A DNA stretch of 64,000 nucleotides from contig CAKSIT010000011.1 in NCBI GenBank assembly GCA_934462925.1, forward strand, positions 36,579 through 100,578. Direction: 5' to 3'. The DNA comes from an uncultured Oscillospiraceae bacterium. Lineage in GTDB: Bacteria > Bacillota > Clostridia > Oscillospirales > Ruminococcaceae. This document shows positions 1-64,000 of this stretch, in pieces; positions within the stretch are counted from its first letter, which is position 1; each line of letters begins with the position of its first letter. The position numbers and the translations under genes are program-made. Below the pieces are notes generated by a model. That model was not told the DNA's origin. It ran no database searches and saw nothing but the letters and a program-made list of their open reading frames with translations.

Positions 1-1
1 T

Positions 2-775
2 AACCGCATTGCCGCGAATTACCCCGCTATCCCAAAAATCGTCCCCGCGAACGGCAACTACGGCGAAAGCACCGTGCAGGCGGTAAACACGTTTCAGGGG
101 ATATTCGGGCTTGCGCAGACGGGGACTGTGGATAAGCAGACGTGGTACAAAATAAAGTTCATATTCACGGCGGTAAAGGGGCTGTCCGAACTTATGGGCG
201 AGAACCTCTCCGAGCAGGAGGTGGAGCTTCAGTTCCCGCGGCAGCTGGAGCTTGGCGACTTCGGCTTCGAGGTGCGGTACGTGCAGTTCTTCTTAAACGT
301 TATCGCCTACTTCAACCCCGAGATTCCCACGGTAAATTCCGCGGGAGTATTCAACGAGGCAATGCGCGAGCAGGTAATGGCGTTCGAGCGCTTCTACGGA
401 CTTAACCCCGACGGCGTTGTGGATTTCAGAACATGGCAGCTTATACGGCAGGTGTACAACAATATCCGCGAGAACCTGCCCGAGGGCTACGAGGGTTCAA
501 CGGCGGCGCTGTATCCGGGGTATACGCTCACCCCCGGGCTTCGCAACGACGACGTTCGCGAGCTTCAGACCTACCTGCGCACAATAGGGCAGAACGTCGC
601 GGCTATCCCCACGGTGGAGGTCACGGGTTACTACGGCCCGCAGACCGAAAACGCAGTCGCGGTGTTTCAGGAGAACTACGGCCTGCCCGTCACGGGCGCG
701 GTGAGCGCCCTCACATGGGACGCCATAGCAAAGGAGTATAACTATATCCGCTTCGGCACGCAGCGAACGGGGTAA
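2..775 (+). CDS. Peptidoglycan-binding-like repeat protein, 5' truncated by window edge
   Basis: The reading frame is open from base 2, so the gene starts before the window; the GTG at 74 is internal. Three copies of a peptidoglycan-binding (PG_binding_1-like) module are visible, each a 'G-x-F/Y ... V-x-x-F-x-x-x-Y/F-G-L ... G-x-V ... TW' block, ending near TW at about 140, 435 and 718. Such modules attach secreted or spore proteins to peptidoglycan; any catalytic domain would lie upstream and is not seen. The gene ends at TAA 773-775 and is followed at once by an intrinsic terminator. Confidence 0.8.
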   Translation, partial: NRIAANYPAIPKIVPANGNYGESTVQAVNTFQGIFGLAQTGTVDKQTWYKIKFIFTAVKGLSELMGENLSEQEVELQFPRQLELGDFGFEVRYVQFFLNVIAYFNPEIPTVNSAGVFNEAMREQVMAFERFYGLNPDGVVDFRTWQLIRQVYNNIRENLPEGYEGSTAALYPGYTLTPGLRNDDVRELQTYLRTIGQNVAAIPTVEVTGYYGPQTENAVAVFQENYGLPVTGAVSALTWDAIAKEYNYIRFGTQRTG

Positions 776-783
776 CATATGAA

Positions 784-811
784 AAGGGGCTGTTTTGGCA
801 GCCCCTTTTTT
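784..811 (+). terminator. Rho-independent terminator
   Basis: AAGGGGCTG / CAGCCCCTT stem with a six-base loop, followed by a T run. It lies 9 bp after the peptidoglycan-binding gene and between that gene and the convergent small membrane protein gene, so it may serve both. Confidence 0.85.
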
Positions 812-816
812 GCTGT

Positions 817-1056
817 TCAGCTCTTATTCTCGTCAGAGTCCGTCATCTTATCGCCAATGCGAATGATATTGCCCGACATCTCAATAATCATTCCCCAGAA
901 CGAGTGTGCCGCCAGAACAAGGACAATTCCACCGATGACTACGACGAAGCTGAACCACCCTTTAACCATGAACCCAAGCACGAATACGCATATAATGCTT
1001 ATTACCATGCTTACCACCATAACGCGCTTGCACAGCTTGGTGTACTTATTTTCCAT
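817..1056 (-). CDS. Small two-TM membrane protein under operator control
   Basis: 79 residues. Two hydrophobic segments (about residues 12-32 and 36-56) sit between a basic N-terminus and an acidic, charged C-terminus (DKMTDSDENKS). I do not recognise the family. A strong Shine-Dalgarno GAGGAGG lies just before ATG 1056. The gene is divergent from the XRE regulator at 1170, and its promoter carries two copies of a perfect inverted repeat, so it is probably repressed by that regulator. Confidence 0.7.
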   Translation of the reverse strand: MENKYTKLCKRVMVVSMVISIICVFVLGFMVKGWFSFVVVIGGIVLVLAAHSFWGMIIEMSGNIIRIGDKMTDSDENKS

Positions 1057-1077
1057 AACGTTTCCTCCTCAAAATTT

Positions 1078-1149
1078 AATTCCTTTTCGGAATTATCTAT
1101 ATTATAATTCCATTTTGGAATTTTGTCAACCCCTTTTGTAAAATATAAT
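1078..1149. promoter_or_regulatory. Divergent promoter region with paired palindromic operators
   Basis: Two 17-bp inverted repeats share the arms AATTCC/GGAATT: site 1 at 1078-1094 (spacer TTTTC) and site 2 at 1106-1122 (spacer ATTTT), with centres 28 bp apart. On the minus strand a perfect TTGACA (1124-1129), 17-bp spacer, TATAAT (1101-1106) promoter drives the small membrane protein. Site 2 fills its spacer and site 1 covers the expected transcription start. On the plus strand TTGTCA (1123-1128) and TATAAT (1144-1149), spacer 15, could drive the regulator. The likely binder is the XRE protein at 1170. Confidence 0.8.
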
Positions 1150-1169
1150 AAAGCAAAGGGGGCGGTTTT

Positions 1170-1412
1170 ATGAAAACACGCAAAAAAGAGTACGGCGACG
1201 TGAACATGGTGGGGCGCAGGATAGAGGAGCTGCGGAAGTCGCGCGGGATAAAGCAGAAAGACTTTATAGCCATGATGCAGTGCGAGGGCTGCGACATAAA
1301 TCCAACAAGCTACTCGAAGCTCGAGGGGCAGCTGCGCTCGGCGAATGACAAGGAGCTTTACGTTATCGCGCGGATACTTGAAACAACAATAGATTCGCTC
1401 TTTGAACAATAA
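1170..1412 (+). CDS. XRE-family (Cro/CI-type) transcriptional regulator
   Basis: 80 residues, one helix-turn-helix: GRRIEELRKSRGIKQKDFIAMM, then PTSYSKLEGQLRSANDKELYVIARIL, the usual XRE layout. No second domain, so sensing may involve only DNA and a partner. Shine-Dalgarno AAGGGGG precedes the ATG. It is divergent from the small membrane protein and is the obvious candidate to bind the two AATTCC-N5-GGAATT sites. Ligand and targets cannot be read from sequence. Confidence 0.85.
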   Translation: MKTRKKEYGDVNMVGRRIEELRKSRGIKQKDFIAMMQCEGCDINPTSYSKLEGQLRSANDKELYVIARILETTIDSLFEQ

Positions 1413-1413
1413 A

Positions 1414-1440
1414 ACCCCCGCCGAGGCGAGGGAATTTTTA
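1414..1440. terminator. Hairpin terminator between convergent genes
   Basis: CCCCCGCC / GGCGAGGG stem with a tiny loop and one mismatch, followed by ATTTTTA on the plus strand and preceded by A-rich sequence. It ends the regulator gene and lies just past the 3' end of the DUF3810 gene, so it may act in both directions. Confidence 0.6.
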
Positions 1441-1469
1441 TTGCATAAACGGGTTTTGCTCATATAACG

Positions 1470-2597
1470 CTATTCATTCCACAGCTTGTCGTAGTACGCC
1501 AGTATAAGCTCTGTCACGCGCCCGTAGCTGAGCGTGCCTTCCTTTACGCCCTGCGACTTTATAAAGCCGTTGTTTACGCTGCTCGCCGCCTGCTCTACCC
1601 TGCCGCGGTGTTCGTCTATGTAGCGGCTGTTTGCGGCGAGGTCCGCGCGCATTCCGTCCGTGCAGAGCGAATACGCCTGCCGCCACATATCCTTGTCGTA
1701 GGAATAAAGCGAGTTTGCGCAGTACACGAACGCCTCGAGATACCCCGAGTAGCGAAACTCCGCGTACTCGCTGTTTATGCAGGACAAAAACGCGTAGAAG
1801 TTGCATTCGTTCTCAAACGCTATTCCCCGCGAATGCGCGCTCTCGTGCGCGGCGGTGAACGGTATCGAATAATCGGGCTGGGCGGTGTTTACGTTGCACT
1901 CCGCAAAAAACGGGAAGTACATTCCCGTGATAAGCGTGTAGCTCCACGCCTCTGAAAGCATTACGGGCTTCTGGCGGAACACGCTCGTCCATAGATACGG
2001 GTAGTCCCCGACAAGGGCGCTGTAGCCGCTGCCCGTGCGCGAAAGCTCCGTGAAAATGTCCTCGGGCAGCGTCATTTCGCCGTTCTCGTTTTCGGGCAGA
2101 CCCTCGCGCTCGCGGGCGGCGTTCGCGGCAAGCTCCTCGCACACGCGCAGCAGGTGTTCGGCGGTTTTTGGCGAGGTGTCAAGCCCCATAAGCTCCTCTG
2201 CGGGCAGGCGGTAGAAGTTCGCGCCGTGGCATATCATGTACATAAGGCACGCGAACGACAAAAACGCCGCCGTTCCGCGCGCCGCCCTGAGCGCGGTCTT
2301 TTTGCGGTCGCGGCTTTTTTTAAGCCTGCGCACAAGCACGACTATAAGCGTTACCGCAAGCGGCAGGGCAAGCACCACAAGCAGCTCGGTGAGCGATATC
2401 GGCACAAGGCTCGTAATAAATCCCAGCGGGACTGTAACCGCCTTAAAAATCCCGCGCGCAAACACGTATTCCGCCGCCTGCGGGAAATAAGGCAGCACAA
2501 AATACATAGCCGCCGCCAAAACAAGCGGTATAAATATCCACACCGCGCGGAATATCCTCCCCGCACGGCTTTTCGAGCGTTCCTTTGTCTTCTGCAT
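1470..2597 (-). CDS. DUF3810 family membrane protein with HEXXH motif
   Basis: 375 residues. The N-terminus has a basic start and three hydrophobic segments (about residues 16-35, 45-66 and 70-90), then a further hydrophobic stretch near 108-125, followed by a long soluble part. The motif AHESAHSRG, about residues 248-256, is an HEXXH zinc-metallopeptidase signature, with NECNFYAF following. This matches the DUF3810 family, whose substrate is unknown. Its upstream region is occupied by a MITE beginning 25 bp before the start codon. Confidence 0.8.
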   Translation of the reverse strand: MQKTKERSKSRAGRIFRAVWIFIPLVLAAAMYFVLPYFPQAAEYVFARGIFKAVTVPLGFITSLVPISLTELLVVLALPLAVTLIVVLVRRLKKSRDRKKTALRAARGTAAFLSFACLMYMICHGANFYRLPAEELMGLDTSPKTAEHLLRVCEELAANAAREREGLPENENGEMTLPEDIFTELSRTGSGYSALVGDYPYLWTSVFRQKPVMLSEAWSYTLITGMYFPFFAECNVNTAQPDYSIPFTAAHESAHSRGIAFENECNFYAFLSCINSEYAEFRYSGYLEAFVYCANSLYSYDKDMWRQAYSLCTDGMRADLAANSRYIDEHRGRVEQAASSVNNGFIKSQGVKEGTLSYGRVTELILAYYDKLWNE

Positions 2598-2622
2598 GGC
2601 GTTCTCCTGTCTGTCGTTATAT

Positions 2623-2852
2623 GGTCACCTCTAAAAACCTTGTTTGAGTGAAAATGTGTATAGCGCACCGACTGCTTCTTTCAACAAGCGAAATTTCTGA
2701 TGTGACGGCGTCCATGCCGTCACTCGGTTATTTCGCTTCGCAACGTCGTGTTGCACCTCCTCGTAAGGCATACAGCCTTACTTCGTCGGCTTTCATCGCA
2801 TTCGGCACACTCTACCCATTTTCCCTTTTCAAACCGGTTTTTAGAAGTTCCC
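2623..2852 (+). mobile_element. MITE-like element, copy 1 (230 bp)
   Basis: The ends are imperfect terminal inverted repeats of about 33 bp: one begins GGTCACCTCTAAAAACC, the other, read inward, GGGAACTTCTAAAAACC. The element is flanked by the direct repeat ATAT (2619-2622 and 2853-2856), consistent with a target-site duplication. A second copy in opposite orientation is at 19193-19351. This copy carries about 71 bp extra in the middle with nested hairpins (AAGCGAAAT/ATTTCGCTT 2686-2738 enclosing GTGACGGC/GCCGTCAC). It codes for nothing. It lies in the upstream region of the DUF3810 gene. Confidence 0.8.
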
Positions 2853-2934
2853 ATATAATATAGTATAGCATTCCCCGCGGACTTTTCGGCGCGCATAGAA
2901 TGCCGCCGTGCGCTCTCACATAATTTTCAGACAA

Positions 2935-2970
2935 CAAAGCCCCCGCCGCGATAAAGCGGCAGGGGCAGCT
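2935..2970 (-). terminator. Terminator of the 2994-3506 lipoprotein gene
   Basis: GCCCC-CGCCGC stem pairs with GCGGC-AGGGGC across GATAAA; on the minus strand it is followed by a T-rich stretch (TTTGTTGT). It lies about 25 bp beyond the stop codon of the lipoprotein gene. I see nothing else between the MITE and this site. Confidence 0.65.
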
Positions 2971-2993
2971 GTTATTAAAGCTAAATGCGCCGA

Positions 2994-3506
2994 TTACGCT
3001 CTTACGTAGGTGAATACGTAGTTTGCAACGTTACCCTCGGAATCAGCAATCGGAACAACGTAGCTGAAAGCGTCGTTCTCAGCGTCGTATACGAGCTCGA
3101 GAGAAAGCGTCTCGGAAAGCGGGCAGGAAATGCCTGTTTCGGTAACGGTGTAAGCAACGCTTGCGGTGTTGCCGCCGCTGGTGTTGGTGTAGGTGGTTTC
3201 GTCGATAACAACGGTGCTTTCAACGTCCTCAACAGCAACGCCAAAGGAATCAGCGTAATCCTGAACCGTGCCGCCGTTTACGCCTGCGAGCGTCCATGTG
3301 CCGATAAATACCTCAGCGCCCGTGGAAGCCTCTGCGGTTGCCTCGCCGGATACTGCCATCTCGGCGGTGTCTGCGGTCTGCTCAACGGTTACAACGTCGT
3401 CAACGGTTGCGATATCGTCAACCTCGTTGTCCTTGCCGCAAGCGGTAAGGGAAGCTACGGCTGCAGCGATAGCAGCAAGCGCAATAATCTTTGTAAACTT
3501 TTTCAT
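2994..3506 (-). CDS. Small secreted lipoprotein, function unknown
   Basis: 170 residues from the preferred start. Signal sequence MKKFTKIIALAAIAAAVASLTAC has a lipobox ending at Cys, so it should be lipid-anchored. An acidic linker (EVDDIATVDDVVTVEQ) leads to a roughly 110-residue domain containing FIGTWTLAGVNGGTVQDYADSFG, resembling the short repeated domain of many clostridial lipoproteins. Two ATGs are possible: 3512 is only 2 nt from the Shine-Dalgarno AGAGGAG, while 3506 is 8 nt away, so I chose 3506. Role unknown. Confidence 0.75.
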   Translation of the reverse strand: MKKFTKIIALAAIAAAVASLTACGKDNEVDDIATVDDVVTVEQTADTAEMAVSGEATAEASTGAEVFIGTWTLAGVNGGTVQDYADSFGVAVEDVESTVVIDETTYTNTSGGNTASVAYTVTETGISCPLSETLSLELVYDAENDAFSYVVPIADSEGNVANYVFTYVRA

Positions 3507-3768
3507 GTTCATTCTCCTCTAAGTCAGAATTTCTAAAAGGTAGCTGCAAATAATTACCATATCCAGTAAATCTACAACAATGGCAATTATAGCACACGCT
3601 AACCTGTTTGTCAATAACCCTATGGTCATTTTTGGATATTGTACCAAACTCTCACCCGCAGGGTGTATAAAATTTTACACTATTGTGCATAATCCCGATG
3701 AATCACCGCTTTGTTTACACAGCGGCAAAGAAATTTCGCCAAAATTGCGCGCAGGGCGAAAAAAGTGC

Positions 3769-3797
3769 TTGACAAAACCGAAAAAGTATGCTAAAAT
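3769..3797 (+). promoter_or_regulatory. Sigma-A promoter of tRNA-Leu
   Basis: TTGACA (3769-3774), 17-bp spacer, TAAAAT (3792-3797), about 29 bp before the mature tRNA 5' end. The region upstream (3513-3768) shows no gene. Confidence 0.85.
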
Positions 3798-3825
3798 ATA
3801 ATACGTTGCAAAGCTTGCAGCATAT

Positions 3826-3912
3826 GCAGGTGTGGCGGAATTGGCAGACGCGCTAGCTTCAGGTGCTAGTGATCGCAAGGTCATGTGGGTTCAAGTCCCG
3901 TCACCTGCACCA
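3826..3912 (+). tRNA. tRNA-Leu (anticodon CAG)
   Basis: Acceptor stem GCAGGTG pairs with CACCTGC, discriminator A, and the CCA end is encoded (3910-3912). D-arm GCGGAATTGGCAGACGC; anticodon stem CTAGC/GCTAG with loop TTCAGGT gives CAG, reading CUG; the long variable arm (GATCGCAAGGTC) is typical of leucine tRNA; the T-loop GGTTCAAGTCC is standard. An intrinsic terminator follows 25 bp later. Confidence 0.97.
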
Positions 3913-3937
3913 TCGGCTTAACGCCGCAAGTAAATTT

Positions 3938-3968
3938 CGCCCTCAGGAGTTCTGGGGGCGATTTTTTT
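3938..3968 (+). terminator. Terminator of tRNA-Leu
   Basis: CGCCCTCAG / CTGGGGGCG stem-loop followed by seven T residues. Confidence 0.9.
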
Positions 3969-4059
3969 GTACGGCGGCAGGCAAGCCTTGCGCTTCAAAA
4001 TATTAGGCGTTCATTTAATTGCGCTTGCTATCGTAAAACTATAATCAAGGAGGGTAACC

Positions 4060-5493
4060 ATGGGCAGATTCTCAACAACGGTACAGGTGAAGAACAGCTT
4101 TGAAAGGTCGAATTTTGTAAGCCTGTTCTGCGATACAATGAAAAAGCGCGGGCTTGTAGGGTGTTCCGAGGACGAAGCAGCGCAGTCGTACCTGCTCGCC
4201 TTTGGCGAGGGCTGGGCGACATTGGCAAGCGGAGAGTACAACGAGAACCCGCAAAAGGCGTGCGACGACGCGCGGGACATTGCCGCTTCGCTTAATACAA
4301 GCGCGTTCTCCGTGGAAGTCGTTGACAGCGACTTTGCGCTGCTGAAGCTCTGCGCTTCAAACGGCGGCAGGGACGAGGTTATCGTAGGGGACGGCTCGGG
4401 GTACGGCATAGAAAATCAGCCCCGAGGAACGCAGGCGCTCTGGCAGCCGCTGCTTGCAGAGGGCAGGACGTGGGAGCAGTTCACGGAAACGGCGGCGAAG
4501 AACGCGGATTTTGCCGAGGATACGCTGGCAGAGCTGGCTGAGGTTCTGGGAATCGAGCCGCGTTACATCTGCGCCGATTTCGACGATATTGCGGAAAAAG
4601 CGGGCGGCAATTTTACGGCGGTTTACTTCAAAAAAGCCTCCGCAAAGCCCGTAATGTCTTTGAAAGCGGCATTCAGGCAGGTGTTCGGCGAGGCGCTTGA
4701 ACCGCTCGGGTTTAAGCTTGTTAAGAGCAAGTATCCGTATTTTGCGAGGGTTGTACAGGGCGGAGAGATTATTCACGTTATTTCTCTGAAAACACAAGCC
4801 CCATATCTGCATACAATAGGTCGTGCGGGATTTTCTGTTTTAAGCGGTGCAGCTACAGTATACAGACCTAAAATCGACCTGTCGGTATCGCCGAAATCAA
4901 ACTCCAGATGGCTTTTTGGCATACGTAAATTCTATAATGAATCAAATCGCTCTGATTTTGATTCTGAATTTAATAATGGAAACATTTGTGAGTCCTCCTA
5001 TATTGAGGGCAGCAGCGAATCTTTGCTGGAGGCAATGGAGCAGGCATTGAAACGCACAATAAGCATTGTGATACCTGTGTTAGAAAAAATTGTTGATATG
5101 GATTCGTGCGCAAGGTTTTGTACTGTATATAACATGGGCTTTAGCTTGAAAGAACATTTTGATGCAATTAAAAACGGTATTATTGACCCAAACGATATAA
5201 ATAATGAGGGGCTTTTAATAATGAGAATCAAGGATTATGTCGGTTATATCGATTGGAAGCTGGAGAGGGATAGAATTCAAAAAAAGGCGCTTGTTGAGCT
5301 TCCATACTACACATATACGCAAGATGAGTATGATAATTTTTGCAGCAATATTGACAGAATAAAAAAGGAACACCTTCAGATGATGGGCGATGTTACAAAT
5401 GACGTTCAATTCTACAGTAGGATTATGCTTGAAATGGAAAAACGCAAGCTGTCGAATACTGAAATTTTGCGGACATACGGAATTGACATATAA
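4060..5493 (+). CDS. Orphan protein of unknown function with a composition break
   Basis: 477 residues, soluble, no signal peptide or membrane segment. Shine-Dalgarno AAGGAGGG (4047-4054) fixes the ATG. I do not recognise the family. Residues 1-120 (…FGEGWATLASGEYNENPQKACDDAR…) look like a compact domain, followed by acidic helices; the C-terminal half (after about residue 250) is richer in Lys, Asn and Ile. Base composition changes inside the gene: up to about 4700 it is GC-rich like its neighbours, after about 4790 it is AT-rich. The last 20 codons resemble a second copy just beyond the stop, suggesting past tandem duplication or replacement of the 3' half. Confidence 0.65.
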   Translation: MGRFSTTVQVKNSFERSNFVSLFCDTMKKRGLVGCSEDEAAQSYLLAFGEGWATLASGEYNENPQKACDDARDIAASLNTSAFSVEVVDSDFALLKLCASNGGRDEVIVGDGSGYGIENQPRGTQALWQPLLAEGRTWEQFTETAAKNADFAEDTLAELAEVLGIEPRYICADFDDIAEKAGGNFTAVYFKKASAKPVMSLKAAFRQVFGEALEPLGFKLVKSKYPYFARVVQGGEIIHVISLKTQAPYLHTIGRAGFSVLSGAATVYRPKIDLSVSPKSNSRWLFGIRKFYNESNRSDFDSEFNNGNICESSYIEGSSESLLEAMEQALKRTISIVIPVLEKIVDMDSCARFCTVYNMGFSLKEHFDAIKNGIIDPNDINNEGLLIMRIKDYVGYIDWKLERDRIQKKALVELPYYTYTQDEYDNFCSNIDRIKKEHLQMMGDVTNDVQFYSRIMLEMEKRKLSNTEILRTYGIDI

Positions 5494-5587
5494 GGACAAA
5501 GTATGGCTTGAAAAGGCATATGAAGAATTGGAACGGCGGAAAAAAGAAAACACCGAAAAGCTAAGAGCCTATGGATTAAATATCTGA
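5494..5587 (+). pseudogene. Remnant duplicating the C-terminus of the 4060 gene
   Basis: In another frame right after the stop, the sequence encodes KAYEELERRKKENTEKLRAYGLNI then a stop. This matches the end of the upstream protein (IMLEMEKRKLSNTEILRTYGIDI) in spacing and key residues (E-x-R/K-K, NTE-x-LR-x-YG-x-x-I-stop). It looks like the tail of a lost paralogue rather than a gene of its own. Confidence 0.55.
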
Positions 5588-5657
5588 AATCGTGAAATCT
5601 CCTACATTATAATAAGCACGGTGCTGGCCCGCTTTTTTCAAAGCCGTCAATCGGTTC

Positions 5658-5687
5658 TTGACAACGCCACGCACCATGTGCTATAAT
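5658..5687 (+). promoter_or_regulatory. Sigma-A promoter for the 5731 operon
   Basis: TTGACA (5658-5663), 18-bp spacer, TATAAT (5682-5687), about 44 bp before the start codon at 5731. It should drive the 5731, 6277 and hemZ genes. Confidence 0.8.
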
Positions 5688-5730
5688 AATTTCGGATACT
5701 ATAAAAATATTTTTTTCGGGGGGCGAAGCA

Positions 5731-6258
5731 ATGACTATGCAGTTCTGCGACTATGTATGGTACAACGGGGTAAAGTTTACGCTTGTTGACACCGAAGAAG
5801 GTACGAGCCTTATAGATTCCGCCGATTTTGATATTGAGGGCACCTGCCGCACCGCCTGCTATCGCGGGTACACCGCGGAGTATTTCATAGAGGACGGCGT
5901 TATTTACGGCGAAAAAACCGTGGAGAATTATCCCGCAGGCGGACACATTATTGAGCAAATCATCTCCGGGCGCATGGTAATGCACTACACGGGCAGCCTT
6001 GTAATAGCTGCTAATAAGGACGGCAGGCATTTCCCCGCGCAGAATATAACTGATTTTCTCGATTCCGACAGGGCGCTGGAGCTGACCTTTGCCGACGGGC
6101 GGCTGACCGAGGCGCGCGACCTTACCCCCGCCGCGCAGGCGTGGAAAAGCTCGCACCGCGCCGCCGCAGACCGGGAGCAGGAATACGCGCAAAGGGAAGA
6201 AGCCGCCCGCGCGGCGCTTTCGCACGAGTACGGCACAAACTACAAATGGGGCGGCTGA
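5731..6258 (+). CDS. Hypothetical soluble protein
   Basis: 175 residues, first gene of a three-gene unit ending in hemZ. No signal peptide or membrane helix. The N-terminal two-thirds look like a beta-rich domain (WYNGVKFTLVDTEEGTSLID…GEKTVENYPAGGHI), the C-terminus is an alanine- and charge-rich helix (about residues 135-165). I do not recognise it. The Shine-Dalgarno is weak (GGGGGG at -10). It stops 18 bp before the next start. Confidence 0.65.
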   Translation: MTMQFCDYVWYNGVKFTLVDTEEGTSLIDSADFDIEGTCRTACYRGYTAEYFIEDGVIYGEKTVENYPAGGHIIEQIISGRMVMHYTGSLVIAANKDGRHFPAQNITDFLDSDRALELTFADGRLTEARDLTPAAQAWKSSHRAAADREQEYAQREEAARAALSHEYGTNYKWGG

Positions 6259-6276
6259 GCCGAAACGAGATGGAGC

Positions 6277-7518
6277 ATGAGAGGATTTGAGCAAAGCGGC
6301 ACATTCTATTCGGCGGTGAAAAACGAGAACAAAAAGCTCGGCGCGCTTATAGGCGGCTTTTTCGGCGGGAGCATAATTTTATGCACGATAGCGCTGCAGC
6401 CGCTCGGCTTCACCGGCAGGACGACGGTTTTTAAGGCGGTAATGCTGGCGTTTGTAATCGCCGCGGTAGGCTGCTTTGTTTTCAGAAGAATGAACGCCGT
6501 TCTGCGCGGAAACGCCGCGCATTATTCCTGCGACGACGTTAAGTTCTGCGTGAGCGCCGACGGCGTTACAACAACGCTCTACTACGCCGCAATCGTGGAC
6601 ATAACCTTTGCGGAAAGGACGTTCATGAGGCTTAAGCGCGGCTACGACGTTACGGTGTTTACGGACGAGCGCAGCTACCGCTTTACTATAGTGTTCAACG
6701 GCTTTAACAACCTGCCCGCCCCAAAGGACACCCCATTCGAGCCGATTATCCGCCGAGTAAACGGGTTGGGCGCAAACAGCGCAAGCTCCCTGCCATCTCC
6801 CGAAGCCCCGCGCCCCGCGCCCGACATGAGCGCGCTGAAAGCCCCCGCGCCGCATAGCGCGCCCGCGCTCTCAACCGACGAAATGCCGGCCGTAGGCGGC
6901 GCTTCGCTTGAGAGCGTGCTTAGCAGGCTGAACGACGAGCTCAATCCCCCCGAAAAAGCCCCCGCTCCTCCCCCGCCCATACCCGCGCCCCTGCGCGAGC
7001 GCATTGAAGCCGAGGAAAACCCCGTGCTTACCACAGGCTCGTTTTTCTGCGAAAGTCACGCGACATGGGCGCTGCGTATCATCATTGCAGCCGCGGGCGT
7101 AATAGGCGGAATATTCGTGCTGCAAGCGCTTGGACTGATAGGCTCGTATTCTAAAATGGACTACGCCGTCGCGCTCATAGCGCTTATCATCTGGGCAGCG
7201 CTCTGGATAACGCTTTTTCGCTTTGGAAGCGCGGGCAAAAAGTATTCCTACCGCCTGCGCAAAACGGAAATGCTCATTACCGCGAAAAACACCGAGATTT
7301 GCCTTTACACCCGCGACCTTGTGCGCATTGAACACCGCCCCATGAAAGTCCTGCTAAAGCAGTACGGGTGGGAAATAACCGTAATCACGCGCTATAAGGA
7401 ATATAAATTCCGCGTGCTGTTCCCGTACGGGAAAAAATTCTACGCTTACGATAAAACGGCGCTCGCCCTGCTTGAGGAATACTGCTCAGAGCCGTCCGCC
7501 GCAGAGGAGTACCCATGA
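6277..7518 (+). CDS. Membrane protein with two duplicated TM-plus-PH-like modules
   Basis: 413 residues. Module 1: two TM helices (about residues 21-41 and 48-66) then a beta-rich domain (75-160). A long Pro/Ala/Ser-rich linker follows (about 165-250). Module 2: two TM helices (about 265-285 and 292-312) then a beta-rich domain (318-400). The two soluble parts align: YSCDDVKFCVSADGVTTTLYYAAIVDI with YSYRLRKTEMLITAKNTEICLYTRDLVRI, then WE/YD-V/I-T-V-x-T. This suggests an internal duplication of a bacterial PH-like module; that fold is inferred. The stop overlaps the hemZ start (ATGA), so they are translationally coupled. Confidence 0.7.
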   Translation: MRGFEQSGTFYSAVKNENKKLGALIGGFFGGSIILCTIALQPLGFTGRTTVFKAVMLAFVIAAVGCFVFRRMNAVLRGNAAHYSCDDVKFCVSADGVTTTLYYAAIVDITFAERTFMRLKRGYDVTVFTDERSYRFTIVFNGFNNLPAPKDTPFEPIIRRVNGLGANSASSLPSPEAPRPAPDMSALKAPAPHSAPALSTDEMPAVGGASLESVLSRLNDELNPPEKAPAPPPPIPAPLRERIEAEENPVLTTGSFFCESHATWALRIIIAAAGVIGGIFVLQALGLIGSYSKMDYAVALIALIIWAALWITLFRFGSAGKKYSYRLRKTEMLITAKNTEICLYTRDLVRIEHRPMKVLLKQYGWEITVITRYKEYKFRVLFPYGKKFYAYDKTALALLEEYCSEPSAAEEYP

Positions 7519-8930
7519 CCCTTATTTTTGACAGCCACCCGTTTCAGTACGAGATAGAGCGGCTTTTCCGCAGCTTCTTCCCGCCGATAAAAATAGCGCT
7601 CTCGCGCGAGCCGAACGACGCGCAGGGTGAATACTGCCTTACCTCGCGCCGCGCGGACGGCGGGAAGCTTCTGCTTAGCGTGCGGCTGTGCGCGGGCGGA
7701 CGGGACATCTCCCGCAGCGAAACCGTCCCCGCCGATACCCCCGAAAAGGAGCAGGAGCGCGCGCTTTCCGTGCTGCTTTACGAGGCGCTGCGCTCTCTTA
7801 CGGGCATTGCGCCGCCGTGGGGCATTCTCACGGGGGTAAGACCCGTCAAGGTGCTGGCTTCTGTAAGCGACGAATACGCCGTGGAAAAGCTGCTTGTGTC
7901 CCCCGAAAAGCTGGCGCTCGCCCGCAGGATAAGCGCGGTGCAAAAGCCCCTTGCAGAGGGCGCAAAGCCGCGCACGTTCAGCCTTTACGTGTCGATACCG
8001 TTCTGCCCGTCGCGGTGCAGCTATTGCAGCTTCATCTCGCACTCAGCAGACCGCGCGCAGGGGCTTATAGACGAGTACCTCGGGCTGCTTGCGCGGGAGC
8101 TTTCCGCAACGGCGGACGCCGCGCGTCAGGCGGGGCTGCTGCTTGATACGGTGTACTTCGGCGGCGGCACGCCCACCGTGCTTTCCGCGCAGCAGCTGGA
8201 GCGGCTGTTCGCGGCGCTCGAATGCTTCGACATGGCGCGCGTGCGCGAATTTACTGTTGAAGCGGGCCGCCCCGACACCATAACGCGCGAAAAGCTGCTT
8301 GCAATAAAACGCGCGGGCGCGCGCCGCATTTCGGTAAACCCGCAGACGATGAACGACAGCGTGCTTGCGGCTATCGGCAGGCGGCACACCGCCGACCGAA
8401 CCCGCGCCGCATACGCCCTCGCGCGGGAGGTGGGCTTCGAGTGCATAAACGCCGACCTTATAGCGGGGCTGCCGACGGACACGCCCGAGAGCTTCCGCGC
8501 AAGCCTTGACGAGGTTGTTGCAATGCGCCCCGAGAATATCACCGTGCATACGCTGTCGCTGAAGCGCGCGGCGGCGCTTTTCCGCGCGGAGGACGCGCAG
8601 GGCGGCGGCGCTTCGCAGATGGTGGACTACGCGCACGCGGCGCTTTCGGCTGCGGGGTACTCGCCCTACTACCTTTACAGGCAGAAGAACACCGCGGACA
8701 ACCGCGAAAATACGGGCTACGCGCTTCGCGGCACGGAAAGCATTTATAATATGTATATCATGGAGGAGCTGCAAACCATTCTCGCGGCGGGCGCGGGCGG
8801 CTCTACAAAGCTTGTTGACGGCGGCAGGATAAAACGCATTGCTAACTTTAAGTACCCTTACGAATATATTGACAGATTCAACAAAGTTATCAACAGCAAG
8901 GAAGATATAATAGGCTTTTTTGACGAATAA
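7515..8930 (+). CDS. hemZ: HemZ-type radical SAM coproporphyrinogen dehydrogenase
   Basis: 471 residues, the usual length for clostridial HemZ. The radical SAM cluster motif is C164-PSR-C168-SY-C171, a CX3CX2C. Family features follow: YFGGGTPT, FTVEAGRPDTIT, RISVNPQTMND, INADLIAGLPTDT and HTLSLKR. HemZ is related to HemN and is annotated as an oxygen-independent coproporphyrinogen III dehydrogenase, although several HemN-like proteins have other roles. An N-terminal 150-residue region precedes the radical SAM domain. Its ATG overlaps the previous stop. Confidence 0.85.
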   Translation: MTLIFDSHPFQYEIERLFRSFFPPIKIALSREPNDAQGEYCLTSRRADGGKLLLSVRLCAGGRDISRSETVPADTPEKEQERALSVLLYEALRSLTGIAPPWGILTGVRPVKVLASVSDEYAVEKLLVSPEKLALARRISAVQKPLAEGAKPRTFSLYVSIPFCPSRCSYCSFISHSADRAQGLIDEYLGLLARELSATADAARQAGLLLDTVYFGGGTPTVLSAQQLERLFAALECFDMARVREFTVEAGRPDTITREKLLAIKRAGARRISVNPQTMNDSVLAAIGRRHTADRTRAAYALAREVGFECINADLIAGLPTDTPESFRASLDEVVAMRPENITVHTLSLKRAAALFRAEDAQGGGASQMVDYAHAALSAAGYSPYYLYRQKNTADNRENTGYALRGTESIYNMYIMEELQTILAAGAGGSTKLVDGGRIKRIANFKYPYEYIDRFNKVINSKEDIIGFFDE

Positions 8931-8963
8931 TTACCTTGGGGCAACATATTCACGCGTAAACGG

Positions 8964-8992
8964 TTGACAAATGTGCATTATTTCGTTATTAT
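8964..8992 (+). promoter_or_regulatory. Sigma-A promoter of the DUF4870 gene
   Basis: TTGACA (8964-8969), 17-bp spacer, TATTAT (8987-8992). It implies a leader of about 70 nt before ATG 9070. Confidence 0.8.
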
Positions 8993-9069
8993 TTATAGTA
9001 GCGGAATGTGGCTCCGCTGAAAGGGCGCTGCCCTGTCACACAAAAAACTTTTACACTCCGGAGGTCATT

Positions 9070-9339
9070 ATGGACGCAAAAACAACAGGTATCGTTGCAT
9101 ACCTCACATGGATTGGCTGGCTTATAGCTTTCTTCGCAGGCGACAAGGAGGGCGCAAAGTTCCATCTCAATCAGGCGCTTGTTCTGGCTATCGCATTTAT
9201 CATTTGCGGTATCGTTCCTTTCGTCGGCTGGGTTGCTGAGATTTTCGTTATCGTATGCTGGTTCATCGGCTTTATCGGCGCGATTAACGGCGAGGAGAAC
9301 GAAATCCCCCTGCTTGGCAAGATAAAGATTATCAAGTAA
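9070..9339 (+). CDS. DUF4870-type small membrane protein
   Basis: 89 residues. The start is ATG 9070, set by GGAGG at 9059-9063; the longer frame upstream has no ribosome-binding site. Three hydrophobic segments (about 7-24, 33-54, 56-76) with the motif GDKEGAKFHLNQALVLAI between the first two, typical of DUF4870/Tic20-like small membrane proteins, whose function is unknown. It is monocistronic: own promoter, own terminator. Confidence 0.8.
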   Translation: MDAKTTGIVAYLTWIGWLIAFFAGDKEGAKFHLNQALVLAIAFIICGIVPFVGWVAEIFVIVCWFIGFIGAINGEENEIPLLGKIKIIK

Positions 9340-9353
9340 TCACACAAAGCAAA

Positions 9354-9384
9354 AGACCGCCGCGCAATGCACGGCGGTCTTTGC
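9354..9384. terminator. Bidirectional terminator
   Basis: AGACCGCCG (9354-9362) pairs with CGGCGGTCT (9372-9380). T-rich sequence is present on both sides, so it can end both the DUF4870 gene and the small minus-strand ORF at 9399. Confidence 0.8.
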
Positions 9385-9398
9385 GTGTGAACGCTGGG

Positions 9399-9488
9399 TC
9401 ATATAAGCTCCAGCAGCCCGTAAACCAGTATCACGCTCAGCGAAAGCGCAATTATTACCCTGTCGAATACCTTGCATACTTCTTTCAT
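9399..9488 (-). CDS. Candidate 29-residue single-TM membrane peptide
   Basis: ATG at 9488 follows AAAGGAG (9498-9504) at good spacing; an in-frame ATG at 9494 would be too close. The peptide is a short charged start (MKEVCKVFDR) and one hydrophobic helix (VIIALSLSVILVYGLLELI), then stop. Convergent with the DUF4870 gene and sharing its terminator. The ribosome site, clean TM helix and positive-inside charge argue for a real small protein, but no homologue is known to me. Confidence 0.5.
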   Translation of the reverse strand: MKEVCKVFDRVIIALSLSVILVYGLLELI

Positions 9489-9643
9489 TTTCATTTCTCC
9501 TTTACAGCGCCGTTTCCCGGCTGAGCTTATTGTAGCATATTCGCGCGGGGTTTGGCGGGATTTTTCGATACACTTTTATAATTGTGCCGCATACAGCGCA
9601 ATTAAGCATACTGCGGGGCGATTACCCCGCGCGGGAGGTTCTC

Positions 9644-10069
9644 ATGGCTTTTACAGACGAAGAAAAGAACGCGATATACGCGGTGGAGCAGGCGTGCTTT
9701 GCGGACTGCTGGACGCGCGAAATGCTGTTCGAGGAGCTTGACAGCCCGCTGTGCGCGGTCTGCACGTTCAGCGTGGGCGGAACTGTCGCGGGCTACGCGC
9801 TCGGGCGGGTCGCCGCGGACGAGGCGGAGCTTTTCCGCATTGGCGTGCTGCCGAACGAGCGCAGGCAGGGCGTGGGAATGCGCCTGCTGAAGCAGCTTCA
9901 CGCAGCGCTTGCAGAGCGCGGCGCTGCCGTGTGCTTTCTCGAGGTGAGAAGCCGAAACGCGCCCGCGCGCGCCCTCTACGAAAGGGCGGGCTATGAGCAG
10001 ATAGCCGTAAGGCGCGGCTATTACGGCGACGACGACGCCGTGATAATGAAAATTGCCCTCTCCCCCTAA
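9644..10069 (+). CDS. rimI: RimI-like GNAT N-acetyltransferase
   Basis: 141 residues from ATG 9644, chosen for the Shine-Dalgarno GGGAGG. GNAT motif A is clear: LFRIGVLPNERRQGVGMRLLKQL, followed by FLEVRSRNAPARALYERAGYEQIAVRRGYY, the RimI signature. RimI acetylates the N-terminal alanine of ribosomal protein S18. The gene stands alone rather than with tsaB/tsaE. A GCGGGG/CCCCGC hairpin (9613-9630) lies directly before the ribosome site and could affect translation. Confidence 0.85.
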   Translation: MAFTDEEKNAIYAVEQACFADCWTREMLFEELDSPLCAVCTFSVGGTVAGYALGRVAADEAELFRIGVLPNERRQGVGMRLLKQLHAALAERGAAVCFLEVRSRNAPARALYERAGYEQIAVRRGYYGDDDAVIMKIALSP

Positions 10070-10106
10070 CAAAGCCCCGAATGCTATTGACACGGGGCTT
10101 TGTTTT
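10070..10106 (+). terminator. Terminator of rimI
   Basis: CAAAGCCCCG (10070-10079) pairs with CGGGGCTTTG (10093-10102), followed by TTTG. Its loop contains the -35 box of the next promoter. Confidence 0.85.
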
Positions 10107-10116
10107 GTGGTAAAAT
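10087..10116 (+). promoter_or_regulatory. Promoter of the VWA/PP2C/SseB operon, nested in a terminator
   Basis: TTGACA (10087-10092), 18-bp spacer, TAAAAT (10111-10116). The -35 sits in the rimI terminator loop and the spacer holds its 3' arm, so end of one unit and start of the next share bases. Confidence 0.75.
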
Positions 10117-10153
10117 GTAAGAAGCGATATCATAGCACAGGAGGGAAAAAACA

Positions 10154-10891
10154 ATGTCAGATATACCCGTAAATCCTTTTGACGACGCCGAGGAAATTGC
10201 CAAGAAATCAATGGTGCTGTTTTTCCTCATAGACTGCTCGGGCAGCATGGGCGGCAGCAAAATAGGCACGGTAAACGCCGTTATGGAGGAGCTTATCCCC
10301 GAAATACGCGGCATAGGCGGCGCTGACGCGGACATTAAGCTTGCGGTGCTTAAGTTCTCGGGCGGCAGCGAGTGGATGTACAGCGAGCCTGTCTCGGTGG
10401 ACGAGTTTGAGTGGAAGCCAATCGACGCGGAGAACGTAACCGACCTCGGCAGCGCGTTCACGGAGCTTGCCGCAAAGCTCTCGCGCAGCGAATTTATGAA
10501 GTCGCCGTCGCTCTCCTTTGCGCCCGTAATGATACTGATGTCCGACGGATACCCCACGGACAACTTTGAAAAGGGTCTGGCGGAGCTTTCCAAGAACCGC
10601 TGGTACGCCGCGGGAATAAAGGCCGCCGTAGCCATCGGCGAGGACGCGGATTTCGATATACTCGCGCGCTTTACGGGCAGCCCCGACAGCGTTGTTACCG
10701 CAAACAACGGCGAGGCGCTTGCAAAGCTCATAAAGTTCGTTGCGGTAACGTCTTCGCAGATAGGCAGCCGCTCTATGCGACTTGCGGAGTCCGAGGAGGA
10801 TATGCGCACAAAGCAGCAGTCCGCCGCGGAGCAGATACGCGAGTTTGCGGAAAGCGACGAGATAAACGCTGATATCGAGGCGGGCTGGTAA
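10154..10891 (+). CDS. VWA-domain protein, TerY-like
   Basis: 245 residues. One von Willebrand A domain with the MIDAS motif DCSGS (about residues 27-31), a TD pair near T96-D97 and ILMSDGYPTDN later in the domain. TerY-type proteins of this size are usually encoded with a PP2C phosphatase and a Ser/Thr kinase; here the PP2C gene follows with a one-base overlap (TAATG) but no kinase is seen. Cytoplasmic; probably a metal-dependent protein-binding scaffold in a phosphorylation switch. Confidence 0.85.
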   Translation: MSDIPVNPFDDAEEIAKKSMVLFFLIDCSGSMGGSKIGTVNAVMEELIPEIRGIGGADADIKLAVLKFSGGSEWMYSEPVSVDEFEWKPIDAENVTDLGSAFTELAAKLSRSEFMKSPSLSFAPVMILMSDGYPTDNFEKGLAELSKNRWYAAGIKAAVAIGEDADFDILARFTGSPDSVVTANNGEALAKLIKFVAVTSSQIGSRSMRLAESEEDMRTKQQSAAEQIREFAESDEINADIEAGW

Positions 10892-11751
10892 TGCCGTTTA
10901 AGGGCTACGCAGTTTCGGTAAGGGGCGCTTCTCACGAGGACGCGGGCGAACCCTGTCAGGACAGCGCGCGCGTTTACACAGGCGATGGGCTTGCAATAGC
11001 CGCCGTGTCGGACGGTCACGGCAGCGCAAAGCACTTTCGCAGCGCGGCGGGCAGCGAGATGGCAACGCGAGTGGCAATACGCTCGCTGTGCGACTTCTGC
11101 GAGAAAAACGGCGGGCTTGACGGGCTTTTCGACCCAAGCGGCGCAGGCGTGCGCTTATGCGGCACTACCGCCGAAAGCGCCGACGCCGGTTCGCCCGAAA
11201 ACGCAGCGCGCCGCATTGCGGCAAACATAATCTGCGGGTGGAACAGCGAGATAGCCGCGCACATGGCGTTCGCCCCGCTGAACGATACGGAGCAGAAAAT
11301 AGCGCAGGGCTTCGGCGGTATCCCCGCGGAGGTTATGTACGGCGCTACGCTTATCGCCGCAGCGGTTACGGAGCGCGGCGTTTTCGGGCTTCAGATAGGC
11401 GACGGGTGCTTTAATTCAAGCGAGGGCGGCGTTATGGGCTGCCCTATGCCCGACGACGCAAAGCTCATGGGCAACCTCACCACCTCGCTTTGCGACAGCG
11501 ACGCTATCGGCAGCTTCCGCTGGTTTTACCGCAGCGGCGCGCCCGAGGGCGTTATGCTTTCAAGCGACGGGCTTATAGGCTCGTTCAGAAACGAGAGCGA
11601 CTTTTTAAGCTTCGGCGGGCGCGTTCTCGGCGCTATATCCGACGGCACGGCGGCAAGCCTTGCAGAGCATCTTCGCAGGCGCTCCCGCAGCGGCAGCCGC
11701 GACGACATCTCAATCGCGGCGCTGGTCGCGTACGACAACCGAAAGGAATAA
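10891..11751 (+). CDS. PP2C-family serine/threonine phosphatase
   Basis: 286 residues. VSDGHGSAKHFRSAAGSEMA carries the metal-binding DGHG of PP2C enzymes; an early ExAGEPCQDS motif and a late RSRSGSRDDISIAALV (DD of the fourth motif) complete the active site. It should remove phosphate from Ser/Thr. The ATG overlaps the TAA of the VWA gene and the stop is 5 bp before the SseB-like gene, so the three are one operon. Confidence 0.85.
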   Translation: MPFKGYAVSVRGASHEDAGEPCQDSARVYTGDGLAIAAVSDGHGSAKHFRSAAGSEMATRVAIRSLCDFCEKNGGLDGLFDPSGAGVRLCGTTAESADAGSPENAARRIAANIICGWNSEIAAHMAFAPLNDTEQKIAQGFGGIPAEVMYGATLIAAAVTERGVFGLQIGDGCFNSSEGGVMGCPMPDDAKLMGNLTTSLCDSDAIGSFRWFYRSGAPEGVMLSSDGLIGSFRNESDFLSFGGRVLGAISDGTAASLAEHLRRRSRSGSRDDISIAALVAYDNRKE

Positions 11752-11756
11752 ACAAA

Positions 11757-12560
11757 ATGCACATTAAGAATACAGACGACCTCAGCATGACTAACAGCAA
11801 ACTCATTGAGCTTATCGCAAGCGTAAAGAGCGCCTCCAAGGAGGAGTTCATGCCGATAATGAACGACATAGCGCAGGAAATCGCAATGAACGCCCGCTTC
11901 GTTTCCCCCGTGCGCTTTTCAAAAGAGCCTATTCTCAACGAGAACGGCACGGCGCAGCTCCCCGAGGGTACGACCATATCCTTCGCGCAGCTTGAAAACG
12001 ATAAGGGGCAGAAGTTCTACCCCGTGTTTACAAGCGCAGACGAGCTAATGAAGTGGGAGCAGATGAAGGCGCAGCAGCCGCAGACGCTCACGCTCGGCTT
12101 CGACGACTACGCCTCCATGATACTCGACAGGAACGGCGGCGAGGGCTTCGTTATAAACCCGTTCAGCGACAACCTTATGATAGCGCACGAGGCCGTTGAG
12201 CGCTGGAGGAAGAAGAAGCAGCTGCAGACAAAGGGTCACATTGAGCAGCGGCTATCCCCCGACACAAAGCTCGACATAACCGAACCCAAAGAGCTGCCCA
12301 TGCCCCTTGTAAACGCCGTTACCGAGGCCGCTAAAAAGGACGCCGCAGTAAAGGCGCTCTGGCTTTTGCACATGGAGCATGACGGCAGCAAGTCGCACCT
12401 GCTGGTGGTGGACTTCGACGGCGAGCGCGACAAGGTGTACACCGCCCTCGGCAGCGCCGCAAAGCCGTTTATAGGCGGCATGGACCTTAGCATTATAAGC
12501 GCTGCGGACAGCCTCGGCAGGGACGTTACAAAGAACCGCGCGCCGATATACAAAGCGTAA
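11757..12560 (+). CDS. SseB-like protein
   Basis: 267 residues from ATG 11757 (Shine-Dalgarno AAGGA inside the previous gene's end). The N-terminal part (LPEGTTISFAQLENDKGQKFYPVFTSADELMKW … GFVINPFSD) is the SseB N-terminal domain; the end (KALWLLHMEHDGSKSHLLVVDFDGE) fits SseB C-terminal domains. SseB domains occur with phosphoproteins and effectors but lack a settled activity. In this operon it may be a target or reader of the VWA/PP2C pair. Confidence 0.75.
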   Translation: MHIKNTDDLSMTNSKLIELIASVKSASKEEFMPIMNDIAQEIAMNARFVSPVRFSKEPILNENGTAQLPEGTTISFAQLENDKGQKFYPVFTSADELMKWEQMKAQQPQTLTLGFDDYASMILDRNGGEGFVINPFSDNLMIAHEAVERWRKKKQLQTKGHIEQRLSPDTKLDITEPKELPMPLVNAVTEAAKKDAAVKALWLLHMEHDGSKSHLLVVDFDGERDKVYTALGSAAKPFIGGMDLSIISAADSLGRDVTKNRAPIYKA

Positions 12561-12661
12561 CGAATACCCGTGTAACGGGCAGCAGCAGTTTTCAAGGCAA
12601 TTTTAATAATCCGCGGGGCATTTTTTCGGATTTTTTCTATTGTTGATACAAAGACAAAATA

Positions 12662-12690
12662 TTGACAAGCGTCCGAAAATGATATATAAT
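12662..12690 (+). promoter_or_regulatory. Sigma-A promoter of the receiver protein
   Basis: TTGACA (12662-12667), 17-bp spacer, TATAAT (12685-12690): a full consensus. Confidence 0.85.
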
Positions 12691-12753
12691 ATTTATCATA
12701 GAATGCTGTGAGTATAGCTCACTTTATAAGGAAAATTGGGGAGGAAAGCACAT

Positions 12754-13200
12754 ATGCAGGAAAGAAATACCTTGCTTATTGTCGATGACTTTGAGTTCAA
12801 CCGCCTTATGCTCGGCGACACGTTCAGCGAGTATGCCGTGGTAGAGGCTGAAAACGGCGAGCGCGCCATTGCCGAATACGAGCAGCACAAGGGCGAAATA
12901 TGCGCTGTTCTTCTCGACATAATGATGCCTGTAATGGACGGCTTCGGCGTGCTGGAATACTTTGTAAAGAACAACTACATAGACGACATTCCCGTGTTTA
13001 TTATAAGCGCGGACACGTCGGACAAGTCGCTTTCGCGCGCGTACGACCTCGGCGCTGCGGACGTTATCGCAAAGCCGTTTAACATACGCTTTGTACGCCG
13101 CCGCATAAACAACATTATCGAGCTTTACAACCAGCGCCGCGAGCTGCGCTCGGTAGTGGACGCGCAGAGCAAGATACTCAGCCTTGACAGCAAAAAGTAA
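12754..13200 (+). CDS. Single-domain response regulator (REC)
   Basis: 148 residues from ATG 12754, set by GGGGAGGAAA. REC residues are present: D11-D12, phospho-acceptor D55 in LLDIMMP, S86 (IISAD), K107 in AKPF. After the domain comes a helix (RRINNIIELYNQRRELRSVVDAQSKIL) like the linker that joins REC to HD-GYP or GGDEF domains, but the protein stops there. It has its own promoter and terminator and no sensor kinase beside it. Confidence 0.85.
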   Translation: MQERNTLLIVDDFEFNRLMLGDTFSEYAVVEAENGERAIAEYEQHKGEICAVLLDIMMPVMDGFGVLEYFVKNNYIDDIPVFIISADTSDKSLSRAYDLGAADVIAKPFNIRFVRRRINNIIELYNQRRELRSVVDAQSKILSLDSKK

Positions 13201-13251
13201 GCGGGCGGGCTTTAAGTCAAGCATTAGGCTACAAACGGGCAGGATTTTTAC

Positions 13252-13294
13252 GGTGCATTTTGGGCAAATCCCCAAAATGCGCCTTTATTTTTGC
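13252..13294 (+). terminator. Terminator of the receiver gene
   Basis: GGTGCATTTTGGG pairs with CCCAAAATGCGCC over a short loop, then TTTATTTTT. Confidence 0.85.
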
Positions 13295-13336
13295 AAGAAT
13301 GCGAAAATGCTCTTGCAAAAAAAATATGGCTATGTT

Positions 13337-13663
13337 ATAATAAACGCAGAGCGTTTATTATAAATTAAAATGCCTTGCGCATACGTTCCCCGTTGGGGAA
13401 CTCCGCGCATATCGGCAAATTATATCATATCCATGCGGATATGATATAATAAACGCAGAGCGTTTATTATAAATTAAAATGCCTTGCGCATACGTTCCCC
13501 GTTGGGGAACTCCGCGCATATCGGCAAATTATATCATATCCATGCGGATATGATATAATAAACGCAGAGCGTTTATTATAAATTAAAATGCCTTGCGCAT
13601 ACGTTCCCCGTTGGGGAACTCCGCGCATATCGGCAAATTATATCATACCCTTGCGGCTATGAT
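13337..13663 (+). repeat. Tandem array of three 109-bp hairpin-rich units
   Basis: Units start at 13337, 13446 and 13555; units 1 and 2 are identical, unit 3 has three substitutions near its end. Each unit holds three inverted repeats: ATAATAAACGC-AGA-GCGTTTATTAT, GTTCCCC-GTT-GGGGAAC, and a 14-bp arm pair ATTATATCATATCC/GGATATGATATAAT whose right arm runs into the next unit. A partial fourth start (ATAATGAAAC) follows. It lies between the receiver gene and the aminotransferase gene and codes for nothing. No spacer-like variation, so it is not a CRISPR array. Confidence 0.95.
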
Positions 13664-13742
13664 ATAATGAAACTATGGAAAGGTGCTGCGCCTGCCGCAG
13701 CGGGGTGATTCGCCCTAACATATATTAAAAAGGGGTATGGAT

Positions 13743-15023
13743 ATGCTTTACACACAGATGACCAAGGAACAGCTGAGCGCAGAGAAGCAGAAGCTGGAGA
13801 AAGAGTACGACGCCTATAAGGCAAAGGGACTTAAGCTTGATATGTCCCGCGGCAAGCCCGCGCCCGAGCAGCTGAACCTGTCGCTTGATATGCTGCTGCA
13901 CTGCCTTGACGGCAACTACAAGTCCTCTAACGGCATTGACTGCCGCAACTACGGCGTGCTTGACGGCATTCCCGAGGCTAAGGCGCTCTTTACGAAAATG
14001 CTCGGCGTAAACAACGACGAGATTATCGTAGGCGGCAACTCCTCGCTTCAGCTTATGTACGACACGCTTATCCGCGCAATGCAGCTCGGCGTTCTCGGCA
14101 GCGACAAGCCGTGGTGCAAGTACGAGAGCGTAAAGTTTATCTGCCCCGCGCCCGGCTACGACAGGCACTTCGCTATCTGCGAGGCGCTCGGTATCGAAAT
14201 GATTCCCGTAGCTTATAAGGAAGACGGCCCCGATATGGACGAGGTGGAGCGCCTTGCAGCCTCCGACGAGTCGATAAAGGGTATCTGGTGCGTTCCTATG
14301 TACTCCAACCCCACGGGCATAACATATTCCGACGAGGTTGTAAAGCGCTTTGCAGCACTCAAGCCCGCCGCAAAGGACTTCCGAATTTTCTGGGATAACG
14401 CATACTGCGTTCACCACCTGTCCGACGCCGACCGAGACCACCTGCTGAACATCATCGACGAGTGCAAGAAAGCGGGCAACCCCGACCTCGTGCTGGAGTT
14501 CACCTCCACGTCTAAGATATCGTTCCCCGGCGGCGGTCTTGCGGTAATCGCTGCAAGCAAGGCAAACATCGACTTCATCAAGAGTCAGATGACCTATCAG
14601 ACCATAGGCTTCGACAAGCTCAATCAGCTGCGCCACGCAAAGTATTTCAAGGACTTCAACGGCATTCAGGAGCATATGCGCCACCACGCCGCAATAATCC
14701 AGCCCAAGTTCAACGTTGTGCTTTACGCGCTCGATAAGGAGATAGCTCCCCTCGGCATAGGCAGCTGGAAGAAGCCCAAGGGCGGCTACTTTATAAGCTT
14801 CAACTCGCTTGATGGCTGCGCAAAGCGCATCGTATCCCTCGCTAAGGAAGCGGGCGTTGTAATGACCGGCGCGGGCGCTACCTACCCCTACGGCAAAGAC
14901 CCGCACGACAGCAACATAAGAATAGCGCCGACATTCCCCTCGGTAGAGGAACTTAGCACGGCAATGGAGATATTCTGCGTTTGCGTTAAGCTTGCAAGCG
15001 TTGAGAAGCTGCTGGCGGAATAA
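13743..15023 (+). CDS. Fold-type I aminotransferase, Aminotran_MocR/aspartate aminotransferase family
   Basis: 426 residues. The PLP lysine is in TSTSKISFPGGG, with SNPTG (MYSNPTGITY), WDNAYCVHH and the late R of SNIRIAPTFP. The family (PF12897 type) includes aspartate and related aminotransferases, so the likely reaction is amino-group exchange between aspartate and 2-oxoglutarate, but the substrate is not proven. Start: ATG 13743 lies 7 nt after AGGGG (13731-13735); ATG 13737 is only 1 nt away. The promoter region is the 109-bp repeat array. Confidence 0.85.
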   Translation: MLYTQMTKEQLSAEKQKLEKEYDAYKAKGLKLDMSRGKPAPEQLNLSLDMLLHCLDGNYKSSNGIDCRNYGVLDGIPEAKALFTKMLGVNNDEIIVGGNSSLQLMYDTLIRAMQLGVLGSDKPWCKYESVKFICPAPGYDRHFAICEALGIEMIPVAYKEDGPDMDEVERLAASDESIKGIWCVPMYSNPTGITYSDEVVKRFAALKPAAKDFRIFWDNAYCVHHLSDADRDHLLNIIDECKKAGNPDLVLEFTSTSKISFPGGGLAVIAASKANIDFIKSQMTYQTIGFDKLNQLRHAKYFKDFNGIQEHMRHHAAIIQPKFNVVLYALDKEIAPLGIGSWKKPKGGYFISFNSLDGCAKRIVSLAKEAGVVMTGAGATYPYGKDPHDSNIRIAPTFPSVEELSTAMEIFCVCVKLASVEKLLAE

Positions 15024-15040
15024 TTCATAATATCTGATAA

Positions 15041-15074
15041 AGGGCGCTCGCCAAAGTGGGAGCGCCCTTTTTTG
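15041..15074. terminator. Terminator between convergent genes
   Basis: AGGGCGCTC / GAGCGCCCT stem with a 10-nt loop and a T6 run on the plus strand. Confidence 0.9.
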
Positions 15075-15081
15075 TATACCG

Positions 15082-15402
15082 TCACTCCACGTCAAGGTCC
15101 TCCAGCAGGCGGGAAACCTCGCTCATGCCGCGAAGCCTTATCCCATCGCGCAGCAGGCGCGCGTCCGCGGGGTTTATCTGCGTTACGGGGGTGGAGTAAA
15201 CCGCGGCGGGTTCGTCGTCGCCCTCGCGGAAAAGCGCCACCCTGCCGTCGTACTCCTTTATGATGAAATACGCGGCGGTGTCGCTTACAAGCTCCTGCGC
15301 CTGCGCCAGCACGTCGGAGCATTCGCCCGCGGCGTACGCTGCGCCCGCGCCGATTATTGCAAGCGCCGCAAGAGAGCCTGTCAGCTTTCCGTAAAAACTC
15401 AT
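15082..15402 (-). CDS. BofC C-terminal-domain-like small exported protein
   Basis: 106 residues. Hydrophobic N-terminus (LTGSLAALAIIGAGAAYAAG), a signal peptide or anchor, then YFIIKEYDGRVALFREGDDEPAAVYSTPVTQINPADARLLRDGIRL. This block is common in short clostridial proteins related to the C-terminal domain of BofC, a forespore protein that in Bacillus controls SpoIVB. Start supported by AAGGAGG. The link to sporulation is an inference helped by the nearby spoVA genes. Confidence 0.65.
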   Translation of the reverse strand: MSFYGKLTGSLAALAIIGAGAAYAAGECSDVLAQAQELVSDTAAYFIIKEYDGRVALFREGDDEPAAVYSTPVTQINPADARLLRDGIRLRGMSEVSRLLEDLDVE

Positions 15403-15636
15403 GTTGCGTTCCTCCTTTTCTAAGGCATGACAGCTTAAAACTGCCTGTTTGTATTGTTGCCGACAAATCCTGCATTATTCCGTATTCGGCAAAGGCTGCG
15501 GGCTTTTTGCCCATTTTTTGCGCGCGTAATCGGGGGATTTTTGTTTATTCCGCAGAAAAATACTGACATCAGCAAAAATGCGCAACACCAAAGCAACAGT
15601 TTGTCCCTTTTGGTACATCAAGGCGCATATTGTCCA

Positions 15637-15665
15637 TTGAAAAAAACCGCGCGCTGTCGTATAAT
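15637..15665 (+). promoter_or_regulatory. Sigma-A promoter of the acyltransferase/ACP/KS operon
   Basis: TTGAAA (15637-15642), 17-bp spacer, TATAAT (15660-15665), leader of about 40 nt to the TTG start at 15712. The rest of the gap 15403-15636 shows no gene. Confidence 0.8.
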
Positions 15666-15711
15666 GTTTTCGGGTGGGAAAATCCGCCCGACTGTAAAAG
15701 GAGAGTGTGCT

Positions 15712-16398
15712 TTGGAGAATAAAAGCCCCGTAAAGCAGTCGGTCTGGGGGAGAATTTTTCAGACGCTGATAACATGGACGGTGTACTTTCTGTTCCGCCC
15801 TAAGGTTATTTATAAGGACAAGAACATGAAGCGGGCGTTCAAAGGCAGCCCCGCCGTATTCGTAGCGAACCACACGCACCATTTCGACGGAGCGTTCGGC
15901 GGCGCGGTGCTTGGCAGGTTCAAGCCGTATGTGCTGGTAAAGAAAAGCTGGTACGAGAAAAAGCGCGTGGGTACGATGATAGGCTGGTGCAGGTGCATTC
16001 CCATATCGCTTGACGAGGCGGACGGCGCATGGTTTGCCGCCGCGGAGCAGGTGATAGCCGCAGGGCGCTCAATGCTCATATTCCCCGAGGGCGGCCTTGC
16101 CCGCGAGGGGCATATGGAGCAGTTTAAGCCCGGCGCTGCGCTTGTAAGCGCTAAAGAGGGCGTGCCGATAATCCCCTGCGCAATTTACGGCAGGTACGAC
16201 ATGGTGTTCGGCAGGCGGCAGAAGATACTTGTGGGGCTGCCCATAGAAAGCAGCTGTCCGCCCGATATGCGCCACAGCAAGTACGCGCGCATTCTCTGCA
16301 CGCAAGCGCAAAAGCAGGTGCAGGCGCTTTACGCCGAGCTTGAGAAGCGCTACGGAAGCTGCGGGCAGTACGCTGAGAAGCAGCTTCAGACCAACTGA
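15712..16398 (+). CDS. PlsC-like 1-acylglycerol-phosphate acyltransferase
   Basis: 228 residues from TTG 15712, chosen because AAAGGAGAG lies 6 nt before; upstream codons have no ribosome site. Acyltransferase motifs: NHTHHFDG (HX4D), the RCIPISLDE block, and FPEGG. A single membrane-associated helix near residues 12-27. Such enzymes move an acyl group from acyl-ACP or acyl-CoA to lysophosphatidate. As first gene before a dedicated ACP and a ketosynthase, it probably transfers the product of this cluster to a glycerolipid. Confidence 0.85.
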   Translation: MENKSPVKQSVWGRIFQTLITWTVYFLFRPKVIYKDKNMKRAFKGSPAVFVANHTHHFDGAFGGAVLGRFKPYVLVKKSWYEKKRVGTMIGWCRCIPISLDEADGAWFAAAEQVIAAGRSMLIFPEGGLAREGHMEQFKPGAALVSAKEGVPIIPCAIYGRYDMVFGRRQKILVGLPIESSCPPDMRHSKYARILCTQAQKQVQALYAELEKRYGSCGQYAEKQLQTN

Positions 16399-16447
16399 GT
16401 TAAGAACGGGCGCAGCGCCCGAAATTATATTTTGAGAGGTAAACATT

Positions 16448-16693
16448 ATGAACACAGAAATCGCAGAAAAAATCAAGGGAATGCTTGTTGAGAACCTTCG
16501 TATACCCGCTGACGAGCTTGAGTACACCTCGGAGCTTTTCGGTGACGATATCGGGCTTGACTCCATCGACTCCATCGAGATAATCGCAGGTATCGACAAC
16601 CTTTTCGGCGTACAGATGACCGGCGCTGCAAGAGAGAACTTCCAGACCATCGAAACGCTCACAAAGTACGTTGAGGAGCATATGGGTGAATAA
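16448..16693 (+). CDS. Acyl carrier protein of the lipid/polyketide cluster
   Basis: 81 residues, normal ACP length and acidity. The phosphopantetheine site is Ser39 in GLDSIDS (the usual DSL is DSI). Helices 1-4 of the ACP fold are recognisable (IAEKIKGMLVENLRI, DSIEIIAGIDNLFGV, TIETLTKYVEEH). It sits 1 bp before the ketosynthase gene and shares the cluster with its own PPTase, so it is likely dedicated to this pathway rather than being the housekeeping AcpP. Confidence 0.9.
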   Translation: MNTEIAEKIKGMLVENLRIPADELEYTSELFGDDIGLDSIDSIEIIAGIDNLFGVQMTGAARENFQTIETLTKYVEEHMGE

Positions 16694-16694
16694 T

Positions 16695-19037
16695 ATGGCT
16701 GATAACAGACGAGTTGTTGTAACGGGTTTGGGGCTTGTGTGCGCCATCGGCGACAGCACCGACAAATGCTGGAGCAGCGCCATAAACGGCGTTACGGGCA
16801 TAGACACGGTGCAGTCGGTTGACACAGAGGGCTGCTACGCGCACCTCGGCGCGGAGGTCCGCATAAGCTCAAAGGACCTGTCGGGCGAGAACTACGACCG
16901 CTCCTCCCTGCTTTGCATTAAGGCTGCGGGCGAGGCGCTTGCGGACGCGTGCTACCCCGTGACCGAGGAAAGCTCCGCGCGCATAGGCGTTATCGTGGGC
17001 AACTGCGTTGGCGGCGCTGCAAGCATAGACAAGTACTATACCGACGAGATAAAGGGCGGCGGCTCTGACGCGGCGGATATCCTAAAAATGCCCGCCTCCG
17101 CCATTGCAAACAACGTTGCAAGGCACTTCGGGCTTAACGGCGTTACCGCGAACATTGTAAACGCGTGCGCGGCAGGCACTATGAGCCTTTCCTACGCGTG
17201 CGACCTTATCCGCGCGAGCAAAGCTGACGCGTTCTGCGCGGGCGGCTCGGACAGCTTCTCGTCGCTGGCGTTCAGCGGCTTCCACGCGCTGCACGCGCTC
17301 GACGAACACGCCTGCGCGCCGCTCAACCACAACAGCGGCATTACGCTCGGCGAGGGCGCGGGCATACTTATACTCGAAAGCTACGAACACGCAAAGGCGC
17401 GCGGCGCTAAGATATACTGCGAGGTGCTGGGTTCCGGCGTAAGCTCTGACGCTTACCATATAACAGCCCCCCGCCCCGACGGCAAGGGGCAGATGCTCGC
17501 CACCACCCGCGCGGTCAAGAACTCGGGGCTGTCGTTTGGCGACATCGACTACATCAACGCGCACGGCACGGGTACTGCAAAAAACGACGACGCGGAGTTC
17601 CTCTCCGTACACACGCTCTTTGACGGCAACGACCACCTGTCCGTGTCCTCTACCAAGTCCATGACGGGGCATTGCCTCGGCGCGGCTGGCTCTATTGAAG
17701 CGGTGCTTACCGTTAAGGCGGTATGCTCGGATATCGTGCCGCCCACCATCGGCTATAACGACGAGGACCTCGCGCGGCTTAAGGAAAAGGCGGGCGATAT
17801 CGACTTCGTGCCTAACGTAAGGCACGAGAAGCCCGTTCGCTACGCGGTTTCCAACAACTACGCGTTCGGCGGCAACAACGCAAGCATTGTCTTTGCAAAG
17901 CAGCCGCACGCTATCCCCGACCACACCAACAGGGCGCGTATTTTCGTTACCGGTATAGGCGCGCTTGAAAGCGTCGCTCCCGCCGAGGCCGGCAAGGGAA
18001 GGCGCGTTGAAATCACAAGCGACGACTACAAGGCGCACGGCATAAAAATGGCGTTCTACCGCAAGCTTGACCGCTTCTCGCAGCTGCAGCTCATTAGCGG
18101 AATGCGCGCGCTTGCGGACGCGGGCGTTGAAATAACCGACGACAACCGCGACGACGTAGGCATAATCATAGGCACGGCGGACGGCCCTATGACCGAAATC
18201 GTGGGCTTTCAGAAGAACACCGTGGAGCATGGCACGGCGAACGGCAGCGCATTCTCGTTCCCTAATACCGTTTATAACGCGGCGGGCGGCTATTTCTCCA
18301 TATTCGCGGGGATAATGGGCTATAACGTTACGGTTGCGAACGGCGTACAGGCGGGTTTACAGGCGGTATGCTACGCTGCCGACGTTATCCGCAGCGGCGA
18401 GGAAAGCATTATGGTGGCAAGCGGCACGGACGAAAACACCGACACCACCGCGGAGCTTTACGGGCGGCTCGGGCTTATTGCGGACAGCGCGCCCTGCGCT
18501 ATGGACAAAAAGGGCTTTGTTCTCGGCGAGGGTTCGGTATCGCTCATTCTCGAAAAGGACGAGTCCTGCGACAAGCGCGGTGCAAAGAAGTACGCGGAGC
18601 TTGCGGGCTACGGTATGGCGCACAAGTCCGTTGAGTTCGGCACGATAAGCGGCTCGGAGAGCGCGCTTCGCGGCGCGGTTCTCGCGGCGTGCGCGGACGC
18701 CGGTATTTCCCCCGACGACATAAGCGCGGTGTGCGCTTTCGCCGACGGCCACAGCACGGTTGACGCGCTCGAGCTTTCGGTATACAAGGACGTTTTCACA
18801 AAGGATATGCCGCTTTTCTTCGTTAAGGAGAGCATGGGCGAGGCAAGAGCTGCGGCTTCTGCAAAGCAGGCGGCGTTCGCGGCAGGGCTGCTTTCGGGCG
18901 AAGTAAAGAGCGCGGACGGCTATATGCTGCGCACGGGCGAACGCGCGCAGGTAAGCGCGGACGGAATGCAGTACGTTCTAGCAGCAGGTTTCGGCGTGGG
19001 CGGCTCTTATTCCGCGGTTATATTCAAAAAGGCATAA
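16695..19037 (+). CDS. Fused ketosynthase and catalytically dead ketosynthase (KS-CLF-like)
   Basis: 780 residues. Residues 1-405 are a complete FabF-type ketosynthase with the C-H-H triad: Cys158 (VNACAAGT), His290 (NAHGTGT), His326 (MTGHCLGAAG). Residues 413-780 form a second ketosynthase fold (RIFVTGIGALES … GVQAGLQAVCYAADVIR … GFVLGEGSVSLILE … AAGFGVGGSYSAVIF), but the three active positions are V551, D684 and E716. That is the layout of a KS plus chain-length factor (KS-beta), normally two separate proteins in type II polyketide and aryl polyene systems. Start ATG 16695 directly follows the ACP stop. It should extend malonyl units on the ACP and set chain length. Confidence 0.85.
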   Translation: MADNRRVVVTGLGLVCAIGDSTDKCWSSAINGVTGIDTVQSVDTEGCYAHLGAEVRISSKDLSGENYDRSSLLCIKAAGEALADACYPVTEESSARIGVIVGNCVGGAASIDKYYTDEIKGGGSDAADILKMPASAIANNVARHFGLNGVTANIVNACAAGTMSLSYACDLIRASKADAFCAGGSDSFSSLAFSGFHALHALDEHACAPLNHNSGITLGEGAGILILESYEHAKARGAKIYCEVLGSGVSSDAYHITAPRPDGKGQMLATTRAVKNSGLSFGDIDYINAHGTGTAKNDDAEFLSVHTLFDGNDHLSVSSTKSMTGHCLGAAGSIEAVLTVKAVCSDIVPPTIGYNDEDLARLKEKAGDIDFVPNVRHEKPVRYAVSNNYAFGGNNASIVFAKQPHAIPDHTNRARIFVTGIGALESVAPAEAGKGRRVEITSDDYKAHGIKMAFYRKLDRFSQLQLISGMRALADAGVEITDDNRDDVGIIIGTADGPMTEIVGFQKNTVEHGTANGSAFSFPNTVYNAAGGYFSIFAGIMGYNVTVANGVQAGLQAVCYAADVIRSGEESIMVASGTDENTDTTAELYGRLGLIADSAPCAMDKKGFVLGEGSVSLILEKDESCDKRGAKKYAELAGYGMAHKSVEFGTISGSESALRGAVLAACADAGISPDDISAVCAFADGHSTVDALELSVYKDVFTKDMPLFFVKESMGEARAAASAKQAAFAAGLLSGEVKSADGYMLRTGERAQVSADGMQYVLAAGFGVGGSYSAVIFKKA

Positions 19038-19045
19038 TTTTATCA

Positions 19046-19148
19046 GGACTGGCGAGAAGCCCTCAGATTCTAGAAACCCGCATAACAACTAGGCTGCTTG
19101 CCTGTTGTTATGCGGGTGACAACGAAGATGAGGGTTTATCGCCAGTCC
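19046..19148 (-). repeat. Structured hairpin element, copy A
   Basis: Long segmented stem: outer arms GGACTGGCGA/TCGCCAGTCC perfect (10 bp), middle CCCTCA/TGAGGG, inner 14-bp perfect arms ACCCGCATAACAAC/GTTGTTATGCGGGT, and an apical AGGC-AAGCA-GCCT hairpin, as read on the minus strand. It begins 9 bp after the ketosynthase stop. The copy at 21951-22053 keeps loops and apex but has different inner-stem bases that still pair. Could be an RNA, a processing or termination element, or a mobile palindrome. Confidence 0.8.
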
Positions 19149-19192
19149 AAAAGGCGGCAGAGATAGTGGCTGCCGCCCGTATACTTTCATAA

Positions 19193-19351
19193 GGGAACCT
19201 CTAAAAACCGGTTTGAAAAGGGAAAATGGGTAGAGTGCGCCGAATGCGATGAAAGCCGACGAAGTAAGGCTGTATGCCTTACGAGGAGGTTTGAAGAAGC
19301 AGTCGGTGTGCTATACACATTTTCACTCAAACAAGGTTTTTAGAGGTGACC
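19193..19351 (-). mobile_element. MITE-like element, copy 2 (159 bp)
   Basis: Inverted relative to copy 1 at 2623-2852. Ends GGGAACCTCTAAAAACC and GGTGACC (terminal inverted repeats), flanked by ATAA direct repeats (19189-19192, 19352-19355). It lacks the 71-bp internal hairpin block of copy 1 and otherwise matches it almost base for base. It separates the ketosynthase gene from fabG and ends 19 bp before the fabG start. Confidence 0.85.
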
Positions 19352-19370
19352 ATAATTTTGTGGAGGACAT

Positions 19371-20108
19371 ATGGAAAACAAAGTCGCGCTTGTTACAGGC
19401 GCTTCACGCGGCATAGGCAGGGCCTGCGCGACACGGCTCGCCGAATGCGGCTACGACGTTGCGGTAAACTACGTGAGCAACGAGGCAAAGGCTGCCGAGG
19501 CAGCAGCGGAAATAGAGCGGCTCGGCAGGCGCGCAATAACCGTTAAGGCGGACACCGCCGACCTTAAGGCGGTGCAGGCTATGTTCCGCGAGGTACACAA
19601 GGCGTTCGGCAGGCTGGACGTTCTCGTAAACAACGCGGGCGTTGTGGACGACGCGTATCTTCTCATGATAAACGAGGATTCCCTCTCGCGCAGCCTTGAT
19701 ATCAACATCAAGGGCTATTTCCACTGCGCGCAGCAGGCGGCGCTCAAAATGATGAGCAAAAAGCAGGGGCAGATAATCAACATATCCTCCGTAAGCTCCG
19801 TTCTCGCTGTAGAGGGGCAGGGCGTTTACTCCGCGACTAAGGGCGCGGTGAACTCCATGACGGCTACCCTTGCAAAGGAGCTTGCGCCCCGCGGCATAAG
19901 GGTGAACGCCGTAGCGCCCGGGTTCATTGAAACCGAGATGATAGACGCTATCCCCGCGGACAAGAAAGAGGAGTACCTCAAAGCCGTACCCATGCGCCGG
20001 TTCGGCACGGCGGGCGACGTTGCAAACGTTGTCGCGGCGCTATGCTCCGACGCGTTCAGCTACATGACGGGGCAGGTTATTGTGCTTGACGGAGGGCTTA
20101 GCCTATGA
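19371..20108 (+). CDS. fabG: 3-oxoacyl-ACP reductase (FabG-like ketoreductase)
   Basis: 245 residues, classic short-chain dehydrogenase. NADPH motif TGASRGIG (residues 9-16), NNAG, catalytic Ser in NISSVSS, Tyr-x-x-x-Lys in YSATK, and the C-terminal GQVIVLDGG. Reduces 3-ketoacyl-ACP to 3-hydroxyacyl-ACP. Shine-Dalgarno TGGAGG fixes the ATG. The stop overlaps the dehydratase start. Context suggests service to the KS at 16695, though it could also act in general fatty acid synthesis. Confidence 0.9.
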   Translation: MENKVALVTGASRGIGRACATRLAECGYDVAVNYVSNEAKAAEAAAEIERLGRRAITVKADTADLKAVQAMFREVHKAFGRLDVLVNNAGVVDDAYLLMINEDSLSRSLDINIKGYFHCAQQAALKMMSKKQGQIINISSVSSVLAVEGQGVYSATKGAVNSMTATLAKELAPRGIRVNAVAPGFIETEMIDAIPADKKEEYLKAVPMRRFGTAGDVANVVAALCSDAFSYMTGQVIVLDGGLSL

Positions 20109-20557
20109 TGAACCTCATGCAGATAAACGCCCGCATAAAGCAGCGCCCGCCCTTTCAGATGATAGAGCGCGTGACGGAGCTTGTACCGAACGAGTCGGCG
20201 GTGGGCATAAAGAACGTTTCGGTAAACGAGCCGTACTTTATGGGACACTTCCCCGACGCGCCTATAATGCCGGGCGTTCTTATAATAGAAAGCTGCGCGC
20301 AGCTCTGCTCGCTCGTAATCTCCCCCGAAAACGCAGCGCAGGACGAGAGCAAGCTTTACGTGCTGCTTAAGGTAAAGGACTTCAAGTTCCTGCGGCCCGT
20401 TATCCCCGGGGATACGCTCAATATAAGCGTAAAGTGCGAGATGTCGGGCGCGGGCGCATACGAATTTTCCGCGGTGGTAACCGTGGACGGAAAGGTCAAG
20501 GCAAAGGGCAGTATGCTCTTTACCTCAATGGACAAGAGCGCGGTATATGGAGAATAA
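20105..20557 (+). CDS. fabZ: 3-hydroxyacyl-ACP dehydratase (FabZ-like)
   Basis: 150 residues, hotdog fold. Catalytic block GHFPDAPIMPGVLIIESCAQ contains the His and Glu of FabZ. RPPFQMIERV and KVKDFKFLRPVIPGD are further family marks. It removes water from 3-hydroxyacyl-ACP to give trans-2-enoyl-ACP. ATG 20105 overlaps the fabG stop (ATGATGA), and its own end overlaps the PPTase start by 11 bp. With no enoyl reductase in the cluster, double bonds may be kept. Confidence 0.9.
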   Translation: MMNLMQINARIKQRPPFQMIERVTELVPNESAVGIKNVSVNEPYFMGHFPDAPIMPGVLIIESCAQLCSLVISPENAAQDESKLYVLLKVKDFKFLRPVIPGDTLNISVKCEMSGAGAYEFSAVVTVDGKVKAKGSMLFTSMDKSAVYGE

Positions 20558-21224
20558 CGAAAAGCTTGAGCAGGCGCGCACGCCCCTGCTGGATATGGCC
20601 GCCTGCATAGTATCGGGCGGAGAATCAATGAGAACGCGCGTTGAGAACGCCATGAATTTCTACGCGCCCTCGGACGGGTATTTTACCCCGCTTCTCGCAA
20701 AGAGCGGCAGGGCGTTCGAACGCAGCGCAAGCGGCTTTCTGCTGCTTGACGGGCTTTTGCAGAAGAACAGGATAAACCGCGCGGAGCTTACGCTTACGCG
20801 CCTTGAAAGCGGCCGCCCGTGCTTTGTGGGCTGCGATACGCTCGATTTCAGCATATCTCACAGCGGCGCGTGCGCTATGTGCGCGCTCGCCGTGGGCGAG
20901 AACGCCTCCGTCGGCGCTGATTTGCAGCGCGAAAAGCGCTACCCCGACGAAAAGCTCTCCGAGCTTGCAATGGCGTTTATGGACGAGGAGGACATGGCGG
21001 CGTTCTACTACGCAAAGGACAAGCCGCGCGAGTTCTGCACCGCGTGGACGCACCTTGAAGCCTACCTTAAGCGTACGGGGCAGAGCGTTTTCACGGACCT
21101 GCGGCAGGTAAACCTGCACGGGGAGTTCTTTTCCGACGGCGTTATAATTATGGACGGAACACGATATTTCTACAGCATAAATACCGTGCAGTACGGGGAA
21201 GCCCCTGCTGACGGCGAGGAGTAA
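20547..21224 (+). CDS. Sfp-type 4'-phosphopantetheinyl transferase
   Basis: 225 residues. Conserved Sfp motifs: GRPCF, DFSISHSGACAMCAL, VGADLQREKR (the Asp for magnesium) and AWTHLEAYLKRTG (W-x-x-x-E-A-x-x-K). It moves phosphopantetheine from CoA to Ser39 of the clustered ACP. A dedicated PPTase argues for a specialised pathway. It overlaps the fabZ gene and ends 2 bp before the flavodoxin-fold gene. Confidence 0.85.
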   Translation: MENNEKLEQARTPLLDMAACIVSGGESMRTRVENAMNFYAPSDGYFTPLLAKSGRAFERSASGFLLLDGLLQKNRINRAELTLTRLESGRPCFVGCDTLDFSISHSGACAMCALAVGENASVGADLQREKRYPDEKLSELAMAFMDEEDMAAFYYAKDKPREFCTAWTHLEAYLKRTGQSVFTDLRQVNLHGEFFSDGVIIMDGTRYFYSINTVQYGEAPADGEE

Positions 21225-21226
21225 AT

Positions 21227-21937
21227 ATGAAGGTACTTGTATTAAACGGAAGCCCCAAGGCGGAGCGCTCCAACACGCTCAACATAACAAAGGCGTTCCT
21301 TAAGGGCTTTCCCGAGGACGCCGAAACGGAGTACGTTTCGCTCTACAAGCTCAACATAAAGCCCTGCGTGGGGTGCTTTTCCTGCTGGAGCAAAACGCAG
21401 GGGCATTGCGTGATAAACGACGATATGCAGGGGCTTTACGGCAAGATAAAGAGCGCGGATATCATAATCGAGAGCTTTCCGCTCTACTTTTTCGGAATGC
21501 CCTCGCAGCTTAAGGCAATGACGGACCGCTGCCTGCCGTTCATGCTGCCCTACATGGGCAACCTTGTCGAGGACAAGAACGCGTCCTTCCACGAGCTGCG
21601 CGACGAATCCATGCACGAAAAGCGCCTTGTGGTAATAACTACCTGCGGGTATGTTCAGGCAGAGCCTATGTACCCCGCGCTGCTTAAGGAGTTCGACCTT
21701 ATCGCGGGCGAGGGCGGCTACACGCCCATTCTCTGTCCCGAGGGCGAGCTTTTCATCGCCGAAAAGGCAAAGCGCCAGCGCGAGGGATACCTTGCGGATA
21801 TCACAAAGGCGGGCGCGGAGTTCGCGGCGAACCGCGCGCTTTCCAAGGAAACTATGGAGCGCATTTCCCGCCCCATTCTGTCGCCCAAGGGATTTGAAAC
21901 GATAACGCTCGCTCACTGGGAGCAGAGGAGTAAATAG
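21227..21937 (+). CDS. Flavodoxin-fold NAD(P)H-dependent oxidoreductase
   Basis: 236 residues. FMN-binding start LVLNGSPKAERSNT, then GCFSCWSKTQGHCVINDDM, typical of NADPH-dependent FMN reductases and iron-sulfur flavoproteins; ESFPLYFFGMPSQLKAMTDR binds the flavin ring. Last gene of the cluster before the spoVA genes, starting 2 bp after the PPTase. It could reduce an intermediate or product of the pathway; substrate unknown. Confidence 0.8.
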   Translation: MKVLVLNGSPKAERSNTLNITKAFLKGFPEDAETEYVSLYKLNIKPCVGCFSCWSKTQGHCVINDDMQGLYGKIKSADIIIESFPLYFFGMPSQLKAMTDRCLPFMLPYMGNLVEDKNASFHELRDESMHEKRLVVITTCGYVQAEPMYPALLKEFDLIAGEGGYTPILCPEGELFIAEKAKRQREGYLADITKAGAEFAANRALSKETMERISRPILSPKGFETITLAHWEQRSK

Positions 21938-21950
21938 TCTATGTGGCGGC

Positions 21951-22053
21951 AGACTGGCGATAAAGGCACATCTGCGTCGTCAACGACATTTCGGCAGGCA
22001 AATAGCCTAGCCGAAACGCCGTTTCCTAGCATCTGCACCTTTCTCACCGGTCT
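21951..22053 (+). repeat. Structured hairpin element, copy B
   Basis: Same family as 19046-19148, opposite orientation. Outer arms AGACTGG/CCGGTCT, inner arms AACGACATTTCGGC/GCCGAAACGCCGTT (12 of 14 pairs), apical AGGC-AAATA-GCCT. Conserved unpaired blocks: TCTGCGTCGTC (copy A TCTTCGTTGTC) and TCCTAGCATC (copy A TTCTAGAATC). It lies between the flavodoxin-fold gene and spoVAC; the rest of that gap shows no gene. Confidence 0.8.
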
Positions 22054-22253
22054 TATCAAAAGCACTCATTTATGCAGCCCCTTCAATTTTTGGAGGGACT
22101 GTATTTTTTGTCTCTCATAGTCTTTTGCTATCTATTGTTTTTCAACTTTTTCTATGCCTTGAATTTCCACCCCGCGCGCCGTATTTATTCGCCCTTTTTC
22201 CGCAAAATATGACCATTACATTTACCGCACTTTTGCGGGGGAAAGGAAAACGC

Positions 22254-22706
22254 ATGAATATATCAAACGAAGAATACGGCGAGCTTACAAAACAGCGCTC
22301 GCCCGCGTCGGCAATGTACAGAACGCTGCCTATGGCGTTCGTTATAGGCGGCGGTATCTGCGTGCTTGGCGAGGCGCTGCTGAACCTCTACGCCGCGCTT
22401 GGAATGAGCGAGGACAACGCGGGCGCGCTTACGTCAATGTCGCTTATATTCTTAAGCATTCTGTTTACGGGGCTGCGGCTTTACGACCGCTGCGCGCAGG
22501 CGGGCGGCGCTGGTACGCTCGTACCTATAACGGGCTTTGCGAACGCCATGTCCTCGCCTGCGCTCGACTTCAAGAGCGAGGGGCTGATTCTCGGGCTTGG
22601 CGCGAAGATGTTTACCATTGCAGGACCGGTTATAGTATACGGCATTTCCGCGTCGATAATTTACGGCATTATTTACTATATAATAGGGCTGTTTCAGGGG
22701 GGATAA
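22254..22706 (+). CDS. spoVAC: Stage V sporulation protein AC
   Basis: 150 residues from ATG 22254 (AAAGGA upstream). Four hydrophobic segments; GFANAMSSPALDFKSEGLILGLGAKMFTIAGPVIVYG is the signature SpoVAC region. In endospore formers it is part of the inner-membrane SpoVA channel that imports dipicolinic acid into the forespore and releases it on germination. First gene of spoVAC-AD-AE. Confidence 0.95.
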   Translation: MNISNEEYGELTKQRSPASAMYRTLPMAFVIGGGICVLGEALLNLYAALGMSEDNAGALTSMSLIFLSILFTGLRLYDRCAQAGGAGTLVPITGFANAMSSPALDFKSEGLILGLGAKMFTIAGPVIVYGISASIIYGIIYYIIGLFQGG

Positions 22707-22708
22707 AC

Positions 22709-23713
22709 ATGGCAGTATGCGAAGGCAGAACATTCCGCTACAGCAACGCAAGCGTGCAGAGTTACGCTGCGGTAGTCGGCAAGGCGGAGGCCGACGGGCC
22801 TTACGGCAACGAGTTCGACGAGGTGATACCCGACAACAAGGGTACTGCGCAGACGTGGGAGCAGGCGGAGGCGCTCTTTCAGCAAAAGGCGCTCGGCCAT
22901 GCAATGAGAAAGGCGCAGCTCTCCCCCGAAAAAATGGAGCTTGTGATAGCGGGCGACCTGCTGAACCAATGCACGGGTTCAAGCTATGGGCTTAAGGACT
23001 ACTATATACCGTTTCTCGGTATCTACGGCGCTTGCTCTACGTTTGCGGAGGGGCTGCTGCTGGCGGCGGCGCTCGTAAACGCAGGGTATGTGGACAACGC
23101 CGCGGCGGTAACGTCCTCGCACTTCTCCTCGGCGGAGCGCCAGTTCAGATTCCCGCTGAACTACGGCGGCGTGCGCACGCCAACCGCGCAATGGACGGCG
23201 ACCGCCGCGGGCGCTGCAATAGTCGCTTCTCAGCCAAAGCCGCCCTATATCCGCGCGGCGACCGTCGGCAAGATACAGGATATGGGCATAACCGACCTTA
23301 ACAACATGGGCGCGGCAATGGCGGGCGCGGCTTACGACACGATAACCCGCCACTTTAAGCACATGGGTACTCACCCCGAAAGCTACGACCTTATAATAAC
23401 GGGCGACCTCGGGCAGGTGGGCAGCGACCTTATGCACGACCTTTTCAAACGCGACGGCGTTGCCATTGAAAAGCGGCACAAGGACTGCGGGCTGATGATA
23501 TTCGACCGCGAAAGCCAGGATGTACACGCGGGCGGCTCGGGCTGCGGGTGCGGCGCTTCGATGATGTGCGCGCATTTTCTGCGCAGGGTGGAGCGCGGCG
23601 ACCTCGGGCGCATTCTGTTTGTGGCGACGGGAGCGCTGATGTCGCCGACGATGGTGCAGCAGGGCGGCTCTATACCCGGCATTGCGCACGCGGTGGAGAT
23701 TTCCGCGAAATAG
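22709..23713 (+). CDS. spoVAD: Stage V sporulation protein AD
   Basis: 334 residues. Thiolase/ketosynthase-like fold used for dipicolinic acid binding: GIYGACSTFAEGLLLAA, TSSHFSSAERQFRFPLNYG, TGDLGQVGSDLMHD, GSGCGCGASMM. Begins 2 bp after spoVAC. Its distant kinship with ketosynthases is notable beside the KS fusion, but it belongs to the spore channel. Confidence 0.95.
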   Translation: MAVCEGRTFRYSNASVQSYAAVVGKAEADGPYGNEFDEVIPDNKGTAQTWEQAEALFQQKALGHAMRKAQLSPEKMELVIAGDLLNQCTGSSYGLKDYYIPFLGIYGACSTFAEGLLLAAALVNAGYVDNAAAVTSSHFSSAERQFRFPLNYGGVRTPTAQWTATAAGAAIVASQPKPPYIRAATVGKIQDMGITDLNNMGAAMAGAAYDTITRHFKHMGTHPESYDLIITGDLGQVGSDLMHDLFKRDGVAIEKRHKDCGLMIFDRESQDVHAGGSGCGCGASMMCAHFLRRVERGDLGRILFVATGALMSPTMVQQGGSIPGIAHAVEISAK

Positions 23714-23723
23714 GAGGGGCGTT

Positions 23724-24098
23724 ATGGATATGTTTATGGAATATGTGCGGGCGTTCGTTGTGGGCGGGCTTATATGCGTTGTGGGGCAGCTGCTTATCGA
23801 CCTTACAAAGCTCACCCCCGCAAGGATACTCACCTCGTACGTTGTGGCGGGCGTGATACTGGGGGCAGTCGGGCTTTACAAGCCGCTCGTTGATTTCGCG
23901 GGAGGGGGCGCTACCGTGCCGCTCACGGGCTTCGGGTATCTCTTAAGCAAGGGCGTGCGCGAGGCGGTGGACGAAAACGGGCTTATCGGCGCGTTTATGG
24001 GAGGCTTCACCGCGTGCGCGGCGGGCGTTGCAGCGGCGGTGTTCTTCTCGCTTATCGCGGCGCTTATTTTCAAGAGCGGAAGCAAGATAAACGAATAA
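23724..24098 (+). CDS. spoVAE: Stage V sporulation protein AE
   Basis: 124 residues from ATG 23724 (TAGGAGGGG upstream). Four hydrophobic helices with GGLICVVGQLLIDLTKLTPARILTSYVV and GGGATVPLTGFGYLLSKGV, the SpoVAE/AEb signature. Third spoVA gene, ended by a strong terminator. No spoVAA, AB or AF in the window, which fits the short clostridial spoVACDE arrangement. Confidence 0.93.
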   Translation: MDMFMEYVRAFVVGGLICVVGQLLIDLTKLTPARILTSYVVAGVILGAVGLYKPLVDFAGGGATVPLTGFGYLLSKGVREAVDENGLIGAFMGGFTACAAGVAAAVFFSLIAALIFKSGSKINE

Positions 24099-24102
24099 AA
24101 AG

Positions 24103-24130
24103 AAGCGGCTCGTTCGGCGAGCCGCTTTTG
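24103..24130. terminator. Terminator of spoVA operon, between convergent genes
   Basis: AAGCGGCTCG (24103-24112) pairs with CGAGCCGCTT (24118-24127), followed by TTT. Confidence 0.85.
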
Positions 24131-24142
24131 CTGTGCAATTGT

Positions 24143-25600
24143 TCATTTCACGGGAAAGAGCGCATAGAACTCTGCGCTGTCTGCGCTGTCGGAGAGGTCG
24201 TACGTCCTGCCCTTGTATGTTATCTTTATGCCGCTCGGGAACGTTTTAAAATCAGATGATGATTCTATAGGGTTTGAGTCTTCTGTTTCTTTTATTGTGC
24301 CTATCGATATCACGCTGTCGGGAAGCGTTATCTCACGCAGATTATCGCATCTTAAAAACGCTCCGCTTCCGAGCGCTTTTAATCCCTCGGGAAGTACGAC
24401 TTCCGTAAGATTTTTGCAGTCGAAGAAACAGTACGAGCCTATTGAAGCAACGCCTTCTTCTATCTCAACGCGGGTTATGTTTTTCCCTGAGAACGCACGC
24501 GTGCCTACCCCGTTGAATTTGCCTACCCCGCTGAATTTTCCGGGTATGCGCACAGTATTCGCTTCGCTGAAAAACTCCATACTTTCTTTCGTAACAGCGG
24601 GGAGGCTTTCGGGGACAGTCCACACGTCCCTGTCCGTCATAAAGACAAGCGCGCTGCCGTCCTTATTGTAAAGCGCGCCGTCAATAACCGAGTAGTTGGG
24701 GTTGTCGGAGTCTACCACTATATCGGTAAGATTTGCCGCGCCAACAAACGCGTAGTCCTCGATTGTCGCTGTTCCGGCGGGAATATAGATGGTTTTCAGA
24801 GAAGTGCAGTTTTTGAATGCGTATCTTCTTATGGTGTCAACGGTATTGGCCATATAAACATACTCAAGGTTCGAGCAGTCCCTGAAGCAATAATCGCTTA
24901 TCTCATAAACGCCTTCCACAATCATTACGCCCTTAAGCGCGGTGTGGAAGCGGAACAGACCCTCTCCTGCCACATATCTCTTATTTCTGGCATACGGCAT
25001 AACGCCGACGTTTGAAGCGACATACAGGTATTCAAGGCTGTCGGCTAAGTCGGGGTTATTCCACTCTTTTGTTCTCGCATACATTTCTGCGGCAGCCTTG
25101 TCCAGAAAAAGCTTCTTAACGGGCGCTGAGTCCTCGAACACTTTACTGGAAATTTCAACCACCTTTTTATTGCGTATATAACCCGGGAATCTCAGACTGC
25201 CGCTTTTGCCGACATACTTCGTTATGTGAATGCCGTCTTCCTTGTCCACAAATTCAAAGTCGCTTGCGGGGTTTTCGGACATATTTACAGTTGCCTGCAG
25301 CTCCGCGGGAAGCGAGTTGAATACCGTCATGCCGTTTACTTCCACCGCAGCGTTGTCGGCTTCGCCGTCCGATGTTTCGTCGGGTAAGCCCGCGTCGGGC
25401 ATATTGTCGAAGCCATCGTCCGCAGCTTCATCAGGCGCAGAATTTTCATCTCCTGCGCTGTTCTCCGTTTTGTCCGCGCTTTCTGAAACGGTACTCTTAG
25501 CGCCGTCAGAGCCTGTCGAGTTCTCTCCCTTTGATTCGCACCCGCTGACAAGCCCTGCCGCCAGAACCAGTGTGAGAAGCGCCGCTATCGTTCTTTTCAT
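24143..25600 (-). CDS. BspA-like leucine-rich-repeat (LRR_5) lipoprotein
   Basis: 485 residues from ATG 25600 (Shine-Dalgarno AGGAGA). Signal peptide MKRTIAALLTLVLAAGLVSGC with lipobox Cys, a Ser/Asp/Glu-rich linker (about 22-85), then BspA-type LRRs: repeats such as ISDYCFRDCSNLEYVYMANTV, IRRYAFKNCTSLKTIYIPAGT, IEDYAFVGAANLTDIVV, IGSYCFFDCKNLTEVVLPEG and LGSGAFLRCDNLREITLPDSV. Surface protein likely binding host or microbial ligands. Its promoter spacer is a TA dinucleotide run, hinting at phase variation. Confidence 0.85.
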   Translation of the reverse strand: MKRTIAALLTLVLAAGLVSGCESKGENSTGSDGAKSTVSESADKTENSAGDENSAPDEAADDGFDNMPDAGLPDETSDGEADNAAVEVNGMTVFNSLPAELQATVNMSENPASDFEFVDKEDGIHITKYVGKSGSLRFPGYIRNKKVVEISSKVFEDSAPVKKLFLDKAAAEMYARTKEWNNPDLADSLEYLYVASNVGVMPYARNKRYVAGEGLFRFHTALKGVMIVEGVYEISDYCFRDCSNLEYVYMANTVDTIRRYAFKNCTSLKTIYIPAGTATIEDYAFVGAANLTDIVVDSDNPNYSVIDGALYNKDGSALVFMTDRDVWTVPESLPAVTKESMEFFSEANTVRIPGKFSGVGKFNGVGTRAFSGKNITRVEIEEGVASIGSYCFFDCKNLTEVVLPEGLKALGSGAFLRCDNLREITLPDSVISIGTIKETEDSNPIESSSDFKTFPSGIKITYKGRTYDLSDSADSAEFYALFPVK

Positions 25601-25647
25601 ACTCTTTTCTCCTAACTTTTGATGTTGATAACAAGATGCCTTTAACA

Positions 25648-25672
25648 ATTATATATATATATATATTGTCAA
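25648..25672 (-). promoter_or_regulatory. Promoter with (TA)n spacer before the LRR lipoprotein
   Basis: On the minus strand, TTGACA (25667-25672) is followed by an alternating TA run of about eight units and then TATAAT (25648-25653). The current spacer is only 13 bp; two extra TA units would make it 17. The leader to ATG 25600 is about 40 nt. Confidence 0.65.
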
Positions 25673-25694
25673 CCCCATATGGAATGTCACGCGA

Positions 25695-25723
25695 CAAAAA
25701 CCGCGCCCCTTTTCGGAGCGCGG
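25695..25723 (-). terminator. Terminator of the cytidylate-kinase-like gene
   Basis: CCGCGCTCC / GGGGCGCGG stem (one mismatch) on the minus strand, followed by TTTTT. Confidence 0.85.
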
Positions 25724-25747
25724 CTCTGCTTTATTTTAATTAAGGTA

Positions 25748-26347
25748 TCACTTGCTGTAGTACATATCAAGGAATTTGTGGATAAGTTCCACAGACCCGT
25801 CAATGCCGAGCGCGGAACTGTCAACGCACAGCTCGTAGTTCTGCGGCTGACCCCAGCGCTTGTCGGTGTAGTAGTTGTAGTAGCTGATACGCTGCTTGTC
25901 TATGCGCTTAACATAATCCGCCGCGTGCTTTTCGCCTATGCCGTACACCTCGATAGCGCGCTTTACGCGGTCCTCGAACGGAGCGCTTATAAAGATGTTT
26001 GCAACGCCGTTGAAATCACGCAGCGCGTAGTCCGCGCAGCGCCCTATGATAACGCACGACTGCTCGGAGGCTATCTTCTGTATAGCCGCGAGCTGCGCGA
26101 AAAAGAGCGCGTCGTCAAACGGAACGCCGCCCTGCCCGTAGGTGGTGGAAAGCAGGTAAAGGAAGCTGTTGGAGCGCTTCTCGTCATTCTCCTCAAAATG
26201 ATTCTTGTGTATCCCGCTCTCACCTGCGGCAATGTCAAGCAGCTTGTTGTCGAAAAACTCGATGTCGAGCAGCTTTGCAAGCTTCTCGCCTATCTCTCGT
26301 CCGCCGCTTCCGTATTGTCTGGTAATGGTTACTATCTTGTATGCCAT
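25748..26347 (-). CDS. Cytidylate kinase-like family protein
   Basis: 199 residues from ATG 26347, set by GGAGGTG. P-loop variant RQYGSGGREIGEKLA at the N-terminus, then CVIIGRCADYAL and FISAPFEDRVKRAIEVYGI, with KRIDKQRISYYNYYTDKRWG; this is the PF13189 family found widely in Clostridia. A nucleotide kinase is likely but the substrate is not established. It has its own promoter and terminator. Confidence 0.85.
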   Translation of the reverse strand: MAYKIVTITRQYGSGGREIGEKLAKLLDIEFFDNKLLDIAAGESGIHKNHFEENDEKRSNSFLYLLSTTYGQGGVPFDDALFFAQLAAIQKIASEQSCVIIGRCADYALRDFNGVANIFISAPFEDRVKRAIEVYGIGEKHAADYVKRIDKQRISYYNYYTDKRWGQPQNYELCVDSSALGIDGSVELIHKFLDMYYSK

Positions 26348-26414
26348 AAAGAACACCTCCGTCAAGTGATATGGGGATTCTCAAGAGTTTTACTCTTTCT
26401 GTATCCTTGACTTG

Positions 26415-26443
26415 ATTATATCACAAAAAATTTAGTTTGTCAC
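26415..26443 (-). promoter_or_regulatory. Promoter of the cytidylate-kinase-like gene
   Basis: GTGACA (26438-26443), 17-bp spacer, TATAAT (26415-26420) on the minus strand. Confidence 0.75.
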
Positions 26444-26575
26444 TATTTTTAACAAAATTTTTCGCCTTTATGAGCAATTTTTGTGTAATCTCACCACAAG
26501 CGGGCGTATTTCTTTGACAAAAATCACAACCGCTTATTCGACGCGAAACATTCGCCGCGAATGAATCGCCGCGAA

Positions 26576-27226
26576 TCACTCTCCGAGAATGATACGCCCC
26601 AGCTCCTGCGCGTTTTCCGCAAGGTACTTCGGGTGACACCCCTCAAGCTCCGCGCGCCCCCTGAAGCCCCACAGCGCGCCGCACGCGTCTATCCCCGCGT
26701 TGCGGGCGGTGAGCATATCAACGTCGCTGTCGCCGACGTAGAGCGTGCCGCGCTCGTCCGCGCCGTGCCGCCGCATAAGCTCGCGCGCGGCCTCGGGCGA
26801 CGGCTTAGTTGGAAAGCCCTGCCCCGCGCCAAGCACGTCGTGAATGTCCGCGCCGTAAAACTGCCGCACAAGCGCCTGCGAAAACTCGTGCGCCTTGTTG
26901 GAGTTGCACGCGCATATCACGCCGCTTTCGCCGAGTTTGCGCACAAGCTCGGGCATTCCGTCGTAGGGCGCGGTAAGGTCGGTTTTGTGCGCGCCGTAGT
27001 AGCCGCTGAAAAGCGCGAGCGCGCGCTCCTCGTCCTGCGGCGTATGCCCCGCAGGGAGCATTCTCTCGACAAGCTTTGGTATGCCGTTGCCCACAAAATG
27101 CTTGTACTTTTCCACGTCATGCTGCGGCAGACCCATTTCCGCAAGGGCGTGGTTTCCCGCCGCGGCAAGGTCGCCTATGGTGTTAAGCAGCGTGCCGTCA
27201 AGGTCGAATATTACAAGTCCGTACAT
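26576..27226 (-). CDS. HAD-superfamily phosphatase, phosphoglycolate phosphatase-like
   Basis: 216 residues. HAD motif I DLDGTLLNT (residues 8-16), motif II CNSNK, Lys in KPSPE, motif III YVGDSDVDMLTARNAG. An alpha-helical cap follows motif I, as in subfamily IA enzymes such as Gph. Probably removes phosphate from a small metabolite. Shine-Dalgarno GAGGAGGGG; it lies 10 bp after the small membrane gene at 27237, so both form an operon. Confidence 0.85.
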   Translation of the reverse strand: MYGLVIFDLDGTLLNTIGDLAAAGNHALAEMGLPQHDVEKYKHFVGNGIPKLVERMLPAGHTPQDEERALALFSGYYGAHKTDLTAPYDGMPELVRKLGESGVICACNSNKAHEFSQALVRQFYGADIHDVLGAGQGFPTKPSPEAARELMRRHGADERGTLYVGDSDVDMLTARNAGIDACGALWGFRGRAELEGCHPKYLAENAQELGRIILGE

Positions 27227-27236
27227 AAGCCCCTCC

Positions 27237-27530
27237 TCAATACCCGAGCGGGAAAAAGAGCGCCGCGCCGTAGCTCAGCAGCCACAATCCGCCCGTAAGG
27301 TAGGTAAGTCCCGCCAGAAACCTTAAGCCCGAGACCTCCTGCCGCATCTGATTTTTCTTCTTGTTGGTGGTGATATTCACCGTAACGCACGCCGCAAGCG
27401 CAAGCGCAAGCCCCACAAACGTAGCCCACTGCGGCAGCACGCCCGTCAAGAACAGCAGGTTAAGCGCCGCCCCCGCCACGAACAGCACGTTCATAAGTAT
27501 CTGTAAGTAATCGTATTTCGTAAGTTTCAT
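27237..27530 (-). CDS. Small three-TM membrane protein, unknown
   Basis: 97 residues. Hydrophobic segments at about 9-30, 34-52 and 70-93, with a basic loop TTNKKKNQMRQEV. I do not recognise the family. Start supported by GGAAAGGG. Co-transcribed with the HAD phosphatase downstream. Confidence 0.65.
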   Translation of the reverse strand: MKLTKYDYLQILMNVLFVAGAALNLLFLTGVLPQWATFVGLALALAACVTVNITTNKKKNQMRQEVSGLRFLAGLTYLTGGLWLLSYGAALFFPLGY

Positions 27531-27610
27531 GCAAAGCCCTTTCCCAGCGCGAAACTCTGCGTTCCGCTCGTTATATTAAATTATACAACGCTTTTTTCAC
27601 CTTGTCAACC

Positions 27611-27639
27611 TTGAAATCTACTTAAAAGTGTGCTATAAT
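27611..27639 (+). promoter_or_regulatory. Sigma-A promoter of the GH130 operon
   Basis: TTGAAA (27611-27616), 17-bp spacer, TATAAT (27634-27639). The start should lie near 27646, giving a leader of about 225 nt. Confidence 0.8.
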
Positions 27640-27654
27640 ATAAGCAGACCGTCG

Positions 27655-27803
27655 AAAAACCCCCATACGGGGGTTTTCCGCCGAAGCATCCGCCCTGCGC
27701 GCACGGGTTGACGGCTTGCCGCCAACCCGCACACTTGTGCGGATATAAGAGTTTTTTGCCTCGGGAAGCCCGAGGCAAAAAAGTGATTTCAAAGCCCGCA
27801 TAC
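27655..27803 (+). repeat. Cluster of five hairpins in the GH130 leader
   Basis: In order: AAAACCCCC-ATAC-GGGGGTTTT; CGGGTTG…CAACCCG around a short CGG/CCG; CGCACA-CT-TGTGCG; TTTTTTGCCTCGGG-AAG-CCCGAGGCAAAAAA; GCCCGC-ATAC-GCGGGC. Two of them share the ATAC loop. The fourth looks like an intrinsic terminator in either direction. It matches no riboswitch I know and may be an intergenic repeat family. Confidence 0.75.
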
Positions 27804-27872
27804 GCGGGCAAAATGAACTTTATTTGAAAAGTTATAAGTATTTATTTTTTACGAGAAAGGATTGTTCTCATT

Positions 27873-29060
27873 ATGCCTACAAAAAACGAATTTGACGCAA
27901 AGCTCGCGGAGCTTGTGCGCGCTCAGGAGCAGCTTATAAACCGCCCCAACCGCAAAACGGACTTTTACAACGGCGTTTACGACCGCTACGAAAACCCCGT
28001 TCTCACCGCCGCGCACGCCCCCATTATCTGGCGCTACGACCTGTCCTATAACGACAACCCCTTTTTAATGGAGCGCCTTGGCGTAAACGCCGTGATGAAC
28101 TCGGGCGCGGTTTACCTCAACGGCAAATACTGCCTTGTGGCGCGCGTTGAGGGCGCGGACAGAAAGAGCTTCTTCGCCGTTGCAGAAAGCGACAAGCCCA
28201 CGGAGGGCTTCCGCTTCCGCGACTACCCCGTGATACTGCCCGACACCTGCCCTGAGGAAACAAACGTTTACGATATGCGCCTTACGCAGCACGAGGACGG
28301 CTGGATTTACGGCGTGTTCTGCTCTGAAAGCAAGGACAAGTCCGTAAACGACCTGTCCGCGGCTACCGCGCAGGCGGGAATCGTCCGCACAAAGGACCTT
28401 ACCGCATGGGAGCGCCTGCCGAACCTTATAAGCAAAAGCCCCCAGCAGCGCAACGTCGTACTCCACCCCGAGTTTGTTGACGGCAAGTACGCGTTCTACA
28501 CCCGCCCGCAGGACGACTTTATCTCCACAGGTTCGGGCGGCGGCGTGTGCTTCGCGCTGTGCGAGGATATAACGAACCCCGTGCTTTGCACCGAAGAAAA
28601 GGTGATAAGCCCCCGCCTTTACCACACGATAACCGAGGTAAAGAACGGCGCGGGCGCAGTTCCTATAAAGACCCCGCGCGGCTGGATACACATTGCGCAC
28701 GGCGTGCGCAACACCGCCGCAGGGCTGCGCTATGTGATTTACGTGTTCGCCACCGACCTTAACGACCCCTCAAAGCTCATTGCAAGCCCGTCGGGGCTGT
28801 TTATAGCGCCGCACGGCGCTGAGCGCGTGGGCGACGTGTCTAACGTTGCGTTCACCAACGGCGCTATAGTGCGCGAAAACGGCGACGTATACATCTACTA
28901 CGCTTCAAGCGACACAAGGCTGCACGTTGCTTCCACCACGATAGAAAGGCTCATGGACTACACCTTTAATACGCCGAGCGACCCCCTGCGCTCCGCGGAC
29001 TGCGTAAAGCAGCGCTGCGAGCTTATCGCAAAGAACCTGAGCGCTGCGGGTAAGGCGTAA
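27873..29060 (+). CDS. GH130 glycoside phosphorylase, probable 4-O-beta-mannosylglucose phosphorylase
   Basis: 395 residues, the length of GH130 subfamily 1 enzymes. Characteristic blocks: [122 protein letters not shown]130_1 members such as the Ruminococcus albus enzyme phosphorolyse beta-1,4-mannosylglucose into mannose-1-phosphate and glucose. Cytoplasmic, no signal peptide. It overlaps the Nudix gene by one base. Confidence 0.85.
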
Positions 29061-29572
29061 TGGAGTATTTCGACCTTTACACCGCGGACAGGCGTCCGCT
29101 CGGGCAGAAGATACTGCGCGGCTCGCCCATTCCGCGCGGCACGTACCACATTGTAGTGCAGATTATGACGGTAAACCGCGACGGCAGGATACTTCTGACC
29201 CAGCGCGCGCAGGGCAAGTCGGGCGCGGGCAGGTGGGAATGCACGGGCGGCTGCGCCGTTTCGGGCGAAACGAGCAGGCAGGCCGCCGCGCGCGAGCTTT
29301 TCGAGGAAACGGGTATTCGCGTGGCGCCGCAGTCGCTCGAGCATATATGGACGCTTAAGGGCGACAGTATGCTGCTTGACTTCTACGCCGCGCGGCAGGA
29401 CATAAAGCTCGGCGATATGCGGCTGCAGCCCGCGGAGGTGAGCGCGGCGAAATGGGTAAGCTTTGAGCGCATGGAGGAAATGGTGCGCTCGGGGCAGACT
29501 ATAGCGACCGTGACAAAGTGGTTCTACGCCTGCCACGACGCCCTGCGCAGCCGCGCGCGTGCGGCAGACTGA
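29060..29572 (+). CDS. Nudix hydrolase
   Basis: 170 residues. A perfect Nudix box, starting GCAVSGE and ending REL-FEETGI (about residues 75-97), inside LLTQRAQGKSGAGRWECTGG. Hydrolyses a nucleoside diphosphate linked to another group; the substrate is not deducible. Its ATG overlaps the GH130 stop (TAATG), implying coupled translation. Confidence 0.85.
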   Translation: MEYFDLYTADRRPLGQKILRGSPIPRGTYHIVVQIMTVNRDGRILLTQRAQGKSGAGRWECTGGCAVSGETSRQAAARELFEETGIRVAPQSLEHIWTLKGDSMLLDFYAARQDIKLGDMRLQPAEVSAAKWVSFERMEEMVRSGQTIATVTKWFYACHDALRSRARAAD

Positions 29573-29594
29573 ACCTTTCATACGGAGGCTTTCC

Positions 29595-31889
29595 TTGGAC
29601 AAGAAAACTACTATCGCTAAAATAAAGGCGCTCGCGCAAAGCGGGGAATATACGGGCAGCTCCACCGAGGAGATATTTGCGCGCTGCTACGCCGCCGTGC
29701 AGAAAACTCTCGGCATAACGCCGTTCGACGAGCAGCTCTCGGCTGCGCTGTCGCTGTGCGAGGGGCGGCTCATACAAATGCAGACGGGCGAGGGCAAGAC
29801 CCTCTGCGCCGTTTTCGCCGCCTGCGCGCAGGCGCTGTCGGGCGGGCGCGCCCATGTGCTTACGTTCAACGACTACCTTGCCGCGCGCGACTGCGCGTGG
29901 ATGAAGCCCGTTTACGATGAAATGGGCGTAAGCGTTGGCTGTATCACCGAAAAGACCCCGCGCGGCGAGCGCAGGGAGCTTTACTCGCGGCAGGTGCTTT
30001 ACATCACCGCAAAGGAGGCGGGGTTCGACTACCTGCGCGACTTTGTTTGCTTTGAAACGGACGAGATGGTATTCCCCGAAGCGCTTGACTTTGCGATAGT
30101 GGACGAAGCGGACAGCATTCTTATAGACGAAGCGCGCATTCCGCTTGTTATTGCGGGCGACATTGCCGTAAGCGAGGACAGCAGCACCGCGGACGTATAC
30201 AAAAAGCTCTCCGATTTCGGCGAGGGCGACTTTGACACAGACGAGGAAACGCGCAGCGTTTACCTTACGGACGAGGGCGCGGACAAGGCGGAATCTCTGT
30301 TCTCGTGCGACCTTTACGCAGAAGAAAGCGCGCCGCTTCTCGCCAAAATATGCGCCTGCCTTAAAGCGCGCTATGTGCTGCGCGAGGATAAGGACTACAT
30401 CGTAAAGGACGGCGCGGTGGTGCTTATAGACGAGGTGACGGGGCGCGCCGCGAGAGGGCGCGTGTTCCCCGGAGAGCTGCAAAGCGCCGTTGAAGCGAAG
30501 CACGGACTTAAAATAACCTCGCGCGGGCAGATAATGGGCAGCATTGCGTTACAGTTTTTCGCGCAGCTTTACCCAAAAATCTCGGGCATGACGGGTACGG
30601 CGCAGTCTTCCGAGGAGGAGTTTGCGCGGCTTTACGGCATACAGACCGAGATAATCCCCACGCGCCTGCCCTGCGCGCGTATCGACCACCCTATGGAGCT
30701 TTACTGCGACGCGCAGGAAAAGCGCCTTGCCATTCTCGCGGCGATAGAAGAAGCCGCAGCCGCAGAGCGCCCCGTGCTTGTAGGCACGCAGAGCATTGAG
30801 GAAAGCGAGAGCATAGCCGCGCAGCTTAAGGAGCGCGGGATAACCGCCGCCGTCCTTAACGCAAAAAACGACGCGCAGGAGGCGGAGATAATCTCCCACG
30901 CGGGCGAGCGCGGCGCTGTTACCATCTCCACCAACATGGCGGGGCGCGGCGTGGATATAAAGCTCGGCGGCGAAAACGGCGAGAGCCGCGGCTTTGTAAC
31001 TGCGGCGGGAGGGCTTCTCGTACTTGCCACCGCCATGCGCGAAAGCTCGCGTATGACCCGCCAGCTGCGCGGCAGGGCGGGCAGGCAGGGCGACGTTGGC
31101 GAGAGCCGCTTTTTCGCCGCGCTTGACGACGAGATAATGACCCGCTGCGACCTTAAGCACCTTGCGGGCAGGCATTACCCCGCGCAAAAGGAGCAGGGCG
31201 CGCTTACCGACAAAACGCTGCTTAAAGAGGCGGAGCGCGTGCAGCGCATAGCCGAGGGCGACGCGTTCGAGGACCGCGCAAACCTGCGCAAATACACCAT
31301 GATAGGCGAAAAGCACCGCGCGCTGACGTTCCGCCGCCGCGCCTCGCTGCTGGAGGGCAGCTACAACAGCGAGCTGTGGCAGCAAAACGCCCCCGAGCTT
31401 TACGCGAGCGCGGAAAAGCGCTTCGGCAAAGAGCCGCTGCAGGCGCTGCAAAACAGGATACTGGCAGCGCTGCTCAACGAGTTCTGGACGGATTACCTGA
31501 ACTACACCACCTACCTGCGCGAGGGCATTCACTTAACGCAGATAGCGGGACGCAACCCTATGGAGGAGTATAACATAGCCTGCGAGGAATACTACGATTC
31601 CGCGGCGGATTCCATACCCGAGCGCATGACGGAGCGCCTGCGCGCCGTGCTTGAGTGCGAGGGCCTTTCGGACTACCGCGTTGCCGTGCCGCAGCGCACC
31701 TACACCTACCTGCTCGACGATATCGGCGAGGAGTTCAAGGCGAAGCCGATTCTCATGCGGCTGTTTGAGGATACCGAGGACGAGCGCCCCGCGCCGAAGC
31801 AGGCGCAGGAAGCCGAAGAAGCCGAAGAATCCCCGCAGCCCGCGCCCGAGAAAAAGGGCTTTTTCAGCAGGCTTTTCGGAAAGAAATAA
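29595..31889 (+). CDS. SecA-family ATPase (accessory SecA-like)
   Basis: 764 residues from TTG 29595, chosen for GGAGG at 29584; the GTG at 29559 has no ribosome site. SecA motifs: MQTGEGKT (about 62-69), DEADSILIDEARIPLV, MTGTAQSSEEEF, TNMAGRGVDIKLGG, RQLRGRAGRQGDVG. It drives protein export through SecYEG. It is shorter than a main SecA and has an acidic tail ending KKGFFSRLFGKK in place of the Cys-rich zinc end, so an accessory SecA is likely. No secY partner nearby. Confidence 0.8.
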   Translation: MDKKTTIAKIKALAQSGEYTGSSTEEIFARCYAAVQKTLGITPFDEQLSAALSLCEGRLIQMQTGEGKTLCAVFAACAQALSGGRAHVLTFNDYLAARDCAWMKPVYDEMGVSVGCITEKTPRGERRELYSRQVLYITAKEAGFDYLRDFVCFETDEMVFPEALDFAIVDEADSILIDEARIPLVIAGDIAVSEDSSTADVYKKLSDFGEGDFDTDEETRSVYLTDEGADKAESLFSCDLYAEESAPLLAKICACLKARYVLREDKDYIVKDGAVVLIDEVTGRAARGRVFPGELQSAVEAKHGLKITSRGQIMGSIALQFFAQLYPKISGMTGTAQSSEEEFARLYGIQTEIIPTRLPCARIDHPMELYCDAQEKRLAILAAIEEAAAAERPVLVGTQSIEESESIAAQLKERGITAAVLNAKNDAQEAEIISHAGERGAVTISTNMAGRGVDIKLGGENGESRGFVTAAGGLLVLATAMRESSRMTRQLRGRAGRQGDVGESRFFAALDDEIMTRCDLKHLAGRHYPAQKEQGALTDKTLLKEAERVQRIAEGDAFEDRANLRKYTMIGEKHRALTFRRRASLLEGSYNSELWQQNAPELYASAEKRFGKEPLQALQNRILAALLNEFWTDYLNYTTYLREGIHLTQIAGRNPMEEYNIACEEYYDSAADSIPERMTERLRAVLECEGLSDYRVAVPQRTYTYLLDDIGEEFKAKPILMRLFEDTEDERPAPKQAQEAEEAEESPQPAPEKKGFFSRLFGKK

Positions 31890-31946
31890 CGGGCGTTATA
31901 CAGCGTGTAAATTGCGCCGGATAACGCTTCTGAAAGGAGAATCTTC

Positions 31947-33308
31947 GTGTCAACGATTTGCGCCATTGCCACGCCTGCGGCGGCGGGCGGTATCTCGGTT
32001 ATCCGCATTTCGGGCGAGAACGCTCAGGATATCGCGGCAAAGGTTTTCACGCCCGTTTCGGGCAGAGCGCTTAGCTCCCTTGCGGGCTACCGCGCGGCAT
32101 ACGGCAGGATATCCGACGGCGCGGAGCTTCTCGACGACGGCGTGCTGCTGATGTTCCGCGCGCCGCACAGCTACACGGGCGAGGACGTGTGCGAGATTTC
32201 CTGCCACGGCGGAATATACGTAACGCGCCGCGTGCTTAGCGCCTGCATAAAGGCGGGCGCAGAGCCTGCCGCAGCGGGCGAGTTCACAAAGCGCGCGCTG
32301 CTAAACGGCAAAATGTCGCTTACGCAGGCGGAGGCCGTAGCGGATATGATAGGCGCGCAGGGCGCGCAGATGCTCTCGTGCGCCAACAGCCAGCGCGAGG
32401 GCGCGCTATACCGCCGCGCGGAGCGTATCGCGGACATGATAATGGATGTATCCGCGCAGATATCCGCGTGGATAGACTACCCCGAGGACGACACCCCTAC
32501 CGTTACGGAGGAGTGGCTTGCCGAGCGGCTCACGGCGGTTTCCGCCGAGTTTGCGCAGCTGCTTTCGGGCTACGATACGGGGCGGCTGCTGCGCGAGGGC
32601 ATAGCCTGCGCTATAGTCGGCAAGCCGAACGTGGGCAAGTCCACCCTTATGAACCTGCTTGCGGGCAGCCGCCGCAGCATTGTAAGCGACATTGCAGGCA
32701 CTACCCGCGACGTTGTTGAGGAAAGCGTGAACCTTGACGGCACGGTGCTTCGCCTGTCGGACTGCGCGGGGCTTCGCGAGGCCTCCGACGAGGTGGAGCG
32801 CATAGGCGTTGAGATAATGCTCGAAAAGCTTGCTGAAGCGGACGTGGTGCTTGCGGTGTTCGACAGCTCCCGCCCGCTTGACGGCGACGACGAGCGGCTT
32901 CTTTCAAGCCTTGGCGGGAAAGAGGTAGTGTGCGTGATAAACAAGTGCGACCTGCCCCCCGCGCTCGACTGCGCCGCGCTCGAGCGGCGCTTCGGAAAGG
33001 CTGTGTACGTCACCGCGACCGAGGACGGCGCAAAGGCGGCGATTGCCGCAGAGATAAGCTCCCGCATGAAGCTCTCGCAGCTCAACGCCGAGGCGGGCTT
33101 TCTCGCGAACGAGCGCCAGCGCAGCTGCATAATGCGCGCGGCAGAAGCCACGTCGCAGGCGCTTGAAGCGGTGCGCGCGGGGCTTACCCCGGACGTTACG
33201 GGCGTGCTGCTGTCGCAGGCGCTTGACGCGGTGTACGAGCTTTCGGGCAAAAATACGAGCGACGAGGTAATAGCGCAGGTGTTTGAGCGCTTCTGCGTGG
33301 GCAAGTAA
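31947..33308 (+). CDS. mnmE: tRNA modification GTPase MnmE
   Basis: 453 residues, GTG start with AAAGGAG 7 nt before. N-terminal formyl-THF-binding domain (TICAIATPAAAGGISVIRISG, YTGEDVCEISCHGG), GTPase domain inside the helical domain: G1 GKPNVGKST (225-233), DIAGTTRD, DCAGLRE, NKCD, and the invariant C-terminal C-V-G-K. With MnmG it installs carboxymethylaminomethyl on U34 of certain tRNAs. mnmG is not adjacent. Confidence 0.95.
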   Translation: MSTICAIATPAAAGGISVIRISGENAQDIAAKVFTPVSGRALSSLAGYRAAYGRISDGAELLDDGVLLMFRAPHSYTGEDVCEISCHGGIYVTRRVLSACIKAGAEPAAAGEFTKRALLNGKMSLTQAEAVADMIGAQGAQMLSCANSQREGALYRRAERIADMIMDVSAQISAWIDYPEDDTPTVTEEWLAERLTAVSAEFAQLLSGYDTGRLLREGIACAIVGKPNVGKSTLMNLLAGSRRSIVSDIAGTTRDVVEESVNLDGTVLRLSDCAGLREASDEVERIGVEIMLEKLAEADVVLAVFDSSRPLDGDDERLLSSLGGKEVVCVINKCDLPPALDCAALERRFGKAVYVTATEDGAKAAIAAEISSRMKLSQLNAEAGFLANERQRSCIMRAAEATSQALEAVRAGLTPDVTGVLLSQALDAVYELSGKNTSDEVIAQVFERFCVGK

Positions 33309-33319
33309 AGGATAAAGGT

Positions 33320-33934
33320 ATGAACATTCTTATAACGGGGTGCGGCAGGATAGGCGCGCAGCTCGCCGCGGCGCTTGACAGGCGCGGGCATGACGTTTCG
33401 GTGATAGACAGGGACGCCAACAGTTTCGACATTCTCCCTGCGGATTTCGGCGGATTTACAACGCAGGGCGTGCCGATAGATTCGGACGCGCTTAAACGCG
33501 CGGGCGCGGAAACCTGCGACGCGCTTTACGCGGCTACGGATTCCGACGATATGAACATAATGGTGTGCGAGCTTGTAAGGGAGCTTTTCGGGGTGAAAAG
33601 GGTGTTCGCGCTCACGCTTGACGGCGGCAAGGGCGCTGTTTTCGAGCCGCTTGGCATAGACGTTATATGCCCCGCGAGCCTTGCGGTGGCTTCCGCGTGC
33701 GCCGCGATAGAACCTGAGCAGGGCGCGGACGCGCTTATCTGCGGACAGAGCGTGCATTTTACGGTTATGGACACGCCCGAGGAGCTTGTCGGCAAGACCC
33801 CCGCAGACATAACCTACGAGCCGTCCGAGTCGCTTTTCGGCGTTATTCGCGGCGGCGCGGGGCTTGAAACGTACACAGGGCAGCATATGGAGTTCGGCGC
33901 GCGGGACAAGCTTGTCTTTGCAACGCTTACTTAA
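33320..33934 (+). CDS. TrkA/KtrA-type RCK protein, first of pair
   Basis: 204 residues. Rossmann NAD-binding start ILITGCGRIGAQLAAALDRRGHDVSVIDRD, then TrkA-C-like end (GKTPADITYEPSESLFGVIRGG…DKLVFAT). Such proteins gate potassium channels/transporters in response to NAD(H) or ATP. It precedes a second RCK gene by 9 bp. No TrkH/KtrB membrane subunit in the window. Confidence 0.85.
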   Translation: MNILITGCGRIGAQLAAALDRRGHDVSVIDRDANSFDILPADFGGFTTQGVPIDSDALKRAGAETCDALYAATDSDDMNIMVCELVRELFGVKRVFALTLDGGKGAVFEPLGIDVICPASLAVASACAAIEPEQGADALICGQSVHFTVMDTPEELVGKTPADITYEPSESLFGVIRGGAGLETYTGQHMEFGARDKLVFATLT

Positions 33935-33943
33935 CGGGGATTT

Positions 33944-34606
33944 ATGATGAAAGCTATAATAGTGGGCGGCGGCAAGGTGGGCTTTTACCTTGCCAAAACG
34001 CTTATCGAGCATGACTACGACGTAACGGTGATAGAAAGCGACAAGGAACACAGCAGATTCTGCGCCAACAACCTTGACGCACAGGTAAGCTGCGGCAGCG
34101 GCACGAGCGTTGAAACGCTTGAAGCGTGCGGCGCTGCGGAAGCGGACGTTGTGATAGCGGTAACGGGCAGGGACGAAAGCAACCTTGTGTGCTGCCAGAT
34201 AGCGCGGCTGCGCTTTGGCGTTAAAAAGACCATTGCAAGGGTAAACGACCCCAAAAACACGCAGGCGCTGGAGCGGCTCGGCGTGGACATAGTGGTGTCC
34301 GCTACGGACAACATAATACAAAAGCTTGAACACGAGGTGGATTTAAGCCGCATGAAGCAGCTCATAGAGCTTGACGGCAACGCCTCGCTGCTGGAAATAA
34401 CCCTCCCTGCGGAATACCGCCTTGAGGGAACGCCGCTCGCGGCGCTCTCGCTGCCGCCCACGTGCAACATAGCCTGCATAACGCGCGCGGGCAGGACGAT
34501 AATCCCGCGCGGTCAGACCGTGCTTTACGGCGGCGACGTTATGCTTGTCGTAGCGCAGCGCGGCGCGGAAAAGGATTTGCGCAGGGCGCTTAAGATAAAG
34601 GACTGA
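33944..34606 (+). CDS. TrkA/KtrA-type RCK protein, second of pair
   Basis: 220 residues. TrkA-N motif AIIVGGGKVGFYLAKTLIEHDYDVTVIE, VSCGSGTSVETLEACGAAEADVVIAVTGRDESN, then TrkA-C (PAEYRLEGTPLAALSLPPTCNIACITRAG…GDVMLVVA). More standard than the first protein. The two probably form a heteromeric ring on a potassium transporter encoded elsewhere. Confidence 0.88.
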   Translation: MMKAIIVGGGKVGFYLAKTLIEHDYDVTVIESDKEHSRFCANNLDAQVSCGSGTSVETLEACGAAEADVVIAVTGRDESNLVCCQIARLRFGVKKTIARVNDPKNTQALERLGVDIVVSATDNIIQKLEHEVDLSRMKQLIELDGNASLLEITLPAEYRLEGTPLAALSLPPTCNIACITRAGRTIIPRGQTVLYGGDVMLVVAQRGAEKDLRRALKIKD

Positions 34607-34652
34607 ACGCTCCATTTTATGGAGCAATCAAATCGGAAAAGAGGGAACGCAC

Positions 34653-36704
34653 ATGGAAAAGAAGCCGCAGACGCGCAAGTCCTCCGCCGCAAAGCCCGCA
34701 AAGGCTGCGGCAGGAACGGCACGCCCCTCGCGCACCAAGCGCAGGCAGGGCAGCACTATTTTTGCGCTGGATATTGGCACGCGCACGGTTGTGGGGCTTC
34801 TCGCGGAAAAGACCGAGAACGGCATAAAGCTTATAGACATGGAGAGCGCCGCGCACGAGAAGCGCTCCATGACGGACGGGCAGATTGAGGACATTGAAGC
34901 CGTAGCGCAGGTTATAAAGTCCGTTAAGGCGGCCCTCGAAAAGCGCCGCTCTATAAAGCTTGAACACGCCTGCATAGCGGCGGCGGGGCGCGCGCTCAAA
35001 ACAATGCGCGCGGTGTGCAGCTACGCCGCAGACCCCTCTAAAACGCTCACCGCAGACGACTTAAGCGCCGCGGAGCTTGAAGCGGTGCGCTCCACCGAGG
35101 AGCAGTTCTGCGCGCAGTACAAAAGCTCCGCATTTTACTGCGTGGGGCATAGCGTTATCTCGCGCACGCTTGACGGCTACAAGGTGCAAAAGCCCGAGGG
35201 TCACCGCGGCGAGCGCCTTGATACGGAGATAATCGCGGCGTTTCTGCCCGCGTACGTTGTGGAGAGCCTTTGCGCCGCGGTAGACATAGCGGGGCTTGAC
35301 GTGGCGGCGCTCACATTAGAGCCTATAGCGGCAATGAACGCCGTCGTACCGCCGGAGCTGCGCCTTATAAACATTGCGCTTTGCGATATAGGCGCGGGGA
35401 CGTCGGACGTTGCCGTGTCGCGCGGGGGGAGCGTCGTCGCATACGGCATGGCTACCGTTGCGGGCGACGAGATGACCGAAGCGCTCATGCAGGCGCTGCT
35501 TGTGGACTTTGCTACGGCGGAGCGCATAAAGACCTCGCAGGAAGACGAGATTACATACACCGACATTCTCCTTTGCGAGCATACCATAGCCGCAAAGGAC
35601 GCTGCAAAGCTATTAGCGCCCGCCGCAGAGCAGCTTGCTAATACCATCTGCGCGGAAATAACCGCGGCAAACGCCGAACCCCCGCAGGCGGTTTACCTTG
35701 TGGGCGGGGGCAGCCGCCTGAACGGGCTTGCAGCCCTCGTTGCAGAGCGGCTCGGGCTGCCCGAAGCGCGCGTTGTCATCGGCCGCAGGGAGCTTATGCG
35801 CGGCGTTGAAGCCCCTGCTAATATGGCGCTCGGCGCGGAACACGCCACCCCCATAGGCATTGCCATGACAACGGGCAGCGGCGTGTCCTACGACTTTACA
35901 ACGATAACGCTCAACGGCCGCAAGCTGCGCACGCTCGATACCTCGCGCCTTACCGTGTTCGAGCTGCTTTCAACGGCGGGAATAAAGCCCGAGCAGCTTA
36001 TAGGCCGCGCGGGCAAGAGCCTTGCGTTTACGCTTGACGGCGAGCGCATCACGCTGCGCGGCACGCCCGCAAAGCCCGCGGAAATAACCGTAAACGCAAA
36101 GCCCGCCGCGCTCAACTCCACCGTGCGCAAGGGCGACGACGTGCGCGTTGTTCCCGCGGAAAACGGCGAGAGCGCCGCAGCATACCTTTCAGACTACTTT
36201 GACATGGCGGCGCTTTCCCCCATTACCGTAACGCTTTTTGGCAGGGACGTTACTGCGGGCGCGTTTGTAAGCGTAAACGGCGAAACCGCGCGCGCCGACC
36301 GCGAAATAGAACCCGCCGACGACATAACGCACACCGAAGCTTCCACCCTCGGCGCGCTGCTTGCGCTGCATGGCGAGAGCGGCGCGGCGCTTGTGAACGG
36401 CGCGGCGGCAAACGGCGACGCCGCGCTTTCGGACGGCGACGTTATAACCCGCGCGGAAACGGCGCAGCCAGAAACGCAAGCAGCGCCCGCGACGCCCGAA
36501 GCGCTCTCTATCACCGTAAACGGCATTACCGCCGACTTCCCCGCGCGCCCCGACGGAAAGCCTACGATTTTCCTCGACGTGGCGGCGGCTTTCTGCGACG
36601 ACCCCACCGCGCTGCTCGCGGGCAGCTCCTCCGTTACGATAAACGGCAGGATAGCGCGCCTTGACGAGCAGATAAAAAGCGGCGACGTTATTGTTATAGA
36701 TTAG
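34653..36704 (+). CDS. FtsA-like actin-fold protein
   Basis: 683 residues. A basic Ala/Lys/Arg-rich N-terminus (1-35) precedes the actin-fold: FALDIGTRTVVGLLAE (phosphate 1), a SHS2-like insertion (ACIAAAGRALKT…), LCDIGAGTSDVAVSRGG (phosphate 2) and VYLVGGGSRLNGL (adenosine). After about 410 come repeated small beta domains (VTINGR, VSVNGE, ITVNGI segments, each ending in GD-x-I/V-x), as in large clostridial FtsA-like proteins. Possible role in division or envelope organisation; no amphipathic membrane tail seen. Confidence 0.75.
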   Translation: MEKKPQTRKSSAAKPAKAAAGTARPSRTKRRQGSTIFALDIGTRTVVGLLAEKTENGIKLIDMESAAHEKRSMTDGQIEDIEAVAQVIKSVKAALEKRRSIKLEHACIAAAGRALKTMRAVCSYAADPSKTLTADDLSAAELEAVRSTEEQFCAQYKSSAFYCVGHSVISRTLDGYKVQKPEGHRGERLDTEIIAAFLPAYVVESLCAAVDIAGLDVAALTLEPIAAMNAVVPPELRLINIALCDIGAGTSDVAVSRGGSVVAYGMATVAGDEMTEALMQALLVDFATAERIKTSQEDEITYTDILLCEHTIAAKDAAKLLAPAAEQLANTICAEITAANAEPPQAVYLVGGGSRLNGLAALVAERLGLPEARVVIGRRELMRGVEAPANMALGAEHATPIGIAMTTGSGVSYDFTTITLNGRKLRTLDTSRLTVFELLSTAGIKPEQLIGRAGKSLAFTLDGERITLRGTPAKPAEITVNAKPAALNSTVRKGDDVRVVPAENGESAAAYLSDYFDMAALSPITVTLFGRDVTAGAFVSVNGETARADREIEPADDITHTEASTLGALLALHGESGAALVNGAAANGDAALSDGDVITRAETAQPETQAAPATPEALSITVNGITADFPARPDGKPTIFLDVAAAFCDDPTALLAGSSSVTINGRIARLDEQIKSGDVIVID

Positions 36705-36715
36705 GAGATACGACA

Positions 36716-38299
36716 TTGAAACGCAAAGCCATACTGCCTGCGGTTTTATGCTGCGCGCTGCTGTGCGGGTGTACCGCAGTCTCCGACAGAAGCAGCTCCG
36801 CGCAGCCCCCCGAAACCGTGCAGACAACAGACGCCGCGCAGACCGAATACGAGGAGCTGCCGCTAAAGGAATACCCGATAGAGGCCGCGCCCGTCGCCAT
36901 AAAGCTTAACGCCGAGGGCGGCGTTTTCGAGGGCAATGTGCGCACCGACGGCAGCTACGACGGCGAGGGCTACATTGTGCTTGACGAGGGAATGCTGCTG
37001 CGGCATATCGCGGAGATTCCCGACTCGCAGCACTACTGTGTGGCGCTTGCGGCGCACTCCTACGGGGGCGCGGTGATAACGCTGCAAATGGGCAGCGAAA
37101 GCGTGGGGCAGTATTACGTACCCGCTGCCGAGGGCGCGGAGTTTGAGCTTATAGGCGTGGACTGCCTTTACCTTGCGACAGGCCCTGCGGTATTTTCGTT
37201 TGTGTGCAGCAGCGGCAGCGCGGCCGTGGACTACATTCTTATAGAAAATTCGGACGGCGCGCCGCAGTCCGCCTACCGCGTGGGCAGCACCCCTGCGGGC
37301 AAAAAAAGCACGCTCGGGGTAATAGGCGTGATGAATTACCTGCGCGACAGCTACGGCAAAAAGGTCTTAACGGGGCAGAACGTTTCTTTCGGCACGAACG
37401 CCGAGATAGAAGCGATTCTCGCCGAAACGGGCAGAAGCCCCGCGATACGCTGCGGAGAGCTTTCCCCGCTTACCGACAAGGACAGCGCCGAGAAGCTGGG
37501 CGAGGAAACCGCCCTTGCGCTTGAATGGGGCAAAAACGGCGGGCTTGTGTCCTACACGTGGCACTGGCTCTCGCCCGACCACGCCGCTACCGTATACAGG
37601 GAAAGCACCGCGTTCGACCTTGACGAGGCGCTTGATGGGCTTGACGTGTCCGCGGCGGCGCTTTCGGACGACGACGAGCTTGCGCTGCTGCTGGATAACG
37701 GCATGATTACGCAGCAGGCGCTCTCGCTTATAGCCGATATCGACAAGGCTGCGGAGTTCCTCGGCCGCTTTAACGCAGAGGATATCCCCGTTATATGGCA
37801 GCCGCTGCCCGAGGGCGAAACCCCGCTCTACTGGTGGGGCGGCAGCGCCGAAAGCTACATAAAGCTCTGGCAGCTGATGTTTTTGCGGCTTAATTCCTAC
37901 CACTCGCTCGGCAACCTTATCTGGGTGAGAAACGGCAGCACCACGGAGTTTTCCCCCGGGCGCGAATATTACGACATTCTCGGGCAGACGCTCTATGAAA
38001 GCTCGTCCGCGCCGTTTGCGGGGCGCTTTGCCGCTCTCGCGCAGGACGGCGCGCAGGGCAAGGCAATAGCAATTACCGCCTGCGACAAGCTGCCCAAGCC
38101 CGAGTACATGGTGCGCGACAACGCGCTGTGGCTGTGGTTCGCGCTCGGCAGCGGCAACGTCATTATAAACGCGGACGGCACGCTCTCCGAGCGGCTGACC
38201 GACTGGAAAAGCCTTAACACCGCCTATAACAGCGACGTGTGCATAACGCTCGACGAGCTGCCCGTATTCGCGGATTACGCTCTCGGCGAGGACTCTTGA
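36716..38299 (+). CDS. GH26-like lipoprotein with substituted nucleophile
   Basis: 527 residues, TTG start with AGGAG before it. Signal peptide with lipobox ending at Cys19. Residues about 60-180 look like a CBM35-type beta-sandwich (GGVFEGNVRTDG…VDYILIE). Residues about 200-520 have a GH26 mannanase layout: VLTGQNVSFG, SYTWHWLSP, VIWQPLPEGETPLYWWG with the acid/base position Glu366, LIWVRNGS…YDILGQTLY, and then AIAITACDKLPKPE where active enzymes have ALxE-C/F-G. Ala455 replaces the nucleophile Glu, so it is probably a mannan-binding pseudoenzyme. Confidence 0.8.
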   Translation: MKRKAILPAVLCCALLCGCTAVSDRSSSAQPPETVQTTDAAQTEYEELPLKEYPIEAAPVAIKLNAEGGVFEGNVRTDGSYDGEGYIVLDEGMLLRHIAEIPDSQHYCVALAAHSYGGAVITLQMGSESVGQYYVPAAEGAEFELIGVDCLYLATGPAVFSFVCSSGSAAVDYILIENSDGAPQSAYRVGSTPAGKKSTLGVIGVMNYLRDSYGKKVLTGQNVSFGTNAEIEAILAETGRSPAIRCGELSPLTDKDSAEKLGEETALALEWGKNGGLVSYTWHWLSPDHAATVYRESTAFDLDEALDGLDVSAAALSDDDELALLLDNGMITQQALSLIADIDKAAEFLGRFNAEDIPVIWQPLPEGETPLYWWGGSAESYIKLWQLMFLRLNSYHSLGNLIWVRNGSTTEFSPGREYYDILGQTLYESSSAPFAGRFAALAQDGAQGKAIAITACDKLPKPEYMVRDNALWLWFALGSGNVIINADGTLSERLTDWKSLNTAYNSDVCITLDELPVFADYALGEDS

Positions 38300-38324
38300 C
38301 AAATCGCCCCTACCCTGCTATAAT
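38296..38324 (+). promoter_or_regulatory. Promoter of the SGNH esterase lipoprotein gene
   Basis: TTGACA (38296-38301) overlaps the GH26-like stop codon; 17-bp spacer; TATAAT (38319-38324). A GATTCGGCGG/CCGCCGAATC hairpin begins about 12 nt downstream, at the 5' end of the expected transcript, where it could stabilise the mRNA; no T tract follows it. Confidence 0.85.
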
Positions 38325-38416
38325 TAACAACAGAGATTCGGCGGGACAGCTCCGCCGAATCGGCATATTATGCGCATTTTTAGGTTAGTTTAAGTTATTA
38401 CCAAAGGAGAAGAAAC

Positions 38417-39751
38417 ATGAAGAAATTCGCTTCCATCGCTCTTTGCTGCGCGCTCGTCGCTTCGCTGTGCGCGTGCAAGGGCAACACCCGGTCGGGTACG
38501 GAAAGCCCCGACGTAAGCGCCTCCGACAGCGCTTCGGGCGCTGACAGCTCAACCGCAGAAGCTCCCGCTTCCTCCGCAGAGGACGCGTCCTCCGCGCCCG
38601 AGGAAACCTCAGAGACAGAGGAAGTTCCCTATGTTCTCGGCGGCGAGCTTACCCCCACGATGATTGCAAACTCGCGCCTTAACGTGGGCAACCAGGTTCG
38701 CCTTGCGGGCGTTATCAAAAAGCTTCAGGCAGGCGAAAAGGTGACTGTAGCATACCTCGGCGGCTCTATCACGCAGGGCAGCTCCGCAGGCGACGACAAG
38801 TGCTACGCGCGCCTTACCACAAACTGGCTTGAGGAGCAGTTCCCCAACGCGGATATAAACTACGTGAGAGCGGGTATAGGCGCTACGGGCAGCTACATTG
38901 GCGTTCACCGCGCAGACAGGGACGTTCTCGCATACGACCCCGACCTTGTTTTCATCGACTTCTCCGTGAACGATACGACAGAGCGCACCGAGATAAACAA
39001 GCAGGCGTACGAGGGCCTTATAAGAAAGCTCTGGAAAGCTGAGAGCGCGCCCGCAGTTGTCACCATTGCAATGACGCAGCAGGACGGCACAAGCTTCCAG
39101 CAGTACCACGAGGAAATCGTAAGAAAGTACGATATCCCGATGATATCCTATAAGAACGCCATTCTTGACGTTATCGACAAGGGCTATATCAAGTGGACGG
39201 ATATCTCCGACGACAACATTCACCCGAATATCCCCGGCCATCAGGTGCTTACCGACCTTATCACCAACTACCTCCAGTCCGTTATTGACAACGTTGACGC
39301 GATAAGCGGCGAGGAGAGCAGCCTTGACGTTGCAGACCCCGTAACAAAGTACGAGAACGCTTCCGTGCTTGAGTCCGCGAACACCACGCCCGAAAGCCTC
39401 GGCGGGTTTGCGGTAAAGGCGGGACTGTTCGGCAACTTCAGCGAGGCGTGGATGATTCGCTCCAGCGACGGACAGTTCAGCGCCGACGACGCTATAGTGT
39501 TCAAGGCAAGCGGCACTAACGTCGGGATTCTCTACGGCAAGCTTACATCTAACGCAGGCATTGCTGAGATTTACGTTGACGACCAGCTTTGCGATACGAT
39601 AAACGCAGACTTCAGCGGCGGCTGGGGCAACTACGTTGAGTATGCGGAGGTTGCTGCAGGTCTTGCAGACGGCGAGCATACCATCAAGATAGTCCCCGTA
39701 TCCACAGGCTCTGCCGCAGCGTTCTACGTTTCGGGCATTGCAATAAGCTAA
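38417..39751 (+). CDS. SGNH/GDSL hydrolase lipoprotein, possible carbohydrate esterase
   Basis: 444 residues. Lipobox LCAC with Cys20, Ser/Ala/Glu-rich linker to about residue 72. SGNH domain about 85-290: block I GGSIT with Ser117, Gly in the RAGIGATGS region, block III FIDFSVND with Asn185, block V DDNIHP with Asp266 and His269. A C-terminal beta domain follows (about 310-444). Esterase, perhaps removing acetyl groups from plant polysaccharide; the GH26-like and GH130 neighbours make mannan a reasonable guess, not a proof. Confidence 0.8.
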   Translation: MKKFASIALCCALVASLCACKGNTRSGTESPDVSASDSASGADSSTAEAPASSAEDASSAPEETSETEEVPYVLGGELTPTMIANSRLNVGNQVRLAGVIKKLQAGEKVTVAYLGGSITQGSSAGDDKCYARLTTNWLEEQFPNADINYVRAGIGATGSYIGVHRADRDVLAYDPDLVFIDFSVNDTTERTEINKQAYEGLIRKLWKAESAPAVVTIAMTQQDGTSFQQYHEEIVRKYDIPMISYKNAILDVIDKGYIKWTDISDDNIHPNIPGHQVLTDLITNYLQSVIDNVDAISGEESSLDVADPVTKYENASVLESANTTPESLGGFAVKAGLFGNFSEAWMIRSSDGQFSADDAIVFKASGTNVGILYGKLTSNAGIAEIYVDDQLCDTINADFSGGWGNYVEYAEVAAGLADGEHTIKIVPVSTGSAAAFYVSGIAIS

Positions 39752-39774
39752 GTCAGTTTCTCACAAAAACAATC

Positions 39775-39807
39775 AGGCGGCATTCGGAGCTTCCCGAACG
39801 CCGCCTT
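39775..39807 (+). terminator. Terminator of the SGNH gene
   Basis: AGGCGGC-x-TTCGG pairs with CCGAA-x-GCCGCCT, followed by TT. Confidence 0.85.
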
Positions 39808-39975
39808 TCGCTTTGCAATGACGTAGTATAGCTATAACTTAGGCTCGGAAGTCGCGAAAGAAAAAGGAGAGCCGTTCAGCGCGTCCGATGAAGTCTATAC
39901 AGTAGAAACAATTTTCTCTAAATTTCAAGGCGGTGAAAAATTGACAAGGGGGGAAGGGGAGAGGGGATTAGGAGC

Positions 39976-40062
39976 GCGAGGAGAAACCCGTAGGGGAAGG
40001 GGGGAATGTCAATTTTTGTCGGATTTTCTTTTCCCCCCTTCCCCGAAGGGTTTGGTCCTCGC
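39976..40062. repeat. Long imperfect hairpin in a 557-bp gap
   Basis: Left arm GCGAGGA…AAACCC…GGGGAAGGGGGGAA pairs with right arm TTCCCCCCTTCCCC…GGGTTT…TCCTCGC, about 27 of 31 positions, around a loop of about 24 nt. The gap 39752-40308 otherwise holds a stop-free frame without a start (39828-40095, …FSASDEVYTVETIFSKFQGG…), possibly a gene remnant running into the hairpin, and the promoter of the next gene. Confidence 0.75.
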
Positions 40063-40216
40063 ATTCGTGCGAAAACATAGAAATAAAAAAGTCTAAATTA
40101 AACGGGACAGCAGCATTTTCAACAAATAAAATCTGGCTTTTCATGTAATTTACCAAAATCACAAAAAATGCTTTGCGTGTCCCACACGCCACGTCTTAAT
40201 TTTCCTGTACTCCCCC

Positions 40217-40245
40217 TTGAAATATGCGCGCATTTGTGGTATAAT
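40217..40245 (+). promoter_or_regulatory. Sigma-A promoter of the DUF1858-trmK-Nif3 operon
   Basis: TTGAAA (40217-40222), 17-bp spacer, TATAAT (40240-40245), then a GTGCGC/GCGCAC hairpin in the leader. Confidence 0.8.
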
Positions 40246-40308
40246 ACATAATGTATATTCGGATAGTGCGCCCGAAAAGCGCACGGCAAATGAAAGGAAC
40301 GTGTAACT

Positions 40309-40509
40309 ATGAAAGTAACGGCAGATACCATTATCGGCGATATTCTCGACACCAACGCAGAAGCGGCAGCCCCCATCTTCTTTGAAATGGGTATGCATTG
40401 CCTCGGCTGCCCCTCCTCGAGAGGCGAGAGCGTTGGCCAGGCGTGCATGGTGCATGGCGTGGACGTCAACGAGATAGTAGAGAAGCTCAACGCCGCGCTC
40501 GGCAACTGA
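40309..40509 (+). CDS. DUF1858 protein (hybrid-cluster-associated redox disulfide type)
   Basis: 66 residues, full length for the family. DTIIGDILDTNAEAAAPIFFEMGMHCLGCPSSRGESVGQAC contains the C-x-x-C pair (Cys31, Cys34) in the usual place. Possibly a small redox or metal protein. Its TGA overlaps the trmK ATG (TGATG). Confidence 0.9.
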   Translation: MKVTADTIIGDILDTNAEAAAPIFFEMGMHCLGCPSSRGESVGQACMVHGVDVNEIVEKLNAALGN

Positions 40510-41153
40510 TGCTTCTTGACAGCAGACTGAAAGCAGCCGCGGAGCTGTGCCGCAGGGGCGTTGTAGTCGCCGACGTGGGCACAGACCACGCGCTGCTTGC
40601 GTGCTATCTTGCCATGAACGGCGCGAAAGCCGTGTACGCCTCGGACGTGAGGGACGGCCCGCTTGAAGCCGCCCGCAGGACGGTAGCAGAGTGCGGCGCG
40701 ACAAACGTAACCGTGCTTAAGTCCGACGGATTGAGGGAGATTCCCTTTGCGGACGACGTTGTAATTTGCGGCATGGGCGGCGAGCTTATCGCGCGGATAG
40801 TGGCAGAATGCACGTTTACAAACAAAAATACGCATTTTATTCTTCAGCCCATGACAAAGGCTGACGCACTGCGGCGCAGTCTTTACGAAAACGGCTTTGA
40901 AATAGACGAGGAGCGCACCGCGAGCAGCGCGGGGCATTCCTATGTTGTTATGCTTGCAAGATATACGGGCGTGCGCGCGCAGATAGACGAGGCGTTCGCG
41001 CTTGCGGGAAAGGTTGCCGACCCCGACTTTCTGCGGCAGACCGCGCAGAAGCTGCAAAAGCGCGCGCAGGGTCTTGAGCAGGGCGGCGAGGCGGAAAAGG
41101 CGCAGGAGCTGCGGGAGCTTGCCCGCAGCGTTCTTGACAGGGCGAAGCTTTGA
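40509..41153 (+). CDS. trmK: tRNA (adenine22-N1)-methyltransferase TrmK
   Basis: 214 residues from ATG 40509, overlapping the DUF1858 stop. SAM motif VADVGTDHALLACYLA, then VYASDV, GLREIPFADDVVICGMGGELI and FILQPMTKADALRRSL, all typical of TrmK/YqfN. It methylates A22 of tRNAs such as tRNA-Ser. The pairing with a Nif3-like gene downstream is the common Firmicute order. Confidence 0.9.
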   Translation: MLLDSRLKAAAELCRRGVVVADVGTDHALLACYLAMNGAKAVYASDVRDGPLEAARRTVAECGATNVTVLKSDGLREIPFADDVVICGMGGELIARIVAECTFTNKNTHFILQPMTKADALRRSLYENGFEIDEERTASSAGHSYVVMLARYTGVRAQIDEAFALAGKVADPDFLRQTAQKLQKRAQGLEQGGEAEKAQELRELARSVLDRAKL

Positions 41154-41161
41154 GGTAATAC

Positions 41162-41935
41162 ATGACTATAAACGATATACTGGACTACATAAACACATTC
41201 TCCCCGCTTTCCTTTGCGGAGGGCTTCGATAACGTCGGGCTTCTTGTCGGCAGCGGCGAGGAGCGCGTGCGCGGTATTTGCTGCGCGCTCGATATCACAA
41301 ACGAAGTGGCGGACGAGGCGCTGGCGCACGGCGCTAACCTTATCATTGCGCACCACCCCGTTATTTTCGACGGGCTTAAGCGCATTCCCGCGTGGAGTCC
41401 CGTGGCGCGGCTGCTAAAGAACGACGTCGCGGCTGTCTGCATTCACACCAACTTCGACATGAGCGAGGGCGGCGTGAACGACTCGCTGCTCGAGCTGCTC
41501 GGGTTTCAGAGCAGCGGCGTGCTGGAGCAGGTCCACGCAAACGGTCTGGGCTTCGGCGCGGTGTGCGAGCTGCCGCTCGGGTTCAGCCCGCGCTCGCTTG
41601 CGGAGCATTGCAAGGCGGCGCTCGACCTTGAAAGCGTGAGATACTCGCGCATTGAGTGCGAGATAAGGCGCGTTGCGGTGTGCTGCGGCAGCGGAATAAG
41701 CGCAAAGGTAATGCAGCTTGCGCGCGATAAGGGCTGCGACGCAATAATCTCGGGCGACATAAAGCACAATTTCTGGGTGGAAGCCGTCAACAGCGGCATG
41801 GTGCTTGTGGACGCGGGACATTTCGGCACGGAAAAGCAAGCGCCCCACAGGATTGCAGCGCTTCTCACCCGCCGCTTCAGCGCGCTGCCCGTGTTTACCG
41901 CAGAAACCGACGTCGACCCCTGCGAATACATCTGA
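41162..41935 (+). CDS. Nif3-like dinuclear metal-centre protein
   Basis: 257 residues. Metal ligands in IIAHHPVIF and IHTNFD, and HFGTE near the C-terminus, as in the YqfO/NIF3 family. Short form without the inserted PII-like domain. Biochemical role unsettled. Follows trmK by 8 bp, in the same operon. Confidence 0.9.
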   Translation: MTINDILDYINTFSPLSFAEGFDNVGLLVGSGEERVRGICCALDITNEVADEALAHGANLIIAHHPVIFDGLKRIPAWSPVARLLKNDVAAVCIHTNFDMSEGGVNDSLLELLGFQSSGVLEQVHANGLGFGAVCELPLGFSPRSLAEHCKAALDLESVRYSRIECEIRRVAVCCGSGISAKVMQLARDKGCDAIISGDIKHNFWVEAVNSGMVLVDAGHFGTEKQAPHRIAALLTRRFSALPVFTAETDVDPCEYI

Positions 41936-41952
41936 TAAAGAAGTGAAAAGAT

Positions 41953-43707
41953 ATGTCCCTTGACGGAGCGTTTTTACATTTAGTAAAGCAAGAGCTTATG
42001 CCGCTTGTCGGCGCAAGAGCGGATAAGATATACCAGCCCTCGCGCGAGGAGCTGGTGCTTTCGCTGCGCACGCCGCGCGACGGCGCAAAAAAGCTCATAA
42101 TCTCCGCAAACAGCGCCGCGGCAAGGGTGAACCTCACCACGCAGAGCTTCGACAACCCGCAAAGCCCCCCTATGTTCTGTATGCTTATGCGCAAGCACCT
42201 TTGCGGCGGAAAGCTTCTCGACATACGGCAGGACGGGCTGGAGCGCATTCTCTGCTTCGATTTTGAATGCACCAATGAAATAGGCGACACCGTTATAAAT
42301 ACGCTAATTGCCGAGGTAATGGGCAGGCGCAGCAACATTATTCTCGTGCGGGACGGCAGGGTGGTTGACAGCATAAAGCGCATTACGGACGATATTTCCT
42401 CCGTGCGCCGCGTGCTGCCCAATATCCCCTACGAAACGCCCCCGCGCGAGAAGCGGCTGAACCTTTTGGAGGTATCGCCCGAAGATGTGTGGCAAAGCCT
42501 ATCGGGCAGCACGGAGCGCCTTTCAAAGCGGCTGTGCGCCGTGCTTGAGGGCGTGTCCCCCATTTTCGCGCGGGAGTGCGCATGGTACGCCGCAAAGGAC
42601 GTTGAGGCAGTATGCGCGGAGCTTTCGGAAAGCGCGCGCGACAGGACGCTTTTCTTCCTTTCAAGGGCGAAAAGGGCGCTCGGCGGCGAGCCTGACTTCA
42701 CCGTTGTAAGCGACCTTAACGGCGTGAAAAAGGACTTCTGCTTTATGAATATAGAGCAGTACTCCACCGCAATGCTGATAACGAAAGCCGAAAGCGCGAA
42801 CGCCCTGCTGGACGGCTTTTTTGCGGCGGCAGACCGCAGCGAGCGCACAAAGCAGCGCGCCCGCGACCTGCTGCGCCTGCTTATGAACACCTACGAGCGT
42901 ATTTCGCGCAGGATAGAGTTACAGAAAAAGGAGCTTGCCGAGTGCGGCGAGCGGGAGGTTTTCCGAGTCTGCGGCGACCTTATAAACGCCAACATATGGC
43001 GGCTCGAAAAGGGCATGACAAAATGCACGCTAGAGGACTTCGCCACGGGCGAGCCGCGCGAGATAGCGCTTGACGCGCGCCTTACCCCCGCACAGAACGC
43101 GCAGAAATACTACAGCGAATACCGCAAGCTTGACACGGCGGAAAAAATGCTCACGGGGCTTATCAAAAAGGGCGAGGAGGAGCTTGTCTACATCGACAGC
43201 GTTTTTGACGCGGCAAGCCGCACCGAAAACGAGCTTGAACTCGCCGAGATACGAAAGGAGCTGCGCGCGGGCGGTTACCTGCGCGGCGCGGAAAAGCCCG
43301 ACGAGCGCGTAAAAAAACTCTCCGAGCCGCTGCGCTTTCGCTCGAGCGACGGGTTTGAGATACTTGTGGGCAAAAACAACCGTCAGAACGACCAGCTGAC
43401 GCTTAAAACCGCGAAAGCCACCGACCTGTGGCTTCACACGCAGGGCATAGCGGGCAGCCACGTAATAATAAAAACGGACGGAAAGCAGCCGCCCGAGCAG
43501 ACGATTTTCGAGGCGGCGCAGCTTGCGGCGTACCACTCAAAGGGGCGCAGCGGCTCGCAAGTGCCTGTGGACTGCACGGCGGTAAAATTCGTGAAAAAGC
43601 CCGCGGGCGCTAAACCCGGCATGGTCATATTCACCAACAATAAAACGCTTTTTGTCACCCCGAGCGAGGAGCTTGCAGAATCGCTTAAAGCCGACAAAAA
43701 GCAATAA
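41953..43707 (+). CDS. rqcH: Ribosome quality-control protein RqcH (NFACT family)
   Basis: 584 residues, full length. NFACT-N start (HLVKQELMPLVGARADKIYQPSREELVLSLR), MLMRKHLCGGKLLDIRQDGLERIL, central coiled region with helix-hairpin elements, and the NFACT-R end DLWLHTQGIAGSHVIIKTDGK. RqcH binds split 50S subunits and adds C-terminal alanine tails to stalled chains. Formerly annotated as fibronectin-binding protein. Confidence 0.92.
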   Translation: MSLDGAFLHLVKQELMPLVGARADKIYQPSREELVLSLRTPRDGAKKLIISANSAAARVNLTTQSFDNPQSPPMFCMLMRKHLCGGKLLDIRQDGLERILCFDFECTNEIGDTVINTLIAEVMGRRSNIILVRDGRVVDSIKRITDDISSVRRVLPNIPYETPPREKRLNLLEVSPEDVWQSLSGSTERLSKRLCAVLEGVSPIFARECAWYAAKDVEAVCAELSESARDRTLFFLSRAKRALGGEPDFTVVSDLNGVKKDFCFMNIEQYSTAMLITKAESANALLDGFFAAADRSERTKQRARDLLRLLMNTYERISRRIELQKKELAECGEREVFRVCGDLINANIWRLEKGMTKCTLEDFATGEPREIALDARLTPAQNAQKYYSEYRKLDTAEKMLTGLIKKGEEELVYIDSVFDAASRTENELELAEIRKELRAGGYLRGAEKPDERVKKLSEPLRFRSSDGFEILVGKNNRQNDQLTLKTAKATDLWLHTQGIAGSHVIIKTDGKQPPEQTIFEAAQLAAYHSKGRSGSQVPVDCTAVKFVKKPAGAKPGMVIFTNNKTLFVTPSEELAESLKADKKQ

Positions 43708-43923
43708 CGTTTTGTATAATCCACACGTAATATTACAGCGTGTGCGCTTTTTCGGGAATATCCGACCGCGCCGCGCTCCCTGCGCTTTTCTGTCGGAAAA
43801 CGGCGGGATTTGTAAACGCGGGGTATATTCGGCAGAAATATTACCGTATGGAATCCCGCAATAAATACAGAGCGTAATATATAAGTCTATTATAACGCAA
43901 CATAAAGGAAAGGACTTGCAGTA

Positions 43924-46557
43924 ATGAGAAAGGAACTAGCAAAGACGTACGCCCCCAAGGAATTTGAGGAGCGCATTTATAAGGACTGGGAGGAAAAGGG
44001 CTACTTCCACGCAGAAATCGACCCCAAGAAAAAGCCCTACACGATAGTTATTCCCCCGCCCAACATCACGGGGCAGCTCCACATGGGCCACGCGCTCGAC
44101 AATACGCTTCAGGACATTCTTATCCGCTGGAGGAGAATGGAGGGCTACTCCGCGCTCTGGCTGCCGGGTACGGACCACGCCTCTATAGCGACAGAAGCCA
44201 AGATAGTAAACAAGATGAAGGAAGAAGGCCTTACCAAGGACGACGTGGGACGCGACGGCTTCCTTGAGCGCGCGTGGGAGTGGAAGCGCGTTTACGGCGG
44301 CAGGATAGTACAGCAGCTTAAGAAGCTCGGCTCGTCGTGCGACTGGCAGAGAGAGCGCTTTACCCTCGACGAGGGCTGCTCCAAGGCGGTACAGAAGGTG
44401 TTTATGGACCTGTACAACAAGGGGCTTATCTACCACGGCGAGAGAATAATCAACTGGTGTCCCAACTGCAAGACCTCTATCTCGGATATTGAGTGCGAGT
44501 ACGAGGAGCAGGACGGCTTCTTCTGGCACATAAACTACCCGTTCGCGGACGGCAGCGGCTTCCTTGAGATAGCCACCACCCGCCCCGAAACGCTTCTGGG
44601 CGACTCCGCCGTAGCCGTAAACCCCAAGGACGAGCGCTACAAGGACGTAGTTGGCAAAATGCTGAAGCTGCCGCTCACCGACAGGGAAATCCCCGTTATC
44701 GCGGACGACTACGTTGACATGGAGTTCGGCACGGGCTGCGTTAAGATAACCCCCGCGCACGACCCCAACGACTTTGAGGTGGGCAAGCGCCACGACCTGC
44801 CCCTTATCCACATGATGAACGACGACGCCACTATCCGCGAGGACGTTGGCGGCAAGTACGCGGGCATGGAGAGATACGCAGCCCGCAAGGCTATGGTTGA
44901 GGACCTTGAAAAGCAGGGACTGCTTGTAAAGGTAGAGCCGCACAAGCACAACGTTGGCTGCTGCCAGCGCTGCGGCACAACGGTAGAGCCGAGAGCCTCC
45001 TACCAGTGGTTCGTTTCCATGAAGAAGCTTGCGCAGCCCGCTATAGACGTTGTAAAGAGCGGGGAGCTGCGTTATATCCCCAAGCGCTTTGAGAACGGCT
45101 ACCTCTACTGGATGGAGAATATACGCGACTGGTGCATTTCCCGCCAGCTGTGGTGGGGTCACCGTATACCCGCGTATTACTGCCGGAACAAGGACTGCCG
45201 CCACACCGAGATAACGCTCGACGGCATTACAGCCTGCCCCAAGTGCGGCGCGCCCATGAAGCAGGACGAGGACACGCTCGACACGTGGTTCTCCTCGGCG
45301 CTCTGGCCGTTCTCAACGCTCGGCTGGCCCGAAAAGACCCCCGACCTCGACTACTTCTACCCCACTTCTACGCTTGTTACGGGATACGACATAATCCCGT
45401 TCTGGGTTGCGAGAATGATTTTCTCGGGGCTTGAGCATACCGGACAGAAGCCTTTCAAGGACGTGCTTATCCACGGCCTTGTGCGCGACGAGCAGGGCAG
45501 AAAGATGTCCAAGTCCCTCGGCAACGGCGTAGACCCGCTTGAGATAATCGACAAGTACGGCGCGGACGCGCTGCGCCTTACCCTTGTTACGGGCAACGCC
45601 CCCGGCAACGATATGCGCTGGACGGAAACGAAGGTAACAAACTCCCGCAACTTTGCTAACAAGCTCTGGAACGCTTCGCGCTACATTCTCATGAACCTGC
45701 CCGAGGATTTCTCCGCGCCCGTGCTGCCCGCAGAGCTTCCTATCGAGGACAAGTGGGTGCTGAGCCTTTACAACGACGTTGTAAAGAACGTTACCGCGAA
45801 CCTTGAAGCGTACGAGCTTGGCATAGCCGTTCAGAACCTCACCGACTTTATATGGGACGTTTTCTGCGACTGGTATATCGAGCTTACAAAGCCGAGGATA
45901 GCCGCAGGCGGCAAAGACGCCCTTGCCGCGCAGAATGTTCTCGTATACGTAATGCGCGGCGCGCTGAAGCTGCTGCACCCGTTCATGCCGTTCATCACCG
46001 AGGAGATTTGGCAGTCCATGCCCAACGGCGAGTGCGAGAGCATTATGACCGCCAAGTGGTGCGAGTACGACGAGAAGCTGCACTTCGAGCGCGAGCAGGA
46101 AGAGTTCTCCCGCGTTGTAAACGCAATCAAGGCTATCCGCGTTCAGCGCAACGAGCTTAACGTTCCCCCCTCAAAGAAAGTCACCATGCACGTTGAAACG
46201 CAGCACACCGAGCTTTTCGCGGGCTGCCGCGCATTCTTTGAGAAGCTTGCGGGCGCGGGCGAGTTTACCGTGTGCGAAAAGGTATCCGACACCGAGGGCA
46301 TGGTGACGGTAGTAACCGACAGCGCGCGCGTATTCATGCCCATGGGCGAGCTTGTTGACAAGGAAAAGGAGCTTGCGCGCCTTGAAAAGGAAAAGAAGGC
46401 TGCCGAAAAGGATATACAGTTCCTGAGCGGTAAGCTTAACAATCAGGGCTTCCTTGCAAAAGCGCCCGCGCAGCAGATAGAAAACGAGCGCGCAAAGCTT
46501 GCAAAGGCGCAGGAAAAGCTCGCCAAGATAAGCGAATCCATAGCGGGGCTGCAATAA
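43924..46557 (+). CDS. valS: Valyl-tRNA synthetase
   Basis: 877 residues, standard length. HIGH-type motif HMGH at 53-56 (PPNITGQLHMGH), editing domain (TTRPETLLGDSAVAVNP), zinc-like Cys pairs in NWCPNCKTSISDIECEYEEQ and CPKCGAPM, KMSKS near residue 526 (GRKMSKSLGNGVDP), C-terminal coiled coil ending at 877. The 216-bp upstream gap has no T-box signature (no GGGTGG-type antiterminator or specifier stem that I can find). It overlaps the next start (TAATGG). Confidence 0.97.
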   Translation: MRKELAKTYAPKEFEERIYKDWEEKGYFHAEIDPKKKPYTIVIPPPNITGQLHMGHALDNTLQDILIRWRRMEGYSALWLPGTDHASIATEAKIVNKMKEEGLTKDDVGRDGFLERAWEWKRVYGGRIVQQLKKLGSSCDWQRERFTLDEGCSKAVQKVFMDLYNKGLIYHGERIINWCPNCKTSISDIECEYEEQDGFFWHINYPFADGSGFLEIATTRPETLLGDSAVAVNPKDERYKDVVGKMLKLPLTDREIPVIADDYVDMEFGTGCVKITPAHDPNDFEVGKRHDLPLIHMMNDDATIREDVGGKYAGMERYAARKAMVEDLEKQGLLVKVEPHKHNVGCCQRCGTTVEPRASYQWFVSMKKLAQPAIDVVKSGELRYIPKRFENGYLYWMENIRDWCISRQLWWGHRIPAYYCRNKDCRHTEITLDGITACPKCGAPMKQDEDTLDTWFSSALWPFSTLGWPEKTPDLDYFYPTSTLVTGYDIIPFWVARMIFSGLEHTGQKPFKDVLIHGLVRDEQGRKMSKSLGNGVDPLEIIDKYGADALRLTLVTGNAPGNDMRWTETKVTNSRNFANKLWNASRYILMNLPEDFSAPVLPAELPIEDKWVLSLYNDVVKNVTANLEAYELGIAVQNLTDFIWDVFCDWYIELTKPRIAAGGKDALAAQNVLVYVMRGALKLLHPFMPFITEEIWQSMPNGECESIMTAKWCEYDEKLHFEREQEEFSRVVNAIKAIRVQRNELNVPPSKKVTMHVETQHTELFAGCRAFFEKLAGAGEFTVCEKVSDTEGMVTVVTDSARVFMPMGELVDKEKELARLEKEKKAAEKDIQFLSGKLNNQGFLAKAPAQQIENERAKLAKAQEKLAKISESIAGLQ

Positions 46558-47039
46558 TGGAGCTGCGCGCTATGACGGCGGACGACGCCGCGGAGGTTTC
46601 GCGGCTCTACGTGCGCAGCTGGCAGGCGGGCTACAAGGGGCTTCTCCCGCAGGAGTACCTTGATTCCCTGTCTGACAGCCGCTGGCAGATAGCGTTTACG
46701 GGGCAGGCGGGAAGCTTTGTGCTGACGGACGGCGGCGTTATCGTGGGACATAGTAACGCTCGACCTGCCGCCGACCCGAAAATGGCGGGCTGGGGCGAGC
46801 TGCAAACGCTCTACGTGCTGCCCGAATACTGGGGGCGCGGCTGCGGCGGGCTGCTGCTTGAACACGGCGTTGAGTGGCTGCGCGGGCAGGGGCTTTCGCC
46901 CGTTTACCTGTGGGCGCTTGAAACGAACGCCCGCGCACGCGGCTTCTACGAAAAGCACGGCTTTACGCCTACGGCGGACAGGCTTTCGAGCGAAATCGGC
47001 GGCGCGCAGGTAACCGAAATAAGATATATTAAAGCGTAA
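46557..47039 (+). CDS. GNAT-family N-acetyltransferase
   Basis: 160 residues. Motif A QTLYVLPEYWGRGCGGLLLEHGVEWL (Q/R-G-x-G variant GRGCGG), then LWALETNARARGFYEKHGFTPT. Start: RAMTADDAAEVSRLYVRSWQAGYKGLLP, common in bacterial amine acetyltransferases. Substrate unknown. Begins on the last base of the valS stop. Confidence 0.88.
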   Translation: MELRAMTADDAAEVSRLYVRSWQAGYKGLLPQEYLDSLSDSRWQIAFTGQAGSFVLTDGGVIVGHSNARPAADPKMAGWGELQTLYVLPEYWGRGCGGLLLEHGVEWLRGQGLSPVYLWALETNARARGFYEKHGFTPTADRLSSEIGGAQVTEIRYIKA

Positions 47040-47051
47040 CAAGGGGGCATT

Positions 47052-47957
47052 ATGGCAAACAAGGGACTTACGCTCGTTGTGCTTGCGGCGGGCATGGGTA
47101 CGCGCTTCGGCGCGCGGATAAAGCAGCTTGAGCCGCTCGGACCGCACGGCGAGCTGCTTATAGACTACTCCGTCTACGACGCGAAACGCGCGGGCTTCGA
47201 CAGGGTGGTGTTCATCATTCGCCGCGATATCGACGAGCTTTTCCGCTCTACCATAGGCGACAGGATATCCGCGCGCATTCCCACGGAATACGTGTACCAG
47301 TCGCCCGATATTCTCCCCTGCCGCGCGGGCGACTTTCCCTCGCGCGCAAAGCCGTGGGGTACGGCGCAGGCGCTTTATTGCTGCAAGGACGTGATAGACG
47401 GCAGCTTTGCCGTTATCAACGCGGACGACTTTTACGGCTGCGACGCGTTCGTGCAGCTTGCGGACTTCCTTAAGCGCCCCGACGCGAGCGGCTGCTCGGT
47501 GGGTTTTCTGCTTAAAAACACCCTCTCCGACTACGGCACGGTGAACCGCGGCGTTTGCAGCTGCGGCGAAAACGGGCTGCTCACCGACGTGCGCGAAACG
47601 CGCGGGATAAAGCGCTGCGAGGACGGCGTTATCCGCGGCGCATACGCGGGCGCGCAGGTGGAGCTTTCGGACATGGACACGGTTTCTATGAGTATGTGGG
47701 GCTTTGAGGCGGGCTTTATGGAGATACTCTCCCGCAGGCTTGCGCAGTTTATAGAGGGGCTGCCCGCAGGCGAGGAAAAGGCGGAGCTTACCATAGCCGA
47801 CGCCGTAGGCGCGGAGATAAAGGAGCGCGGGTACGCCATGCGCAATATCCCCACAAACAGCGTGTGGTTTGGCATAACCTACGAAAGCGACACGCCGTTT
47901 GCACGGCAGACGCTCGCGCAGAGTACCGCGCAGGGCGTTTACCCCAGCCCGCTTTGA
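47052..47957 (+). CDS. Nucleotidyltransferase, sugar-phosphate type
   Basis: 301 residues. LVVLAAGMGTRFGARIKQLEPLGPHGELLIDYSVYDA is the GT-A nucleotide-binding start with the Lys for phosphate; VINADDFYG holds the metal Asp pair. Family members move a nucleotide onto a sugar or polyol phosphate. Its place between a GNAT and an HD-GYP gene does not define the substrate. Confidence 0.8.
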   Translation: MANKGLTLVVLAAGMGTRFGARIKQLEPLGPHGELLIDYSVYDAKRAGFDRVVFIIRRDIDELFRSTIGDRISARIPTEYVYQSPDILPCRAGDFPSRAKPWGTAQALYCCKDVIDGSFAVINADDFYGCDAFVQLADFLKRPDASGCSVGFLLKNTLSDYGTVNRGVCSCGENGLLTDVRETRGIKRCEDGVIRGAYAGAQVELSDMDTVSMSMWGFEAGFMEILSRRLAQFIEGLPAGEEKAELTIADAVGAEIKERGYAMRNIPTNSVWFGITYESDTPFARQTLAQSTAQGVYPSPL

Positions 47958-47982
47958 CAGAATCTGAACGGAGTATGAGCAT

Positions 47983-49086
47983 ATGTTGATTGTTCCTGTT
48001 GAAAATCTGCGCGAGGGAATGGTTCTCGCAAAGGACGTTGCGTCCTCCTCTGCGCGCGAATACCGCACCCTGCTTATGAAGGGCGCGACGCTTTCCGCAG
48101 AAACGATAGAACTGCTGAAATCAAAGGGCATTAAAATGGTATCGGTAGTGGGCGAAAAGAAAGGTCCTGCCGCCGATATACCCGCAGCGCCGCCGCCCAC
48201 CGCGCAGAAAAACGCGCACGTAGACCGCGCGCTGAGCGAGCTTAACAGCATATTCGACGCGAGCGAGGAGATACGCGAGCTGTCGCAGGACGCCGTGAAA
48301 AAGGTGGACAGGATTGCCGACGATATCTTAGCCGACCTCGGCAACGATTCATCAACGCTTGGCAACCAGATGATAGCCCTGCAAAACTACGACGACTACA
48401 CCTACAAGCACTGCCTGCGCGTCGCCATGCTTTCCACCAGCATTTGCTCCGAGCTTGGCATGAGCGAGGCGGACACCAAAGAGGTAATCGTATCCGCGCT
48501 GCTGCACGACATAGGCAAGTCCAACATAGACCACGACATCATAATAAAGCCCGGCAAGCTCACCGAGCAGGAATACGAGGAGATAAAGCGCCACCCGCTT
48601 ATCGGCTACCGCATTCTCAAGCGCTCGGGGCAGTACAGCGCAAACGTTATGGCGGGCGTGCTGTTCCACCAGGAGAAGTTTGACGGCAGCGGCTACCCCA
48701 CGGGCATTTCGGGCAGGCGCATTCCGCTTATTGCGCGCATTCTGACCGTTGCGGACGTGTTCGACGCGCTCACCTCTAACCGCCCCTACCGCCGCCCGTG
48801 GAGCGTTGCGGAAACCGAGGAGTATATGCTCGGCAGCTGCGGCACTCACTTCGACTACGACGTTACGGCGGCGTTCCTGCGCGCGTTCAACCCCTACCCG
48901 CTCGGCATGATGGTGTTGCTGAGCGACGGGCGGCACGGGCTTGTAATAGGGCATAACACAAACGTGCTGCGCCCCATTGTGCGCATTGTGGGCGAGGGCA
49001 GCGGCGAGGTGATAGACCTTGCGAACGACTTCCGCTTCCTGTCGCTTGTGGTAAAGGGAACATACAACGGCAGCTATGAAATATAG
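47983..49086 (+). CDS. HD-GYP domain protein, probable c-di-GMP phosphodiesterase
   Basis: 367 residues. N-terminal 70-residue beta domain (VPVENLREGMVLAKDV) as in many HD-GYP proteins, a linker with Pro/Ala, then HD-GYP core: HCLRVAMLS, LLHDIGKS, KRHPLIGYRIL, LFHQEKFDGSGYPTG, RILTVADVFDALTSNRPYR. Cytoplasmic, with no receiver domain attached. It could accept control from the orphan receiver elsewhere, but this is only a guess. Confidence 0.88.
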   Translation: MLIVPVENLREGMVLAKDVASSSAREYRTLLMKGATLSAETIELLKSKGIKMVSVVGEKKGPAADIPAAPPPTAQKNAHVDRALSELNSIFDASEEIRELSQDAVKKVDRIADDILADLGNDSSTLGNQMIALQNYDDYTYKHCLRVAMLSTSICSELGMSEADTKEVIVSALLHDIGKSNIDHDIIIKPGKLTEQEYEEIKRHPLIGYRILKRSGQYSANVMAGVLFHQEKFDGSGYPTGISGRRIPLIARILTVADVFDALTSNRPYRRPWSVAETEEYMLGSCGTHFDYDVTAAFLRAFNPYPLGMMVLLSDGRHGLVIGHNTNVLRPIVRIVGEGSGEVIDLANDFRFLSLVVKGTYNGSYEI

Positions 49087-49107
49087 CGCAGAAAGGCGTA
49101 AAAGGAT

Positions 49108-50097
49108 ATGCAGCCAAAGCTTATTATCGTCGTTCCCTGCTATAACGAGCAGGAGGTGCTTCCGATAACGTCGGAGCTTTTCTTGAACAAGCTGCGCTCG
49201 CTTGAAGCGGCGGGTAAGATATCCCCCGACAGCCGCGTTATGTTTGTAAACGACGGCAGCCGCGACAACACGTGGGACGTTATCTGCGGGCTTTCGCAGC
49301 GCGACCCGCACTTTATCGGCATTTCCCTCTCGCGCAACAGGGGTCACCAGAACGCCGTGCTTGCAGGGCTTATGGAGGCAAAGGACAGCTGCGACATCAC
49401 CATAAGCATAGACTGCGACGGGCAGGACGACATAAACGCCATGGACAAGATGGTTGACGAGTACCTCGGCGGGTGCGAGATAGTGTACGGCGTGCGCTCA
49501 AAGCGCGACACGGACACATTTTTCAAGCGGTTTACGGCGGAGAGCTTTTACAAGGTAATGCGGCTTATGGGCGCGGAGGTTGTGTTCAACCACGCGGACT
49601 ACCGCCTGCTAAGCGCCCGCGTGCTTGACGAGCTTGCACAGTACAAGGAAGTAAACATCTTCCTGCGCGGAATGATACCGCTTATAGGCTACAAAAGCAC
49701 AAGCGTAGCGTATGAGCGTAACGAGCGTATCGCGGGCAAGAGCCACTACCCGCTCTCAAAAATGCTAGCCCTTGCGTTCGACGGCATAACGAGCCTTTCC
49801 GTAAAGCCGATAAAGCTTATTATGGGCTTCGGAATGCTTGTCGCCGCTATAAGCTTTGTCGGCATTATATGGGCGATAGTCACCGCAGCGCTCGGGCTGT
49901 CTGTCGCGGGGTGGGCGTCCACTATATGTATAATATGCTTTATAAGCGGCATTCAGCTTATTTCGCTCGGCGTTATCGGCGAGTATATCGGCAAGATATA
50001 CATGGAGGTAAAATCCCGCCCGCGCTTTATTATAGGCGAGCGCACGCAGAGCGCGGACTTTGAGGACAAGCCGCGCGCGGAGGACAAGCGCCGCTGA
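49108..50097 (+). CDS. GT2 glycosyltransferase, polyprenyl-phosphate glycosyltransferase type
   Basis: 329 residues. GT-A start IIVVPCYNEQEVLP, FVNDGSRDNTW, ISLSRNRGHQNAVLAGL, SIDCDGQDDI (the DxD), MIPLIGYKSTSVAYERNERIAGKSHYPLSKM, then two C-terminal TM helices (about 235-258 and 268-292). Same layout as GtrB/YkoT-like enzymes that load a sugar onto undecaprenyl phosphate. Follows the HD-GYP gene by 21 bp. Confidence 0.88.
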   Translation: MQPKLIIVVPCYNEQEVLPITSELFLNKLRSLEAAGKISPDSRVMFVNDGSRDNTWDVICGLSQRDPHFIGISLSRNRGHQNAVLAGLMEAKDSCDITISIDCDGQDDINAMDKMVDEYLGGCEIVYGVRSKRDTDTFFKRFTAESFYKVMRLMGAEVVFNHADYRLLSARVLDELAQYKEVNIFLRGMIPLIGYKSTSVAYERNERIAGKSHYPLSKMLALAFDGITSLSVKPIKLIMGFGMLVAAISFVGIIWAIVTAALGLSVAGWASTICIICFISGIQLISLGVIGEYIGKIYMEVKSRPRFIIGERTQSADFEDKPRAEDKRR

Positions 50098-50114
50098 TTG
50101 CTATAAACAAATTA

Positions 50115-50148
50115 AGCCGCTCACGTTCTACTGTGAGCGGCTGTTCTT
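50115..50148. terminator. Terminator between convergent genes
   Basis: AGCCGCTCAC / GTGAGCGGCT stem with an 8-nt loop, followed by TTCTTATTT on the plus strand. Confidence 0.85.
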
Positions 50149-50162
50149 ATTTGTGAACCGAA

Positions 50163-51842
50163 TTATAAATCGTTCTCCGCAGCGAATCTCTCAAAGTCGC
50201 GGCGGCGAATCTCCGCGCGGATTATCTTGCCGCTTATCGTCTTGGGAAGCTCGTCCACGAACTCTATGCGGCGGGGGTACTTGTAGGGCGCGGTGTTCTT
50301 CTTAACGTGCGCCTGAAGCTCCTTTACAAGCTCATCGCTCGGCTCATAGCCCTTCATAAGCACGATTGTCGCCTTTACCACCTCGCCTCTTATCGGGTCG
50401 GGGCAGCCTGTTACGGCGCATTCAAGCACGGCGGGGTGAGCTATAAGCACGCTCTCAATCTCAAACGGCCCTATGCGGTAGCCGCTGGACTTTATCTGGT
50501 CGTCGTTCCTGCCGACATACCAGTAGTAGCCCTCCTCGTCGCGCCACGCGGTGTCGCCCGTGTGGTAAAGCCCGTCGTGCCACGCCTCGTCGGTTATCTT
50601 GGGGCTGCGGTAATACCCGCGGAAAAGCCCCGGCGTGTGCGTAAACTCGCCGCGCACGCAAATCTCGCCAACTTCTCCGGGCGGTACGATATTGCCCTGC
50701 GGGTCTACAAGCTCTACATTGTAAAGCGGCGTGGGCTTGCCCATAGAGCCGGGCTTAGGGGTCATGCCCTTAAGGTTTGCAAGGATAGCGGTGCTTTCGG
50801 TCTGCCCGAAGCCCTCCATAAGCTTTATGCCCGTGTATTCATACCACTTGTTGTATACCTCGGGGTTGAGCGCCTCGCCCGCAATGGTGCAGTATTTGAG
50901 CGAGGAGAGGTCGTACCCGCCGATACCCGCCTTTATAAAGAAGCGGAACATGGTGGGCGGCGCGCAGAACGTGGTTATTTTGTACTTTTCCATTACCGCA
51001 AGCATATTCTCGGGGATAAACTTGTCAAAGTCGTACACGAAAACGCACGTTCCCATTGCAAGCTGGCCGTAAAGCTTGCCCCACGCCGCCTTAGCCCAGC
51101 CCGTGTCGGATATCGTAAGGTGAATGCCGTCGGGGTCTACGTTCTGCCAGTGCTTTGCGGTCTGTATATGCGCGAGCGCGTAGGAGTGGTCGTGTACCGC
51201 CATTTTGGGGTAGCCCGTAGTTCCGCTTGTAAAGTACATGAGGAATATCTCCTCCGCCTTTGTGGGTACGCGCTCGAGCGCGTCGGGGTACTTTTCTATT
51301 TCCTCGTCAAAGTTTATCCAGCCGGGGTAGTCGCCGTTTACTATAAACTTGCTTGAAAGGCAGCAGTTAAGCGACATATCCGCAGCGTCAATGTAATGCG
51401 CAACGTTCGCGTGGTGCGTTGCGATTATCGAGGTCACCTCAGCCGCGCCGAAGCGGTAGATGAAGTCCTTTACCGTCAGCAGGTGGGTCGCGGGGATAGC
51501 GACAGCGCCTATCTTCATAAGGCCTATCATAGTGTACCAGAACTGGTAGTTGCGCTTAAGCACCAGCATAACGCAGTCGCCCTTTTTAATGCCGTGCGCG
51601 CGGAACATATTCGCCGCCTTGTTTGAAAGGCGCGACAGCTCGCCGAACGTGAACGTCCTTTCGTTGCCCTCAAGGTCCACCCACATAAGCGCGCGCCTGT
51701 CAGGCTCAAGCTCGGCGTACTTGTCTATTATGTCATAACCGAAGTTGAAGTTGTCGGGGTAGCGCAGCGAGAATTTTCTCAGCAGCCCGTTTTCATCATA
51801 TTCCTCGTTCACGAAGTTGAGATGATAGCTTTTTACATCCAT
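50163..51842 (-). CDS. AMP-forming acyl-CoA synthetase (ANL superfamily)
   Basis: 559 residues from ATG 51842 (AAAGGA upstream). P-loop YFTSGTTGYPKM, A5 GFGQTESTA, A7 YHTGDTAWRDEEGYYWYVGR, A8 KSSGYRIGPFEIESVL, and the catalytic Lys in PKTISGKIIRAEIR. The length and the N-terminus (NFGYDIIDKYAELEPDRRAL) resemble medium-chain acyl-CoA synthetases. It may load a fatty or aromatic acid onto CoA. Monocistronic, with a 140-nt leader. Confidence 0.85.
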   Translation of the reverse strand: MDVKSYHLNFVNEEYDENGLLRKFSLRYPDNFNFGYDIIDKYAELEPDRRALMWVDLEGNERTFTFGELSRLSNKAANMFRAHGIKKGDCVMLVLKRNYQFWYTMIGLMKIGAVAIPATHLLTVKDFIYRFGAAEVTSIIATHHANVAHYIDAADMSLNCCLSSKFIVNGDYPGWINFDEEIEKYPDALERVPTKAEEIFLMYFTSGTTGYPKMAVHDHSYALAHIQTAKHWQNVDPDGIHLTISDTGWAKAAWGKLYGQLAMGTCVFVYDFDKFIPENMLAVMEKYKITTFCAPPTMFRFFIKAGIGGYDLSSLKYCTIAGEALNPEVYNKWYEYTGIKLMEGFGQTESTAILANLKGMTPKPGSMGKPTPLYNVELVDPQGNIVPPGEVGEICVRGEFTHTPGLFRGYYRSPKITDEAWHDGLYHTGDTAWRDEEGYYWYVGRNDDQIKSSGYRIGPFEIESVLIAHPAVLECAVTGCPDPIRGEVVKATIVLMKGYEPSDELVKELQAHVKKNTAPYKYPRRIEFVDELPKTISGKIIRAEIRRRDFERFAAENDL

Positions 51843-51988
51843 TGTGTTTCCTTTCCGTTCTTGCCGTGCGCCCGCTTTCGGGCGCGGTAGTAAGGCGCTG
51901 CCGCATGGCGACGCCATAAGTCCGCAAAAAGCGGCTTATATTATCTAAGACAGCGTTTCGCCCGCAAAGTCGCAGGCGCTGCACTTTT

Positions 51989-52017
51989 ATTATAGATTTT
52001 TGCGCGCCGTTTGTCAA
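51989..52017 (-). promoter_or_regulatory. Promoter of the acyl-CoA synthetase gene
   Basis: Perfect TTGACA (52012-52017), 17-bp spacer, TATAAT (51989-51994) on the minus strand. The 140-nt leader (51843-51982) holds several GC-rich palindromes (ATGGCGTCGCCAT; GCGCCCGAAAGCGGGCGC) but no riboswitch I recognise; 52018-52152 shows nothing else. Confidence 0.85.
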
Positions 52018-52152
52018 GGCGCAAAACGCCTAAATCAACGAAATAACGCGCCTAGCTGCCTTTTTAGGGGCGCGCTGTAATACGCTGTAAATATACCCCC
52101 GTAAAAAAACATTTATTCCCCGCACGGCGCTGCCTGCAATAAGCGGAAAACC

Positions 52153-52185
52153 AAATGCGGCAACGCCAACGCTGCCGCATTATTT
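52153..52185 (-). terminator. Terminator of the repeat lipoprotein gene
   Basis: AATGCGGCA (52154-52162) pairs with TGCCGCATT (52173-52181); T-rich on both sides. It lies about 75 bp past the stop of the 52256 gene. Confidence 0.8.
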
Positions 52186-52255
52186 TTATATCATGGAACA
52201 GACGCAGCCGCTATGTTCCGAACAGAATATATGCGCGGGTTCTGCCGCAGCAAAT

Positions 52256-54379
52256 TTACGGGGTCATCGTTCTCTCCCACACGTCGCCGTTCTTTTCCAC
52301 GGTGTAGTTTACGCTGATGTACTCGTCGTCGGGCATTGAGGGTACTTCCTTGTAGCACTGCGCTGTAAGCTCAAGCTTATCTTCGCTTTCGCTGTTAAGG
52401 ATAAGCCACTCGGTCGTCCAGAGCGTTCCGTCGTCGTCCGTGTAATCCAGAAGCCCGAGCGTTTTATAGGGTATGCCGTATTGCTGGTTGATTCTGTACC
52501 TGCCAAAACCCTGTATAACATTTGTTTCCTCGGGTTCTCCCACGCGCGTGTATTCGACCCAGCGCTCTTTGGCAAATGCGCCTGATAAGGTACACTTCTG
52601 CATTTTGTCGGGCGCGGCTGTATCCAGTTTATAAAGAATAGCAAAACCGTTCATCATGGTATCTAATTCTATAACGCTTCCGTCTATAAACAGCCCATAC
52701 ACCCCGAACCACGGCGAGTAAAAGCTGCCGTCGTTAATCTCCATCACACTATCATTATCTGATAGCTGCCAGTTACCGTAAAAGTAATCCACAAGAAGCT
52801 GCGCGTTGCGCTTGCCGTCCTCCGATTTAGTTGCCGTACCCATATTCGCAAGCCTGCCCGACGGTATTTCCGTCGTATCCTCAGAAGCGGGCTGAATTAC
52901 CGCGGGCGTTCTCTCCCACACGTCGCCGTTCTTTTCCACGGTGTAGTTTACGCTGATGTACTCGTCGTCGGGCATTGAGGGCACTTCCTTGTAGCACTGC
53001 GCTGTAAGCTCAAGCTTATCTTCGCTTTCGCTGTTAAGGATAAGCCGCTCGGTCGTCCAAAGCGTTCCGTCATCGTCCGTGTAATCCAGAAGCCCGAGCG
53101 TTTTATAGGGTATGCCGTATTGCTGGTTGATTCTGTATCTGCCAAAACCCTGTATAACATTTGTTTCCTCGGGTTCTCCCACGCGCGTGTATTCGACCCA
53201 GCGCTCTTTGGCAAATGCGCCTGATAAGGTACACTTCTGCATTTTGTCGGGCGCGGCTGTATCCAGTTTATAAAGAATAGCAAAACCGTTCATCATGGTA
53301 TCTAATTCTATAACGCTTCCGTCTATAAACAGCCCATACACCCCGAACCACGGCGAGTAAAAGCTGCCGTCGTTAATCTCCATCACACTATCATTATCTG
53401 ATAGCTGCCAGTTACCGTAAAAGTAATCCACAAGAAGCTGCGCGTTGCGCTTGCCGTCCTCCGATTTAGTTGCCGTACCCATATTCGCAAGCCTGCCCGA
53501 CGGTATTTCCGTCGTATCCTCAGAAGCGGGCTGAATTACCGCGGGCGTTCTCTCCCACACGTCGCCGTTCTTTTCCACGGTGTAGTTTACGCTGATGTAC
53601 TCGTCGTCGGGCATTGAGGGCACTTCCTTGTAGCACTGCGCTGTAAGCTCAAGCTTATCTTCGCTTTCGCTGTTAAGGATAAGCCGCTCGGTCGTCCAAA
53701 GCGTTCCGTCATCGTCCGTGTAATCCAGAAGCCAGAGCGTTTTATAGGGTATGCCGTATTGCTGGTTGATTCTGTATTTGCCAACGCCCCATATAACATT
53801 GGTTTTCTCAGGCTCTCCCGCTCGCGTGTATTCGCGTTCGCTCCAACGCTCTACATCATTGTATACGCCTGTCAGAGAGGACATCTGCATTTTATCCGGC
53901 GCTGCCGTATCCAGTTTGTAAATAATGGGGTAACCGCTGGACATGGTATAGAACGTTACAACGCTGCCGTCTATATATAAGCCCTTTACCCCAAACCATG
54001 CCGGGTAAAAGCTGCCGTCGCTGATAATCTCCATCACACCATCATTATCTGAGGGCTGCCAGTTGCCGTAAAAGTAATCCACAAGAAGCTGCGCGTTGCG
54101 CTTGCCGTCCTCCGATTTAGTCGACGTACCCATATCCGCAGGACTGCCCGACGGTATTTCCGTCGTATCCTCAGAAGCGGGCTCGCTGTCCGAGTTTGTT
54201 TCCGCTGTCGTACTTGCAGGAGCGGGCTGAGTTTCCGAAACCGTTTCCGCTGTCGCGCCCGCAGAAGCGGGCAGGCTGTCCGAGTTTGCCTCGGAAACTG
54301 TGCCGCCCTTGCAGCCGCACATAAGCAGCGCTGTAAGGCAGCATAAAAGCGCCAATGAGCGTTTGGTTGAGTGCTTCAT
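52256..54379 (-). CDS. Lipoprotein with three 213-residue repeats
   Basis: 707 residues, Shine-Dalgarno GGAGGAA. Signal peptide with lipobox MCGC (Cys23), a Ser/Thr/Glu/Ala-rich linker to about residue 70, then three repeats of 213 residues. Each begins SEDTTEIPSG, has NAQLLVDYFYGNWQ, a WFGV-GL-IDGS-V block, KYRINQQYGIPYKTL, LDYTDDDGTLWTTE and ends with DDEYISVNYTVEKNGDVWERT. Repeats 2 and 3 are nearly identical; repeat 1 has diverged in the middle. The domain looks like a lipocalin-like ligand-binding barrel, but I do not recognise the family. Confidence 0.85.
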   Translation of the reverse strand: MKHSTKRSLALLCCLTALLMCGCKGGTVSEANSDSLPASAGATAETVSETQPAPASTTAETNSDSEPASEDTTEIPSGSPADMGTSTKSEDGKRNAQLLVDYFYGNWQPSDNDGVMEIISDGSFYPAWFGVKGLYIDGSVVTFYTMSSGYPIIYKLDTAAPDKMQMSSLTGVYNDVERWSEREYTRAGEPEKTNVIWGVGKYRINQQYGIPYKTLWLLDYTDDDGTLWTTERLILNSESEDKLELTAQCYKEVPSMPDDEYISVNYTVEKNGDVWERTPAVIQPASEDTTEIPSGRLANMGTATKSEDGKRNAQLLVDYFYGNWQLSDNDSVMEINDGSFYSPWFGVYGLFIDGSVIELDTMMNGFAILYKLDTAAPDKMQKCTLSGAFAKERWVEYTRVGEPEETNVIQGFGRYRINQQYGIPYKTLGLLDYTDDDGTLWTTERLILNSESEDKLELTAQCYKEVPSMPDDEYISVNYTVEKNGDVWERTPAVIQPASEDTTEIPSGRLANMGTATKSEDGKRNAQLLVDYFYGNWQLSDNDSVMEINDGSFYSPWFGVYGLFIDGSVIELDTMMNGFAILYKLDTAAPDKMQKCTLSGAFAKERWVEYTRVGEPEETNVIQGFGRYRINQQYGIPYKTLGLLDYTDDDGTLWTTEWLILNSESEDKLELTAQCYKEVPSMPDDEYISVNYTVEKNGDVWERTMTP
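52271..54187 (-). repeat. Three in-frame 639-bp tandem repeats
   Basis: Units at 52271-52909, 52910-53548 and 53549-54187. The first two differ by only about five bases that I can count by eye; the third matches the second in its first 210 bp and then diverges, which points to recent duplication and partial gene conversion. Each unit is exactly 213 codons, so copy number can change without a frameshift. Confidence 0.93.
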
Positions 54380-54397
54380 AGATAATTCCTCCGTTGT

Positions 54398-54628
54398 TTA
54401 TTCTACAACAAGATTGAGCTTGGGAAATAACGTTACAAATTCATCATATGGCATTCTGGTGTATTTTACTCCACAGCTTGAACCCCAATTCGCGTGGTAT
54501 AAATAAACGTAAGACGTATCGGTTTTTGCCACTATCATGCTGTGAATGCCAACGTTTTTGTAAGCAACGTTGATATAAGTCCCTGTGCCAAGCGGCATAA
54601 TATACCTCCCGCCTGCTACGCACGGCAA
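54398..54628 (-). pseudogene. C-terminal fragment of a papain-like cysteine peptidase
   Basis: 76 codons, 66 if the ATG at 54598 (after GGGAGGT) is used. GIHSMIVAKTDTSYVYLYHANWGSSCGVKYTRMPYDEF matches the His/Asn half of clostridial papain-like peptidases (H-S-M-I-V … Y-x-A-N-W). The Cys half is absent and the frame overlaps the end of the upstream gene. Probably the remnant of a larger secreted peptidase. Confidence 0.5.
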
Positions 54629-55464
54629 AAGTCAAGCGCGTCCATCGCGCAGCTCACATTCTGTCCGCAGACCGTGGAGAAAAGCATTTTATCTTCAACG
54701 GACATGGCATTAGCGGTCAGAGTTGAGCCGTTATCAAAGAGGATTGTAATGAATTGGCTGCCCCCGCCGACGCCAATGTCCTCATTGCGGCAATACCGAG
54801 CAGCGCTCGGGTAAAGCGTTTCAATCGAATCAGCAACAACCCTGCTCGCGACAAAATCCAAGTTTACCGAACGCTCACACACAACCGCCGAAACGGGCGT
54901 TTTCCCTATATCGCCGTATTTGCAGTTCGTCTTTCCAAGACAAACGACTGTTCCGTTATCGCTCCGCGAGATTCGGCTGCTGAATTCGACCTGAAGTCCT
55001 GTCCCGTCGCTCTTTTTTTCGATGAGCCGCCCTTTCTCGGAAACGTATAAAGCGCCCGATACAGGCATCGCAGCCCCGCCTATATACGCATTCTCGCCGC
55101 CTATATAAACAACGATTGTGCCGTCGGAGATGATTGTTCCGCGCACAAAGAACCAGCCTTTCTCAAGGATAAGCTTTCCGCCGTTCTCGATGTATATATT
55201 CCCGTCAAGCTCAGCCCCGTTTTTAAGACGAAGCGTCTTCCCGCGCGGAATTACGAGATAGTCGCCCGTTTCCATTACGAGCGTGTTTTGTATTCTGACG
55301 CTTTTATTCAGGACAGATACGGGCGCGTCTGCCCACGGCTCGACGGTTTCGGCGTATTTTATAAGCTTTTCAAAGGAACACTTTTTCTCTGCCGCAGAAA
55401 CGGGTACGGCAAATGCTAAAAGCAGTAACACGGTTGTCAGAAAGAACGCGATGATTTTCTTCAT
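54616..55464 (-). CDS. Secreted protein with short beta-helix-like repeats
   Basis: 282 residues. Signal peptide MKKIIAFFLTTVLLLLAFAVPVSAA with AxA cleavage. Residues about 65-140 read as consecutive short beta strands (LVIPRGKTLRLKNGAELDGNIYIENGGKLILEKGWFFVRGTIISDGTIVVYIGGENAYIGG), like a right-handed beta-helix or bactofilin-type repeat. The C-terminal 100 residues are of unknown type. The last codons overlap the peptidase fragment in another frame, so the 3' end may have been altered by deletion. Confidence 0.65.
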   Translation of the reverse strand: MKKIIAFFLTTVLLLLAFAVPVSAAEKKCSFEKLIKYAETVEPWADAPVSVLNKSVRIQNTLVMETGDYLVIPRGKTLRLKNGAELDGNIYIENGGKLILEKGWFFVRGTIISDGTIVVYIGGENAYIGGAAMPVSGALYVSEKGRLIEKKSDGTGLQVEFSSRISRSDNGTVVCLGKTNCKYGDIGKTPVSAVVCERSVNLDFVASRVVADSIETLYPSAARYCRNEDIGVGGGSQFITILFDNGSTLTANAMSVEDKMLFSTVCGQNVSCAMDALDFCRA

Positions 55465-55664
55465 AAAAATCCCCCTTTAAGATTATGTTTATTCCGAAAA
55501 TTATATTGAACTTCTATCAGTTCAACGTAATTCGAGGTTTATTCCTCTCTATAAATATAAACTGCCTAAAAGCGGAAATTGTGAGTACATTTTTTTATTT
55601 TTCTAAAACTTTGGCGCTTTTAGCCAAATCAATCAATGCGTTTTTGGGTAAATCAGCTTATAGC

Positions 55665-55929
55665 TCATTTCACAGCCAAAGCTGCTATATACTGCGGAGA
55701 GCAGTCCCTTATTTTTGCGCCGCCCGCGCTGTCCCTGTCCTCGTATAATGCTTTAAGGGTTAATCCGGCTTTAAGCTGACCGCCTATCTGTTTCTCGTGT
55801 AATGTATACGCCAAAATTATCTTCGGTTAAGGCTTCATATTTATCATGCGAAATCGGAACAGACCATTCACAGCCGTTATCAGTCCACAAGTCCCATGTA
55901 GCTGAGTTTATTTTTGTATAATCATTCAT
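55665..55929 (-). pseudogene. Class I SAM methyltransferase reduced to its two ends
   Basis: ATG 55929 follows AAAAGGAGTG. The first 44 codons (MNDYTKINSATWDLWTDNG, then CEWSVPISHDKYEAL) match the N-terminus of clostridial SAM-dependent methyltransferases. A one-base frame change then leads to EKQIGGQLKAGLTLKALYEDRD and YIAALAVK-stop (55667), the C-terminus of the same family. The SAM-binding middle, roughly 170 residues by family length, is missing. In the first frame translation stops at 55771 after 52 codons. Confidence 0.65.
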
Positions 55930-56303
55930 AAAAAGTCACTCCTTTTCGTGGGTAGAATATATGTAGACAATAATAGAGGGGTAATTATATGGCAGATATG
56001 CAGTAATACAGCAGATGAGGACAGTCTAGAAGCGGTGAGAAAAAAAGAAAGCACCTACGCAGAGAACTGCATAGATGCTAACGATATTGTGATATCGTTA
56101 CGTAATAGATTTTTTTATCATAGAGAAAGATTATTCACAGCACAAGCCTGCAACATTTACCGCTGGTTACGCTAACCTGAAAAAGAAACCTAATTTGATA
56201 CAATGTACCTAACTGGAAAGTAGGGAGGATTCTTGTGTAAGTCGGTGCAAATCAAATGCCCCAGTGTATATTAGTAACTCAACTTTTGTATATCGCACCG
56301 AAA
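55930..56303. other. AT-rich gap without a recognised gene
   Basis: The stretch holds one unremarkable open frame of 75 codons on the plus strand without a ribosome site. I see no RNA gene, terminator or promoter of good quality. It lies between the methyltransferase remnant and the defence modules. Confidence 0.6.
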
Positions 56304-58205
56304 TCATGCCCAGTCAATTGGTACAAGTTTCATACCGTCCCACCATTTTTCAACCACAGAATCTTGAAAACGCTTTTCTTTTATATCAGCATGATCAACA
56401 ATTATTACCTGCATGTTAGGAGCAAGTTCCTTGATTCGCTCAAAAACAAAATCGTAGATTTTTCTCACTTCCCGGCTATCTACATTTTGATCATTAGTTT
56501 CTGGTGGGAAATACACTTGAGATGGCTGATCTAAAAACAAGAATCCTGGCACAGGTCGTTTGTTTTGTATAAAAAACGTGTGCAAAGCAAATAAGGTTAT
56601 AAGGTGACAGCCTAACCAATTGGAACCACTTCCAAGTTGTTGTAGAGGAACTGGTCTATCGCGGTCAACCATTACAGTAAGTTTGGTTAGGTCAAATCGA
56701 TATGGAAATTCGCTATGTTCCAGATCAAGACTCTTTGCCCATTGATACATTAGGGTGGAAATCCGATTAATTATAGACTGTTTTCTTTCCTCAATCTCGT
56801 TTATATCTAATATGCTGTTGATTTCATTTATTCTAAACTCGATCTCCGAAAGTCTATCCCTACGATCAGCCATATTATCAGAAATAACAACGCTTTCAAG
56901 CCATAAACTGATTCTGCCAACTACTCGTCCTCGTCTCACATTTAGATCCTTAAGGCGAAGCGCTTCTCTATTTTCATCATATATGGCGTTTATTTCTACT
57001 TGGAGAGATTGTGATTGATTAATAAAATCTTGTCGCTTATTTTTAAGCTGTTCTAGATATTTTCTGAGCGCTGGACGATTATGGGATACAGATTCTAATC
57101 GGTATGATAAACTTGTTATTGAATCTCGAATATCCTGTGCCCCTGGCAAAGGTGAATCTATTGTCTTTGAACATAAAGGACAATGGTTTGGATCAAAATC
57201 AATTTGCTCGAATAGTCCAATAGATTCTAATCGACTTTTTTGATGCTCAACTTCAGTACTATAATCTTTCACTTGCCCCAGAAATTCCTCGGTATTTCGA
57301 ATATCAATGCCGATTTGATCTATTTCATTTTGAGTGTGCGATAATTGACTTTGAAGCAAGGATATTCTATCCATACCAGTTGTAGATATGTCATTTGGTT
57401 TCCAATTGCACGCAACGCTCATTGCATTTCGTACACTTTCATAATCTGATAGATCAATTTGGATATCTTCTGGAAGAATGCCGACTTCTTTTGCTTCAGA
57501 AAGAAGAACCGTTGCTCTATCTAAGCCATTCCCCTTTAGTTGGTCAACTTCATCAATGCCCTTTCTTAAAATGGTAGCTTCTCGCTTAAGCAGCGTTCTT
57601 TCAGATTCAAGAACCAAAGTATTCTCGCCTACTATGCCTAAGAAATATGGCAATGTGTCTTTTATCGCTTGCGCCATAAAAGGTTCCGCCTGTCTATGAA
57701 ATAAAAATTTTTGTGATGCAATCTCGTCTTGATTTTGTAAGCAATAATATAGACTATGACGTATATTTGCAGAAAGTGGTAGACGACTTTGATTTTCGGG
57801 AGGATTAAAGAGGTTTTCTGATATTCCTAATTTTGATGAAAGTAGTTTTTCTAAACCACTGTTATCTATAGGAGTAGCACGCGTCAAGTCATTGGGAATA
57901 TTTTTTGCACCCATTAAGTAACAGCAACTATTTGTAGAGGCTTGTCCATGCGGTGGATTTTCCCTAGCAATTAGAAGATATTCGTCATTATGCACCAGTT
58001 GAAGAGCATACCATGCAACATGCTCCCTTACAAAGCCTTCTGCTATATTACAAGAAGATCCGCCGAAACAGTAATCAATAATGTCACCGATCACGGATTT
58101 TCCCGTTTTTGATTTTCCAGTAATGATATTTACTGATCCGATTTTAAATGGCAGAATTCTTCTTTTGCCATTTGTACCATATAGAACTATCGCACTGATT
58201 TGCAT
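56304..58205 (-). CDS. DUF3732 ABC-type ATPase of an ABC-three-component defence system
   Basis: 633 residues. SMC/Rad50-like ATPase: Walker A GKSKTGKS (30-37), a coiled-coil middle with a zinc-hook-like C-x-x-C (Cys342, Cys345 in HCPLC), signature LGSGSNWLG, Walker B FLFLDQPSQ and a late VDHAD switch. DUF3732 proteins are the ATPase of ABC-three-component (ABC-3C) systems. Its ATG overlaps the middle-component stop (TAATG). It probably senses foreign DNA or replication and licenses the nuclease-like partner. Confidence 0.9.
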   Translation of the reverse strand: MQISAIVLYGTNGKRRILPFKIGSVNIITGKSKTGKSVIGDIIDYCFGGSSCNIAEGFVREHVAWYALQLVHNDEYLLIARENPPHGQASTNSCCYLMGAKNIPNDLTRATPIDNSGLEKLLSSKLGISENLFNPPENQSRLPLSANIRHSLYYCLQNQDEIASQKFLFHRQAEPFMAQAIKDTLPYFLGIVGENTLVLESERTLLKREATILRKGIDEVDQLKGNGLDRATVLLSEAKEVGILPEDIQIDLSDYESVRNAMSVACNWKPNDISTTGMDRISLLQSQLSHTQNEIDQIGIDIRNTEEFLGQVKDYSTEVEHQKSRLESIGLFEQIDFDPNHCPLCSKTIDSPLPGAQDIRDSITSLSYRLESVSHNRPALRKYLEQLKNKRQDFINQSQSLQVEINAIYDENREALRLKDLNVRRGRVVGRISLWLESVVISDNMADRRDRLSEIEFRINEINSILDINEIEERKQSIINRISTLMYQWAKSLDLEHSEFPYRFDLTKLTVMVDRDRPVPLQQLGSGSNWLGCHLITLFALHTFFIQNKRPVPGFLFLDQPSQVYFPPETNDQNVDSREVRKIYDFVFERIKELAPNMQVIIVDHADIKEKRFQDSVVEKWWDGMKLVPIDWA

Positions 58206-58696
58206 TATGGTTTCACCCCCAAAGCAGTATATATATTTTCCACGGCGTGCATATTATAAAACCACCGTCCAACATGCTCCGCTTTTTGAATACATTCTGC
58301 AATTTCTTGATCATTAGCAGCGTATTGGACAATCTTTGATTTTGAAACTGTTTTTATTATTGATAGTCCTCCATCGATGATTTCGCAGTTACCTTGAAAT
58401 AATAAAAATTCTATAGCTTCATTCGTAAAGCCGATTAGGCTCTTGGCACGATCAGCAAATCCTACTAAAACGTCCGGATTTCGTTGTAGCCATACAACCA
58501 TATTTTCTCTTGAATTAACTCTATTTCTTGTGTTTTTATGTAATACGATAGGCATAACTAAATAAAGTAATGGGAATGGCATATTATTTTTTGCTTTCTT
58601 TTGATACTCAAATATAGCTGAATATAAAAGTATAGCGCAAAATGATGGATTCAATAAATTGGCTATTTCTGGTGTACGTTTACTCCAAGGTATCAT
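58205..58696 (-). CDS. ABC-3C middle component
   Basis: 163 residues. The start MIPWSKRTPEIANLLNPSFCAILL, MPFPLLYLVMPIVLHKNTR, GFADRAKSLIGFTNEAIEFLL and the end AEHVGRWFYNMHAVENIYTALGVKP are diagnostic of the three-component ABC system middle component. Thought to link the ATPase with the effector. Shine-Dalgarno GGGGGTG; 4 bp after the effector gene. Confidence 0.9.
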   Translation of the reverse strand: MIPWSKRTPEIANLLNPSFCAILLYSAIFEYQKKAKNNMPFPLLYLVMPIVLHKNTRNRVNSRENMVVWLQRNPDVLVGFADRAKSLIGFTNEAIEFLLFQGNCEIIDGGLSIIKTVSKSKIVQYAANDQEIAECIQKAEHVGRWFYNMHAVENIYTALGVKP

Positions 58697-58700
58697 GCCA

Positions 58701-59909
58701 TCACCCCCTTAATAATTCGCATAAGCGCTCCATAAAATCAACATGCCATCCAACAACAAGTCGATTAGCAAGTTCATGATATGTACCACGCATAATAAAT
58801 GGATCTGGAACATTTCTTCTTATTGGTAATGACAAATTCTCAATTTTGCCAAATAGCTTCCTGCCTGCAATTTGCTTTTGATTTTCAGTAAGTTGATCGC
58901 CATAGTCTTCCATATCCTCTTTCATTATTAAAAACAATCTATTCCATTCATCAACTAGCCTATTTTCGTATTTTTCTAAATCATTGATAAATAACAATTG
59001 TTCTCTAACCCACTGACTTCTTTGACGGTAAGCATTATAATAGTCCCTAATGCAACGCTTTAAACGACTATTAGAAATGGCTATCAAATCTAACTGTTCA
59101 ATAAATATTCTATTTTCTGGCGGTAACTGCTCTAATTCATGATCTGTCGGTTGGTAATATGGATCAACATCAATAGGTAGGGAATCAGCCTTATATTCAC
59201 CACCAATATCGTTCATCTTTTTCTGCAATTGTCGATAACTGATAAATACTGGTTCTTCAGAAATCAAACATTGAATCGAAGAAATAATCCACCAACCTAC
59301 TATTTTTTCGTATACGCTTTCTTCAAAAGGCTGAAGTGTTATAACACGCACATACGGCATAATGCTTGCTTTTATCGCAACTATATTGGGACTCGAATCA
59401 CATACATAAATATGCTTAACCAAATATTCTTGTTGCTTGTCATCTAATGACTTAAAAGCATCATAGTAATTCTTGTTGGTTTTCGATGCATTTGAACACG
59501 CTACTTGACGCATAATCTCAAGTGCTTTTTTCCAATCACGAGAAAACATGTTTTGTAAATAAAATGCAATAGAGTTGTCTTGCGCTTTGGCTGTTGTAAT
59601 AATAACAAAATTAGTTGCACGTTCAAAGCTCGCATTATTTTTTATGTGATCACACCAGCTTTTTATTGTTCTCCAATAATCAGTACTAGTATCGCTGAGG
59701 TTTCCTTGTCGATGAAGTTGGTGTTTTATCTGAATCATTATTTGTGGGTTGTCTTTTTCCACAAAAGCAACATCATCAAATTTCTCAATACAGAGTTGAG
59801 AGTCGGGGTTTCTGCTCTCAAGTAGAAGGAGAAGGGCAGAAAGCACTTGATACAGATCTCCAGACAGTTGGCCTGTAGCATCATGTACATTATGTTCAAT
59901 CATCATCAT
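58701..59909 (-). CDS. ABC-3C effector with Cap4-like nuclease N-terminus
   Basis: 402 residues from ATG 59909 (GAGGAGGGAGA directly before). N-terminal PD-(D/E)xK-like pattern: SGDLYQVLSALLLLLES, then Glu42, Asp46 in CIEKFDDVAF, and Q60-I-K62 in IMIQIKHQ, as in DUF4297/Cap4-type dsDNA endonucleases. The C-terminal half (about 230-402, helical, ending RGTYHELANRLVVGWHVDFMERLCELL) fits the C-terminal domain of ABC-3C effectors. It probably cuts DNA when the system is triggered. Confidence 0.8.
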   Translation of the reverse strand: MMMIEHNVHDATGQLSGDLYQVLSALLLLLESRNPDSQLCIEKFDDVAFVEKDNPQIMIQIKHQLHRQGNLSDTSTDYWRTIKSWCDHIKNNASFERATNFVIITTAKAQDNSIAFYLQNMFSRDWKKALEIMRQVACSNASKTNKNYYDAFKSLDDKQQEYLVKHIYVCDSSPNIVAIKASIMPYVRVITLQPFEESVYEKIVGWWIISSIQCLISEEPVFISYRQLQKKMNDIGGEYKADSLPIDVDPYYQPTDHELEQLPPENRIFIEQLDLIAISNSRLKRCIRDYYNAYRQRSQWVREQLLFINDLEKYENRLVDEWNRLFLIMKEDMEDYGDQLTENQKQIAGRKLFGKIENLSLPIRRNVPDPFIMRGTYHELANRLVVGWHVDFMERLCELLRG

Positions 59910-60161
59910 TCTCCCTCCTCTTTTCACTGTTATGACCTTGGGTTTAAGGTATACATTGGTACTAATTTGACCTTTTGGCTTTAATTGAACATTCGAGATC
60001 TCTTTTCATATATTATTTAAAAATTAACACGAATGTGCAGAAAACCGTTTTATCACCTATCTAACGTTCATACAACTCGCCCAAACACATATACACGGTT
60101 TTCAAATTCTTTTCTTAAATTATTCGCATATAAGTTTACGTAAAGCTTCGGGTAGACACTT

Positions 60162-60743
60162 TTAAAGTGTTAAATCACCTTTTAAAGTGTATTCTGCAAT
60201 GCGTTTAACCTCTTCTAAAACACGTTTTCGAGCAGCTTCATTAATCCACCAATTGTCCGGTCCTATATTTTTACCCGTCGGAGTATCATCAACAGTTGGA
60301 ATATAGTAAGTTTCAACAAAGTCCGGATATAGATTTTTTGCTGTCATTTCAATTCTCCTTGTTACAAAAGCTTTTGCAACAAATAGTATTTTTTTGCAGT
60401 GTTCAAATCCCCCAAACTGCTCCTCAATAATTTGTTTGGAATAATTGAGGTTTTCATAGCTGTTTGTTGCCTTATTTTCAAGGAACATTATATCTGATGG
60501 AATTCCTAACTCTATACCTCTTCTAAAAAAACGTTCACATTCGGGTTCTTTATCCATCTTTGCCGAATGCCCAGTCAAAATAAATTTATCACAAACGTGA
60601 TGTTCATAAATTGACTTAACATCAACCATTGTATCAAGATAGTCATTCCCAAGAACAATGCAGACATCCGCTCTATCTGGAACTGATTTAGGCAAAAAAA
60701 GCAGTTTAGTTATTGCTTCAATCGCTGATAAACAATTATTCAT
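60162..60743 (-). CDS. YdcF/DUF218 (SanA/ElyC-like) protein coupled to the NACHT gene
   Basis: 193 residues. DUF218 marks: VCIVLGNDYLDTMVDVKSIYEHH, KFILTGHSAK, ENKATNSYENLNYSKQII (the usual E-x-x-S-x-x-T/S-x-E-N block) and ILFVAKAFVTRRI. No signal peptide, unlike SanA, so it is cytoplasmic like YdcF. Its start overlaps the NACHT stop by 4 bp (ATGA), so the two are made together. YdcF can bind S-adenosylmethionine; an activity in defence is not established. Confidence 0.85.
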   Translation of the reverse strand: MNNCLSAIEAITKLLFLPKSVPDRADVCIVLGNDYLDTMVDVKSIYEHHVCDKFILTGHSAKMDKEPECERFFRRGIELGIPSDIMFLENKATNSYENLNYSKQIIEEQFGGFEHCKKILFVAKAFVTRRIEMTAKNLYPDFVETYYIPTVDDTPTGKNIGPDNWWINEAARKRVLEEVKRIAEYTLKGDLTL

Positions 60744-63700
60744 AATGTTTCCTCCTGATTACCTACTAATGTTCTTATATTACTCAAGAATCTATTCAGA
60801 TTTTCCTCTACAGTTTCAAGAGTAACCCAAAATTGGTCAGCCACAATTTTTTGAGAATGAACAGCATTTTTCTGAACCTTCAAGCACATAATAATATAGG
60901 CTATCTCGCGCTGAAGTCTACTTTCGCATCGCAATTTATGTATATCGACACTATCCAGGGATTCAATAGTCAGTTCTGTTTTAATGTAATTGAAATCAAT
61001 ATCCTTATCAATTTGACCGATATTCTCGTAAACCAACCATTCAATCAAAACCAGCATAAGAGCTGAATTCGGTTTGGTATTTAAATCTACGACTTTTCCT
61101 TGACACCGCTTGTTGAGCTCACTCTCAAAATAGCTCTGCGCCATTTCCTTGTCACTGTGAATATCGCTGTAGTATCTGCCATACCAATATTCAGTCAAAG
61201 GTTTATTCGCACGTTTAGAAATATTGAGGTCCCTCTCAATTTCCGATTTATCATCAAAATCTTGAAGTTCCACTTGATGCTTAATCAACATAATAGCTTT
61301 CTTTTGAGCTGAATAGCTACGAACGATATGTGGACATCTAGAAGCAGCATCATACAATCTATAAGACAGCTTTAGCCTATCCTCATTATAACCCTCAAGA
61401 CCTGTGATCTCTATGCCGAATTTTCCCAAGATCAATTGACGCAATTTAGTATTATAATTGTTTTCTAATATCATAGCCATGAGATTTAGGCTCTCTGCGC
61501 TATAATTGAGACAAGCTTTAGCTAAATATGCACGTGAAACATAATGAAGACCCAAAATATTCAAAACAATTTTATTACGATTTTCTGTAAAAGCATAAGA
61601 ATTGTATGCTTGAAATGCAGAATTAAGTACCTGATATACTGCAAGTCCGATATCATTAAAATTGTTATTGCATTCCTGTAAAACATTTTTCGCAAAATCC
61701 AAATTTGAAATTGCCTCATCAACCAAAGGGTATCGCTCATTTTCAATTACCGAAAAATCATTCAAATCGTTCAAAACGTACTCTAAAAAGCTGTTTAAGC
61801 ATTTGCCTACATGGTTATAGCCGTCACTATTAAACTCGCCATTATTGTTATCATACACTTCTTTTGCTTTTTTTGCATATTCCATGCATTTCACAAAGCT
61901 TTCCAAAGGCTTTATATTTTTGTCTTCCATTATGCGATAATGTTGAGCCATCTGACATAAGGAGAATATATACATATTTGCAAGTGATTTTTTTATGCGA
62001 TCATTACTAGACTCTTCATAACAGCGTATAAATTTGCTAGCAAATAATATATTATCCTCACGAGTAACAGAGATTTTATTCAGCACTTGCAAAACAACAA
62101 GATTATTTGTGTTCTTTAATTTTTGGCAATATTCCTCATTACCATGCAGTAAAAATGTAATCGAATCTCCAACTGACAAAGAGGCTTTCTTCGAGCCTGT
62201 TTTAATAACCAAAAGCGCATCAGCAACATCATTAGAAAAATCCCTTAAATCAGCGTGCATTTCGATTTCCGAACCGAAGTCTTCATTTATATGGTCAGGG
62301 TAATCAACAATTGTCCAAACTATATTTGCTACGTGAAGTGCTGCACAAAGATCTCTTATGTTTTGATGTCTAAAATTGTATTTTACGAAAGGAGTGCTAT
62401 TATCTTTAACAATTAAGTTGCATGCCAAAAAGATTTTTTCAACATTTTCATAATTGAAACGATGCCCAAACTTTACCTTAAAAGAATCTATGGTTTTTTC
62501 AAGGTCTTCATAAGTTATACAAGTTAAAGTAACATCGCCCCTCGCCTTTTTTTCAGAAATAGAATCTTTTCGATAAGACAGATAACATAAGCTCGGGAAC
62601 AATTCAGTTATAATGTGAATGTGATCCTTATCAAATCTTTCCTTATTGTTTTCTAGGTAGCGATACATTAAATAGCTTGCATTAATACAACCGATGGCAT
62701 TAAGATCAAAATTCATCTCCTTACAAATTTTCATATAAAATGGCGTCGTTAGCAATTCTAAGGTCTTTTGCGGATATTCTGTTGGAAATGCATCTATTCC
62801 ATAATATTCGCACGCTCTTTCTTTGCTTATATGATTAACAACTGCATCGGAAATATCAGACAATTTGTCCAAGGAAACAATTACATCAGCAGAAGAATAT
62901 CGAGAGGTAATAATAATTTTAACCTTCGGGTATTCAGCGAGTGCTTTTATCTCATTAAACAAGTCTTCAAGATTTCCCCGATATTCATTCAAACCATCTA
63001 ACAAAAGAACATAAGTAAATCTGCTGTCGATTTTAGAAAAAACCGCCGTTAATATATTTTCGCTTTCTCCTTTATTTTCTATAACAAAGCGATTAAAAAT
63101 ATATTTTTTTATGGTTTCATCCGTAGCTTTTCCCGACAATTCAATATATATAGGAAGTATATTAGAATATGTTTCACAATCTGCACATCCTTTAAAAGCA
63201 TCATATTGAAATTTTCTAAGATGCGTTGTTTTTCCCGAACCGCCAGCTCCAGAAAGGAAAAGAATTTTTGGGAGAGATTCATGAATTTCCCATAAGCTAG
63301 AGCATTGTCCTACGCATTCTCCTCTTATTTCCCCAAAAAGCTCAGAGACATATACCAAATCTTTCAATAAAACTTTCTTAGCAATGGTACAATAAAGCGA
63401 TTTTGAAATTTGATCTATTCTCTTTTCAACATTATCTTCGTTTTGACCTTTTAATGAGGATTCATATACTTCGCATGCTATTATATCTAATCGTTTTGCA
63501 TTAGAAAGAGCAATCGTACCCTGTTTGTCACAAGTATTTTTAATCCATTTACAAATTTGATCGTTAATTTTATTAAGCAAGGATTTGGCGTTTACTTCAG
63601 TTACATTCTCTATATTTACGATATTTTGAGTCAAAACATCAATCATCTCTTCACTGCAGCGAAAGTCAATTTTATCGCTTGTCCAAAAGCGCACTATTTT

Positions 63701-63955
63701 CTCTATATAATTATAATTTTGAAATATTTGCTTTATTCTGCCCGAATAATCATTAATATCAGCATTATCCCACTTCTCGCATTCTTTTTCAATTGTATCT
63801 TCTATGGATTTGACCAATTTTCCATATTCAACTTTCTCTTTAATTTTTTCCAAAAACTCATCTACCTTATCTTTTGCCATACCAGTAACTTTTTCGGTCA
63901 AGTAGTTTGGAAGCGACATATAATCCTTGTATGATATAGTTAAGCCCCATATCAT
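60740..63955 (-). CDS. NACHT-domain STAND NTPase, probable antiphage sensor
   Basis: 1071 residues. An N-terminal helical region (about 1-225, rich in Lys/Glu) has no recognised effector. NACHT core: Walker A GAGGSGKTT (236-244), Walker B VLLLDGLNEYRG (316-327), IIITSRYSSAD, then a winged-helix stretch. The C-terminal half (about 640-1060) is all-helical with TPR-like features (ALLVIKTGSK…, YAKKAKEVYDNN, AYLAKACLNYSAESLNLMAMI). bNACHT proteins use such sensors to detect phage proteins. The ribosome site AAAGGA is very close to ATG 63955, so a start a few codons later is possible. Confidence 0.85.
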   Translation of the reverse strand: MIWGLTISYKDYMSLPNYLTEKVTGMAKDKVDEFLEKIKEKVEYGKLVKSIEDTIEKECEKWDNADINDYSGRIKQIFQNYNYIEKIVRFWTSDKIDFRCSEEMIDVLTQNIVNIENVTEVNAKSLLNKINDQICKWIKNTCDKQGTIALSNAKRLDIIACEVYESSLKGQNEDNVEKRIDQISKSLYCTIAKKVLLKDLVYVSELFGEIRGECVGQCSSLWEIHESLPKILFLSGAGGSGKTTHLRKFQYDAFKGCADCETYSNILPIYIELSGKATDETIKKYIFNRFVIENKGESENILTAVFSKIDSRFTYVLLLDGLNEYRGNLEDLFNEIKALAEYPKVKIIITSRYSSADVIVSLDKLSDISDAVVNHISKERACEYYGIDAFPTEYPQKTLELLTTPFYMKICKEMNFDLNAIGCINASYLMYRYLENNKERFDKDHIHIITELFPSLCYLSYRKDSISEKKARGDVTLTCITYEDLEKTIDSFKVKFGHRFNYENVEKIFLACNLIVKDNSTPFVKYNFRHQNIRDLCAALHVANIVWTIVDYPDHINEDFGSEIEMHADLRDFSNDVADALLVIKTGSKKASLSVGDSITFLLHGNEEYCQKLKNTNNLVVLQVLNKISVTREDNILFASKFIRCYEESSNDRIKKSLANMYIFSLCQMAQHYRIMEDKNIKPLESFVKCMEYAKKAKEVYDNNNGEFNSDGYNHVGKCLNSFLEYVLNDLNDFSVIENERYPLVDEAISNLDFAKNVLQECNNNFNDIGLAVYQVLNSAFQAYNSYAFTENRNKIVLNILGLHYVSRAYLAKACLNYSAESLNLMAMILENNYNTKLRQLILGKFGIEITGLEGYNEDRLKLSYRLYDAASRCPHIVRSYSAQKKAIMLIKHQVELQDFDDKSEIERDLNISKRANKPLTEYWYGRYYSDIHSDKEMAQSYFESELNKRCQGKVVDLNTKPNSALMLVLIEWLVYENIGQIDKDIDFNYIKTELTIESLDSVDIHKLRCESRLQREIAYIIMCLKVQKNAVHSQKIVADQFWVTLETVEENLNRFLSNIRTLVGNQEETL

Positions 63956-64000
63956 ATCCTTTCATAAGATTTACGCTCATCTCCGAAGCAAGGGAAAATT

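Follow-up and report, generated by a model that had tools for sequence, protein, structure and literature searches.

A fused ketosynthase–chain-length-factor-like protein and its probable acyl-chain gene cluster in gut Oscillospirales

Within a 64,000-nt stretch of DNA from an uncultured Oscillospiraceae bacterium (the window), we find a compact gene cluster that probably encodes an autonomous acyl-chain synthase, centred on a single polypeptide in which a ketosynthase (KS) is fused to a partner resembling a chain-length factor (CLF). As judged from the sequence and a structural model, a KS with its catalytic residues intact shares one chain with a KS-fold partner that lacks them, the two packing into one body, and the fusion is accompanied by a cognate acyl carrier protein (ACP), a ketoreductase (KR), a dehydratase (DH) and, in the window's clade, a phosphopantetheinyl transferase (PPTase). 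KS-CLF units have otherwise been studied as heterodimers or within Pfa proteins, and a discrete fusion with its own ACP, KR, DH and acyltransferase offers a small model of such a unit.

Architecture of the fused condensing enzyme

Profile searches matched PlsC, ACP, KS-KS, FabG, FabZ, PPTase and flavodoxin-fold genes in the order given by the initial annotation, and positions 15712–21937 hold only these genes (Table 1).

Table 1. Features of the cluster and its surroundings in window coordinates
Feature	Position	Strand	Details
Sigma-A-like promoter, TTGAAA-N17-TATAAT	15637..15665	+	11/12 matches; 0/300 order-1 random sequences as good
PlsC-like 1-acylglycerol-phosphate acyltransferase family protein	15712..16398	+	TTG start; PF01553 62.1 bits
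Dedicated acyl carrier protein	16448..16693	+	PF00550 39.7 bits
KS-KS fusion, 780 aa	16695..19037	+	Two stretches each of PF00109 and PF02801
KS half of fusion	16695..17927	+	Cys158/His290/Lys321/His326 intact; half boundary set by us
CLF-like half of fusion	17928..19037	+	Ketosynthase fold lacking the Cys and the two His; Gln552 invariant
Hairpin element	19046..19148	.	Arms of 25 nt (84% complementary) with perfect inner arms of 14 nt; lies between KS-CLF and fabG
MITE-like element	19180..19354	.	Terminal inverted repeats
FabG-type ketoreductase	19371..20108	+	TIGR01830 262.7 bits, under cut-off 297.75
FabZ-type dehydratase	20105..20557	+	NF000582 133.4 bits, above cut-off 113
Sfp-type phosphopantetheinyl transferase	20547..21224	+	PF01648 25.5 bits vs cut-off 25
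Flavodoxin-fold FMN-type protein, candidate ene/enoyl reductase	21227..21937	+	PF03358/PF02525; C-x2-C-x2-C-x7-C motif

The fusion is a conserved family, the 120 homologues listed all being at least 64% identical over at least 92% of the length. In an alignment of 57 of these with the window and four further loci, the N-terminal residues Cys158, His290, Lys321 and His326 were invariant in 62/62 fusions, and the C-terminal half lacked the Cys-His-His triad in every copy, as expected from the earlier description of an intact ketosynthase fused to a degenerate one. The C-half Cys position was never Cys (I in 26, V in 23, F in 5, N in 4, A in 3 and M in 1), its neighbour Gln552 was invariant (62/62), and the second His position was E in 59, N in 2 and D in 1. 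The degenerate triad had been given as V551, D684 and E716; V551 and E716 stand, but the alignment puts F682, and not D684, at the first His position (F in 59/62, Y in 1, a gap in 2). The same pattern, N-half catalytic residues present and C-half ones absent, recurred in 13/13 divergent loci, which are all of the 14 fusion loci except L002; one further alignment covered the KS half only and was uninformative on the C-half. The residues identify the fusion as a predicted KS-CLF synthase, an active KS paired with a KS-like CLF that lacks the active-site Cys.

A structure prediction of the whole fusion had been proposed as a check with the initial annotation. The full-length AlphaFold2 model (pLDDT 87.8, pTM 0.93) packed both halves as one body, and its first-ranked Foldseek match was the KS-CLF of PfaC (6riw), with a TMq of 0.79 across both halves; single KSs reached a TMq of about 0.48, near the maximum possible for half the query. 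For phylogeny we used 59 of 65 ketosynthase rows, having dropped 6 near-duplicates or overlapping frames, with 13 of the 14 fusion loci represented (L002 left out). The clostridial N-halves formed a single clade (100/100), clustered with the KS half of a Streptomyces fusion and a further Streptomyces KS (100/97), and fell outside a clade of 20 FabF-type rows (96/84). The C-halves likewise formed a single clade (100/100), with which the CLF half of the Streptomyces fusion branched (100/92), in a tree with few CLF rows and long branches where that Streptomyces C-half, the row tying the C-half to CLFs, is itself a long branch of odd composition.

Pairwise scores gave a different ranking for the second half, for which a best alignment with active KS enzymes had been named in advance as evidence against the CLF reading. 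By raw score, active FabFs were indeed the best PDB matches of the C-half (116.6 bits vs 114.2 for 9s5h_C), as they were by profile score (167.4 for FabF vs 159.1). For the KS half, 9s5h was the PDB entry closest in sequence. We do not read the FabF lead as a refutation, because the active-site Cys is missing from every one of the 62 aligned copies and the C-half groups with a CLF half in the tree. Pairwise C-half scores favour FabF, but in the tree both halves side with KS-CLF pairs and not with FabF, and the predicted condensing enzyme lies outside the FabF clade that marks canonical type II fatty-acid synthesis. Together, the model, the Foldseek match and the tree indicate that the protein is a KS-CLF synthase like those of highly reducing type II systems or PUFA synthases.

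Kinship with known KS-CLF systems

The fusion had initially been presented as new in itself, which it is not, since the PfaC KS-CLF didomain has been solved (6RIW) and a Streptomyces cluster also encodes a fused KS-CLF. PfaC likewise has its KS ahead of its CLF in a single polypeptide, and the chains of PUFA synthases end in membrane lipids, as would those proposed here. Unlike PfaC, however, the clostridial fusion is a discrete protein of ~780 aa among separate enzymes, 18% identical to PfaC in the Foldseek alignment, and the other activities of the cluster are single-domain proteins instead of multidomain PfaA/PfaB/PfaC/PfaD with tandem ACPs. Highly reducing type II polyketide synthases, such as that of ishigamide (KS/CLF 6KXD), share the KS-CLF, KR, DH and ACP, but the clostridial cluster is much smaller and has a PlsC and a flavoprotein. 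A fused KS-CLF also occurs in Streptomyces sp. col6 (L005), and its halves group with the clostridial ones. Unlike the clostridial cluster, the gene run there, acyltransferase(FabD-type)-ACP-FabG-DH-KS-DH-CLF-(KS.CLF), contains two DHs, a FabD-type acyltransferase and, besides the fusion, a further KS and a further CLF. Homologues of the FabG, FabZ, ACP and PlsC are found in type II fatty-acid synthesis (FabF-FabG-FabZ-ACP), but the KS-CLF lies outside the main FabF clade and no FabI, FabK or FabV was recognised inside the cluster.

Aryl polyene (APE) clusters carry aryl-starter genes, a second KS (ApeR) and two ACPs. These ApeO-ApeC systems resemble the present cluster in combining a KS-CLF with KR, DH, ACP and acyltransferase, and are set apart by separate subunits, a half-size CLF, an aryl starter and a second KS. 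A pigment cluster of the APE/flexirubin kind would account for the shared gene set and for the AMP-binding ligase (PF00501) that adjoins the cluster in L098, L099 and L100, although this ligase reads as acetyl-CoA-synthetase-like; its window counterpart is 28 kb away. We consider this origin very unlikely, given that positions 15712–21937 contain no aryl-starter gene, a single ACP and no second, ApeR-type KS, and that clostridial celluxanthene arylpolyenes are reportedly made by an iterative type I polyketide synthase (PMC12144888). The yellow pigment celluxanthene itself was rejected as a candidate on the same report, which describes cex as an iterative type I system and Ruminococcus flavefaciens DSM 25089 as lacking cex. 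A cispentacin-type AmcF-AmcG pair was also rejected: the double KS scored 264 bits with AmcF, under the cut-off of 325, and AmcG reportedly lacks some CLF secondary structures (PMC10698177). Combined-term queries of the open-access literature, a weak guide to absence, returned no clostridial KS-CLF fusions or gut clusters of this sort.

In a scan of genome contigs with two generic KS motifs, 5/80 loci had a double-KS ORF (L001–L004 and the Streptomyces L005), so the scan covered the family poorly. FabG adjoins the fusion in 14/14 loci, and a FabZ of the cluster's family is present in 12/14, being absent beside the fusion in L003 and L102. An ACP occurs in 13/13 loci reaching that far, the 12 others being 43–90% identical to that of the window, and PlsC in 11/13 loci reaching that side (absent in L003 and L101), whereas the PPTase is restricted to the window and four close loci (5/14). 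The claim that the cluster has neither FabD nor thioesterase holds for the window but not for the family, as two other loci carry FabD and an acyl-ACP thioesterase (L105/L106, along with AccD and AccA).

The flavoprotein and the nature of the acyl chain

In the proposed pathway, the KS would extend malonyl units on the ACP, each beta-keto step being reduced by FabG and dehydrated by FabZ, with chain length set by the CLF half, and PlsC would move the finished chain onto a lysophospholipid or glycerol-phosphate backbone. Malonyl-ACP would probably come from the housekeeping FabD, or from the cluster's own FabD in two lineages. The dedicated ACP/KR/DH set together with PlsC makes an acyl chain bound for lipid a reasonable expectation, which retains that part of the product first proposed for the cluster while its placement in the spore membrane is not supported (see below). 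If so, an acyl lipid not described before would be expected in some gut Oscillospirales, among them a strain of Ruminococcus bromii. With no certain enoyl reductase, the default product would be a polyunsaturated (polyene-type) acyl group; were the flavoprotein to reduce C=C bonds, it would be partly or fully saturated.

No FabI, FabK or FabV was recognised beside the fusion in 13/14 loci (by profiles for 12 genomes, hmmscan of the cluster genes for the window and ORF reading only for L002), the exception being L003, whose cluster abuts a canonical fab operon with FabK. The claim that the cluster has no enoyl reductase is upheld for FabI/FabK but weakened by the flavoprotein, whose likeness by sequence to an ene-reductase had been overlooked. 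Its best solved relative by sequence is the flavone reductase FLR (7d38, 36.9 bits; profile match 52.2 bits, next best 32.5), an ene-reductase that reportedly does not use NAD(P)H directly. Both proteins are flavodoxin-like with a similar Cys-rich motif in the alignment, but FLR (7D38-7D3B) is reported to be a 310-aa chain whose C-terminal tail matters for function, and the match is confined to residues 1–106 of 236, short of the at least 30% identity over at least 80% coverage by which the FLR study delimits FLR-type proteins. By fold, azoreductases and quinone reductases lead and FLR ranks 36. The flavoprotein could be an ene/enoyl reductase, and is a directly testable candidate for one of flavodoxin type; since it is kept in 13/14 loci (L104 lacks it), unreduced double bonds cannot be assumed.

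One alternative would make the cluster a fatty-acid synthase in which this protein serves as an FMN-dependent enoyl reductase that has so far escaped recognition, while the KS-CLF yields saturated or mono-unsaturated membrane chains of fixed length, as the only such system in some lineages. Beyond the retention of the flavoprotein and its FLR match, this would fit genomes G201 and G312, in which we detected no FabF besides the fusion, no FabH, no FabV and no FabK over cut-off, and where a FabI search hit nothing beyond the FabG of the cluster itself (24%). Both clusters additionally encode FabD, AccD, AccA and an acyl-ACP thioesterase. These are, however, multi-contig drafts, and FabH was likewise not found in R. 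bromii. The limited span and low fold rank of the FLR match, the cofactor use reported for FLR and the absence of the flavoprotein from L104 also weigh against the alternative, as does the presence of a separate FabF in 10/12 carriers, where housekeeping condensation is thus probably not the task of the fusion. The same 10 also have an enoyl reductase of a known type (FabK above cut-off in 5 and just below it in 1, FabV in 4). We regard the alternative as unlikely, though in G201 and G312 the cluster has more the look of a general fatty-acid synthase than of a specialised one, which counts against the reading that we favour. Less likely again is its more specific form, with the fused KS-CLF replacing FabF, a flavodoxin-fold, Cys-rich FMN enoyl reductase unrelated to FabI/FabK/FabL/FabV, and the system working beside housekeeping synthesis in most carriers and in its place in the G201/G312 lineage; if true, the CLF would set membrane fatty-acid length in that lineage. 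For the acyl-chain synthase that we favour, the possible ene-reductase and the two loci with FabD, AccD, AccA and acyl-ACP thioesterase leave the choice between polyene and reduced chain undecided.

Promoters, spore genes and inserted elements

The window cluster lies directly upstream of spoVAC-AD-AE, and its product had been placed tentatively in the spore membrane. Also in favour of a spore lipid system linked to spoVA and dipicolinate are a DpaA-family gene downstream of the cluster in L001, a SpoVAC-like gene nearby in L101, and a small protein, which we take to be BofC-like, encoded next to the window cluster and those of L001, L098 and L099; a Pfam search of this protein matched no family. 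Yet the sporulation genes differ from case to case, none was recognised in the other 11/14 loci (from translations, part of them profile-scanned, with L002 cut upstream), and only the window's locus among the 14 adjoins spoVACDE. SpoVAD lies on a different contig from the cluster in 9/9 genomes with both, was not found in 3/12 carriers, and occurs in 217/247 family genomes, against only 7 with the fusion; in G001 the spoVA-HAD-GH130-Nudix-SecA block is present without the cluster (L108). There is neither conserved spoVA/dpa linkage nor enrichment among spore formers, the location beside spore genes looks accidental, and a spore-membrane role is extremely improbable.

Promoter-like sites are in line with this. 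Sigma-A-like sites of at least 10/12 matches were found at 10/13 clusters (all loci but L002), two of the ten being weak (L098 and L101, for which 31 and 27 of the 300 random sequences did as well), and were at chance level at both spoVAC genes tested. A sporulation promoter was rejected: sigma-G-like scans stayed at chance level (best L102, 15/200 shuffles as good), including at the spoVAC controls (78 and 100 of 200 shuffles as good), so we used only the sigma-A result. Expression of the cluster is probably vegetative, from a predicted sigma-A-like promoter, and not spore-specific.

The initial annotation had also overlooked that the operon is interrupted between KS-CLF and fabG by an insertion (19038–19370) containing two elements. 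A piece 76% similar to the hairpin element lies at 21952–22010. The MITE-like element has a second copy at 2620–2867, in reverse orientation, with outer parts 95–97% identical and a different middle.

A fused ketosynthase with an inactive second half

The cluster (table below) is real and conserved and represents a variant form of the KS-CLF synthases, and narrow searches of the open-access literature found no earlier description of this variant. A protein search with the double ketosynthase gave at least 6028 matches at E <= 1e-20 among 7993 candidates scored; the 120 matches listed were 736–795 aa long, with 64–100% identity. Because these 120 homologues match over 92–100% of the query, the join between the two ketosynthases is not a sequencing error, and the fusion is real and conserved. 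Among 62 aligned fusions, Cys158, His290, Lys321 and His326 of the N-terminal half are kept in all, whereas the C-terminal half carries I, V, F, N, A or M at the Cys position, F at the first His position (59/62; Y in one, a gap in two) and E at the second (59/62; N in two, D in one), and its Gln552 is invariant. Thirteen divergent loci have the same pattern, with T additionally found at the C-half Cys position. The initial annotation was thus right to call the second ketosynthase dead, but the D684 it assigned to the first His position is off by two residues.

The packing of the halves can be seen in an AlphaFold2 model of the full fusion (62 sequences, no templates; pLDDT 87.8, pTM 0.93), for which Foldseek ranked first 6riw, the PfaC KS-CLF didomain (TMq 0.79, 911 alignment columns, 18% identity), followed by single FabFs at a TMq of about 0.48. 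As set out in PMC12895367, the KS-CLF of PfaC is already established in print, so that the fusion by itself, first put forward as a novelty, is not new. In a ketosynthase tree of 59 rows, the clostridial N-halves form a single clade (100/100) that groups with two Streptomyces sequences, a fusion's KS half and a further KS (100/97); this group lies outside a clade of 20 FabF-type rows (96/84), as does a FabF-like protein of R. bromii. The C-halves also form a single clade (100/100), with which the C-half of the Streptomyces fusion groups (100/92). Whether the C-half best matches active ketosynthases depends on the measure: FabFs take the top PDB scores (116.6 bits versus 114.2 for 9s5h_C by sequence; 167.4 versus 159.1 by profile), but the tree groups it with the Streptomyces fused C-half. 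The C-half is a diverged KS, as CLFs are, and the depth of its link to CLFs is uncertain because the branches to them are long and the composition is odd.

The Streptomyces sp. col6 locus runs FabD-type acyltransferase-ACP-FabG-DH-KS-DH-CLF-fused KS.CLF, a highly reducing type II arrangement in which the fused protein (L005:7959-10325) stands beside an unfused KS, an unfused CLF, an acyltransferase, an ACP and two dehydratases. The R. bromii FabF-like protein, the second of its kind there, adjoins an AMP-binding-like ligase (L084).

Gene content and distribution

The comparison covered fourteen loci: the window, L001-L004 and L098-L106. FabG adjoins the fusion in all 14, a FabZ of the cluster family is present in 12 (absent from L003 and L102) and the flavodoxin-fold protein in 13 (absent from L104). 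Among the 13 loci extending far enough, ACP occurs in 13 and PlsC in 11 (L003 and L101 are without it); L002 begins within the fusion. PPTase occurs in 5/14 loci, and a patatin gene adjoins the cluster in 5/14 (PF01734 in the four scanned, L002 by reading). In L105 and L106, FabZ is followed by FabD (PF00698), AccD (PF01039) and AccA (PF03255), and these by the flavoprotein and an acyl-ACP thioesterase (PF01643). The L003 cluster borders a canonical FabH-K-D-G-F-Z run (some genes identified by reading), and an AMP-binding ligase adjoins the cluster in L098-L100. Carriers are patchy at E <= 1e-60: 6/394 genomes sampled from the order of the close relative G001, 7/247 from its family and 1/200 from the family of R. 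bromii.

Features of the cluster and its surroundings in the window
Feature	Position	Strand	Remark
MITE-like element, two inverted copies	19180-19354 and 2620-2867		bounded by GGTTTTTAGAGGT as terminal repeat, with a single mismatch on one side
Small secreted-looking protein	15082-15402	-	adjoins cluster
Sigma-A-like promoter, strong	15637-15665		immediately 5' of plsC
PlsC	15712-16398	+	first gene of cluster
ACP		+	between PlsC and double ketosynthase
Double ketosynthase, 780 aa	16695-19037	+	
Hairpin element	19046-19148		3' of fusion gene; 76% similar piece at 21952-22010, directly 3' of flavoprotein gene
FabG, FabZ, PPTase		+	in this order after double ketosynthase
Flavodoxin-fold protein	ends 21937	+	last cluster gene
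spoVAC-spoVAD-spoVAE	22242-24098	+	3' of cluster
Second SecA-type protein, 776 aa	29559-31889		in conserved block with GH130, Nudix protein and spoVA (also L108)
AMP-binding ligase	50163-51917		counterpart of ligase in L098-L100

Domain identities, catalytic residues, the modelled packing of the halves and the conservation of the gene set are established. As to substrates, chain length, degree of reduction and lipid acceptor, we infer that the KS half would most likely condense malonyl units on the dedicated ACP, that FabG and FabZ would process each unit, that the CLF half would set chain length, and that PlsC would put the chain on a glycerolipid.

Enoyl reduction and the flavoprotein

The flavoprotein has an invariant C-x2-C-x2-C-x7-C motif, a pattern familiar from iron-sulfur flavoproteins. 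Its best solved relative by sequence is 7d38, a flavone reductase (36.9 bits; in a profile search 52.2 bits versus 32.5 for the runner-up), with the match restricted to residues 1-106; by fold, azoreductases and quinone reductases rank above flavone reductase, which is 36th (model pLDDT 83.2). PMC7862272 presents flavone reductase as a new class of ene-reductase without direct NAD(P)H use. No gene of the window cluster has FabI, FabK or FabV as its best family, in line with the earlier claim that an enoyl reductase is lacking, but the flavoprotein may be one.

Elsewhere in the 12 carrier genomes, FabK is above cut-off in five (and slightly below in G417) and FabV is present in four; an E. coli FabI query gave only matches of 23–29% identity, the clusters' own FabGs included. 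Searches of carriers G201 and G312 found no FabK over cut-off, FabI or FabV, no FabF apart from the fusion, and no FabH, which was likewise not found in R. bromii. In these two genomes either the cluster is the only acyl synthase, or the assemblies are incomplete, or fatty acids are imported. Were the cluster the only synthase, the flavoprotein would be the sole reductase candidate within it, and this protein is the point worth testing.

These Clostridia differ in their type of enoyl reductase: in the close relatives G001, G252, G302 and G609 FabV (PF07055) is present and no FabK match exceeds the cut-off, and R. bromii has FabK. The canonical fab operon of G001 carries a PIN-domain gene (PF13470) and a preceding small gene between fabH and fabG (L107:5382-6176).

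Sporulation genes and inserted elements

The initial annotation suggested that the product may be placed in the spore membrane, a reading that should be dropped. SpoVAD was found in 9/12 carrier genomes, each time on a different contig from the cluster (in multi-contig assemblies, which leave the distance uncertain), and G001 keeps the spoVA-HAD-GH130-Nudix-SecA block of the window without the cluster (L108). SpoVAD is present in 217/247 family genomes versus 5/7 fusion carriers of the same sample; carriers are therefore not enriched. Sigma-A-like sites matching at 10–11 of 12 positions lie 5' of the first gene in 10/13 clusters (0–31 of 300 random sequences were as good), and we infer vegetative expression; the L003, L102 and L103 clusters and two spoVAC controls have such a site only at chance level (8/12). 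DpaA lies near the cluster in L001 and a SpoVAC-like gene in L101, and the small secreted-looking protein adjoins it in the window and in the close relatives L001, L098 and L099. This protein matched no Pfam family and presumably resembles BofC C-terminal domains. These sporulation-type neighbours and the BofC-like gene in four loci are probably there by chance. A different, longer SecA (893–918 aa) adjoins the cluster in L001 and L098-L100.

The gap between KS-CLF and fabG is 1–15 bp in L001, L004, L098 and L100 versus 333 bp in the window, where it holds the hairpin element and one MITE-like copy, the latter interrupting the operon. Judged from these insertions, the operon may be weakened in the window strain. 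The outer parts of the two MITE-like copies are 95–97% identical and their middles differ.
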